DNA from: Acidobacteriota bacterium | GTDB lineage: Bacteria; Acidobacteriota; UBA4820; DSQY01 | NCBI GenBank assembly: GCA_021787565.1 | Contig: JAJYLT010000036.1 | Span: 1-34,750 of the forward strand | Length of the DNA: 34,750 nt | Direction: 5' to 3' | Shown here: piece by piece, positions 1 to 34,750 of the stretch | How positions within the stretch are numbered: position 1 is the stretch's first letter | Layout: each line of letters opens with the position of its first letter | The notes under the pieces: generated by a model | The model's input: only the letters and a program-made list of their open reading frames with translations | The model's database searches: none | What the model was told of the DNA's origin: nothing | Translations under genes and position numbers: made by a program

Positions 1-127
1 CATCCCCCCTCACCGAAGCCGGAGAATTTCATCCCCTGCCTGTCCTCCACCCTCTTCTATGCCCAGCCCCATTGACAGGCCTTGTCTTGCACAGGGAATT
101 CGTCGATTGAAAAGGCCAAACACGAGC

Positions 128-149
128 AGGGGGCCCTTTCGGGCCCCCT
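128..149 (-). terminator. Hairpin terminator of the outer-membrane barrel gene
   Basis: A perfect GC-rich hairpin lies 27 nt past the stop codon of the barrel gene. Bases 129-136 pair with 141-148 (GGGGGCCC with GGGCCCCC) and an extra A-T pair closes the base. The loop is four bases. There is no uninterrupted U tract on the minus strand, only a T-containing stretch further on, so termination may be partial. A plus-strand reading has TTCTT after the stem and could serve an unseen rightward gene from the left. Confidence 0.55.
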
Positions 150-175
150 TCTTCAACCTGCAACTGGGCTCCGGT

Positions 176-730
176 TCAGAAGCGCACCGCGAGGCCGATC
201 CGGCCGTCCACGGTGTTGATCTTCTCAACATCGCTGAACCCCAGGTGGGTGTAAGTCGCCTGCAGGTTGATGCCCACGTTCCTGGTGAAGAAGTGACGGT
301 AGCCGACGCCCGCCTCTGCGGCCCACCTGGTCTCGCTGCCGAGACCAAGGCGGATTGGGGAGGGATAGGCATAGAGCGTATAGGAGAAGGAGTCCCGGCG
401 CGCGAATCCGGCGCCGACGAAACCGTAGACCTGATCGCTGTCCGTCAACGAAGTGGCGTACTCGGGCGCCAGCATGAAGGTCCAGATGTGATCCTTGACG
501 GAGGAGTCCTTCACCTTCCCTTCGAGGTAGCCCATGTCGAAGTTGAGCTTGAAGTTGTCCGTGAAGGCGTAGCCCAGCCGAGTGGAGGTGTTCCACCCGC
601 TGTCCATCCACTTGTTGCTGTTGTTGTAGCCGGCGTTGAGATCCCAGAACCAGGGATTGCTGGGAGCCTGGGCGAAGAAGGGAAGGGAACCGAAGGTCAG
701 GAAGGCGGCGATCAGAAGCACTTTCTTCAT
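176..730 (-). CDS. Small outer-membrane beta-barrel protein
   Basis: The product is a 184-residue protein with a clear signal peptide: the N-terminus is MKKVLLIAAF, followed by a hydrophobic run and an AQA-type cleavage site near residue 21. The mature part has alternating aromatic and polar residues, repeated Gly-aromatic pairs and a C-terminal Phe (IGLAVRF). That is the pattern of a small OmpA/OmpW-like barrel with about eight strands. Two adjacent ATGs are possible. The second (730) is preferred because AGGAGG then sits 6 nt upstream; from the first (733) the spacing would be only about 3 nt. The gene appears monocistronic, with a hairpin downstream and a terminator of the LysM gene upstream. 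No specific substrate or adhesin role can be assigned. Confidence 0.75.
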   Translation of the reverse strand: MKKVLLIAAFLTFGSLPFFAQAPSNPWFWDLNAGYNNSNKWMDSGWNTSTRLGYAFTDNFKLNFDMGYLEGKVKDSSVKDHIWTFMLAPEYATSLTDSDQVYGFVGAGFARRDSFSYTLYAYPSPIRLGLGSETRWAAEAGVGYRHFFTRNVGINLQATYTHLGFSDVEKINTVDGRIGLAVRF

Positions 731-870
731 CATGTTCCTCCTCGTTCGTGGTGGTACGACCCGTTGTTGGAAATCCTCCTATACCGACGGCATCGAGCAA
801 GCAAAAGTTGTACCAGCGGCACGAATGGGTGAAGTGGCCAGCTCCCCCCGCCGAATGCCACGGAGCCATG

Positions 871-906
871 AAAAGGAAGGGGGGCGGCGCGCGAGCGCCG
901 TCCCCC
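871..906 (-). terminator. Intrinsic terminator after the LysM gene
   Basis: The stem is 879-890 paired with 895-906, 12 bp with one G-T wobble, around a GCGA loop. On the minus strand it is followed by TTCCTTTT. It lies 29 nt beyond the stop codon at 935, so it ends the LysM transcript before the barrel gene, which must have its own promoter in the region 734-870. Confidence 0.75.
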
Positions 907-934
907 GGGTCCGTCTCGATGAAAGTTCTTCGAG

Positions 935-2389
935 CTACTCCATTTGCACCCTGTCCCCGAAGGTGATCGAGGAGTTGGAGGAGATGATCTTGACGCAGGC
1001 CGTGCGGCCCTCAGTCGTCAAAACGACACCTTCTCCCAGGTACATTCGGATGGCCTTGACCGCGCCGCTTTGGCTGTTGCGCAGCTTAGCCTCACGGGCG
1101 AGGAGGTCACTCTGACGCTCCTTTTCGGACCTGGTCTCCGTCTCCACGCCGGCTTCCGCCGTTCCGCCCTCGGCCATCGACTCTTCGTGGCCCCCGTACT
1201 TGCCCACCTTGGGCATCCGGTAGAGGTCCTTCGGGCCTACGTTGATCTTCTGCTGGCGGAAGAGGTCCCTGGTGGTATCCGTGAAGGTTCCGGTCTGCCC
1301 GGGGAAGCGGTAGAACCAGAGCTTGTCGCCGGGAAGGAGCCCCTCCCTGGAGCCCAGGTCGATGTAAACGATCTGGCTATCCCCCATGTTTTCGATCCGG
1401 TCCTTCGACCATACGACCCGGCCCTGGGGCTTGGTGCTGGGAGGCAGATCCAGCGGGATGGATGGGCTGCGCTTGATGTCCCAGGGGATGGGGATGACCT
1501 GCCAGGGGACCAGCACGTCACCGTATCGGATCTCGTCGCAGGACTGTGAAATCTCCGCGATGCTGGCGTGCGGCTGGACGGCGAGCACCTTGGCCTGGCC
1601 CACCCGGCGGACGTAGCGCCCGAGGTTCTTGCCGGTGATGGGGTGGCTGACGGTCTGACCCGGCTCGAGGATGGAGAAGAGCATGCCCGGTTGCATCCCC
1701 TCGTCCTTGCCCTCGTTTAGGTAGACGACGTCCCCCTGGGCGAGGGATTCGCGCTCCCGCTCCGGCGCAGAGAGAATGGTCAGGTGCGGTCTCCTGAAGT
1801 GTTTTGTGATGAAGCCCGAGCAGTAGACGTCGTCGGAGGAAACCGGAGGCATGGGGGCCTCCTGCTCCAACTCCAACCCTCCCACTTTGGCCTTCTCAGG
1901 CGGTTTCGGCGGGGGAGGTTCGGGTTCGAGAGGGACGTGCTCGCTCACGACCTGCGGCTTCTTGATGTAAAGAGGGTCGCCGGGGTAGATCCAGTGAGCA
2001 TCCTTGATGTAGGGGTTTTGGTCCCAGATCTGGGGCCACAGTTGCCAGGTTCCCAGCTGGGCCTGGGCGATCTTGGAGAGCGTATCGCCCGGCTGAATCG
2101 TGTACACCAGGACGCCCTCGGGCGGCTTCTCCGGAGGGGTATAGGGGGTCCAGTGGCCGTCCGCCTCCTTGACCAGGTGTTTCGGGGGAACCGGTGATCC
2201 CTTGTAGGTCTTGGCTTTCTGCAGCATCTCAGGAGAGACGGCAGGCGTCCCTGGCTGAGCGGCCGTTTTTTCGGTGGCTTTCTCGGGCGGCTGGGAGGGT
2301 TTCTCCTGCTGAGCGCCCGCGGTCACCCCCCACCCAAGTCCCAGCACGAAGGGTAGGATGAGCGTGAAATACGGCATCCGAATTCGCAT
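935..2389 (-). CDS. Secreted LysM-domain protein
   Basis: The product is 484 residues long. The start at 2389 is chosen because GGAG sits 7 nt upstream and it gives a good signal peptide (residues 1-26, cleavage after AGA). Translation from further upstream would run through the promoter. Residues 30-90 are a Pro/Glu/Lys-rich linker. Residues about 94-142 form a LysM domain (VYTIQPGDTLSKIA, then PGDPLYI), which binds peptidoglycan. The rest contains two beta-rich repeats with the pattern GDVVY(L/I)...G(M/L)xPG, seen near residues 245-265 and 355-385. This resembles the C-terminal modules of FlgT-like and other envelope proteins. A charged helix precedes the C-terminal strand-rich end. A periplasmic or cell-wall-anchored structural role is likely; the partner is unknown. 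Confidence 0.8.
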   Translation of the reverse strand: MRIRMPYFTLILPFVLGLGWGVTAGAQQEKPSQPPEKATEKTAAQPGTPAVSPEMLQKAKTYKGSPVPPKHLVKEADGHWTPYTPPEKPPEGVLVYTIQPGDTLSKIAQAQLGTWQLWPQIWDQNPYIKDAHWIYPGDPLYIKKPQVVSEHVPLEPEPPPPKPPEKAKVGGLELEQEAPMPPVSSDDVYCSGFITKHFRRPHLTILSAPERERESLAQGDVVYLNEGKDEGMQPGMLFSILEPGQTVSHPITGKNLGRYVRRVGQAKVLAVQPHASIAEISQSCDEIRYGDVLVPWQVIPIPWDIKRSPSIPLDLPPSTKPQGRVVWSKDRIENMGDSQIVYIDLGSREGLLPGDKLWFYRFPGQTGTFTDTTRDLFRQQKINVGPKDLYRMPKVGKYGGHEESMAEGGTAEAGVETETRSEKERQSDLLAREAKLRNSQSGAVKAIRMYLGEGVVLTTEGRTACVKIISSNSSITFGDRVQME

Positions 2390-2429
2390 CGCTATTCTCC
2401 CCTCACACACGAGACCCAATCTCCAATTA

Positions 2430-2458
2430 AGTGTATTGAACGAGTAGAAAAAAGTCAA
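2430..2458 (-). promoter_or_regulatory. Sigma-70-type promoter of the LysM gene
   Basis: The -35 is TTGACT (2453-2458), the -10 is TACACT (2430-2435) and the spacer is 17 bp. Transcription would begin near 2423, about 34 nt before the ATG at 2389. The surrounding DNA is strikingly A+T-rich compared with the coding regions. Confidence 0.75.
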
Positions 2459-2553
2459 GCGTTTGGTCTAAAACCCAATCTAATAGTTAAGGTTTTCCAT
2501 CCTCCCCGCGCGTGAGCCGGTTCCCCTGCTCTGCTGGATCGCCCTCCTCGTCA

Positions 2554-4353
2554 TCAGCGGTCTATCTCCTTGATTCTCTTGCGCATGGCGATGGCCCTTG
2601 GATCTCTCAGGCTGAGTGCCTGAGCCTTGTCCAGGTACGCCCGGCACCTCGCGAACAGCCCGTTGTTCAAGTAAAATTCTGCCAGATCCAGAAGGTACTC
2701 GATATCCCGGGGATCCAGCTCTATGGCCCGCTGGAATTCACGCTCGGCCATGTGCTTGGCGCGGCTGTTGGTGTTCTTCTCGTAGATCTTCGCCATCAGG
2801 TAGTGGGCCTGGGGCGAAAAACCGTCGTGGAAGAGCGCCAGCCTCAGGTGCTGGGAGGCATCGTGCCACTGCTCCTGGGCCATGCAGTCGATGGCCCGTC
2901 GCAGGCTGAGCTGGGCCTCCTGCTGGCGGTTCTCCGAGGTCCGCCTGAGCGCCGTGCCGGCCTGGGCCACCGGATTCGGGCCTCCCTCCGCCTCGGCGCT
3001 CTCCGCCTTTGCCTCAGCCTTGCGGTCTTCGATGTAGCGGTTCTGAAGGAGGAGAAGGGACTCCCCCATCTTGGCGGTCAGAAAAAAGAGTTCCTTCTGG
3101 TGCCTCTTGAACACTTCCGGATGCAGATTGGCCGGGCTGAGTCGCTCCTTCAGCGCCTCGTGCGCCTTCACCGCATCGGCCGGCGCACTGCCCGGGGGCA
3201 CACCGAGGACCTTGTATGGGCTGATCCCGGGGACTCTGAACGCCTGGACCAGGTTCTGGATGGCCTCCGACTGCCGCTGGATCAGGGCGGTCTCCTCATC
3301 AAGGCGGACGGCCAGGCCGGACAGCCGGAACGGCGGCTCCACGGCTGGCTCGCTGGCAAGGAGGCCGAGCAGGAGGAGCAGGTACACCCCGCCCAGGAGC
3401 TGCCTCCCAGGCAGAATTCCCGTCTGGAGCAGATCGGACACCGCCACCGGCTGCTGGCACTGCTGCAACAGGTAGCCGTGATGGGGCTGGATGGGCAGAT
3501 CTTCGGGAAGCACCTCCTCCACCCTGCTGACCTTGACGCCCGGCCGCTTGAGCACGGCCAGCCCCTCCTCCGGGATCTGGTCGACCAGCTGCACCAGGAG
3601 GGCGGGGATCTCGATCGGCAGGAGTCCCTCCGGGATGACCACCGGCTCCGACCGGCAGCGCATGGGAGCATGCAAGGGCAGGGACGCGAGCAAGGAGAGG
3701 GTGGCCTGTTGTTTGATGGGCGCCAAGGGGACCGACCGAGCCAGCCCCTCCTCCAGCTCCGCCAGATAGAGCTGTAGGTCCTCCCCCTGTTCGCCGCACT
3801 CCATGCCGGCGCCCAGGAGGCCCGACCGGTAGCGCTCCCAGTAGAGTGGATGGACCAGCGTCCAGAGCCTTCCCTCACCGAACAGGAGGTGCAGTTCACC
3901 GTCCTGCGTTTGAACGGCGACCCTCCGGTGCGTGAAATCCACGAAGCCCTCACCCAACGCCTCGATCAGGCTCACGCGCGCCGGGCCCACTGCCGCCATG
4001 AGGCGGGCCAGGGCCCGCCGGCACGAGGACTCGTCCAGGGGCCGCGGCAGGAGGACGGCCACCCCCGCGTCCCGAACGCGGGACTCCAACTCTTCCCCCA
4101 CTCCGGCGGCCGCCACGATGGCCACGGGGGGAAGATCGGGGAAGTGGCCCCTGGCCGTCCTCACGAAGGACAGCCCGTCCCACTGGCCGGCCAGCGTCAT
4201 GTCGGCCACGATGGCCGTCGGCCTGCAGTCGGCCAGGAACTCCATGGCCTGTGCCACCGTACCCCTCTCCTGGAGGTCCCAGGCCCTGGGAAGGGCCACC
4301 CGGAGGACCTTGAGGAGGTCCGAATCGCGCGTGAGAACGAAAAGCGTGTTCAT
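2554..4353 (-). CDS. Receiver / J-like / TPR protein coupled to RuBisCO
   Basis: The product is 599 residues. Residues 1-122 look like a response-regulator receiver. D10 and D12 sit in the acidic pocket and D51 (VADMT) is the likely phosphoacceptor, but the conserved Lys of the last strand is Arg104 (LLPRPLD), so phosphorylation may be impaired. A middle region (about 125-370) resembles the DUF4388-like segments of Acidobacteria/Myxococcota regulators. Near residue 380, SPYKVLGVPPGS begins a J-domain-like fold lacking the HPD motif. The C-terminus (about 460-599) carries TPR repeats. The ATG overlaps the RuBisCO stop codon in an ATGA arrangement, which indicates translational coupling. There is no output DNA-binding domain, so a scaffold or regulatory interaction is more likely than transcription control. 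The link to RuBisCO is inferred from position only. Confidence 0.7.
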   Translation of the reverse strand: MNTLFVLTRDSDLLKVLRVALPRAWDLQERGTVAQAMEFLADCRPTAIVADMTLAGQWDGLSFVRTARGHFPDLPPVAIVAAAGVGEELESRVRDAGVAVLLPRPLDESSCRRALARLMAAVGPARVSLIEALGEGFVDFTHRRVAVQTQDGELHLLFGEGRLWTLVHPLYWERYRSGLLGAGMECGEQGEDLQLYLAELEEGLARSVPLAPIKQQATLSLLASLPLHAPMRCRSEPVVIPEGLLPIEIPALLVQLVDQIPEEGLAVLKRPGVKVSRVEEVLPEDLPIQPHHGYLLQQCQQPVAVSDLLQTGILPGRQLLGGVYLLLLLGLLASEPAVEPPFRLSGLAVRLDEETALIQRQSEAIQNLVQAFRVPGISPYKVLGVPPGSAPADAVKAHEALKERLSPANLHPEVFKRHQKELFFLTAKMGESLLLLQNRYIEDRKAEAKAESAEAEGGPNPVAQAGTALRRTSENRQQEAQLSLRRAIDCMAQEQWHDASQHLRLALFHDGFSPQAHYLMAKIYEKNTNSRAKHMAEREFQRAIELDPRDIEYLLDLAEFYLNNGLFARCRAYLDKAQALSLRDPRAIAMRKRIKEIDR

Positions 4354-5627
4354 CCTTGTGCTTTCCAGAAGGCAAGGGCCGTCCGGAGCTCGGGGGCCGA
4401 CGAGGAGGCGCGTTCGAGGGTCAGTCCGGCGAGAACCGCCTCCACGGCCTGGCGGACGGCCTTCGTCCCCGCCGCGCTCCCGCCGGGATGGCCGTGGATA
4501 CCGCCGCCGAACTGGAGGATCACCTCCGGCCCGAACAGGGACATCAGATCCGGAACGTGCCCTGGGTGCAGGCCGCCCGAGGCGATGGGCATGGCGGGCA
4601 GGACGCCGCGCCAGTCCTGCCCGTCGGCCATCGTCCCATCCTCGGAGGGCCAGGCCCTCAGGGCCCGCGCCGAGCGCAGCACCGCCTCCCGGCTGCCCTC
4701 CATTTTTCCCACCGCCGTTCCCACGTGAAGCTGGTCGATACCTACGAGGCGCGCCGAGCGCGCGATCACCTCCATGGCGATCCCGTGCTCGGGTACGCGC
4801 GTGAAGGCCGCGTGCATGGCCCTGTGCCCGTGAAGGATCAATCCCATGCCGGCCCCGCGGAGGCTCTGGACCCCCGACCAGCCGGCCGTCACCAGGTCGA
4901 CCATGGCGAAGCGGCCGCCGAGGTGGGCCACGAGCCCCGTCCTCCTCAGCATGACCTCCGTGGGGGCGGTGACGTTGGGGATGTAGCCCTTCGCGTTACC
5001 GGTGGCGTCTTCCGCCCGCTTGGCCGCATCGAGGCAGGCCCGGAGCCGCTCCTCGAAGGGACAGAAGCTCTGGGAGGTGAGGTTCTCGTCGTCCTTGACC
5101 ACGTCGCAGCCCGCCGACATGGCCTCGTAGACCACCTGGGCTTGGGCCTTGGGATCCAAGCCGATCTTCGGCTTCACGATGGTGCCGACGAGGGGGCGGC
5201 CGGTGACGCCCAGGACTTCCCGGATACCCTGGATGCCCCTGGCTGGGCCTTGAAAGGAGGCGGCCACGGTTTTCGGGAAGCGCACGGCCTCGAGGCGCAG
5301 CCTCCGTACCTCCTTTATTCCAAAGATGTTGCCCGCCACCGACGAGAAGACCTGGGCCATGTTGCCGCCCTCGAAGAGCACGGCTCCGTAAGCGATGACC
5401 ACACCCCGATCGTCCGCGGCGAGGACGCGCGCCCTCAGCCTCTCCCGCAGCTCTGGAGTGAGGGCCGCCACGTCGGTCCAGGTGCCGATGGAGGACTCGG
5501 CGGCCAGGGCATTGGCGGCCCTTTCCAGGGAGGTGCCCACCTCCGGCTCCACGCGGAACCGGCAGATCAGGTCGTCCTCCAGCGGCTCGCCGCCCAGCTC
5601 CAGGTAGGGAAGCGCTTCCCCGGCCAT
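4350..5627 (-). CDS. RuBisCO large subunit, form III type
   Basis: The product is 425 residues and closely resembles archaeal form III RuBisCO, which carboxylates ribulose-1,5-bisphosphate to two 3-phosphoglycerates. The active-site set is present. AESSIGTWT is at 43-51 and AGNIFG at 98-103. VKPKIG carries K152 and K154. K178 is the carbamylated Lys in KDDEN, with D180 and E181 as Mg ligands. HGHRAMHAAFTR spans 266-277, with H268 and R269. H301 and K308 (VGKMEG) follow, then S350-GG and GGGIHGHP. Thr after ESS is replaced by Ile. No small-subunit gene or phosphoribulokinase is in the window, so the substrate presumably comes from nucleotides. The start has GGAGGA 5 nt upstream and follows the isomerase stop by 10 nt. 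Form III is assigned from motif similarity; a tree would be needed to fix the clade. Confidence 0.92.
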   Translation of the reverse strand: MAGEALPYLELGGEPLEDDLICRFRVEPEVGTSLERAANALAAESSIGTWTDVAALTPELRERLRARVLAADDRGVVIAYGAVLFEGGNMAQVFSSVAGNIFGIKEVRRLRLEAVRFPKTVAASFQGPARGIQGIREVLGVTGRPLVGTIVKPKIGLDPKAQAQVVYEAMSAGCDVVKDDENLTSQSFCPFEERLRACLDAAKRAEDATGNAKGYIPNVTAPTEVMLRRTGLVAHLGGRFAMVDLVTAGWSGVQSLRGAGMGLILHGHRAMHAAFTRVPEHGIAMEVIARSARLVGIDQLHVGTAVGKMEGSREAVLRSARALRAWPSEDGTMADGQDWRGVLPAMPIASGGLHPGHVPDLMSLFGPEVILQFGGGIHGHPGGSAAGTKAVRQAVEAVLAGLTLERASSSAPELRTALAFWKAQG

Positions 5628-5637
5628 CGCCGTCCTC

Positions 5638-6282
5638 CTACAAACGCCCTCGCGCGGGGGGCGCGGGCGGGCAGAGGGTCAGGACATCCTTCACGAGCCC
5701 CCTTTCGGTAATGAAGGCCGTCACGTACTTGAGGTGCACCTTGTCGAAGGCCGGGTTCAGGACCAGGACCCCGGCCGGCGCGTCGGGCCAAACCTCCGCC
5801 GGGTCCCGCTGCTCCACGGCCTCGTCGATGTGGTCCCGCACCACCTTGAGCGTGAGGGTGGCGCAGTAGGTGGGCACGTCGTACCGGCTCGCCACCACGC
5901 AGAAGATGCCCGTGCCCACCTTGTTGATGAGGTATCCCGATGGAAGCACGGCGTCGGCGCCGAAGAGGAACAGGTCCGCTCCGACGCGGGCCAGGGCCTC
6001 CTCGTCCCGGCGGACTTGCTCCAGCAACGCTCCGGCCCGCTCCCCCGGCTCCCCTGAGACATCCTCCTCTTCCACACTAGACAGGAAGAGCTCGAGGAGA
6101 TTTCTCAGCATGGGCTCGTTGGGGCGGGCCCCGGCGAGCAGTTCGGCCAGGGCGCGGCGGTCCGCGCGAGGCTCCACCGCCAGCTCCCCCGCCAGGGCCT
6201 CGACCGCCGCCTTGGCGATGGCGTTGGCGCCCTGGATCTCCAGGCTCCGAATGCGCGCGGCGGTAGTCTCCACGAGCCCCAC
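5638..6282 (-). CDS. Ribose-1,5-bisphosphate isomerase-like protein, internally shortened
   Basis: The 214-residue product belongs to the eIF2B/aIF2B family. The N-terminal helical part fits R15P isomerase (EIQGANAIAKAAVEAL at 15-30, RPNEPMLRNLL at 53-63). The C-terminal Rossmann part fits as well (FGADAVL at 107-113, INKVGT at 119-124, NPAFD at 176-180, ITERG at 191-195). Known family members are about 320 residues. The block that carries the catalytic Cys (the MTHCHS-type motif) is absent, because A98-R-V100 runs directly into G101-AD. The reading frame is intact, so this is a clean in-frame loss of roughly 80 residues. The start is GTG with GGGAGG about 8 nt upstream, 12 nt after the AMP-phosphorylase stop. 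It could be inactive, have a different activity, or be an assembly artefact. Confidence 0.75.
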   Translation of the reverse strand: MGLVETTAARIRSLEIQGANAIAKAAVEALAGELAVEPRADRRALAELLAGARPNEPMLRNLLELFLSSVEEEDVSGEPGERAGALLEQVRRDEEALARVGADLFLFGADAVLPSGYLINKVGTGIFCVVASRYDVPTYCATLTLKVVRDHIDEAVEQRDPAEVWPDAPAGVLVLNPAFDKVHLKYVTAFITERGLVKDVLTLCPPAPPARGRL

Positions 6283-6294
6283 GGGCGGTCCTCC

Positions 6295-7206
6295 CTACTG
6301 GATGACGATCATTTCCGGGTGCCGCTGCCAGTAATCCCATGCGAAGTGGGTGGATCCGGCGGCCTTCTTCTTGGAGAGGATGGAGGCGATCATCTGCCCC
6401 GGCGCGTCCATGTTCAGGGGACGCTCCACTCCGATAATGATGTCGTCGGCCGGGGAGAGGGCGAAGGAGCCGCCCCACGCGAGGCAGCCGTTCTCCCGTT
6501 CCACGATGGCCTTCAGGCGCTCCAGGCTCAGGGAGACCTCAGCCAGGGCCTCCATGGTATCCGCCGTGCCGGAGGGCGAGGTGATGGCCCTGGAGGAGGT
6601 TTTGGGAATCGTGAGCCCGTAGGCGGCCACGATGGGCACCACCACCATGGTCGTCCGGTTGCCCGGGACGCCGCCGATGCAGTGCTTGTCCACCACCATG
6701 TCGCGGCCCCACGCCAAGCTCTCTCCGGTGCCGGCCATGGCCTCGGCGAGGTAGACGATCTCGTCCCGATCCATGGCCCCCTGCGCGGTGGAGACCACGA
6801 AGGCCGTCAGCTCGACCTTGGAGTAGCGGTTCGAGACGATGTCCTGGACGATGTACCGGTAATCCTCCCGCCCGAGCACCTCCCCGCGGATCTTCTTGCG
6901 GATGAGCTCCACCGAGCGGACGGGGTCGGGATGGCGCACGTTCACCTCCGTGCCCTCGGGGAGGCCGAGCTTCTGGTAGGCGTACTCGCACAGGCCGATC
7001 TGGTCGGAGTCCAGGAAGGGCTCGTCCACCACGTCCAGGACCCCCACGATGCCGCGGCCGTTCGCCATGACCTCCACCTTCGAGAGGGCGCCGAACCCTT
7101 GCGCGCGGCAGAGGTCGCAGTCCCTCCGCAAGTAGAGGATGTATTCGCGGTACGTGTCGATCTTCAGCCTCTTGATGCGCAACTTCGTTTCCCCTGGTCC
7201 CGGCAT
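6295..7206 (-). CDS. deoA: AMP phosphorylase-like protein lacking the C-terminal domain
   Basis: The product resembles archaeal AMP phosphorylase, which releases adenine and forms ribose-1,5-bisphosphate. It carries the N-terminal archaeal-type extension (LRIKRLKIDTYREY), the helical domain (REDYRYIVQDIVSNRYSKVE), the phosphate-binding loop DKHCIGGVPGNRTT and the TSSRAITSPSGTADTMEAL block. Archaeal enzymes are about 500 residues. This one stops about 300 residues in, right after SKKKAAGSTH, and ends with a short unrelated tail (FAWDYWQRHPEMIVIQ). The next gene starts 12 nt later, so there is no room for the missing domain. Start choices are ATG 7206, which has no clear ribosome site, or TTG 7182, which has AGGGG 8 nt upstream; the TTG is quite plausible. 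The gene symbol is for the family; activity is unproven. Confidence 0.75.
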   Translation of the reverse strand: MPGPGETKLRIKRLKIDTYREYILYLRRDCDLCRAQGFGALSKVEVMANGRGIVGVLDVVDEPFLDSDQIGLCEYAYQKLGLPEGTEVNVRHPDPVRSVELIRKKIRGEVLGREDYRYIVQDIVSNRYSKVELTAFVVSTAQGAMDRDEIVYLAEAMAGTGESLAWGRDMVVDKHCIGGVPGNRTTMVVVPIVAAYGLTIPKTSSRAITSPSGTADTMEALAEVSLSLERLKAIVERENGCLAWGGSFALSPADDIIIGVERPLNMDAPGQMIASILSKKKAAGSTHFAWDYWQRHPEMIVIQ

Positions 7207-7228
7207 GCCTGCAATAGAATGCCCTTCC

Positions 7229-7234
7229 ATTATA
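7229..7234 (-). promoter_or_regulatory. Candidate -10 element (TATAAT) of the AMP/RuBisCO operon
   Basis: A perfect TATAAT stands alone in very G+C-rich DNA upstream of the AMP-phosphorylase gene. No good -35 is visible 16-18 nt upstream, so the promoter may need an activator. Transcription from about 7222 would leave a leader of about 16 nt to ATG 7206 or about 40 nt to TTG 7182; the second is the more usual length. Confidence 0.45.
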
Positions 7235-7323
7235 CACAAGCCGCCCCGCCCGTGCGGCTGGCTCCGGTTGGAAATCGTACGGCACGAGACGATCACCCCC
7301 TCGCCCGATGGTCCAAACCCCTC

Positions 7324-7391
7324 ATCGCCTAATCGCCTAATCGCTTAATCGCTCAATCGCTCAATCGCCTAATCGCTAAGTCGCCTCTCGC
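7324..7391. repeat. Tandem 8-bp repeat array (ATCGCCTA)
   Basis: Seven near-perfect copies of ATCGCYYA run from 7324 to 7379, followed by one or two decayed copies reaching the RNase R stop codon at 7393-7395. A short related piece in reverse orientation lies at about 17984-18003. No coding frame is preserved. Confidence 0.9.
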
Positions 7392-7392
7392 C

Positions 7393-9522
7393 TCACCGCC
7401 TGCCCCCCGTTTTCTTCTTCCTCCGGCCTCCCCCTTCCGCGGGCCATCCCTCCAGCAGAAAATGGGCCTCACCCATGAGCCTATCCACCCTCATGAGCCG
7501 CACCAAGACCTCATCGCCCACCGTCAGAACCGCGCCGGAGTAGCGCCCCCTCGCCGAGAGGCCGTCCCCGTCCACGGTGATGAAGTCTCCCTCCACCGCG
7601 TTGAAGGGACAGATGCCTTCGATCAGGTGCTCCACCAGCTCCACCCGCGCGCCGAAGCGCGTGAATCCCAGCACCACCGCATCGAAGGTCTCCCCCAGGC
7701 GGTCCGCGAGGAAGGCCATCTGAAACCAGGCCACCACCTCCCGCTCGGCCTGGTCCGAGGCCCGTTCGGTGGCTGAGCAGTGGACCGCGAGGGCCTCCAG
7801 GTCCGCCCCCGGCGCCGGAGAGCCCCAGAGCGCCCCGGCCAGGTTCCGGTGCACCAGCAGGTCGGGGTATCGGCGGATGGGGGAGGTGAAGTGGCAGTAG
7901 TGGGCGAAGCCCAGGCCGAAGTGGGGCAGCACCGCCGCGTGATACCGCGCCTGGGCCATGGCCCGCAGGATCAGGTAGGCCACCAGCTTGGCCGCCCTGT
8001 GACCCTCGGACTTGGCGAGCACCCGCTGCAGCGTGAAGGGATCGGAGAGGTCCCCCCGGCTCGCCTCTCCCAGCCCGAGCGTGTTCAGGAGGGGCCGGAG
8101 GGCCTCCAGCTTCTCCGCGTTGGGCTCGTCGTGGACCCTGAAGAGGATGGCGGTCCTCAGGCGCAGGCACTCGGCCGCGACGGCGCGGTTGCAGGCGAGC
8201 ATGGCCTCCTCCACGATGCGGTGGGAGGCGAGCCGCATCGACGGGAGCACCTCCTCCACGCGCCCGGAGAGGCCGAATCGAAGACCCGCCTCCGGCAGGT
8301 CCAGGTCCAGGGTGCCCAAGGCCAGGCGCCGCTGGAAGAGCCTGCGGGATATCTCAAGCGCCGCTTCCAACAGGCTCGCCACCTCGGGTGGGGCGCTCTC
8401 CCGCCCCTCCAGGACGGCCTGGGCCTGTTCGTAGGAGAGCCTCGCCGAGGAATGGATGACCCCCCGGTGGAACCGCGCCAAACGCACGCGGCCGTCATCG
8501 TCCAGCTCCAGCTCCGCCGTGAGAGTCAGGCGATCCCGCCGCGGCTTCAGGGAGCAGAGGCCGCTCGAAAGGGCGTGGGGTAGCATGGGATAGACCGTTC
8601 CGGGCAGGTAGGTGCTGTTCCCCCGGCGGCGGGCCTCGGCATCGAGGGCGGAATCCGGCTTGACGTAGTGGGCCACGTCGGCGATGTGGACCCACAGCCG
8701 CCAGCCGCCGCTCTCTTTCCGCACGGAGATGGCGTCGTCGAAATCCTTCGCGTCCTCGGGATCGATGGTGACCGTGGGAAGGGAGCGGAAGTCCTTCCGT
8801 TCCTGAAGATCCGACGGATCGGGATCCTCCGGCAGGATCGCGGCCTCCCGCTCGGCCGCCTCGGGGAAGGTTTGGGTCAGGCCGTAGCGCGTCTCCGCCG
8901 CCAGGACGGGCGTGCGGGGATCATCCAGCGGCCCCAGGACGCGAAGACCCACGGAGAGGGCCGCGCCACCGGACTCCAGCTCCACGCTCGCCACCATGCC
9001 TTCCGCGCCGGTGCCACGGGGAAGCGCGATGGGTGCCCGCGAGCTGCCCATGGGCAGGAGAAGGCCGCCCTGGACGATGCCGACGACCGGCCGGGCGCTC
9101 CTCTCCACGACCTCCAGGACCCTGGCCTCTGGCCTGACGCCGACCTCCCGGCCATGGGCGCCGCGCCCGCCTCTCGGCCGTCCTGGCACTTCCTGGGCCA
9201 GCACGCGGTCCCCCTCCAGGGCGCCGCCCGTTTCCCTGGCCGGTACGAAGAGGTCGCCCTCGGCCCTGGAGTGGTCGGGGGTGATGAAGCCGAAGCCTCC
9301 TCTGGCCGCGTGGAAGAGACCGGTGAAGGTGCCCCGGGCTCCCGCCAAGCGGTATCTCCGGTGCACCCACTCCACCAGGCCTTCCCTCTGAAAGGCCTCC
9401 AGCACGCCTTCCAGGGCCTTGCGCTCGCGCGGCGAAAGGCCCAGCCCCGCCGCCACCTGGCTCCTGGTGCAGGGCTGTGGAGCCTCCGCCAGGAAATCGC
9501 GCACCCTCTCGCGCAGGGTCAA
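7393..9522 (-). CDS. rnr: Ribonuclease R
   Basis: The product is 709 residues, a processive 3'-5' exoribonuclease of the RNB family that degrades structured RNA. Residues 1-60 form a winged-helix domain. The first cold-shock domain begins at GTFTGLFHAARGGFGFI (about 64-80). The RNB catalytic core contains FRSLPTVTIDPEDAKDFDDA, with metal-binding D254, D260, D262 and D263. HYCHFTSPIRRYPDLLVHR is the conserved late RNB motif. A C-terminal S1 domain ends in a Lys/Arg-rich tail (GGGRRKKKTGGRR). The start is TTG at 9522. AAGGAG lies 6 nt upstream and the TTG overlaps the stop codon of the PHP gene (TTGA), so the two are translationally coupled. An in-frame upstream ATG at 9720 would lie deep inside the PHP gene. 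Confidence 0.93.
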   Translation of the reverse strand: MTLRERVRDFLAEAPQPCTRSQVAAGLGLSPRERKALEGVLEAFQREGLVEWVHRRYRLAGARGTFTGLFHAARGGFGFITPDHSRAEGDLFVPARETGGALEGDRVLAQEVPGRPRGGRGAHGREVGVRPEARVLEVVERSARPVVGIVQGGLLLPMGSSRAPIALPRGTGAEGMVASVELESGGAALSVGLRVLGPLDDPRTPVLAAETRYGLTQTFPEAAEREAAILPEDPDPSDLQERKDFRSLPTVTIDPEDAKDFDDAISVRKESGGWRLWVHIADVAHYVKPDSALDAEARRRGNSTYLPGTVYPMLPHALSSGLCSLKPRRDRLTLTAELELDDDGRVRLARFHRGVIHSSARLSYEQAQAVLEGRESAPPEVASLLEAALEISRRLFQRRLALGTLDLDLPEAGLRFGLSGRVEEVLPSMRLASHRIVEEAMLACNRAVAAECLRLRTAILFRVHDEPNAEKLEALRPLLNTLGLGEASRGDLSDPFTLQRVLAKSEGHRAAKLVAYLILRAMAQARYHAAVLPHFGLGFAHYCHFTSPIRRYPDLLVHRNLAGALWGSPAPGADLEALAVHCSATERASDQAEREVVAWFQMAFLADRLGETFDAVVLGFTRFGARVELVEHLIEGICPFNAVEGDFITVDGDGLSARGRYSGAVLTVGDEVLVRLMRVDRLMGEAHFLLEGWPAEGGGRRKKKTGGRR

Positions 9523-10277
9523 CGCCGTCTCCTTCCCTTGGTCCGGAGCCCCGCCACCGCCAGGAGGGGCTCCCCGGCAAGGACCCGCCTGGGGTTCTCG
9601 ATGCAGAGACGGCGGGCCGCCTCGATGCCGTACCGGCGGGCCACGACGCGGACGGCCTCGCGGAAGAGGGGTGCCCGGCCGCTGGCCGAATGGGCATCCG
9701 AGGCCAGCAGGTAGACCCATCCCCGGTCCAGGAGGGCCAGGGCGGCGTGCCGGATGGCCTGGCCGAAATAGCCCACCACGCTGTGGGTCGTGAGCTGGAA
9801 GGGGATTCGGGCCGCCGCGAGGGATGTGAGGCAGCCGGGGTCCCGGATCACGTAGGCATACCGCTCGGGGTGGGCCAGGATGGGTTCCGCACCCGCCATG
9901 CGCAGATCGAAGAAGGCTTCCTCCACTCCAGGAGGGCGGAAAAGGAGCGGGAGCTCTACCAGGACGTAGCGGCCCGCCTCGCCCATGGGAAGCAGCTCGC
10001 CGGCCCGGTAGGCGGAGATCAAGTAGGGACGGAAGGCGATTTCGCTCCCCAGGTGCACCGTGAACCCCATGGCTTCCGCCGGTCCTCGCCAGGCCTCGAA
10101 GGCCTCTCTGAGGACGGTCGGCGTATTGGGGAACCGAGGCGGCGCGATGTGGGGGGTGACGCAGAGAGCGGAGACCTTCTCGTGGCGGGCCGCCTCCAGA
10201 CAGCGGGCCGACTCCTCCCAGTCGCCCACCCCGTCATCCACTCCGGGAAGCAGGTGGCAGTGCAGGTCCACGTACAT
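9519..10277 (-). CDS. PHP-domain phosphatase, CpsB/CapC type
   Basis: The product is 252 residues. It begins MYVDLHCHLLPGVDDG, the metal-binding first motif of PHP hydrolases. It continues with VTPHIAP, a mid-domain LGSEIAF, AHPERY, and LLASDAHS near the end. The overall pattern (TTHSVVGYFG, ENPRRVLAGE) matches the Mn-dependent tyrosine-protein phosphatases that regulate capsule or exopolysaccharide export (CpsB, CapC, YwqE). A histidinol-phosphatase of the PHP family is an alternative but fits less well. The start at 10277 has AGGAG 6 nt upstream; the earlier ATG at 10316 has none and overlaps an inverted repeat. No kinase or capsule genes are nearby. Confidence 0.82.
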   Translation of the reverse strand: MYVDLHCHLLPGVDDGVGDWEESARCLEAARHEKVSALCVTPHIAPPRFPNTPTVLREAFEAWRGPAEAMGFTVHLGSEIAFRPYLISAYRAGELLPMGEAGRYVLVELPLLFRPPGVEEAFFDLRMAGAEPILAHPERYAYVIRDPGCLTSLAAARIPFQLTTHSVVGYFGQAIRHAALALLDRGWVYLLASDAHSASGRAPLFREAVRVVARRYGIEAARRLCIENPRRVLAGEPLLAVAGLRTKGRRRR

Positions 10278-10310
10278 GCCTTCTCCTCTCGGCTCGGCCC
10301 TATCCCGGTC

Positions 10311-10328
10311 GTTCATGGTAGCATGAAC
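10311..10328. promoter_or_regulatory. Inverted repeat in the divergent intergenic region
   Basis: GTTCATG and CATGAAC are separated by 4 nt, a perfect 7-4-7 inverted repeat between the diverging PHP gene (start 10277) and the dCMP deaminase gene (start 10498). Its size fits a dimeric repressor site. No regulator gene is adjacent, so its role is open. Confidence 0.4.
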
Positions 10329-10451
10329 GCTTGGGATCTTAGGGAGTTCCCGCCGGGGAAGCCCGGGGGTGAGAGAGAATGGGCGGCATGGCCCCAGGAG
10401 GCACGATGCCTATTCACCACCGTCCCGTTGCAGGCCCTTTCGTCTTCTTCG

Positions 10452-10488
10452 CTCTCCACCCTCCACCCTTCACCCTCCACCCACCAAG
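10452..10488. repeat. Degenerate CACCCTYC tandem repeat
   Basis: About four imperfect 7-8 bp units of CACCCTCC/CACCCTTC lie just upstream of the dCMP deaminase ribosome-binding site. They resemble the other short-unit arrays in this window but are more decayed. Confidence 0.55.
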
Positions 10489-10497
10489 GGAGGTTCC

Positions 10498-10923
10498 ATG
10501 CGCAAGTCCTGGGACGCCTACTTCATGGACATCGCGAGGGAGGTGGCGAGCCGGGCCACCTGCGACCGGAAGCACGTGGGCTGCGTGCTGGTCAAGGACA
10601 AGTACTTGATCGCCACGGGCTACAACGGCTCCGTGGCGGGCCTTGCCCATTGCGACGAGGCGGGGCACATGATGGTCAACGGCCACTGCGAACGCACCAG
10701 CCACGCCGAGGCCAACGCCATCGTGCAGGCCGCCAAGCACGGCGTCTCCACGGACGGCTGCACGGCCTACATCACCGCCTCCCCCTGTTGGGCCTGTTTC
10801 AAGCTCCTGGCCTCCGCGGGCATCCGCCGGATCGTCTTCGGCGAATTCTATCGCGACGAGCGGATCTTCGAGGCCGCCGAGGTGCTGCACATCGAGCTGG
10901 TAGACGCCTCCAAGGGGAGCTGA
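10498..10923 (+). CDS. comEB: dCMP deaminase
   Basis: The product is 141 residues, the usual length for bacterial deoxycytidylate deaminases, which convert dCMP to dUMP for thymidylate synthesis. The zinc site is complete: H69 and catalytic E71 in SHAEANAI, and C97/C100 in SPCWAC. An N-terminal MRKSWDAYFMDIA and a VGCVLVKD segment are typical of the family. The ATG has GGGAGG 5 nt upstream; an extended frame further up runs through repeat DNA and is not used. It is one of only four rightward genes, followed 104 nt later by prmC. Confidence 0.92.
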   Translation: MRKSWDAYFMDIAREVASRATCDRKHVGCVLVKDKYLIATGYNGSVAGLAHCDEAGHMMVNGHCERTSHAEANAIVQAAKHGVSTDGCTAYITASPCWACFKLLASAGIRRIVFGEFYRDERIFEAAEVLHIELVDASKGS

Positions 10924-11027
10924 TCTCGCCGCGCGTGGAGCCCGCCCTGGTCCGCTTTTCTTGGCTCACGGCCCGCTTTGCGAGCCGGTCTCCAGATGCT
11001 TTCTGTCACCAAGGGAGGGACCGCATC

Positions 11028-11867
11028 GTGACCACCGGGGAGTGGCTCCAGGAGGCGGCAGCCTCCCTGCGAGCGGCGGGCGTTCCCGACCCGGCCAGGG
11101 ACGCCCTTCTCCTTCTTTCCGACGCGCTGGGAGGCGACAAGGCGTACCTCCTGGCCCACCCGGAGCGCCCGATGGCCGAGGCTGAAGCGGCCGGGCTCCA
11201 AGGGCCGCTGGAACGGCGCAGGCGCCGGGAGCCCCTCCAGTACATCCGCGGATTTCAAGAGTTCTGGGGCCAAAGGGTGAAGGTGGGGCCCGGCTGTCTG
11301 ATCCCCCGTCCCGAGACTGAACACCTCGTGGAGGAGGCCCTCCGACTCGTGGCATCCCAGGCGAGCCCACGCGTGGCGGAGCTCGGAACGGGCTCGGGAT
11401 GCGTTCTCCTGGCCCTGGCCTCGGAACGCTTGGAGGCTGGGCTCTACGGGCTGGAGAGGGACCCGCGCGCGCTGGCGTGGAGCCGGCTCAATCTGGCGGG
11501 CGAGCCAGGCGTGAGCCTGCTTCCCGGGGACATGGCCCAGGAGCCGCCCATCGAAGGCCTGGACGCGGTGCTCTGCAACCCCCCCTACATCACCGACGAG
11601 GAGTGGGGCGGGCTTCCACCCGAAGTCTGTTGCTTTGAGCCGGCGGGGGCCCTGCGGTGCGGGCCTGACCCGCTGGGGCCCTATCGGCAGGCCGGCCTCT
11701 GGGCGGCCAAGGCCCTGCGGCCCGACGGCTTCCTCCTGTGCGAGCTGGGGGTGGCCCAGGCGCGGCGGGCGGCGGCCTTGAGGCGCCTCTATCCGGAACT
11801 GCGGTGGGTCAGAGGTGTGCGCGACCTGTCGGGAAGACTGAGGGTGGCGATCTGGAGGAGAGAGTAG
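11028..11867 (+). CDS. prmC: Peptide chain release factor glutamine methyltransferase
   Basis: The product is 279 residues and methylates the Gln of the GGQ motif in release factors RF1/RF2. It has the N-terminal helical domain, the IPRPETE motif (92-98), the SAM-binding ELGTGSG (118-124) and the catalytic NPPY (184-187). The start is GTG with GGGAGG about 9 nt upstream. The C-terminal strands (LLCELGVAQARR) complete the Rossmann-like fold. The gene ends one base before the oppositely oriented TPR gene ends, so the two are tightly convergent with no room for separate terminators. Confidence 0.92.
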   Translation: MTTGEWLQEAAASLRAAGVPDPARDALLLLSDALGGDKAYLLAHPERPMAEAEAAGLQGPLERRRRREPLQYIRGFQEFWGQRVKVGPGCLIPRPETEHLVEEALRLVASQASPRVAELGTGSGCVLLALASERLEAGLYGLERDPRALAWSRLNLAGEPGVSLLPGDMAQEPPIEGLDAVLCNPPYITDEEWGGLPPEVCCFEPAGALRCGPDPLGPYRQAGLWAAKALRPDGFLLCELGVAQARRAAALRRLYPELRWVRGVRDLSGRLRVAIWRRE

Positions 11868-11868
11868 C

Positions 11869-14800
11869 TCAGGAGGCAGACTTCACCCGGTCCTTGATGT
11901 CCCGGTAGTTGGCGTTGACGGCGTAGACCTCGCGGAAGAGCTCCTGCGCTTCGGGGGCCCGTCCCTGTTCCATCAGGGTTTCCGCCAAGTCGTACTTGAG
12001 ACCGATGTAGGCTTGGTCGGAGAAGCCAGGCGCCTCGATCCCCTTGCGGTACCACTTCTCGGCGAGGTCCACCATGCCCTTCTGGCGGAAGCAGATGCCG
12101 AGCATGGAGCAGCACTCCACGAAGTACTGCGGGGAGCGCGCCGCGATCTGGAATTCCCCGATGGCCTCGTCGAGGAGCTCCATCTCCTTGTAGGCGATAC
12201 CCAGGTTGTAGTGGGTGGCGGAGTCCTCCTCGCTGACCTTTCGCTCCACCCCCTTTTTGAACTCCTCGAAGACCTCCTCGAAGGACATTTCCTCCGGAGA
12301 CTTGGACGATTCGTCGAAGAGGGACTCCTCCTCGGCTTCGAGCCCTTCCAGCGCCTCGCTGAGTTCGGAGGCGAGGTCGTAGTACTCGTCCTTCTTGGGG
12401 CCCTCGGTGGCGAAGCTCTCCTTCTCTTGCGCGATGACCTCCTCGGGCAGGAGCTCCTGAAGGGAAACCTTCAGCTTGGTCCGTCCCCGTCCCGTGGTCA
12501 CCTCCTGAGCCTTCCTGGGTTGGTCCCCCTCTTCGGCTTCGGCGGCTCCGACGGCGCTCAAGATCTTCGACATCTCGGAGGAGAGGGAAACCTCTTCGGC
12601 TTCGGGGCTGGCGATCGGTCCCTCGGCTTCGGGCTCCGGGGAGACCTCGGGTTCCGCTGTATCCTCCGGGGCTGCCGGTTCCGCCTCGAGTGCCACCTCC
12701 TCCATTCCTCCCACCTCGATGGAGATGGCCCCTTCCGAGGGAAGACCTTCGAGTGCCCCTTCGGATTTCGCGGGTTCGGCGGGTGCGGAGATCCCCAGGC
12801 GGTCGGCCAGGGAAAGCACCCTCGGATCGCTCGGCCACCTCGCCCGCAGTCCCTCCAGCGCCCGCTGGGCCTCTCCGAAGAGCTCCTGGCTGTAGTAGAA
12901 CTCGGCCTCCTCCAACAGCTCCGCCAGGTCGGACCGGTCCTGGAGCTCCTCGGCGGAGATCTGTACGGCCATGGATTCCACGGGGGGCGCCGGCGGCTCC
13001 TCCCGCAGGAGGGCCCCGGTGGTCTCTTCCGAGGGAAGCGCCCCCGTGGGCTCCTCTTCCGGTGGTTCCTGCGCCAGCTCGGCTGCGATCGCCTCTTCCA
13101 GAACCGGCTGGACATTCCCGTCCAGGACCGGCTCCTGTGCCTCCAGGACGCCCTCGAATGGCGCTTCGGTTTCCACGGGGGAAGGCTCTTCCAGCTCGGC
13201 CTCCAGGATGAGCTCCGACGCCCTCTGGCCGGGCGTTGGTGTTGGCTGGTCCAGGGAGATGACCACCTCGGCCTGCTCGCGGGCCGGCTCTTCGACGGTC
13301 CCGAGAAGCTCCAGGTCGAGTTCCGGGAAGAAGGAGGGTACCGCCTTCTCCTTGGTGACCTTCGGCCGGGCGGCTTCCTCGATCTGGCTGGCCAGGGCGC
13401 CCACGCCGGCAACCTCCGCGGGAGCGGGACGGACGCCTTCGAGGAATCGTTGGATCTCCTCGCTGTTGGGATCCAGAGCGCGCGCCTCCTCCACCAGGTT
13501 CTGGCAAGTCTCCCCGTCCCCCTGGTCTTGAAATACCTGGGCGAGTTTGAAGATTTGCCGGACCGCCTTGGCGGTGTTCCTCTTGCTCTTGTAGATGGCG
13601 ATGAGTTTCTGGTGAGCGTGGATGTGGTCCGGGAGCTTCTTCAGGACGGACTGGAGTTCCGCGATGGCCTTCTCCGTCAGCCCGTACTTCAGGAAGACCT
13701 CCGCCTCCGTGAGCTGTTCCCGGATGATCTCCGCCTCCCGGGCATCCAGGGCCGGTTGGGGGGGGCCTTTCTCGACGCCGGGCGACTCCCCCACTTCCAG
13801 TTCGGGCGATTCCCTTGCGGCGGGAGGCCTCGGCGTCACCGCCTCGGGCAGGTCCGCCGGACGGGCAAAAGAGGCGGTCACCTCCGCCTTGGGGATCTGG
13901 AGGTCCTCCATATCAATCTCAATTTCCAGCTCTCCCGTCTCCTCGGGGGCGGGCGCGGCCCCTTCCAGATCCACCTCTCCGGGCCGAACTTCGCCCCGCG
14001 CCCCGACCGTTTCTGCGGCCGCCGCCTGTTCGGGCGCGGGGGCGGGCGCCGGCGCCGGAGGCTCTTCCCTGGGGGTCGGGGCGTGCCTTCCGAGCTTGGT
14101 CTCTACGATCTTGAGGCGCTCCCGGTGAGCCGGCGAGTTCGGTTCAAGCCGGACGAGCTCCAGGAGGGCCTCTCTCGCCGAGCCCAGCTCCCCCGCCTGG
14201 TGCGCCGTCTGGACGTAGGAATCGAGCGCCCGCAGGAGCCTCGGCCGGTCGCCGCTGCGCCTCAGCAGGTCGCAGAAACCCATCATGGTGGGCAGGTGTT
14301 CCGGCAGGTACCTGAGGAGCTCTTCGTAGAGCGCCTCCACGTCGGGCAGCCGCTCGGGCTCACAGATGCGCCCCCATTCGGACAGCAGGTCCGCGGCGGC
14401 GTCCGGCCGCTTCTGGAGGCCGTACAGCCTCACCAGGCGGCCACGGGCGGAGACGCTGCCGGGGTGGTTCTTCAGGATGGCGTCGCAGACGGCCTCGGCC
14501 GTCGGATAGTCCTGCTTCTCCGTGAGCACTTCGACCTTCAGGAGCAGGAACCCCTCGGAGGTCGGATGGCGCTCCAGGAGCTGTTCCAGGATCTGAATGG
14601 CCTGGTCCCCCTGATGCCGGGCCAGGAGGTTTTTGACAAAACTCTCCAGCAGGCGAATGTTGTCAGGATTGATCTGCAGGGCCCGCTCGTACAGCCTCGC
14701 CGCCTCCTTGGCGAGGCCTTGGGCCAGGAAGAGATTAGCCGCCTTGAGGTATTCCTTGACCGCCTCCTCCGTGCGGTTGAGCTTGATCAGGTTATCGCCC

Positions 14801-15258
14801 ACCTGAATCCGGACCTTCAGGTTCTCGGGCTCGATTTCCAGGATCTTCTTCTGGACGCGGACCGTGGCCTCGGCGTTTCCGCTCTGGGCCACCAGCTGGG
14901 CCACGCGCTCGAAGGCGAGCCTGGCTTCTCGGGTGAATCCCTGCTGCTCCGAGAGGCTGGCGAGCATCTCCCAGGCCTCCAGGTGGTCGGGCTGCTCGCG
15001 AGTGGCGATCTTCAGGGAGGCCACGGCCTTCGTCGCGAAGCCGCTCTTGTTGTACAGCTCCGCCACGCGCAGGAACATGGGCACCGCCGCCGCCTTGTTC
15101 CCCACGCGGAGGAAGAGGTTGCCCATCTGGTTCAGCGTCTGGATGTCCCTCGGGTTGTCCTCGGCCAGCTTCTGAAGCTCGCGGATGGCATCTTGGATGC
15201 GGTTGGCCCTGAGAAGCTTATCCGCGTTGGCCCTGGTCTTGGCCCGATCCAAAGGCAT
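11869..15258 (-). CDS. Large TPR-repeat protein, acidic linkers
   Basis: The product is 1129 residues with no signal peptide or membrane segment, so probably cytoplasmic. TPR repeats cover about 1-240, for example NADKLLRANRIQDAIRELQK and EAARLYERALQINPDN. A long Pro/Ala/Glu-rich linker spans about 385-510, then another TPR pair (AEVFLKYGLTEKAIAELQSV), a very acidic low-complexity stretch and a short TPR hairpin (AEFYYSQELFGEAQRALEGL). A C-terminal TPR block (THYNLGIAYKEMELLDEAIG) ends the protein. Its ATG overlaps the rnhB stop by 1 nt, so it belongs to the rpsP-rnhB operon. Similar multi-TPR proteins are common in Acidobacteriota and Deltaproteobacteria-like genomes. A scaffold role is inferred; no enzymatic domain is visible. 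Confidence 0.8.
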   Translation of the reverse strand: MPLDRAKTRANADKLLRANRIQDAIRELQKLAEDNPRDIQTLNQMGNLFLRVGNKAAAVPMFLRVAELYNKSGFATKAVASLKIATREQPDHLEAWEMLASLSEQQGFTREARLAFERVAQLVAQSGNAEATVRVQKKILEIEPENLKVRIQVGDNLIKLNRTEEAVKEYLKAANLFLAQGLAKEAARLYERALQINPDNIRLLESFVKNLLARHQGDQAIQILEQLLERHPTSEGFLLLKVEVLTEKQDYPTAEAVCDAILKNHPGSVSARGRLVRLYGLQKRPDAAADLLSEWGRICEPERLPDVEALYEELLRYLPEHLPTMMGFCDLLRRSGDRPRLLRALDSYVQTAHQAGELGSAREALLELVRLEPNSPAHRERLKIVETKLGRHAPTPREEPPAPAPAPAPEQAAAAETVGARGEVRPGEVDLEGAAPAPEETGELEIEIDMEDLQIPKAEVTASFARPADLPEAVTPRPPAARESPELEVGESPGVEKGPPQPALDAREAEIIREQLTEAEVFLKYGLTEKAIAELQSVLKKLPDHIHAHQKLIAIYKSKRNTAKAVRQIFKLAQVFQDQGDGETCQNLVEEARALDPNSEEIQRFLEGVRPAPAEVAGVGALASQIEEAARPKVTKEKAVPSFFPELDLELLGTVEEPAREQAEVVISLDQPTPTPGQRASELILEAELEEPSPVETEAPFEGVLEAQEPVLDGNVQPVLEEAIAAELAQEPPEEEPTGALPSEETTGALLREEPPAPPVESMAVQISAEELQDRSDLAELLEEAEFYYSQELFGEAQRALEGLRARWPSDPRVLSLADRLGISAPAEPAKSEGALEGLPSEGAISIEVGGMEEVALEAEPAAPEDTAEPEVSPEPEAEGPIASPEAEEVSLSSEMSKILSAVGAAEAEEGDQPRKAQEVTTGRGRTKLKVSLQELLPEEVIAQEKESFATEGPKKDEYYDLASELSEALEGLEAEEESLFDESSKSPEEMSFEEVFEEFKKGVERKVSEEDSATHYNLGIAYKEMELLDEAIGEFQIAARSPQYFVECCSMLGICFRQKGMVDLAEKWYRKGIEAPGFSDQAYIGLKYDLAETLMEQGRAPEAQELFREVYAVNANYRDIKDRVKSAS

Positions 15259-15866
15259 CAGGCATCCCCCGAAACAACGCCCCGGAAACTCCTGCGGTGG
15301 AGCGGGGACGGGCCAAGGCTTCGCAACGCCCCCAGGTGTTCCACCGTGCCATACCCCTTGTTGCGGTGCAACCCGTAGCCGGGGTAGCGAGCATCGAGCG
15401 AGCGAATGACCCGGTCCCGGGTCACCTTGGCAACAATCGAGGCCGCCGCCACGCTGGCCGAAAGCGCATCGCCGTGGATCACCGCTTCACCGCCACAGGG
15501 TAGAACAGGAAGGTGGGGGCCGTCCACCAGCACGTGCTCCGGCCTCACCGGAAGCCCCTCCAGGGCGAAGGTCATGGCCCGCAGAGCAGCCCTCAGAATG
15601 TCGGTGGCATCTATCTCTTCGGCTGAAACGGTCCCCACCGCGCAGAGGTGGCCGTCGGCTTTCAACCGCTCGAAAACCGACTCGCGGCGGGTTTCGGAGA
15701 GCTGCTTGGAGTCCACGTAAGGCGAGAGGTCCCTCTTGGCGTCCAAGATCACGGCCGCGGCCACCACGGGGCCGAAAAGGGCTCCCCGGCCGGCCTCATC
15801 GACGCCCGCCACACGGGTGATCCCGCGGGCCCACAGGGCCCTTTCGAACGCGAGCAGGTCGGCCAA
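15258..15866 (-). CDS. rnhB: Ribonuclease HII
   Basis: The product removes ribonucleotides from RNA-DNA hybrids. The family signature VAGVDEAGRGALFGPVV carries the catalytic Asp and Glu (D23, E24). YVDSKQLS, VDGPHLP, DALSASVAAASIVAKVTRD and YGLHRNKGYGT follow in the usual order. Start choices are TTG 15866, with GGGGAGG 5 nt upstream, or TTG 15890, which overlaps the rplS stop (TTGA) but has an ill-spaced ribosome site. The first is used here, giving 202 residues. The gene lies directly after rplS, a classic bacterial arrangement. Confidence 0.92.
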   Translation of the reverse strand: MADLLAFERALWARGITRVAGVDEAGRGALFGPVVAAAVILDAKRDLSPYVDSKQLSETRRESVFERLKADGHLCAVGTVSAEEIDATDILRAALRAMTFALEGLPVRPEHVLVDGPHLPVLPCGGEAVIHGDALSASVAAASIVAKVTRDRVIRSLDARYPGYGLHRNKGYGTVEHLGALRSLGPSPLHRRSFRGVVSGDA

Positions 15867-15886
15867 TGACGCCTCCCCGGAACGGT

Positions 15887-16237
15887 TCAATCCCTTCGGA
15901 GCTCTTCGATGCGGGCCTTCTTTCCCTTCAGCTCGCGCAGGTAGTAGAGCTTGGCGCGGCGGATCTTGCCCTCGGACACCACCTCGATCTTGTCGATGAT
16001 GGGGCTGTGGAGGGGGAAGATGCGTTCCACGCCCATCCCGCCGCTGATCTTCCTGACGGTGATGGTCTCTCGAACGCCGCCGTGCTTGCGGGCGATCACC
16101 ACTCCCTGAAAGACCTGGAGCCGCTCCTTTTCGCCCTCGCGCACCTTGACGTGCACGCGGACCGTGTCCCCTGCCTTGAAGACGGGGACGTCTTCGCGCT
16201 GCCCCTGTTTCTCGATCGCCTCGATGTTCTCACTCAT
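15887..16237 (-). CDS. rplS: 50S ribosomal protein L19
   Basis: The product is 116 residues, the standard length. It matches L19 throughout: [54 protein letters not shown] and the C-terminal [21 protein letters not shown]19 sits at the 30S-50S interface. The ATG has GGAGG 7 nt upstream and overlaps the end of trmD by 8 nt. Confidence 0.97.
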
Positions 16238-16934
16238 GAGAAGCCTCCATCCTGACCTGAGCCCCGAACAGGTCGGGGCGTTTCGACTGCGTCTCCCTCC
16301 GGGCCGACTCTCGGCGCCAGCGCCGGATGACCTCGTGATTGCCGGAAAGGAGAACCTCCGGCACCCTCCAACCCCTGTACTCGGCGGGACGGGTGTACTG
16401 CGGGTACTCCAGAACGCCTTCGCTGAATGACTCCTCCTGGGTGGAGGCCTCGTCTCCCAAGGCACCCGGGAGCAGGCGGACCACCGCGTCCAACAGGATC
16501 ATGGCCGCGGGTTCGCCGCCCGAGAGGACGTAGTCCCCCACCGAGATCTCCCTCTGCACCAGGTGGTCCACGACGCGCTGGTCCACCCCCTCGTACCGGC
16601 CGCAGAGGAGCATCAGCGAGGGCATGAGGGCCAGTTCCCCGGCCAGGCGCTGGGTCAGCACCTCACCCTTGGGGCTCAGGTAGATCAGCGGCGCCATGGG
16701 CACCTCCTGCCGCAGGTGCTCCACGCACCGGAAGATGGGGTCGGCCATGAGGACCATGCCCGGACCCCCTCCGAAGGGGGCGTCGTCCACCGTGTGGTGC
16801 CGGTCCTGCGCGAAGCGCCGGAAGTTGTGCAGGCGGACGTCGGCCACGCCCGCCTCCAGTGCCCGCTTGACGATGGACTGGCCCAGAAAGCCCGCGAACA
16901 TGTCGGGGAAAAGGGTCAGGACGTCAATCCTCAT
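16230..16934 (-). CDS. trmD: tRNA (guanine-N1)-methyltransferase
   Basis: The product is 234 residues and makes m1G37 in tRNA. It starts [13 protein letters not shown] and contains [41 protein letters not shown] (the knotted SAM site) and [13 protein letters not shown]. This matches TrmD from end to end. The ATG lies 11 nt inside the end of rimM, which indicates tight coupling in the rpsP-rimM-trmD-rplS order. Confidence 0.97.
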
Positions 16935-17451
16935 CGTCTTCTCCCGGTAACCCAGGATACCCCTCGGGCAGGTCCACCCGAACCCTGCGCAGATCCTTTT
17001 CGAGCCCCACGCCCAGACCCTTGACGGCCGGTATTTCCACCTCTCCGGCGGGGGTCTCCAAGAGGAAGGACCAATAGGCCGGCCGCTCCACCGCCGCCAC
17101 GACGGTCCCGATGATCCCCCTCGTTCGGTCCACCACCTCGAAGCCAACGATGGCATCCGCATCGAAGGTCTCCTCGGCATCGGGAGGCACCGTCTCGGCC
17201 GGAAGACACAATTCCATGCCGCACAGCCCCTCGGCCCTCTCCAGACCGTCCACTCCCACGAGGGCCAGGACCTCTCCCTTGGCGTATTCAAAAAACTCGC
17301 CGACGGTAAAGGTTTCCGGGCCTGACGGCAGGGCGATCCAGACGGCACTGCCACGGTCGAAAGGCGGGAAACCTCGCCTGTAGCGGGTCACCCAAACCTG
17401 TCCGCGGAACCCTCTGGGCTTCACGATCCGGGCCACGGGGGTAAGGGCCAT
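16924..17451 (-). CDS. rimM: Ribosome maturation factor RimM
   Basis: The product is 175 residues and assists 30S head maturation by binding S19. It starts [19 protein letters not shown], the conserved N-terminal barrel. The C-terminal PRC barrel contains [18 protein letters not shown] and [26 protein letters not shown]. The acidic end GEDDED overlaps trmD. The ribosome site is weak (GAGG about 11 nt upstream). The KH-domain gene often found between rpsP and rimM is not present in the 71-nt gap. Confidence 0.93.
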
Positions 17452-17522
17452 GGGACCAGTTGACCTCGGTTCGCGCCGCTCGCCCGCAAGGGCGTCACGG
17501 CACGGGGCACCGCGCCGGCCGA

Positions 17523-17771
17523 TCAGGCCTGCGCGCTCTGCCTGGAAATGGCGATGAGCTTTGCCACGCTGGTCGAGGGCTTGGCGCCACGGCTCAGCCA
17601 GTAGTCCACCCGCTCCAGGTTCACCTTGACCTCGGAAGGGTTCGGCAGGGGGTCGTACACTCCGACCTCGTCCACGTTCTGGCCGCCCGGCCGGTTCCTG
17701 CTGTCGGAAACGACGAGGCGGTAATAGGGCCGATGCTTCCTTCCGATCCTCTTGAGACGTATGGCCAGCAA
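17523..17771 (-). CDS. rpsP: 30S ribosomal protein S16
   Basis: The product is 82 residues. It reads (M)LAIRLKRIGRKHRPYYRLVVSDSR, then GVYDPLPNP and ERVDYWLSRGAKPSTSV, all diagnostic of S16. The start is TTG at 17771 with AAGGAGG 5 nt upstream; an ATG 33 nt further up would add residues unlike S16. It is the first gene of the operon and has a strong promoter 40 nt upstream. Confidence 0.95.
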   Translation of the reverse strand: MLAIRLKRIGRKHRPYYRLVVSDSRNRPGGQNVDEVGVYDPLPNPSEVKVNLERVDYWLSRGAKPSTSVAKLIAISRQSAQA

Positions 17772-17810
17772 TGCAACCTCCTTGCTGCTCGCAACACGGA
17801 GCAAATATAT

Positions 17811-17840
17811 ATATTACAGGGTATAAGCCCAGTCTGTCAA
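17811..17840 (-). promoter_or_regulatory. Promoter of the rpsP operon
   Basis: A perfect -35 TTGACA (17835-17840) is followed after 18 bp by TAATAT (17811-17816), within an A+T-rich run of alternating TA. The predicted start near 17804 gives a leader of about 33 nt to the TTG of rpsP. Confidence 0.8.
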
Positions 17841-17858
17841 CCGGGCGGCCGAGGCGGC

Positions 17859-17891
17859 GATGGATGATGGATGATGGATGATGGATGATGG
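17859..17891. repeat. Tandem heptamer array (GATGGAT)
   Basis: The 33 bases consist of four perfect GATGGAT units and a partial fifth. They sit upstream of the rpsP promoter and are the complement type of the CATCCCT arrays elsewhere in the window. Confidence 0.95.
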
Positions 17892-18127
17892 CGGGCCTTC
17901 GAAGGATCGCGCTCTGGCGGGCGCTTTTCGGCCGCTGCGGGGACGGGGGACAGGAGAAAAAGCTGAGTGCTGAGAGCGAGACGCGATTAGGCGATGAGGC
18001 GCCCCCCCAAATCCCGATCTCATTTCCGTCTGCGGTTCTATTCAATTCGCCATGCTTCGTGTCTTGGTGTCTTGGTGGTGAATTCCCTTTTCCCCTCCCT
18101 GCTCCCCGCCCCCTGCTCTCTGCCCCC

Positions 18128-18195
18128 GTGGGAGGCGCCTCCAGGCGGCGACCAGGTCGCGATCAGGCGATCGCTCCCACAAGGCGATCGCTCCC
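18128..18195. repeat. Dispersed palindromic module (copy C)
   Basis: The module begins GTGGGAGGCGCCTCCAGGCG and ends with GGCGATCGCTCCCAC, which occurs twice in tandem (ending at 18180 and 18195). The GTGGGAG/CTCCCAC ends are inverted relative to each other. The GGGAGGCGCCTCC core recurs at about 20600 and 23093. Confidence 0.7.
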
Positions 18196-18276
18196 ACAAG
18201 CAGCCTCCCATCTTCCCGTGGGCGCCGTCGCCGGATGGCGATATCGCGCACCGGCCTCAGGATAAGCTCCCGCCCT

Positions 18277-18304
18277 CATCCCTCATCCCTCATCCATCAT
18301 CCCT
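18277..18304. repeat. Tandem heptamer array (CATCCCT) overlapping a stop codon
   Basis: Four CATCCCT/CATCCAT units run from 18277 to 18304. The stop codon and last two codons of the EF-G-like gene (18297 onward) lie inside the array. Confidence 0.9.
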
Positions 18305-20393
18305 CCTGCTCCGCCTCCTTCGCCTGCTTGGCCTCTTCGACGATCTTCTGCTGGATGAGGGCGGGGACCTCCTCGTAGGCGGCGAATTCCATGCTGAAGG
18401 TACCCCGGCCGGCGGTCAGCGACTTGAGCGTGGAGGCGTAGGTGAGCATCTCCGCGAGGGGCACCTGCGCCTTGATGATCTGGTTGGCGCCCTTCTGGGA
18501 CATCCCCTGGATGCGGCCCCGGCGGCTGTTGAGGTCGCCCATGACGTCGCCCATGTTCTCCTCGGGAACCACCACCTCCACCAGCATCACCGGCTCCAGA
18601 AGGGTGGGCTTGCACTTATCCATGGCCTCCTTGAAGCCCATGTGGGCCGCGATCTTGAAGGCCATTTCGGAGGAGTCCACGGGGTGGAAGCCGCCGTCGA
18701 AGAGGGTGATCCTCAGGTCCACCACGGGGTAGCGCGCCAGGACGCCGCGATCGAGGGATTCGAGCATCCCCTTCTCCACCGCCGGGATGAAGTTCCGCGG
18801 CACGGCGCCGCCGAAGATCTCGTCCTTGAATTCGAAGCCGGTCCCGCGGGGCAGCGGCTCCATCTTGATCTGGATGTCGGCGAACTGCCCGTGGCCGCCC
18901 GTCTGCTTCTTGTGCCGGGCGTGGACCTCGGCGCGCCCCTTGATGGTCTCGCGGTAGGGCACCTTGGGCTGTTTGATCTTCATCTCGACGCCGTAGCGGC
19001 GCTGCACGCGGGCGGCGACCACCTCCACGTGCTGGCTGCCCGACCCGGACACCAGCGTCTCGTGGGTCTGCGGGTCACGGCTCACGGTGAGGTTGGGATC
19101 CTCGTCCACCATGCGCTGGAGGGCCGCCATGATCTTGTCCTCGTCCCCGCGGGACTTGGGCTCCACGGCGAAGGAGATGGCGGGGATGGGGTACTTGACG
19201 GGCGGGAAGACCAGCATGCGCTCCTTGGCGCAGAGGGTGTTGCCGGTGACCGTCTCCTTGAGCTTCATGACGGCCGCGATGTCGCCCGCCAGCGCTTCCT
19301 CGCACTTCACGTGGTCCTTTCCCCTGAGGTGGAAGAGGCCCGCCATGCGCTCCGGTGCGTCCTTGGAGGGATTGATCAGGGTGGCGTCGGCGGGGACCCG
19401 GCCCGAGACCACCCGGAAGATGGTGACGCGGCCCTGGGCGGGATCGGAGATGGTCTTGAAAACGAAGGCGCTGGCGGGGGCCTCCACGTCGGCGGCCACC
19501 TCGAACTCCTCCCCGCCCCCGACCGGCGTGGCCCGGAAGGAACTGCGCGCGTTGGCGGGGGGGGCGAATTCCACGAGGAAGTTCATGATGTCCGCCACGC
19601 CGATGTTACGGAGGGCTGAGGCGCAGAGGACGGGGAAGATCTTGTCCTGGGCGATGCCGATCTTGAGGGCGGCGGAGAGTTCCTCCGGGGTCAGGTCGCC
19701 CGCCTCGAAGTACTTCTCCATCAGCTTCTCGTCCAGCTCGGCCACCATCTCGACGAGCTCGGCCCGGGCCTTCGCCACCTCCTCGGCCATGGAGGCGGGA
19801 ACCTCCCCCTCGGTGTAGGCGCCGGACTCATCCTGTGCGTACCGGTGGGCCTTGCCCTCGACCAGGTCCACGACGCCGGCGAACTCCTTCTCCTGCCCCA
19901 GCGGGAGGAACACCGGCACGGCCAGGCGCCCGAAGTTCTCGCGGATGCTCGCCAGGCTGCGGTCGAAGGAGGCGTTCTCGCGGTCCATCTTGTTGATCAC
20001 GAGGATGCGGGGGACATTGAACTCCTCGGCGTACTCCCACGCCTTGCCCGTCATCACCTCCACGCCCGACACGGCGCTCACGAAGATGAGGGCCGAGTCC
20101 GAAACCCGGATGGGCCCCCTGGAGTCCGCGATGAAGCTGCCGTAACCGGGGGTGTCCAGGATGTTGATCTTGGCCTTCTCCCACTCCACGAAGGCGAGGC
20201 TCGAGGCGATCGACAGCTTCCGCTGGATCTCGTCCTCTTCATAATCGGTCGGAGCGGTCCCCTCCTCCACCTTACCGAAGCGGTTCACCGCCTTCGCCGT
20301 GTGGAGCATGGCCGAGGCGAAGCTGGTCTTCCCGGTCCCCCCATGGCCGATGAGAGCAACATTGCGGATGTCCTGCGGTCCGTAGGCCTTCAT
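18297..20393 (-). CDS. Elongation factor G-like GTPase (EF-G-like protein)
   Basis: The product is 698 residues with all five EF-G domains. The P-loop is GHGGTGKTS (16-24), switch II DTPG (80-83) and the base-recognition loop NKMD (134-137). Domain IV contains HKKQTGGHGQFADI and PVDSSEMAF, domain V RRGRIQGM and EVPALIQQKIVEE. The residue after DTPG is Tyr84, where translocating EF-G has the catalytic His (DTPGH). This is a mark of the EF-G-like clade found as a second copy in many bacteria, so a housekeeping fusA is expected elsewhere. The start at 20393 has AAGGAGG 5 nt upstream. The gene stands alone with its own promoter. Its precise role (recycling, stress or regulation) is not settled by sequence. 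Confidence 0.9.
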   Translation of the reverse strand: MKAYGPQDIRNVALIGHGGTGKTSFASAMLHTAKAVNRFGKVEEGTAPTDYEEDEIQRKLSIASSLAFVEWEKAKINILDTPGYGSFIADSRGPIRVSDSALIFVSAVSGVEVMTGKAWEYAEEFNVPRILVINKMDRENASFDRSLASIRENFGRLAVPVFLPLGQEKEFAGVVDLVEGKAHRYAQDESGAYTEGEVPASMAEEVAKARAELVEMVAELDEKLMEKYFEAGDLTPEELSAALKIGIAQDKIFPVLCASALRNIGVADIMNFLVEFAPPANARSSFRATPVGGGEEFEVAADVEAPASAFVFKTISDPAQGRVTIFRVVSGRVPADATLINPSKDAPERMAGLFHLRGKDHVKCEEALAGDIAAVMKLKETVTGNTLCAKERMLVFPPVKYPIPAISFAVEPKSRGDEDKIMAALQRMVDEDPNLTVSRDPQTHETLVSGSGSQHVEVVAARVQRRYGVEMKIKQPKVPYRETIKGRAEVHARHKKQTGGHGQFADIQIKMEPLPRGTGFEFKDEIFGGAVPRNFIPAVEKGMLESLDRGVLARYPVVDLRITLFDGGFHPVDSSEMAFKIAAHMGFKEAMDKCKPTLLEPVMLVEVVVPEENMGDVMGDLNSRRGRIQGMSQKGANQIIKAQVPLAEMLTYASTLKSLTAGRGTFSMEFAAYEEVPALIQQKIVEEAKQAKEAEQEG

Positions 20394-20448
20394 AACCCCT
20401 CCTTCGCTGCGCCAAGATCCGGAGCGTTGTACAGAAGTCGCAGCGGGT

Positions 20449-20477
20449 ATTCTATAAAGTTCCCGGAGGAGCGTCAA
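20449..20477 (-). promoter_or_regulatory. Promoter of the EF-G-like gene
   Basis: The -35 is TTGACG (20472-20477), the -10 is TAGAAT (20449-20454) and the spacing is exactly 17 bp. Transcription from about 20442 gives a 49-nt leader before the ATG at 20393. Confidence 0.8.
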
Positions 20478-20495
20478 GAAAGCCTGGGGGCCCCC

Positions 20496-20720
20496 ATTCC
20501 GCGATGGAATTCCCGCCGATGGGGGAGCCGTCGCCCGACGGTGACTTCTCCTCATTCGCGATCTGGCGATCGCTCCCACCGCTGCCGCCGTCTCTTGGGG
20601 GAGGCGCCTCCTGGCGGCGACCATGGCGGTCTTTGCTCGCCGCGGCACGGGGCCGGCGGTTCGGCCGATCGCCGATCGGCCGCTACGGTGAAGGATGACC
20701 TCCGAAGGGCCGCGACCGGG
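20496..20720. repeat. Mosaic dispersed repeat (copy A)
   Basis: Three modules are present. Module 1 (20496-20579) is an inverted copy of 22899-22982, with about six differences in 84 bases by eye. Module 3 (about 20594-20641, core GGGAGGCGCCTCCTGGCGGC) is repeated directly at about 23083-23132. Module 2 (20659-20720, containing CCGCTACGGTGAAGGATGAC) is repeated directly at 22997-23058. The module order and orientation differ from copy B. Confidence 0.85.
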
Positions 20721-20730
20721 GGCCGCCCGC

Positions 20731-21507
20731 TCAACCCTCCTGCTTCTGGATCTCCTCCTCGACCTGGTAGAAGACCCTGTAGGCCCTGTCGTGGTCGCGG
20801 ATCCCCTGTGCCAGGATCTTGTCGAGGCGGCGGACGTCCTTCTTGCTCACCGTGAGGTTCGCCCCCAGGATGAAGGCGGAGCTCGTATCCATGGTCGAGA
20901 GGTCCGCCGAGACGAAGGCCACGAACATCTTCCGGCGCGCGTCCGGGGCCAGGGCGTTGATGGCCTGGAGGATCTGGTACCCCCCCTCGTTGTCGTCCGG
21001 AAAGCGGTTGTCCACGGTGACCACGTCGTAGTGCTGGCGGGCCAGGGAAGAGAGGGCGGCGGCCTTGGACGTGGCCAGCTCCACCCGGAGTCCGAGCTGC
21101 TGCAAGGCCTCCGAAATGGCCACCTGGAAGAGCGCCTCGTCCTCGCAGATCAGGGCGGCCCTCTCGCGCTCCTCCTCCCCCCAGCCCTCGCCGTTCAGGG
21201 AGGCCTTTGAGGGGGCGAGCCCGAGCTGGTGGAGGACCTCGGCGGCCACCTCCCGCTTCAGCCGCTCCCACTGAGGGCTTCCTGGGGTGATGTCCGGATG
21301 ATTCAGCTGGGCCGGGCCCTCCGCCGAAGCTCCGGCAGGGGGCTCCGAAGAGGCCGGAGGCGGGGCAGAGGCCTGCGCGGCGGGAGGCGGCGGCCCGACG
21401 GAGATTCCCGATCCGCACGCGGGGCACTTCACGAGCACGGGCTTGGCCGGCAGCTTCGCTTCGTCTACGGACAGGAACTTCTTGCAGGCTGGGCAGGCGA
21501 TCTGCAT
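20731..21507 (-). CDS. Zinc-ribbon and receiver-domain protein
   Basis: The product is 258 residues. An N-terminal MJ0042-type zinc ribbon (C5, C8, C28, C31) is followed by an Ala/Pro linker (about 38-65) and a receiver domain from about 117 to 240. In the receiver, E122/D123 form the acidic pocket, D166 (TVDNRF) is the likely phosphoacceptor, S200 replaces the usual Thr/Ser position and K222/K223 follow. Unlike the receiver at 2554, the key residues look intact. The ATG lies 3 nt after the PilT stop, so the two are probably co-translated. This combination of zinc ribbon and receiver is common in Myxococcota/Acidobacteriota motility regions. A role in controlling pilus retraction or motility is inferred from the neighbour only. 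Confidence 0.75.
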   Translation of the reverse strand: MQIACPACKKFLSVDEAKLPAKPVLVKCPACGSGISVGPPPPAAQASAPPPASSEPPAGASAEGPAQLNHPDITPGSPQWERLKREVAAEVLHQLGLAPSKASLNGEGWGEEERERAALICEDEALFQVAISEALQQLGLRVELATSKAAALSSLARQHYDVVTVDNRFPDDNEGGYQILQAINALAPDARRKMFVAFVSADLSTMDTSSAFILGANLTVSKKDVRRLDKILAQGIRDHDRAYRVFYQVEEEIQKQEG

Positions 21508-21510
21508 GAG

Positions 21511-22767
21511 CTACTCCATGAGGTCCTTGATGTCCACCCCGAGATCGGGCCCGAGCGGTGGCGTGCCCGCCGGCTTTCCGCCCGCCGGCTTGGCCGCCTG
21601 GGGCCCCTTCTGCGGAGTCTCCGCTCCAGGCGCGGCGGCGACCGGATGCCTCGTCTCGGCCCCGGCGGCGGCGATTCCCGACATCTTGAGGGCCAGGTTC
21701 GGCGCGTTGGTCGCGAAGGAGATGGCCGTCTCCAGGCTGACCTCGCCCTCCCGCCACAGCCGCTCCAGCTCGTGATCGAAGGTCTGCATGCCGTCGAGCG
21801 CGCCGTCGTTCATGGCGTCCAGAAGGCTCTTGCCCTCCATCTCCGACTCGCCGTGCTGGATGTAGTCCCTCGTGCGCTCGCTCGTGCGGAGGACCTCGCA
21901 GACGGCTAGGCGCCTCGACCCATCGGCCTTCGGCACCAGTCGCTGGCTCACGATCCACTTGAAGGTTTGCGAAAAGCGCGTGCGGATCTGCTGCTCCTCG
22001 TTCTTGGGGAAGATGCCGATGATCCGGTCCACGGTCTTGCTCGCGTCGATGGTGTGCAGCGTCGAGAGCACGAGGTGGCCGGTCTCGGCTGCCTCCAGCG
22101 CGATCTCCGTGGTCTCCAGGTCTCGCATCTCGCCTACGAGGATCACCTTGGGGGCCTGGCGCAGGGCCGCTCGAAGGGCCAGCGCGAAGGAGGGAACGTC
22201 GGCGCCCAGCTCGCGCTGGTTGATGGTGGCGCGCCTGTGGCGGTGCAGGTACTCGATGGGGTCCTCGATGGTGACGATGTGGTAGGCCTTGTCCATGTTG
22301 ATCCGGTTGATGATCGCCGCGAGGGTCGTGGACTTGCCGCTGCCCGTGGGACCCGTCAGCAGGACGATGCCGTTGCGCTCCTCGGCCACCTGGTTGAGCT
22401 GGGGGGGGAGCCCGAGCTCCTCGATGGTGGGAACGCCGTTGGGGATGACTCGGAGCACGATGCTGTAGGTGCCCCTCTGCGAGAAGATGTTCACGCGGAA
22501 GCGCGTCTTGCCCGGGATGGAGTGCGAGAGGTCGGCGGAGCCCTGCTTGAGCAGCTTCCGGATGAGGTGGCGGTCCCCCCGCAGGAGCTGGAGGGCTATC
22601 TGCTCGGTCTGGTAGGGCGTGAGCGCCTTCAGCCCCTTGATCGGCACCTCGCGCAGCTCGCCGCTGATCTCCACCTGCGGCGCCCGCCCCACGGAGAAGT
22701 TCAGGTCGCTCACCTGGGGCGACACCGCCAGCATGAACTCCAGAAGCGGATTGATCTGATCGAACAC
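21511..22767 (-). CDS. pilT: PilT/PilU-type twitching motility ATPase
   Basis: The product is 418 residues, a hexameric ATPase that powers type IV pilus retraction. It has the N-terminal PAS-like domain (VSDLNFSVGRAPQVEI), Walker A GPTGSGKST (139-147), the Asp-box region TIEDPIEYLH, VILVGEMRDLETTEIALEAAETGHLVLSTLHT and the His box. The helix before VILVGEMRD reads ALRAALRQAPK instead of the common ALRxALREDPD. A 60-70 residue Ala/Pro/Gly-rich tail follows the ATPase domain. The start is GTG 22767 with GGAGGA 4-5 nt upstream; ATG 22785 lacks a ribosome site. PilU or a PilT paralogue cannot be distinguished here. Confidence 0.88.
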   Translation of the reverse strand: MFDQINPLLEFMLAVSPQVSDLNFSVGRAPQVEISGELREVPIKGLKALTPYQTEQIALQLLRGDRHLIRKLLKQGSADLSHSIPGKTRFRVNIFSQRGTYSIVLRVIPNGVPTIEELGLPPQLNQVAEERNGIVLLTGPTGSGKSTTLAAIINRINMDKAYHIVTIEDPIEYLHRHRRATINQRELGADVPSFALALRAALRQAPKVILVGEMRDLETTEIALEAAETGHLVLSTLHTIDASKTVDRIIGIFPKNEEQQIRTRFSQTFKWIVSQRLVPKADGSRRLAVCEVLRTSERTRDYIQHGESEMEGKSLLDAMNDGALDGMQTFDHELERLWREGEVSLETAISFATNAPNLALKMSGIAAAGAETRHPVAAAPGAETPQKGPQAAKPAGGKPAGTPPLGPDLGVDIKDLME

Positions 22768-23202
22768 CGGCTCCTCCCATCCCAAGGCCCTGTAGCCCGC
22801 CTTCTAGGATGCCGGCTTGCGCGCGCCAATGCAAGTGGAGGCGCGGAGGGAAAGAAGAATTCACAGGGAGGCGGTGACTGCAGGACGGCCGGCGGATTGT
22901 GGGACCGATCGCCCGATCGCGAATGAGGGGAAGTCGCCGTCAGGCGACGGCTCCCACATCGGCGGGAATTCCATCGCGGAATTCGGGGGCAAGCCAGTTC
23001 GGCCGATCAGCGCTCGACCGCTACGGTGAAGGATGACCTGCGAAGGGTCGCGACCGGGAGGTCGCTCCCACGACTGCCGCTCTCTTTTGTGGGAGGCGCC
23101 TCCTGGCGGCGACCGTAGCGGCCTTTGCTGGCCAGAGCCCGAAGGGGCGGGGCGCGGAACGGCCGCACCACGTGGAGGCATGCCTGTGAGGCGTTCTCCG
23201 GC
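22768..23202. other. Intergenic region between pilT and hisG, mostly repeats
   Basis: There is no gene in these 435 bases. The part up to about 22890 shows nothing recognisable apart from the pilT upstream region. From 22899 to 23132 it is copy B of the mosaic repeat. No terminator with a U tract is visible for the histidine operon, which ends at 23203. Confidence 0.7.
22899..23132. repeat. Mosaic dispersed repeat (copy B)
   Basis: Module 1 (22899-22982) is inverted relative to copy A. Module 2 (22997-23058) and module 3 (about 23083-23132) are in direct orientation but in the reverse order. The GTGGGAG and CTCCCAC ends recur at module borders, and module 1 contains a near-palindrome GGAATTCCATCGCGGAATTC. 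Confidence 0.85.
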
Positions 23203-23790
23203 CTAGCCCTCCCACCACGGCTCTTCGAGGAACCGGTAGGCGCCGCGGTTGGCGATGAGGTGGGACTGGACGGGAAGCAGGACGCTCACTTCCCGAAGGC
23301 CGTTCTCGCGCAGGGTGCCGCCCGTGTCCACGAGGTCCACGATGGCGTCCGAGAGTCCAAGCAGGGGGGCCAGCTCCACGGAGGAGGTGACCCGGATGAA
23401 GCGCACCCAGAGGCCCCGGGCGGCGAGGAGCCTCTCGGCGGTGCGGGGGTACTTGGTGGCCACGCGCAGCGGCGTCTGGCCGGGCACGGTCTCACTCCCC
23501 ACCGGAGCGGCCAGGCTCAGGCGGCAGCGGCCGAAGGGGAGGTCCCGGAGGTCGTAGGCGTCGGGCCGGTCCTCCTCCAGGACGTCCGAGCCCACGATGC
23601 CGAGGTCCGCCGCGCCGTTCTGGACGAAGACGGCCACGTCGGGGCCCTTGAGCAGCACGGCCTCCCAGCCGCGTCCGAGGGGCAGGCAGAGGGCCCTGCC
23701 GGCCAGGTCGGGCCGGGTGAACCCCTTCTCTGAAAGCCATGCCAGGGCTGGCTCCAGCAGGCGGCCCTTGGTCAGCGCGATGCGGGGCAT
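23203..23790 (-). CDS. hisG: ATP phosphoribosyltransferase, short form
   Basis: The product is 195 residues, the short HisG that lacks the C-terminal regulatory domain and works in a hetero-octamer with HisZ. It catalyses the first step of histidine synthesis. Motifs include RIALTKGRLLEPAL, FVQNGAADLGIVGSDVLEE, RVATKYPRTAERLL, and IVDLVDTGGTLRENGL in the PRPP loop. The ATG overlaps the hisZ stop by 1 nt. It is the last gene of the operon, although its enzyme acts first. Confidence 0.95.
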   Translation of the reverse strand: MPRIALTKGRLLEPALAWLSEKGFTRPDLAGRALCLPLGRGWEAVLLKGPDVAVFVQNGAADLGIVGSDVLEEDRPDAYDLRDLPFGRCRLSLAAPVGSETVPGQTPLRVATKYPRTAERLLAARGLWVRFIRVTSSVELAPLLGLSDAIVDLVDTGGTLRENGLREVSVLLPVQSHLIANRGAYRFLEEPWWEG

Positions 23791-24791
23791 CAGCCCCCTC
23801 CTTCCGTGCCCGGCCCGGACGGGCGGCCCCGCTCCACCTCCAGCAGCCTGTCCAGGTGGAGGGCGAAGCCGCAGGCGCCGAAGGGGCGTGCGAGGGCGGG
23901 GTAGAGCGAGTCGTAGCGGCCGCCAGAGAGGAGGGCGAAGGGGTGGCGCCGGCTGAAGGCCTTGAGCGTCAGGCCGGTGTAGTAGCTCCAGTGGCGCACG
24001 TCGGTGGGGTCGAGGCGCACCGGCAGTCCGGGGAAGGCCTTCTCCAGCGCGGCCGCGAGGGACCGGAGCTCCCGCCACGCGCCCAGGACCCCGGCCGCGC
24101 CGAGGTCCGCCGCCAGGCTCTCCACCGCCTCCGGCCTTCCTCCCAGGTGGAGGAGGCGCACGAGGAGCCGCGCCTCCGCGCACTCCCCGTGCCGTCCTAC
24201 CAGAGACTCCAGGGCGGACCGGCTCTTCCGGTTGAGGGCCTGCTCCAGCTCCTCGCGCGCCGCCTCCGGCCACGGCAGGCGCTCCATCAGCGGGCCCACG
24301 AGCCCCCAGTGGCCCAGCTCCAGGACCGCGTCCCCGATGCCGAGGGCCGCCAGGCTCCCCGCGGCCAGCAGGGCCACCTCCTCGTCGCCCTCCGGTCCCG
24401 CCAGCGGCGAGAGCCGCTCGCAGCCCGCCTGGAAGGTCTCGATCTCCTCGGGGCGGTCGGCCGCGGGACGGCGCGCCACCGTCCCCTCGTAGCAGAGGCG
24501 CTGCGGCCCGTCGAGGCACTCCAGGCGCCGCGCGGCCATGAGGGCCACGCCGGCCGTGAAGTCGGCGCGCAGCGCCAGAGGACCCTCGCCGTTGGCGTCC
24601 AGGCGGAGGGTCCGCGAGGCCAGGGCCTCGGGCGAGGCGGCCCGGACCGGAGCCGCGGGAAGCAGGAGCGGGGGAACGACCTCGGCGTAGCCCTCTCCGG
24701 CCCAGAGTTCCAGGAGGGCGCGCTCCATGCGGCGCAGCCGGGCGGCATCCGCCGTCCACAGACCTGGGCTCAGGGCCCCGGCGGCGCTCAC
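23790..24791 (-). CDS. hisZ: ATP phosphoribosyltransferase regulatory subunit
   Basis: The product is 333 residues, a histidyl-tRNA-synthetase-like protein without tRNA-charging activity that gives short HisG its activity and histidine feedback. It has class-II motif 2 (LCYEGTVARR), the histidine-site segment WSYYTGLTLKAF, and the motif-3-like ARPFGACGFALHLDRLLE. It is shorter than true HisS and lacks the anticodon-binding domain. The start is GTG 24791, with GGGAGG 6 nt upstream and overlapping the hisIE stop (GTGA). Position next to hisG supports the assignment. Confidence 0.9.
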   Translation of the reverse strand: MSAAGALSPGLWTADAARLRRMERALLELWAGEGYAEVVPPLLLPAAPVRAASPEALASRTLRLDANGEGPLALRADFTAGVALMAARRLECLDGPQRLCYEGTVARRPAADRPEEIETFQAGCERLSPLAGPEGDEEVALLAAGSLAALGIGDAVLELGHWGLVGPLMERLPWPEAAREELEQALNRKSRSALESLVGRHGECAEARLLVRLLHLGGRPEAVESLAADLGAAGVLGAWRELRSLAAALEKAFPGLPVRLDPTDVRHWSYYTGLTLKAFSRRHPFALLSGGRYDSLYPALARPFGACGFALHLDRLLEVERGRPSGPGTEGGG

Positions 24792-25393
24792 CGCGAACCT
24801 CCCGCCCGGCGATCGAGCTCCGCCAGCACGTCGGCCAGCGCCACACCCCGGTCGGCCCAAAGGACCATCAGGTGGTAGAGGAGGTCGGCAGACTCGGCCG
24901 TCAGGGCCTTCCTATCCTGGGCGAGGGCGGCCACCACCGTCTCCACGGCCTCCTCGCCCACCTTCTGGGCGATTCGGGCCTTCCCGGCCGAGAGGAGCCG
25001 CACGGTGTAGGAGCCCTCCGGCCTCTCGGCCTTCCGGCCGGCCACCGTGGCTTCGAGGCGGAGGAGCGTTCCCGCCCCTGCGGCGCCCCAAAGACTCTCG
25101 AAGAAGCAGCTCGGCGCCCCCGTGTGGCAGGTGGGGCCCGAGGGACGAACGGCCACGAGCAGGGCGTCTCCGTCGCAGTCGGCGCTCACGCCCACCACCT
25201 CGTGCACGTGGCCCGAGCTCTCTCCCTTGCGCCAGAGCCTGTTCCGGGAGCGCGAGTGGAGGTGGAGTTCCCCGGTTTCACGCGTCTTCTCGTAGGCCTC
25301 CCGGTCCATGTAGCCGAGCATCCTCACCTCGCCCGTCAGCGTCTCCTGGACCACGGCGGGCACGAGCGGAGTCTTGTCGAAGTCGGGCCTCAC
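24788..25393 (-). CDS. hisIE: Bifunctional phosphoribosyl-AMP cyclohydrolase / phosphoribosyl-ATP pyrophosphatase
   Basis: The product is 201 residues. The N-terminal HisI half contains [33 protein letters not shown] and the zinc-linked [11 protein letters not shown] with [10 protein letters not shown]. The C-terminal HisE half has the helical MazG-like [11 protein letters not shown] and [12 protein letters not shown]. Together they carry out steps 2 and 3. The start is GTG 25393, overlapping the hisF stop (GTGA), with GGAGG about 7 nt upstream. Confidence 0.95.
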
Positions 25394-26139
25394 AGCCGCA
25401 CCTCCTGGCCCCACCGAGCGAGGGCCTGCTTCAGATCGGGAATGGAGAGCCTGCCCTCATGGAAGAGGGAGGCGGCGAGGACCGCGTCGGCGCCCGCCTC
25501 GAGCGCGTCGCGGAAGTGCTCCAGGGAGCCGGCGCCGCCCGAGGCGATCACGGGAAGCCGCGTGGCGCGCGCGAGGGCCCGGTAGAGGGCGCAGTCGAAC
25601 CCCTCCCTCGTCCCGTCGGCGTCCATGGAGGTCACGAGGAGCTCACCCGCCCCCAGCCCCTCGGCGCGCGCCGCCCATTCGACGGCGTCCACCCCCGTGG
25701 GCCGCGTCCCCGCGCGGGTCACCACCTCCCAGCCTCCACCCGGCCTCCGGCGCGCATCGATGGCAAGCACCACGCACTGGCAGCCGAAGCGTTCGGCGGC
25801 CTCGGCCAGCAGATCGGGCCTCTCCACGGCGGCCGAGTTCACCGCCACCTTGTCGGCGCCCGCCATGAGCGTCTCCCGCATGGCGGCGACGCTCCCCACG
25901 CCGCCCCCCGCCGTGACCGGCAGGAAGACCCGCTCGGCCACCCGCTCCAGGATGGAGAGGAGAGGGCGCCGGCCTTCCACGGTGGCGCTCACATCCAGAA
26001 AGACGAGCTCGTCGGCACCCTCCGCGTCGTACCGGACGGCCAGCTCCACGGGGTCGCCCGCGGGGCGGAGGCCCTCGAAGCGGACGCCCTTCACCACTCC
26101 GGTCTCCTTGACGTCGAGGCACGCGATCACGCGCTTCAT
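25390..26139 (-). CDS. hisF: Imidazole glycerol phosphate synthase, cyclase subunit
   Basis: The product is 249 residues, a TIM barrel that closes the imidazole ring with ammonia from HisH. The catalytic Asp residues are in ACLDV (N-terminus) and AIDARR (mid-protein). Phosphate-binding loops TAGGGVGS and IASGGAGS are present. The ATG overlaps the hisA stop in an ATGA arrangement. Confidence 0.97.
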
Positions 26140-26849
26140 GGCTGGTACTCCGCGAGCACGGACGGCTTCACCGCCCCCTCGTACAGGGCCCGGCCCACCA
26201 CGGCCCCGGCTATTCCGGGCAGCGAGGCCAGGGCCCGCAGGTCGGTCTCGGAGCGCACGCCGCCCGATGCGATACAGGCGGCGCCCTCGGGCAGCTCCCC
26301 GTAGAGCGCCAGGTTGGGGCCCGCCATCACGCCGTCCCGCTCGATGTCCGTCACGAGCACCTCCCCGTAGCCCATCTCTGCCGCCATGGCCATGGCCTCG
26401 CCCAGGCCCGCTCCCGCGTCGGCGCGCCAGCCCGAGACCTTCACGCGCCCCCGGAGGACGTCCAGCGCCGCCACACAGCGAGCCGATCCCAGCGCCGAGG
26501 CCAGCCGGCCCGCCTCGGCCCTGTCGCGGAAAAGCAGGCTTCCCGCCACCACCCGCGAGGCGCCCGCCTCCGCCAGGCGCAGGGCGTCGCCGGCGGAGCC
26601 GACCCCTCCTCCCGCCTGAAGCGCCAGCCCCGGCCAGCGCCCCGACGCCAGGCGAAGAAGGGGAGGAAGCGACGGCGCCCCGCCGAAAGCCGCTCCCAGG
26701 TCCACCAGGTGCAGAGACCGAAGCCCCGCCTCGGCCCAGCGGGCCACCGCATCGATCGCCTCGCCATAGTCCGTGGCGGCCTCCCTCCGCCCCTGCCTGA
26801 GGCGCACGGCCCGCCCCTCCAGCACGTCCACCGCGGCCCAGGCGATCAT
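26136..26849 (-). CDS. hisA: ProFAR isomerase
   Basis: The product is 237 residues, a TIM barrel (1-(5-phosphoribosyl)-5-[(5-phosphoribosylamino)methylideneamino]imidazole-4-carboxamide isomerase). The catalytic Asp residues are in AAVDVLEG near the start and LVTDIERDG. Phosphate loops AGGGVGS and ASGGVRS are present. The opening [16 protein letters not shown] differs mildly from the usual PAIDL(I/L)xGxxVRL. The ATG overlaps the hisH stop (ATGA). Confidence 0.95.
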
Positions 26850-27433
26850 CCTTCGCCTCCCAGGAGCGTCTTCAGGTAGGCGATACCCGGCTGCTGCGAC
26901 TTTTCCGGGTGGAACTGGACGCCCACGAGACTCCCCCGGCGGACGACGGCGGGGAAGGGCTCGGGGTGGTCGGCCCACGCGGTCACCACCCCTTCCTCCT
27001 CCGGCCGGACGGCGTAGGAGTGGACAAAGTAGGCCCAGGGAGGGACTGGCTCGTCTCCCGTGGGGCGCAGGCGCGACCAGCCGATGTGCGGCACTTTGGC
27101 GGCCGAGGCATCCAGGCGCCGCACCGTTCCCCGGATGAATCCAAGTCCTACGGCCCCGGGACTCTCCTCGGAGCGTTCGAAGAGAAGCTGGAGGCCCAGG
27201 CAGATGCCCACGATCCGGCTCCCGGCCGCGGCCGCCCGCGTGAGGTAGGAGCGCCAGCCGCGCTCGTCGAGCGCGCGCACGGCGTGGCCGAAGGCGCCCA
27301 CCCCGGGCAGGACGAGGCAGGCCTCGTCTTCGCGCGGCGGCTCCTGGAGCACCCGGGACTCCAGCCCCAGGGCCGATAGGGCGTTGCTGAGCGAGCGCAG
27401 GTTGCCGGTGCCGGCGTCGATGATGGTGACCAT
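26846..27433 (-). CDS. hisH: Imidazole glycerol phosphate synthase, glutaminase subunit
   Basis: The product is 195 residues, a class-I glutamine amidotransferase. It has the opening [16 protein letters not shown], the oxyanion PGVGAFGHA, the nucleophile Cys in [10 protein letters not shown] and the His-Glu pair in QFHPEKSQ. It passes ammonia to HisF. The ATG overlaps the hisB stop by 1 nt. Confidence 0.97.
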
Positions 27434-27996
27434 CAGAGCGTTCCCTTCGTGCTGCGGGCGCTCCTGCCCTTCACGGCCAGCGCCTGGGCCATGGCCAGGG
27501 CCAGCGCCTTGAAGGCCGCCTCCACGGCGTGGTGGCCGTTCTCGGCCCGCAGCACGTCCAGGTGGAGGGTGAAGCGGCCGGCCATGGCCAGGGAGCGGAA
27601 GAAGTGCGGCACCATCTCCGAGGGAAGCTCACCGATCATGGGCGGCAGTGGCGGAAGGGTCAGTTCGCAGTGGGGGCGGCGGACCAGGTCCACGACCGCC
27701 CGAGCCAGGGCCTCGTCCAGCGGGGCGTAGGCCCAACCGAAGCGGTGGAGGCCCGCGCGGTCGCCCAGCGCCTCGTCCATGGCCTCGCCGAGGGCCAGGG
27801 CCACGTCCTCGGCGGTGTGGTGGGCGTCCACCCGGAGATCCCCGTCGGCCTTCAGTCGCAGGCCGAAGCCTCCGTGAAAGGTCCACGATTCGAGCACGTG
27901 GTCCAGGAAGCCGATGCCCGTCTCCACGCGGGCGGGCCCCTTTCCGCGGGCCTTCCACTCCACCTCCACGAGGGTTTCTCCGGTTCTGCGGATCAT
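27433..27996 (-). CDS. hisB: Imidazoleglycerol-phosphate dehydratase
   Basis: The product is 187 residues, a monofunctional dehydratase. Metal-binding motifs are GFLDHVL, DAHHTAEDVA, the FFRSLA region and NGHHAVEAAFKA. There is no N-terminal histidinol-phosphatase domain as in enteric HisB, so that step must be done by another protein, most plausibly the HAD protein encoded just upstream. The ATG overlaps the HAD stop (ATGA). Confidence 0.96.
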   Translation of the reverse strand: MIRRTGETLVEVEWKARGKGPARVETGIGFLDHVLESWTFHGGFGLRLKADGDLRVDAHHTAEDVALALGEAMDEALGDRAGLHRFGWAYAPLDEALARAVVDLVRRPHCELTLPPLPPMIGELPSEMVPHFFRSLAMAGRFTLHLDVLRAENGHHAVEAAFKALALAMAQALAVKGRSARSTKGTL

Positions 27997-28838
27997 GGCT
28001 CTTCCTCCTTCATCCAGATCAGGACGTCGCGAAGCGAGGGCCGCACGGCGTCAGCCCCTTCGGCGCGAAGCCTTCGCTCCGCCTCGCCGCCATCGGGGGC
28101 CACGCCCGCGAAGCGCACCGCGAGGCCGGCCGCCCGGGCGGCCCGCGCCGAGCCCAGGTCGTCCACCGTGTCGCCCACGTGCAGCGGGCGGCGGGCGCCC
28201 AGCGCCTCGGCCAACACGAGCAGCCCGTCGGGGCCGGGCTTGCGGAAGCGCGGCTCGGAGTCACACACCAGCCGCTCCGGCGGCAGGACGAGCCCGAGGC
28301 GATCGAGCCCCAACCCCGCCTCCTCGCGGGTGCGGCCCGTGAAGATCCCGAAGGGAAGGCCCGCTTCCAGAAGCTCGGCCGGGGTGGCCAAAGGGACCTC
28401 CTCCTCGTGGAGGCCGCGCCTCTCCGAGGGCTCCAGGCCGTAGAGCTCGAAGGCCCTCGGGCCGGCGTAGAGGCGCTGGAAGACGGGCTCCACCTCCCGC
28501 CTGGCCCGCTCCCAGCACTCAACTCCCGCCAGCGTCCGCACCGCGTCGGGGCCGCCGCCTCTCCGCGAGAGCTCTTCGCAGAGCTCGTTCCACGTGGGGC
28601 CAGGCCGGCTGAGCGGCCCCAGCAGGCACAGCGCGGCGGCGGCGTCCCAGTCGTTGTTGAAGCCGCCCGCCAGCCTCAGCCGCTCCACCTCGACCGTCGT
28701 CCACTCCTCGCCCAGGCCGGGCCGGTCCGCGCAGGCGCGGGCCGAGAGAAGCGTGGCCAGGGTGAAGCTGCGCCGGGTGTCCAGGAGGACGCCGTCCATG
28801 TCCAGGATCAGGGCGTCGAAATCCTTGGCCGGAGTCAC
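27993..28838 (-). CDS. HAD-family phosphatase, candidate histidinol-phosphatase
   Basis: The product is 281 residues, a subfamily IA haloacid-dehalogenase-like hydrolase. Motif I is DMDGVLLD (D13, D15), motif II FTGRT, motif III the Lys in FRKPGPDG and motif IV HVGDTVDD. A long helical cap lies between motifs I and II and includes GGFNNDWDAA. The start is GTG 28838 with GGAGG 7 nt upstream, overlapping the hisC stop (GTGA). It lies between hisC and hisB, exactly where a histidinol-phosphate phosphatase would act, and no other such enzyme is encoded in the operon. A HAD clade of this type is known next to or fused with histidine genes in some genomes. The activity is inference. Confidence 0.75.
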   Translation of the reverse strand: MTPAKDFDALILDMDGVLLDTRRSFTLATLLSARACADRPGLGEEWTTVEVERLRLAGGFNNDWDAAAALCLLGPLSRPGPTWNELCEELSRRGGGPDAVRTLAGVECWERARREVEPVFQRLYAGPRAFELYGLEPSERRGLHEEEVPLATPAELLEAGLPFGIFTGRTREEAGLGLDRLGLVLPPERLVCDSEPRFRKPGPDGLLVLAEALGARRPLHVGDTVDDLGSARAARAAGLAVRFAGVAPDGGEAERRLRAEGADAVRPSLRDVLIWMKEEEP

Positions 28839-29896
28839 GACAGCACCTCCGACAGGGCCTTCACCACCGCCTCGTTCTCCTCGGGCGTCCCCACGCTCAG
28901 GCGCAGACACCCCTCCAGCATGGGATAGCGGGAGACGTCGCGGACCAGGACGCCTCGCGCCTTCAGCTCGGCATGAACCTGGCCGGCCTCGCGTCCCGCC
29001 AGACGCACCAGGAGAAAGTTGGCCTCCGAGGGATACGCGGCGAGCCCCGGAAGGCGCCGCAGGGCCGCGCTCAGGCGCTCCCGTTCCGCCACGATACGTC
29101 GCACCCTCTCCTCGAACCATCCGGCGTGCCCGAGGGCGAGGGCGCCCAGGCCCGCCGTGAGGGGACTCACGTTGTAGGGGAGGAGGGCCTTGCGGAGCTG
29201 GATCGCCGCGGACGGCACCGCCATGGCGTACCCCAGCCTCAGGCCGGCCCCGGCCCACGCCTTGGAGAAGGTCCGCAGGACCACCAGGTTCTCCCGTCGT
29301 GGCAGCAGCCTGCGGGCGCTCTTCTCCCCCGAGAACTCGGCGTAGGCCTCGTCCACCACCACGAGGCCGGGGGCCTCGTCCAGCAGGGCATCCAGGTCAC
29401 CGGCGGGGAAACAGTTGCCCGTGGGGTTGTTGGGCGAGCAGAGGAGGAGCACCTCCGGCGCTTCGCGTCTCACGGCCGCGCGCCAGGCCGGCGGATCGTA
29501 GGCCAGGTCGGGGGCCATGGGCACGTCCAGGGCCCTCGCGCCGCACAGGAGCGCCAGTTGGCCATAGAGAGCGAAGGACGGCGAAGGCAGGCACACCGTC
29601 CGCCGCGGACCCAGGGCGGCCAGGAAGAGGGCCTGGAGGAGCTCGTTGGAGCCGTTGCCCACCAGCACCGAGCCCGGTTCGAGCCCCCACCGGTCCTCGA
29701 GGGCGGCGGTCAGGGCCGCCTCGTCGAAGGGAGGGTAGCGGTGGAAAGCCGTGGCCTCCACCAGGCGGACCGCTTCCTCCTTGAACTCGGCGGGCCAGTC
29801 CCAGGGGGCCTCGTTCTGGTTGACCTTGACGGAGAATACGCCCTCGCGCATGGTGTAGGCCGCCAGGGCCTCCACCTCCGGTTTGAAGCGGCTCAC
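28835..29896 (-). CDS. hisC: Histidinol-phosphate aminotransferase
   Basis: The product is 353 residues, a fold-type I PLP enzyme. VKVNQNEAPWDWP and HRYPPFD form the substrate entry. VGNGSNELLQAL binds the phosphate, CSPNNPTG is the cofactor loop and VVVDEAYAEFSG follows. The PLP Lys is in RTFSKAWAGAGLRLGYA, and the C-terminal VRDVSRYPMLEGCLRLSVGTPEENE is typical. The start is GTG 29896, overlapping the hisD stop (GTGA), with GAGGAGG 8 nt upstream. Confidence 0.96.
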   Translation of the reverse strand: MSRFKPEVEALAAYTMREGVFSVKVNQNEAPWDWPAEFKEEAVRLVEATAFHRYPPFDEAALTAALEDRWGLEPGSVLVGNGSNELLQALFLAALGPRRTVCLPSPSFALYGQLALLCGARALDVPMAPDLAYDPPAWRAAVRREAPEVLLLCSPNNPTGNCFPAGDLDALLDEAPGLVVVDEAYAEFSGEKSARRLLPRRENLVVLRTFSKAWAGAGLRLGYAMAVPSAAIQLRKALLPYNVSPLTAGLGALALGHAGWFEERVRRIVAERERLSAALRRLPGLAAYPSEANFLLVRLAGREAGQVHAELKARGVLVRDVSRYPMLEGCLRLSVGTPEENEAVVKALSEVLS

Positions 29897-31209
29897 GACA
29901 CGCCTCCTCGGACTCGAAGGGACGCGGCGTGGCCGCAGAGCCCCTCCGCCTCGGCCAAAAGCTCCATCCATCCGGACATGGCCTCGAAGGCCCGCCGGTC
30001 CAGGGAGAGGTAGGACTGGCACCGCACGAAGTCCCAGACCCCGACGGGGGAGGAGAACCGGGCCGTGCCTCCCGTGGGGAGACTGTGGTTGGGCCCCGCC
30101 CCGTAATCGCCCGCCGCTTCCGGCGTCCACCGGCCGAGGAAGACCGCCGCGGCGGAGGGCACCGCCTCGGCCCAAGCCTCCGGCTCCTCCACCTGCACGC
30201 TGAGGTGTTCGGGAGCCAGACATTCGGCGGCCGCGCAGGCCGCGGCCCGGCTGCCGCACGCGATGAGCGCGCCCCTGGCCTTCAGGCTCTCCCGCTGGAT
30301 GGCCTCGCGGGGAGAGGATTCCAGGCGGCGTTCGAGCTCGCCGAGGACCCGCTCGGGCTCCTCCGGATCGGTGGTCAGGAGGACGGCCGAGGCCGCGGCG
30401 TCATGCTCCGCCTGGGCCAGGAGGTCGGCGGCCACCCAGGCGGCGGGCGAGGAGCCATCGGAGAGGATGACGAGCTCGGTGGGACCCGCGATCGCGTCGA
30501 TGCCAACCCGGCCGAAGAGTTGGCGCTTGGCCTCGGCCACGTAGGCGTTGCCTGGGCCGACGATCTTGTCCACGGGCGGAATGGACGGGGTGCCGAAGGC
30601 CAGGGCCGCGACGGCCGCCGCACCGCCCACGGCGTAGACCTCCTCCAGCCCGAGGAGGGCGGCGGCGGCCAGCACCGCGCGGTTCGGCAGGCCCTCCGGC
30701 CTGGCGGGCGAGGCCACGGCGATGCGCCCCACGCCGGCGATCTGGGCGGGGATGGCGAGCATCAGGAGAGTCGAGGGGTAGGCCGCCCTCCCACCCGGAA
30801 CGTACAGCCCGACGGAGCCCAGGGGGAGCGTCCTCGCGCCGGCGCGCAGGCCTCCGGCCTCCAGCGGGGCGCAGGAGGCGGGGCGCTGCCCCTCGTGGAA
30901 GCGCCGAATCGAGCGGGCCGCCTCCTTCAGGGCCTCGCGCAGGGCGGCCGGCAGGGAGCGGGCGGCCCCCTCCAGTTCTCGCGCGGGAACGCGCAGGGCC
31001 GACGCTTCGGGACAGGGCCAGTCGTGGGCGCGCACGGCCTCCAACACGGCCTCGTCGCCACGCGCCCTCACCTCGGCGAGCGTGCGGCGAACCGAATCGG
31101 CCGCGGTGGAAGGCGTCGCCGCCTCCGTCCGTAGGGAGGCGAGCGTCGCGGATACCTCCGCCTCGCTCCCCAGCTTCAGCACCCTCATCTCCAGCGATCG
31201 TCCGGTCAT
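29893..31209 (-). CDS. hisD: Histidinol dehydrogenase
   Basis: The product is 438 residues and performs the last two oxidations to histidine. It contains VGLYVPGGRAAYPSTLLMLAIPA, the NAD region DKIVGPGNAYVAEAK, AGPTELVIL, the zinc ligands in QAEHDAAA and the catalytic Glu-His in APEHLSVQ. It ends with AGDYGAGPNHSLPTGGTARFSSPV. The start at 31209 has GAGGAG 6 nt upstream; ATG 31188 is a weaker option. It is the first structural gene of the operon and lies directly after the attenuator terminator. Confidence 0.97.
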   Translation of the reverse strand: MTGRSLEMRVLKLGSEAEVSATLASLRTEAATPSTAADSVRRTLAEVRARGDEAVLEAVRAHDWPCPEASALRVPARELEGAARSLPAALREALKEAARSIRRFHEGQRPASCAPLEAGGLRAGARTLPLGSVGLYVPGGRAAYPSTLLMLAIPAQIAGVGRIAVASPARPEGLPNRAVLAAAALLGLEEVYAVGGAAAVAALAFGTPSIPPVDKIVGPGNAYVAEAKRQLFGRVGIDAIAGPTELVILSDGSSPAAWVAADLLAQAEHDAAASAVLLTTDPEEPERVLGELERRLESSPREAIQRESLKARGALIACGSRAAACAAAECLAPEHLSVQVEEPEAWAEAVPSAAAVFLGRWTPEAAGDYGAGPNHSLPTGGTARFSSPVGVWDFVRCQSYLSLDRRAFEAMSGWMELLAEAEGLCGHAASLRVRGGVS

Positions 31210-31224
31210 CTCGGGCTCCTCGGG

Positions 31225-31256
31225 ACAACAAAAAAGCCCTCCGTCTCCGGAGGGCT
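31225..31256 (-). terminator. Attenuator terminator of the histidine operon
   Basis: The stem AGCCCTCCG / CGGAGGGCT (31248-31256 with 31235-31243) is a perfect 9-bp pairing around a 4-base loop. It is followed on the minus strand by a run of T at 31230-31235 and TGTTGT. It lies between the leader peptide stop and the hisD ribosome-binding site. Confidence 0.9.
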
Positions 31257-31331
31257 CTGTTTCTGCCGCGTGGACCGCCGTCACACAGCGGGCCCGCACC
31301 CTCCGGCCGCAGAGATCCCGTGATGGTGATG
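31247..31331 (-). promoter_or_regulatory. Histidine attenuator: His codons and antiterminator pairing
   Basis: Bases 31299-31306, in the leader peptide a few codons after the His run (31320-31331), are perfectly complementary over 8 bp to 31247-31254, the upstream arm and first loop base of the terminator. A ribosome stalled at the His codons would leave this segment free to pair and prevent the terminator. A ribosome reaching the stop codon (31281-31283) would cover it. An upstream CCTCC in the leader (codons 8-10) can pair with the same GGAGG, matching the 1:2 pairing of classical attenuators. The base pairs are seen; the regulation is inferred. Confidence 0.85.
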
Positions 31332-31367
31332 GAGGATCGGGAGGACGGCGGAGAGGCGGCTGGCCAT
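31281..31367 (-). CDS. hisL: Histidine operon leader peptide
   Basis: This small reading frame encodes 28 residues starting MASRLSAVLPIL, then four consecutive His residues (codons 13-16, CAT CAC CAT CAC), then GISAAGG and a stop at 31281-31283. AAGGAG lies 6 nt before the ATG. It sits between a strong promoter and the attenuator terminator, 72 nt upstream of hisD. Four His in a row is hard to explain by chance in this position. The peptide itself is probably degraded; its translation senses charged tRNA-His. Confidence 0.9.
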   Translation of the reverse strand: MASRLSAVLPILHHHHGISAAGGCGPAV

Positions 31368-31371
31368 GAAC

Positions 31372-31388
31372 GGCTCCTTCAAGGAGCC
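31372..31388. promoter_or_regulatory. Palindrome over the transcription start and leader ribosome site
   Basis: GGCTCCTT and AAGGAGCC flank one central base, a perfect 17-base palindrome. It covers the predicted transcription start (about 31384) and the AAGGAG of the leader peptide. Because transcription would begin inside it, an RNA hairpin would be incomplete, so a DNA operator is the better reading. It may also be fortuitous, since AAGGAG is required for translation. Confidence 0.45.
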
Positions 31389-31390
31389 AG

Positions 31391-31420
31391 TTTATACACC
31401 GGCGGGATAGGCCTTGTCAA
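31391..31420 (-). promoter_or_regulatory. Promoter of the histidine operon
   Basis: The -35 is TTGACA (31415-31420), the -10 is TATAAA (31391-31396) and the spacer is 18 bp. The predicted start is near 31384, 17 nt before the leader peptide ATG. Confidence 0.85.
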
Positions 31421-31436
31421 GCGGACGAAGGAAACC

Positions 31437-31585
31437 CCGATTCCGCGATAGCGGCTCAACGCCTGCGTAGGAGCGGCGCCTCGCCGCGAACCGGGTGACC
31501 CTGCGACCAGGATGCGGTGCCCGCGTACGGTCCGTCGCGCCGGGGGCGGCGCTCCTACGAGTGCAATTCCATCGCGGAATTTGGG
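31437..31585. repeat. Dispersed palindromic modules (copy D)
   Basis: CGTAGGAGCGGCGCC near 31469 is mirrored by GGCGGCGCTCCTACG near 31546-31560. Outside them, GATTCCGCGAT (31439-31449) and AATTCCATCGCGGAATT (31565-31581) are the module-1 edge seen at 20496 and 22966. The pair of inverted arms recalls the REP doublets (BIMEs) of Pseudomonas and Xanthomonas. Confidence 0.7.
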
Positions 31586-31598
31586 CTCGTTCGCTCCG

Positions 31599-31628
31599 TG
31601 GACGCCGGCCGCCCCGTTCGGGTAAGAT
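31599..31628 (+). promoter_or_regulatory. Possible promoter of the lipoprotein gene
   Basis: TGGACG (31599-31604) and TAAGAT (31623-31628) are separated by 18 bp, just after the repeat module. Transcription would start about 15 nt before the ATG, so the leader would be short. The -35 match is modest. Confidence 0.4.
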
Positions 31629-31648
31629 GTGGACAAGGAGGATACCCC

Positions 31649-31993
31649 ATGGCTTCCCGCCACAAGCGCCCGATCTCGGGCACGGCCGTGTTGCTCTTCC
31701 TGCTCCTCTCGGCCTGCTCGCTCCTGCCCGTCAAGATCGCCGACATCAAGGCCCACCCCGACCGATTCGAGAACAGGACCGTGACGGTGCGAGGCAAGGT
31801 CACCTCCGTGACCAAGATGCCCTTCATGACGGAGGGCTTCTTCACGCTCGATGACGGCTCTGGCGAGATCACCGTGACCACCTCCGGCGCCCTGCCCGCC
31901 GAAGGGCAGGAGCGCACCGTCACGGGGAAGGTCCAGACCGCGCTCAAGATCTTGGACAAACACGTGGGGCTGGTGATCCGGGAGAACCCCTGA
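31649..31993 (+). CDS. Small lipoprotein with OB-like fold
   Basis: The product is 114 residues. A positively charged N-terminus and a hydrophobic run lead to the lipobox LLSAC, so Cys at about position 23 would be lipidated. The mature part (VTVRGKVTSVTKMPFM, GFFTLDDGSGEITVTT, GQERTVTGKVQTAL) has the five-strand pattern of an OB fold of the tRNA-anti/bOB type. Such small lipoproteins are often uncharacterised envelope proteins. The ATG has AAGGAGG 7-8 nt upstream; a longer frame upstream runs through repeats. No partner gene indicates its function. Confidence 0.75.
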   Translation: MASRHKRPISGTAVLLFLLLSACSLLPVKIADIKAHPDRFENRTVTVRGKVTSVTKMPFMTEGFFTLDDGSGEITVTTSGALPAEGQERTVTGKVQTALKILDKHVGLVIRENP

Positions 31994-32116
31994 CGGTTAC
32001 CTGGGAACTCCTGGAGCATCTGACTGGATCCGTGCTGGTGCCCGCCCGTCGCCCTCTGCGACGCCGGTCCAGCCGTCGCTCCCACATTTCGGCGGTGGAA
32101 CCGCCAGGAGGCGTCC

Positions 32117-32518
32117 ATGTCCCGGACAGAGAGATACGGAATCTACGCGGAAACCGACAAGCCCTTCGACGCGGCCTTGCAAGCCATGCGCGACGCCCTC
32201 AAGGCCAACCAGTTCGGCATCCTGTGGGAGATCGACGTGAAGGCCACCATGAAGCAGAAGCTCGGCAAGGAGTTCACGGATTACGTGATCCTCGGGGCCT
32301 GCAACCCGCCCATCGCCCACCAGGCCCTCTCCGCCGAACCCAACATCGGGCTCCTCCTGCCGTGCAACTGCATCGTCCGCCGGGAGGGGGGCAAGACGAT
32401 CCTGGGCGCCATCGAGCCCCACGAGCTCATGGCCCTCACCGGCCGGACCGACCTGAAGCCCTTCGCCGACATGGTGGCGAGCACGCTGGAAAAGGTCGTC
32501 GAAGAGGCGGCGAAGTAG
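32117..32518 (+). CDS. DUF302 family protein
   Basis: The product is 133 residues, a full-length DUF302 domain. Diagnostic segments are FDAALQAMRDALKANQFGILWEID, ILGACNPPIAHQAL and GLLLPCNCIVRREGG. The family is widespread, often near redox or metal-handling genes, and its biochemical role is unknown. A conserved Cys in GACNPP and two in LLPCNC could bind a metal or take part in redox chemistry; that is inference. The ATG has AGGAGG 6 nt upstream. A tandem repeat starts immediately after the stop codon. Confidence 0.85.
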   Translation: MSRTERYGIYAETDKPFDAALQAMRDALKANQFGILWEIDVKATMKQKLGKEFTDYVILGACNPPIAHQALSAEPNIGLLLPCNCIVRREGGKTILGAIEPHELMALTGRTDLKPFADMVASTLEKVVEEAAK

Positions 32519-32582
32519 AGTTGAGAAGTTGAGAAGTTGAGAAGTTGAGAAGTTGAGGAGCTGAGAAGTTGAGGAGTTGAGG
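32519..32582. repeat. Tandem octamer array (AGTTGAGA) at a stop codon
   Basis: Eight consecutive units of AGTTGAGA (four perfect, then AGTTGAGG and AGCTGAGA variants) start at the base after the DUF302 stop codon and run for 64 bases without interruption. Confidence 0.95.
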
Positions 32583-32617
32583 AGGGCGCGGAGACCGCTC
32601 GCTTTCCCTCATCCCCC

Positions 32618-33016
32618 ATCATGCCTGTCCAAAACAATTCCAGCTCCTTTCTTCAAGCCCTGCCTTCCGGAGCGAAGCGGAGGAAGACGCGTTCCGGCGC
32701 CGTTGGGCCTAGTGCAAGGAAGCCGAGGCGGCCGCGACGCAGGCGTACTGGGATGTACGTCGAGGAGCGAGCCGCCGAAGGCTGACGCAGCAATAGGTCC
32801 GACGCCGCCGGCGCACCCGCGGAGGGTGGGGGGATCGCCTACAGCCAGCAAGGCTGGGGCTGGTGCCCGAAGGGCGGCGGGGGGCCTGCGGCCGGAGCGC
32901 GGCCAGGCTCGCATGGACGCGCCCGGACCAGGCCCCCCAGCGCCGCGCCAACGGCGCGGCCCAGCCCCAGCCGTGGTTCGGAGCCGGCAGGGCGGTCTAT
33001 TTTGGACAGGCATGAT
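32618..33016. mobile_element. Noncoding element with 17-bp terminal inverted repeats
   Basis: ATCATGCCTGTCCAAAA (32618-32634) and TTTTGGACAGGCATGAT (33000-33016) are perfect inverted copies at the ends of a 399-bp segment. Inside, 32696-32711 pairs with 32794-32809 (13 of 16 identical pairs plus two G-T wobbles) around an inner CGTAC/GTACG stem (32744-32748, 32755-32759). A second long hairpin pairs 32852-32863 perfectly with 32961-32972, and 32879-32888 with 32929-32938. There is no transposase gene. It looks like a MITE-like non-autonomous element, or a structured RNA locus, inserted in a heptamer array. Confidence 0.65.
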
Positions 33017-33041
33017 CCATCATCCCTCATCCACCATCTAC
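33014..33041. repeat. Degenerate CATCCCT array at a stop codon
   Basis: Units GATCCAT, CATCCCT, CATCCAC and CATCTAC follow one another; the regulator gene's stop codon (33038-33040) is in the last one. A matching CATCCCC unit lies on the far side of the inverted-repeat element, as if the element had split an array. Confidence 0.7.
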
Positions 33042-33676
33042 CCATGCCGCCTCACGTAGACCTGGGTCGCCAGCTCCCGGTCCACGGCGAACTGCGAGTG
33101 GCCGCAGCGGAAGACCACGGAGGGCGTCTTTCGGACGAGGGCGATGGGATCGCCCGGGTGGATTCCCATGGAGAGGAACTTCTGAAGGTCGCCGTTCTGC
33201 GGCGTGGCCAGGTAGGCGATGAGCCCCTCCTCGCCGGGCCTCATGTGATCCAGCGGCGAGATGACCGCTTCCACGCTCGCCGCCGCCTTCTTGCAGCAGG
33301 GGCCCTCCGGGATGGGATGGCCGTGGGGGCAGACGCGGGGATGGCCGAGGAAGGTGCAGACCCTCTCGGCGAGTCCCTCCACGAGGGAATGCTCCAGAAC
33401 GCAGGCGTGCTCCTCGGCCTGCTCCTGCTCCACGCCCATGAGATCGGCGAGCAGGCGCTCCGCCAGCCGGTGGCGGCGGATGGCGCGCCTGGCCACTTCC
33501 AGGCCCCCGGCCGAAAGCCGCAGGCCGCCCCCCTTGACCCACCCCTTGGCGTGAAGCCCCAGCTCCACCACCTCGCCCTCGGCTCCGGGAGGAAGGGGCC
33601 AACCCTCGACCTCGTGCTGCCACAGGCGCTCCAGGATCTCCTGCTCCGCCTCGGTGATCTCATTTTCGTGAACCAT
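33038..33676 (-). CDS. DtxR/MntR-type metal-dependent regulator with FeoA-like domain
   Basis: The product is 212 residues. An N-terminal winged-helix region (about 1-65) is followed by the dimerisation and metal-binding domain. Likely ligands are H69 in RRHRLAERLL, C92-E95-H96 in EEHACVLEH and H112/C116/H118 in HPRVCPHGHPIP, the family signature. Residues about 145-210 form an SH3-like FeoA domain (MRPGEEGLIAYLATPQ, LRKFLSMGIHPG-like, FAVDRELATQVYVRR). It probably represses iron-uptake genes when Fe(II) is bound. Extra Cys residues (PCCKK at 126-130, CGHS at 191-194) are notable. The ATG has AAGGAG 7 nt upstream and overlaps the end of the small Cys-rich gene by 17 nt. Location after feoB suggests autoregulation of the feo operon. 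Confidence 0.85.
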   Translation of the reverse strand: MVHENEITEAEQEILERLWQHEVEGWPLPPGAEGEVVELGLHAKGWVKGGGLRLSAGGLEVARRAIRRHRLAERLLADLMGVEQEQAEEHACVLEHSLVEGLAERVCTFLGHPRVCPHGHPIPEGPCCKKAAASVEAVISPLDHMRPGEEGLIAYLATPQNGDLQKFLSMGIHPGDPIALVRKTPSVVFRCGHSQFAVDRELATQVYVRRHG

Positions 33677-33860
33677 GCAGAAGCTCCTTCCATCGGTCTT
33701 TCATCTGGGAGAACGCATCCATGAGGGGCCGCTGGTTCTCGTACCCGCAGTGGGGACACTTCACCCGACCACAGCCCTTGGTGATGAGGACGCACGAGGA
33801 GCAGGCCCCCGCGCTCTGGTCCGCGTCGTAGTTCGTGCCGCACATGGCGCAGGCGATCAC
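33660..33860 (-). CDS. Small cysteine-rich zinc-ribbon protein of the feo operon
   Basis: The product is 66 residues. It starts at GTG 33860, overlapping the feoB stop (GTGA), with AAGG 7 nt upstream. Four Cys pairs or singles are arranged as CAMC (4-7), CSSC (20-23), C30 and CPHC (35-38), enough for two zinc ribbons or a metal cluster. There is no membrane segment. Its end overlaps the regulator gene. Small Cys-rich partners such as FeoC occur in other feo operons, but this sequence is not a recognisable FeoC. A role as an accessory or iron sensor is inference from position. Confidence 0.7.
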   Translation of the reverse strand: MIACAMCGTNYDADQSAGACSSCVLITKGCGRVKCPHCGYENQRPLMDAFSQMKDRWKELLHGSRK

Positions 33861-34750
33861 AGCGTCACCTTGGCCGCCACCAGGACGGCGTTGAGCCCCC
33901 ACCCCACGCCGAAGGCGACGAACAGGATCACCCCCGACATGAGCAGGGTCACCTTCCAGCCCCGCTCCTTCCGCATGATGAGGAACTGCGCGATGCACGG
34001 GAGGAAGAGGGTGAGCGTGACGGTGGCTACGAGGAGCTGGACGCCGTTCAGGAGTCCCGAGTGGCGCAGGTCGAAGAGCCCCGCCGCTCCGTAGTCCCTC
34101 CTGAAGAAGCCGAAGAGGATGGCCACGGCCGTCTGCGACGGCAACCCGAGGGCCTTCACCAAGGGCACGATGGCCTGAACCAGCTTGGGGAAGATCCCGG
34201 TGATTTGGCCGACCCAGATCATCACCGAGGCCACGATGAAGAGCGGGAAGACCTCCAGGAAGTACCAGCCCATGCGGCTCACCGTCTTGCTCCAGACGTT
34301 CTTCAGGACCGGCATCCTGAGAGGCGGGAGCTCCATGAAGAAGGCCGGCTTCTGGCCCGGCAGCAGCCGCGCCATGAGGGTTCCGGCTAGGAGGAACACG
34401 CCCGTCACGATGGCCGCCCAGAGAGCCAGCGCCGCGGGATGGCCCGCCAGGAGGGCCAGGAGCAGGCCGATTTGCGCCGAGCAGGGGATGGCGAGGGCGA
34501 GGAGGAAGGTGGCGATGACCCGCTCCCGCTTCGTCTCCAGGATCCTCGTGGTCATGGTGGCCATGGTGTCGCACCCGAAGCCCAGCACCAGCGGGATCAC
34601 GGCCCTTCCGTTCAGGCCGATGGCCTTGAAGATGCGGTCCAGCATCATGGCCAGGCGGGGCAGATAGCCCGAGTCCTCCAGCACCGAGAAGGCCAGGAAG
34701 AAGGTGCCCACGATGGGCAGGATGATGGCGATGGCGTACCGGAGCCCCAG
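33857..34750 (-). CDS. feoB: Ferrous iron transporter FeoB, C-terminal part (runs off the window)
   Basis: About 297 C-terminal residues are present; the frame stays open to the right edge, so the GTPase domain and start codon lie outside. The segment opens with LRYAIAIILPIVGTFFLAFS, continues with VLEDSGYLPRLAMMLDR and GLNGRAVIPLVLGFGCDTMATMTTRILETKRER, the Gate-domain core, then AIPCSAQIGLLLAL and the second Gate motif. It ends with several membrane spans and AKVTL. FeoB imports Fe(II) across the inner membrane. The stop overlaps the next gene by 4 nt. Confidence 0.95.
   Translation of the reverse strand: MGLRYAIAIILPIVGTFFLAFSVLEDSGYLPRLAMMLDRIFKAIGLNGRAVIPLVLGFGCDTMATMTTRILETKRERVIATFLLALAIPCSAQIGLLLALLAGHPAALALWAAIVTGVFLLAGTLMARLLPGQKPAFFMELPPLRMPVLKNVWSKTVSRMGWYFLEVFPLFIVASVMIWVGQITGIFPKLVQAIVPLVKALGLPSQTAVAILFGFFRRDYGAAGLFDLRHSGLLNGVQLLVATVTLTLFLPCIAQFLIMRKERGWKVTLLMSGVILFVAFGVGWGLNAVLVAAKVTL

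Follow-up and report, generated by a model that had tools for sequence, protein, structure and literature searches.

In one Acidobacteriota genome, the gene for a ribose-1,5-bisphosphate (R15P) isomerase-like protein and the AMP phosphorylase-like gene that precedes it have each lost an internal block of codons in frame, beside an intact gene for a form III RuBisCO large subunit. We consider a recent, real loss of function by deletion in the lineage of this genome (G000) the best explanation, with a probability of roughly 60%. A sister species carries both genes whole, and the lesions therefore point to a gene freshly lost, or to a fault of the assembly, rather than to a new kind of enzyme. 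Whichever of the two holds, such lesions are of an ordinary sort, and they are not evidence for a cysteine-free isomerase.

The locus lies in a window of 34,750 nucleotides, the whole stretch of DNA that was analysed (Table 1). The genome comprises 3.47 Mb in 77 contigs and is 98.27% complete, and its group of Acidobacteriota stands near 'Candidatus Aminicenantes' MAGs. The main comparison was with a sister genome of the same genus (G001; JAJYCJ01, isolate BP9.bin43), complemented by relatives sampled at one genome per species.

Table 1. Genes and deletion joints of the RuBisCO locus in the window
Feature	Position	Strand	Details
Downstream gene overlapping the RuBisCO end	2554..4353	(-)	599 aa, intact; stays beside RuBisCO in relatives
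Intact form III RuBisCO large subunit	4350..5627	(-)	425 aa
Truncated R15P-isomerase-like gene	5638..6282	(-)	214 aa, GTG start; sister 288 aa
222-bp (74-codon) deletion joint	5970..5971	(-)	between codons L104 and F105 (DNA alignment)
Truncated AMP phosphorylase-like gene	6295..7182	(-)	TTG start, 295 aa; sister 493 aa
594-bp (198-codon) deletion joint	6345..6346	(-)	DNA alignment to sister
Upstream RNase R-like gene	7393..9522	(-)	intact; named from sequence

The isomerase-like gene

In profile searches, residues 103-198 of the 214-aa open reading frame matched TIGR00511 (1.2e-20) and Pfam IF-2B (5e-20), and its N-terminus matched the R15P isomerase and IF-2B models weakly, in agreement with the first-pass annotation, which had assigned both ends of the protein to R15P isomerase. 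The truncated protein scores 74 bits with TIGR00511, against a cut-off of 314.1 bits. Full-length isomerases from the three Acidobacteriota relatives tested reach 189-196 bits against the same cut-off (314 bits), and the clade itself therefore falls under it. Because the clade has diverged from the archaeal R15P isomerases, the name follows from similarity and gene order, in the sister as well.

Nucleotide alignment with the sister shows that the gap is in frame and measures exactly 222 bp (74 codons); the first-pass annotation had recognized the in-frame loss and overestimated its size at about 80 residues. The joint sits between two alike stretches, GGCGCGGACCTG and GGGGCCGACCTC (9/12 alike), so that GADL is encoded at either end of the block. 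For this reason the gap appears at V100|G101 in protein aligners, as originally annotated, and at L104|F105 in the DNA, and the former is an equivalent protein placement. The 60 bp on each side of this joint, and of the joint in the phosphorylase gene described below, are 92-98% identical to the sister, with no extra bases at either joint. A close relative thus has the full-length gene within near-identical flanks, a finding that the annotation itself had named as contrary to its reading.

Half of the C-terminal sheet lay in the lost block, as did the TETRP..QGR loop and the THCHS motif with the catalytic cysteine. The absence of the cysteine motif (THC(H/N)S) from the 214-aa protein was correctly annotated: it lies within the deleted 222 bp, and its cysteine aligns with the catalytic Cys135 of Pyrococcus horikoshii R15P isomerase, of which the replacement by serine abolishes activity (PMC5789824). 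Alignment with this characterized enzyme (PH0208), as the annotation had proposed, also places the positions of the phosphate-site residues Ser137 and Gln166 (PMC5789824) in the deleted block, such that the serine of the 5-phosphate site and the glutamine of the 1-phosphate site are both lost. The aspartate of the GAD motif is retained, as annotated (D110, invariant in the alignment of relatives), together with the sugar-site asparagine and lysine. The GAD aspartate by itself would not be expected to make an enzyme.

In the AlphaFold model of the truncated protein, confidence is high for the N-terminal helical domain and low for what remains of the catalytic domain. In the full-length control, the deleted block corresponds to three predicted strand-helix units; the region beyond it was also poorly predicted, and the shallow alignments limit what a comparison of the two forms shows for the C-terminal part. 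These predicted structures only illustrate which part of the isomerase was lost.

The first-pass annotation had suggested a search for the same gap in orthologues, and it was found in none: in 10 of 10 relatives with a readable gene the isomerase is full length (276-288 aa), with FTHCHSS, TETRP and QGR invariant. This rules out an ancestral origin of the loss, and likewise a new architecture of the family. The deleted DNA has no other location in G000, and a displaced segment or a second intact copy is ruled out. Another IF-2B-family match in this genome, a 437-aa open frame on contig C22 with 33% identity over the C-terminal third, may be of the MtnA type, which is a guess on our part.

The AMP phosphorylase gene and the RuBisCO cluster

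The AMP phosphorylase gene upstream of the isomerase gene carries a second clean in-frame loss, of exactly 594 bp (198 codons), which is absent from the first-pass annotation. Only one base is shared at the joint. The start codon is TTG in G000 and ATG in the sister. The truncated protein reaches 302 bits against the 535-bit cut-off of TIGR03327 and covers profile positions 2-280 of 500; the full-length sister protein scores 499.6 bits against this same AMP_phos cut-off. No second phosphorylase match is present in G000, and the gene is full length in the relatives wherever the locus is available. In genome G011 (L039 / L092), the frame matched to AMP phosphorylase contains one in-frame TAG, possibly within an upstream extension. 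At 7300-7400, in the interval from the RNase R-like gene to the AMP phosphorylase gene, we observed repeats of the GCGATTA/GCGATTG type that differ in copy number from the sister.

The RuBisCO protein scores 500.0 bits with TIGR03326, above the form III equivalog cut-off of 497.45, and covers all of the profile (positions 2-426 of 426). The phosphorylase, isomerase and RuBisCO genes are separated by gaps of 10-12 bp. Because both deletions are in frame, the open reading frames and the tight operon can still be read, with RuBisCO and the gene after it intact. A phosphoribulokinase was searched for with PF00485, without a match in G000, G001, G004 or G009; the same search gave hits in 11 of 14 control genomes. 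A supply of RuBP from phosphoribulokinase is thereby ruled out in these four genomes. With this enzyme missing and the feeder genes broken, the RuBisCO of G000 has no recognizable source of RuBP.

Internal deletions across the genome

To place these lesions in context, G000 and G001 were compared over ~525 kb of aligned sequence (93.4% identity), in which a deletion was counted as internal when it was clean, at least 60 bp long and wholly within a gene called in G001 by a simple codon-usage caller. Ten such deletions were present in G000 and none in G001. They affect the genes for R15P isomerase, AMP phosphorylase, YjbQ/UPF0047, CorA, YitT, 6PGDH, an HD/GGDEF pair, a short ORF and DUF502, and such gaps are thus not specific to the pathway of the isomerase. 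The frame is preserved in nine of ten (binomial p 3.6e-4), the DUF502 case being the sole frameshift; counted by locus, the share is about 6/7 and the result weaker (p about 0.007). Among single-copy deletions of G000 that cross gene ends or are intergenic, 3/9 are in frame. Several apparent intergenic deletions in G000 turned out to be insertions of multi-copy elements in G001, some with inverted ends, and were set aside. A family of short elements in multiple copies, whose ends are near CCCAAATCCCGCGATTG (L234:2633 onward; L246:2610-2936; G001 C130 and C95), occupies intergenic insertion sites that differ between the two sister genomes.

Homology at the breakpoints is 0-5 bp and near-random. 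End-joining is ruled out as the mechanism, as no Ku gene was found. At the observed homologies an in-phase share of 0.30-0.56 is expected, and the short repeats of GC-rich coding DNA, which tend to codon phase, explain part of the in-frame excess. They are ruled out as its whole cause, since nine of ten is too many once this bias is allowed for (p 7e-4). Each of the nine in-frame joints would fit a cut between codons (about p 0.02), which selection leaves unexplained. Neither does polarity explain the frame of the CorA, YitT and GGDEF cases, because these genes are convergent with no co-directional gene behind them.

Three of the affected loci are described here. In YjbQ/UPF0047 (L191:10245; G000 C16), an in-frame deletion of 82 codons spares the final six codons and the stop, and the next co-directional gene adjoins. 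The neighbouring HD-domain and GGDEF genes (L219:15034-15830; G000 C6, about 55 kb) carry three in-frame deletions of 267, 1770 and 180 bp, two of them internal and one fusing the remnants, so that neither the GGDEF motif nor the HD domain is left. For 6PGDH (L237:2521-3426 in the sister; C6:123169-123339 in G000), 57 of 302 residues are left, also in frame; a second 6PGDH homologue is located on C2. The first-pass annotation had taken the clean frame of the isomerase gene as an argument against decay, and with the in-frame 6PGDH remnant this argument fails.

Selection on the remnants

The substitution ratio is 0.09 in the AMP phosphorylase remnant and 0.06 in the YjbQ remnant, compared with 0.16 in controls; neither remnant is relaxed. 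For the isomerase remnant the substitution ratio is slightly high; its C-terminal part has a dN/dS of 0.10 relative to the sister. The 6PGDH remnant is relaxed, with 10 non-synonymous and 2 synonymous changes in 57 codons. On the G000 branch, the phosphorylase remnant accumulated 3 non-synonymous versus 13 synonymous changes, from which we estimate that it has drifted freely for at most roughly a seventh of the branch. Small indels and polarized substitutions are balanced between the two genomes. A pooled ratio was left out, because multiple deletions had put two GGDEF/HD rows out of alignment.

Gene loss, assembly fault or altered protein

Under a recent loss of function, once the sister species had split off, a clean 222-bp deletion would have removed the 74 codons, and with them the catalytic cysteine and half of the catalytic domain, and a separate clean deletion of 594 bp would have disabled the phosphorylase gene just upstream. 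These deletions would be present in the cells, beyond the assembly. The truncated isomerase would probably be unable to convert R15P to RuBP, and the NMP-to-RuBP branch would therefore be off in the G000 lineage, leaving RuBisCO without a recognizable substrate supply. The reading frame may have been kept since this was tolerated or favoured by avoiding polar effects, which would fit the operonic and not the convergent cases.

It is distinctly less probable, yet a possibility to be taken seriously, that the deletions are faults of a single assembly or later processing step, and that in the organism both the R15P isomerase and the AMP phosphorylase are full length and the pathway works. The distribution of internal deletions over the two genomes (10 against 0) argues for such a fault, as do the balance of indels and polarized substitutions, the lack of clear decay in most remnants, and breakpoint homologies that are near-random where Ku is lacking; the fit of the joints to codon boundaries is what protein-aware processing could give. 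Against it stands the confinement of the in-frame excess to genes (9/10 inside, 3/9 elsewhere), which a frame-blind assembly fault would not give. Moreover, k-mer assemblers are not misled by short repeats of 0-5 bp. Finally, the 6PGDH remnant has decayed, and its sequence, with the second 6PGDH copy, would be as expected for a real, older pseudogene.

Besides a segment lost in assembly, the first-pass annotation offered two forms of an altered protein, and both of these have lost most of their support with the full-length relatives, the broken AMP phosphorylase and the like deletions in unrelated genes. It is improbable that the short isomerase persists in a binding or structural role, for instance as a subunit of RuBisCO or of some leftover complex: its frame, start and operon spacing are intact, its C-terminal part is conserved and the N-terminal helical domain is confidently predicted, but half of the catalytic sheet is gone, its neighbour is broken as well, genes unrelated to it show similar deletions, and the deletion is too recent to show selection on the short form. 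Very unlikely, too, is a deletion process that removes codon blocks in frame across the genome, with the short proteins kept and RuBisCO fed by an unrecognized source of RuBP. The probability of R15P isomerization by a Cys-free mechanism is close to negligible. The GAD aspartate and the sugar-site asparagine and lysine would be available for it, but the cysteine, serine and glutamine sites are gone along with three strand-helix units, the cysteine is present in every relative, and the Cys135Ser enzyme of P. horikoshii is inactive (PMC5789824).

A real loss of function in G000 would mean that a bacterial NMP-to-RuBisCO pathway has been switched off in one species and kept by its sister, with RuBisCO intact, providing a natural test of the usefulness of form III RuBisCO without AMP phosphorylase and R15P isomerase. 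If the deletions are an artefact, neither the G000 genome nor functional claims based on its gene lengths could be trusted, with some 60 genes possibly affected (extrapolated from the sampled 15%). Two features deserve attention: the paired isomerase and phosphorylase lesions beside an intact RuBisCO, and the excess, across the genome, of in-frame deletions within genes.

Comparison with known systems

The NMP pathway with form III RuBisCO has been described for archaea, and both feeder enzymes are missing in WOR-3 (PMC12542636). We found no paper on this pathway in the present group of Acidobacteriota. As in the Thermococcus kodakarensis type of pathway, the three genes adjoin and RuBisCO scores above the form III cut-off; in contrast to it, G000 alone has two of the three enzymes broken.

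The isomerase-like protein resembles the characterized R15P isomerases (TIGR00511; T. kodakarensis, and P. horikoshii PH0208; PDB 5YFJ series, 3A11/3VM6) in that the N-terminal helical domain and the C-terminal third align, the GAD aspartate and the sugar-site asparagine and lysine are present, and the gene lies with AMP phosphorylase-like and form III RuBisCO genes. It differs in lacking 74 residues, including the catalytic cysteine, the serine of the 5-phosphate site and the glutamine of the 1-phosphate site. In addition, the archaeal IRGA motif, of which Arg22 binds the 1-phosphate, reads IQGA in the whole Acidobacteriota clade. Compared with AMP phosphorylase and archaeal-type thymidine phosphorylase (TIGR03327, TIGR02645, PRK04350; PDB 4GA4-6), the G000 protein matches strongly up to profile position ~280 and lacks 198 residues of the alpha/beta and C-terminal region.

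Both genes resemble bacterial pseudogenes formed by internal deletion, with clean deletions, intact relatives and no second copy. They depart from these in the unusually high share of in-frame deletions (9/10) and in the clustering of such deletions in one of two sister genomes.

Follow-up and report, generated by a model that had tools for sequence, protein, structure and literature searches.

Does a bacterium that stands far from the Gammaproteobacteria use a leader peptide to decide when to make histidine? The question is raised by a short stretch of DNA ahead of hisD, on the minus strand of a window of 34,750 nucleotides (by the window we mean the whole stretch of DNA that was analyzed). 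Our answer is that this leader is very likely a ribosome-mediated transcription attenuator of the his operon, built from four RNA regions. The case rests on which elements are present, how they are spaced, how well they are conserved and how regions 2 and 3 change together; from these we infer the stalling, the timing, the premature termination and the response to histidine. A sequence-only reading of the same DNA had already picked out the His codons, the terminator with its U run and the pairing of the antiterminator strands, and had the coordinates of all three right. It had also allowed for a genome from a distant phylum, and so it turned out: the genome is not gammaproteobacterial and is very probably from the Acidobacteriota. 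Its own assembly lacks 16S, and the phylum was judged from relatives: the 16S of G037 contains the HoAc1402 probe sequence without a mismatch, and that of G004 with one.

The leader and the operon behind it

Read directly from the sequence, the parts of the leader follow one another as promoter-like site, leader ORF, antiterminator strands, terminator and hisD (Table 1). A strict promoter scan reported no promoter, because the second hexamer is TATAAA, without the final T. Promoter-like sites stand at the matching place in all four relatives from the family (TTGACA/TATATG, TTGACC/CATACT in two of them, and TTGACG/TACACA). A ribosome site precedes the leader ORF, and the codons repeated within it specify the very amino acid that the operon makes. 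Between the last His codon and region 2 lie 13 nt, and from the start of region 2 it is 23 nt to the stop codon; CCGGAGGG is perfectly complementary, over 8 bp, to CCCTCCGG within region 3. The antiterminator strand sits just 3' of where a ribosome stalled on the His codons would be, competes for the 5' arm of the terminator, and changes together with it.

Table 1. Features of the his leader and operon in the window, with the trpE and tyrA leaders of the same genome
Feature	Position	Strand	Content	Basis
Promoter-like site	31391..31420	-	TTGACA (31420-31415), 18 nt, TATAAA (31396-31391)	sequence
Leader peptide ORF	31281..31367	-	28 aa, MASRLSAVLPILHHHHGISAAGGCGPAV; AAGGAG before ATG 31367; TGA 31283-31281	sequence
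Sensing codons	31320..31331	-	four His: CAT CAC CAT CAC	sequence and relatives
Region 1 (protector)	31310..31365	-	can pair with region 2 when untranslated	predicted minimum-energy fold
Region 2	31299..31306	-	CCGGAGGG, antiterminator 5' strand, within leader ORF	sequence
Region 3	31247..31256	-	AGCCCTCCGG, terminator 5' arm; contains CCCTCCGG (31254-31247), antiterminator 3' strand	sequence
Region 4 and U tract	31230..31243	-	CGGAGGGCT (31243-31235) and U tract (31235-31230), terminator 3' arm and tail	sequence, terminator scan
Intrinsic terminator	31256-31235	-	AGCCCTCCG GAGA CGGAGGGCT, six T at T31235-T31230	sequence
hisD	29896..31209	-	first operon gene, ATG 31209	Pfam PF00815 Histidinol_dh, E 1.6e-142
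Rest of his operon	23203..29896	-	hisC to hisG	Pfam
hisC	29896-28835	-		Pfam
HAD hydrolase	28838-27993	-	candidate histidinol-phosphatase	inferred from place
hisB	27996-27433	-		Pfam
hisH	27433-26846	-		Pfam
hisA	26849-26136	-		Pfam
hisF	26139-25390	-		Pfam
hisIE	25414-24788	-		Pfam
hisZ	24860-23790	-		Pfam
hisG	23790-23203	-		Pfam
trpE attenuator, own genome	G000:C5:252-335 (L138)		leader ending MNYWWYAGLGVRERMAAA, WW	covariance model match
tyrA attenuator (chorismate mutase/prephenate dehydrogenase), own genome	G000:C2:84976-85114 (L136)		MALQNFAYLYYYAPAPPPPAP, YYY	covariance model match

The intrinsic terminator lies between the leader ORF and hisD. Its hairpin has an energy of about -21 kcal/mol and occurs only once in its own genome. 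A terminator scan found two sites where shuffles would give 0.2. Both are the one hairpin, read on either strand, and the site on the minus strand has 11 pairs and a T tail. Directly after the leader comes a complete ten-gene operon, hisD-hisC-HAD hydrolase-hisB-hisH-hisA-hisF-hisIE-hisZ-hisG, in which the HAD protein matches TIGR01548 below its cut-off, so its role is taken from its place.

Could the operon be under some other control, such as a T-box, a repressor or the sequestering of the ribosome site of hisD? T-boxes and HisR do this work in Firmicutes (PMC9413887), which gives the idea some precedent. The T-box model found no match in the window or the leader region, no other Rfam family matched at the leader, and the ribosome site of hisD lies downstream of the U tract, outside the terminator hairpin. 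We regard this explanation as highly improbable.

Three candidates near the leader were tried and rejected. The hairpin GGCTCC-TTGAA-GGAGCC just before the leader was set aside because it is missing in the sister species and lies partly 5' of the likely start of transcription. An in-frame GTG at 31299 might have extended hisD; that frame is closed in one relative (G005), so we put it down to chance. Finally, each genus can form a hairpin around the leader stop codon, for which covariation was considered, and we make no claim for it because it does barely better than shuffles (z only -0.5 to -1.4).

The window holds other things that caught our eye. Just upstream of the his promoter, at 31466-31559, is one copy of a palindromic element of about 94 bp, whose ends are inverted copies of CGTAGGAGCGSCG set 81 bp apart. 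This end sequence occurs 237 times in its own genome, against 6 for a backwards control, and not once in the same-genus G001, in G002 or in G004; the counts point to a REP- or MITE-like repeat that multiplied recently and in this species alone. At 32519-32581, directly 3' of a DUF302 gene, the 8-bp unit AGTTGAGA is repeated about eight times. Farther off, at 4350-7296 on the minus strand, proteins like the RuBisCO large chain, the IF-2B family (resembling ribose-1,5-bisphosphate isomerase) and nucleoside/AMP phosphorylases stand in a row, a trio that resembles the archaeal-type AMP pathway, though in a bacterium.

Conservation, co-change and a proposed mechanism

The family sample had nine genomes, five of them with hisD (that of the window and four relatives). 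All five carry the His codons, the terminator and the complementary antiterminator strand, which is what the sequence-only reading had proposed to look for in relatives. The leader peptides of the four relatives (MASRLCAVLAILHHHHGISAAGGCGPAV, MANQTFGRFTCKHHRGFHGGAGGCASAA, MANQTFGRFTCKHHLGFHGGARGCASAA and MSARPSVLFTHLHHHGTGATGGRAAA) show that between genera almost everything differs save the His cluster and a Gly-Gly, the latter kept because region 2 dictates it. The spacing is far steadier than the peptide: from region 2 to the stop codon is 23, 23, 23, 23 and 20 nt in the five genomes, and from the stop codon to region 3 is 29, 29, 28, 28 and 28 nt. A search with the window's own protein found no hisD in G003, G006 or G008, which make up genus g3 of the same family, nor in the genomes of the sister family f2; it is possible that histidine synthesis has been lost in these close relatives.

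The two strands of the antiterminator change together. Across 34 leaders, shuffling the spacer weakens its pairing with the 5' arm of the terminator (mean z -1.48, combined -8.6, the sequences being related and so not independent). When arms were swapped at random among 29 genomes with different arms, the leaders' own pairings summed to -491 kcal/mol against -406.5 (sd 12.9) for the swaps, a z of -6.55, and none of 5000 permutations did as well. At single loci the antiterminator z is mostly weak, about -1 to -2 and near zero in G038 and G187, an effect of the GC-rich DNA. The median distance from the last His codon to the start of region 2 is 14-15.5 nt (two His anchors were used), which is about one ribosome footprint; the scan began 8 nt past the codons, a choice that bounds the shortest distances. 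In 31 of 32 leaders region 2 lies before the stop codon. The rule for these leaders is simple: His codons, about 14 nt, then the antiterminator strand.

How might such a leader work? Transcription would begin near 31384 and a ribosome would start on the 28-codon leader. Were His-tRNA scarce, the ribosome would stall at the four His codons, covering region 1, with its footprint ending just short of region 2. Region 2, left free, would pair with region 3 as it is made, no terminator would form, and hisD to hisG would be transcribed. Were His-tRNA plentiful, the ribosome would move on over region 2, a part of the ORF, leaving regions 3 and 4 to form the terminator. With no translation at all, the 1:2 and 3:4 pairings would both form and the operon would be off. 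Once at the stop codon, a ribosome covers no more than the margin of region 2 with its rear; the outcome would therefore be settled during its passage over region 2, or by 1:2 pairing that forms anew.

Folding in silico is consistent with these states. With the ribosome at the His codons and the 3' arm not yet made, regions 2 and 3 pair in all five family genomes (shifted in G002, weaker in G005); with the ribosome at the stop codon, all five form the terminator. The whole free RNA is predicted to form the 1:2 pairing together with the terminator. This protector pairing, which joins CCGGAGGG to the stretch of the leader ORF that precedes the His codons, had no place in the sequence-only reading, and its exact pairs vary among the predicted folds of the relatives.

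Relatives of the leader in the phylum and at other operons

PF00815 is present in 134 of 197 genomes of the phylum. Our survey took 80 his loci, with up to 4.5 kb upstream of hisD for each, and asked for a small ORF that contains a His run and has a strong hairpin and a T run after it. Such a pair was found on the coding strand at 29 of the 80 and on the opposite strand at none. The other 19 amino acids, put through the same two-strand test, show no such bias (the largest are R, 10 vs 7, and A, 9 vs 4). Among the 29, the match in G109 is doubtful, and that in G064 is probably chance and was dropped as a his leader, being about 3.5 kb away from hisD and nowhere near hisG.

Every one of the 29 loci with the order hisIE-hisG-hisD, which span eight families, carries a His-run leader directly ahead of hisIE. 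Of these leaders, 25 satisfy the strict terminator rule; those of G033, G175, G025 and G171 were counted by eye. Among hisZ-hisG-hisD loci, 3 of 11 pass the scan. All these counts are lower bounds, because many operon starts may lie beyond the stretch that was fetched. The hisD-bearing named genomes, all from other phyla, had no convincing His leader near hisD. In two members of family f15 (L186 of G025 and L187 of G171) the His-run leader and hairpin before hisIE are followed by a poor U tract; there, the part of the intrinsic terminator may be taken by Rho or by translational control.

The two-strand count bears on another explanation, in which the hairpin simply ends a transcript from upstream, as any terminator would, and the His-rich ORF is a chance frame. 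The hairpin is strong and generic-looking, and small ORFs are common in GC-rich DNA. Yet the gene upstream of the leader (31649-31993, plus strand) points away from hisD, so there is no minus-strand transcript needing an end here; the 29 vs 0 imbalance is specific to His; and relatives, for all the differences in their peptides, keep both the His run and its spacing. We give this explanation next to no credence. The claim of a complete, translation-coupled attenuator is supported, with every element conserved in the family and at no fewer than 27 further his loci of the phylum. A leader so widespread must be old in the phylum or have been gained there repeatedly. The sequence-only reading had offered 'independent or much older' for a distant phylum; the spread answers this in part.

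A covariance model made from the five his leaders and searched through the family brought in further leaders: WW or WWW before trpE, YYY before chorismate mutase/prephenate dehydrogenase, FFYNY before a gene of that type in G004, and Trp-rich peptides before a TrpB-like gene (NF009057) in G001, G002, G007 and G005. In the window's own genome the codons agree with the operon product, WW for trpE and YYY for tyrA, and the trpE antiterminator sets GGGCTGGGTG against CACCCGGCCC. Elsewhere in the phylum the weak matches to the model were mostly plain terminators, the exception being a trpE leader of like build in family f6 (L154, G031). Leu and Ilv attenuators were not seen at the leuA-like and ilvB loci of the own genome. 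At G000:C40:36773-37085 (L264) the TrpB-like gene is a broken remnant with no Trp leader; the same-genus G001 keeps both gene and leader.

That the product might be a small His-rich protein, for instance one that binds metal, with regulation incidental, has in its favor a good ribosome site and an ORF conserved in the family, but is scarcely credible given that outside the His run the peptides share nearly nothing between genera, that an NCBIfam search gave no family match, and that in the sister operons the run turns to Trp or Tyr, tracking the operon product.

The 18-base terminator CCCTCCGGARACGGRGGG is present in seven copies across the nine genomes of the family, every one of them at a his or a trpB2 leader. 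The module was therefore probably copied between the two operons, or both descend from one.

Known leaders compared

The mechanism itself is classical, of the textbook class. Gammaproteobacterial hisL (Rfam RF00514) is alike in having a His-run leader peptide, an antiterminator and a U-tailed terminator before a his operon, and the hisL of E. coli was recovered with the same kind of scan. Searched with RF00514, the window yielded nothing at the gathering threshold, and neither did the leader region up to E 10 or ten other loci of the phylum up to E 1; homology with hisL is no more than a possibility. Rfam RF01859, Phe_leader, gave a weak match to 31331-31228 (21.4 bits, E 0.26, far below the gathering score of 55, and a resemblance between leader terminators only). 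The his leader of E. coli has six pairing regions, A-F, and a peptide of 16 residues with seven His. In the window four regions suffice, region 2 is inside the ORF, and hisD, not hisG, comes first in the operon of this family.

Published His leaders come from Proteobacteria and several lineages of Firmicutes (PMC9413887, PMC2965389), the latter being the B. cereus group, Peptostreptococcaceae and Erysipelotrichales (PMC9413887) and, for hisZ/hisS, bacilli (PMC2965389). Set beside the window's leader by description, those of the Firmicutes are alike in having three to five consecutive His codons, a terminator and an antiterminator, and lineage-specific sequences without similarity to RF00514; they differ in phylum and operon layout. 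For Acidobacteria, the literature covered, which did not include the possibly overlapping Lopatovskaya et al. 2010 (cited in PMC4833913), says only that attenuators are predicted, without function (PMC2965389), and that there are leader genes (PMC4833913). What is new here is the wide range of the His attenuator within what is very probably the Acidobacteriota, its use at several operons, and the antiterminator strand inside the leader ORF.

An attenuator of the Acidobacteriota thereby gains a probable function, histidine sensing, and the type proves common in the phylum, with Trp and Tyr versions. Whether leader-peptide attenuation is ancient or was invented repeatedly can now be tested with one more group in addition to Proteobacteria, Firmicutes and Actinobacteria, and the leaders offer readable sensors of the amino-acid state in abundant, little studied soil bacteria. 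We also entertain, as a tentative idea that could well be wrong, that the Acidobacteriota evolved an attenuator lineage of their own, separately from the Proteobacteria, and that this lineage has the antiterminator strand in the ORF and a his/trpB2 module that was copied with only the His and Trp codons changed.

Trp attenuators have been described in Actinobacteria, along with others (PMC1262725), and share with that of E. coli the four-region logic of 1:2, 2:3 and 3:4 that we propose for the window, where the sensing codon is His instead. Their direct counterparts are the trpE and trpB2 leaders of the window's own family. In the trp leader of E. coli the second region is found no earlier than the leader stop codon; in the window it precedes the stop.
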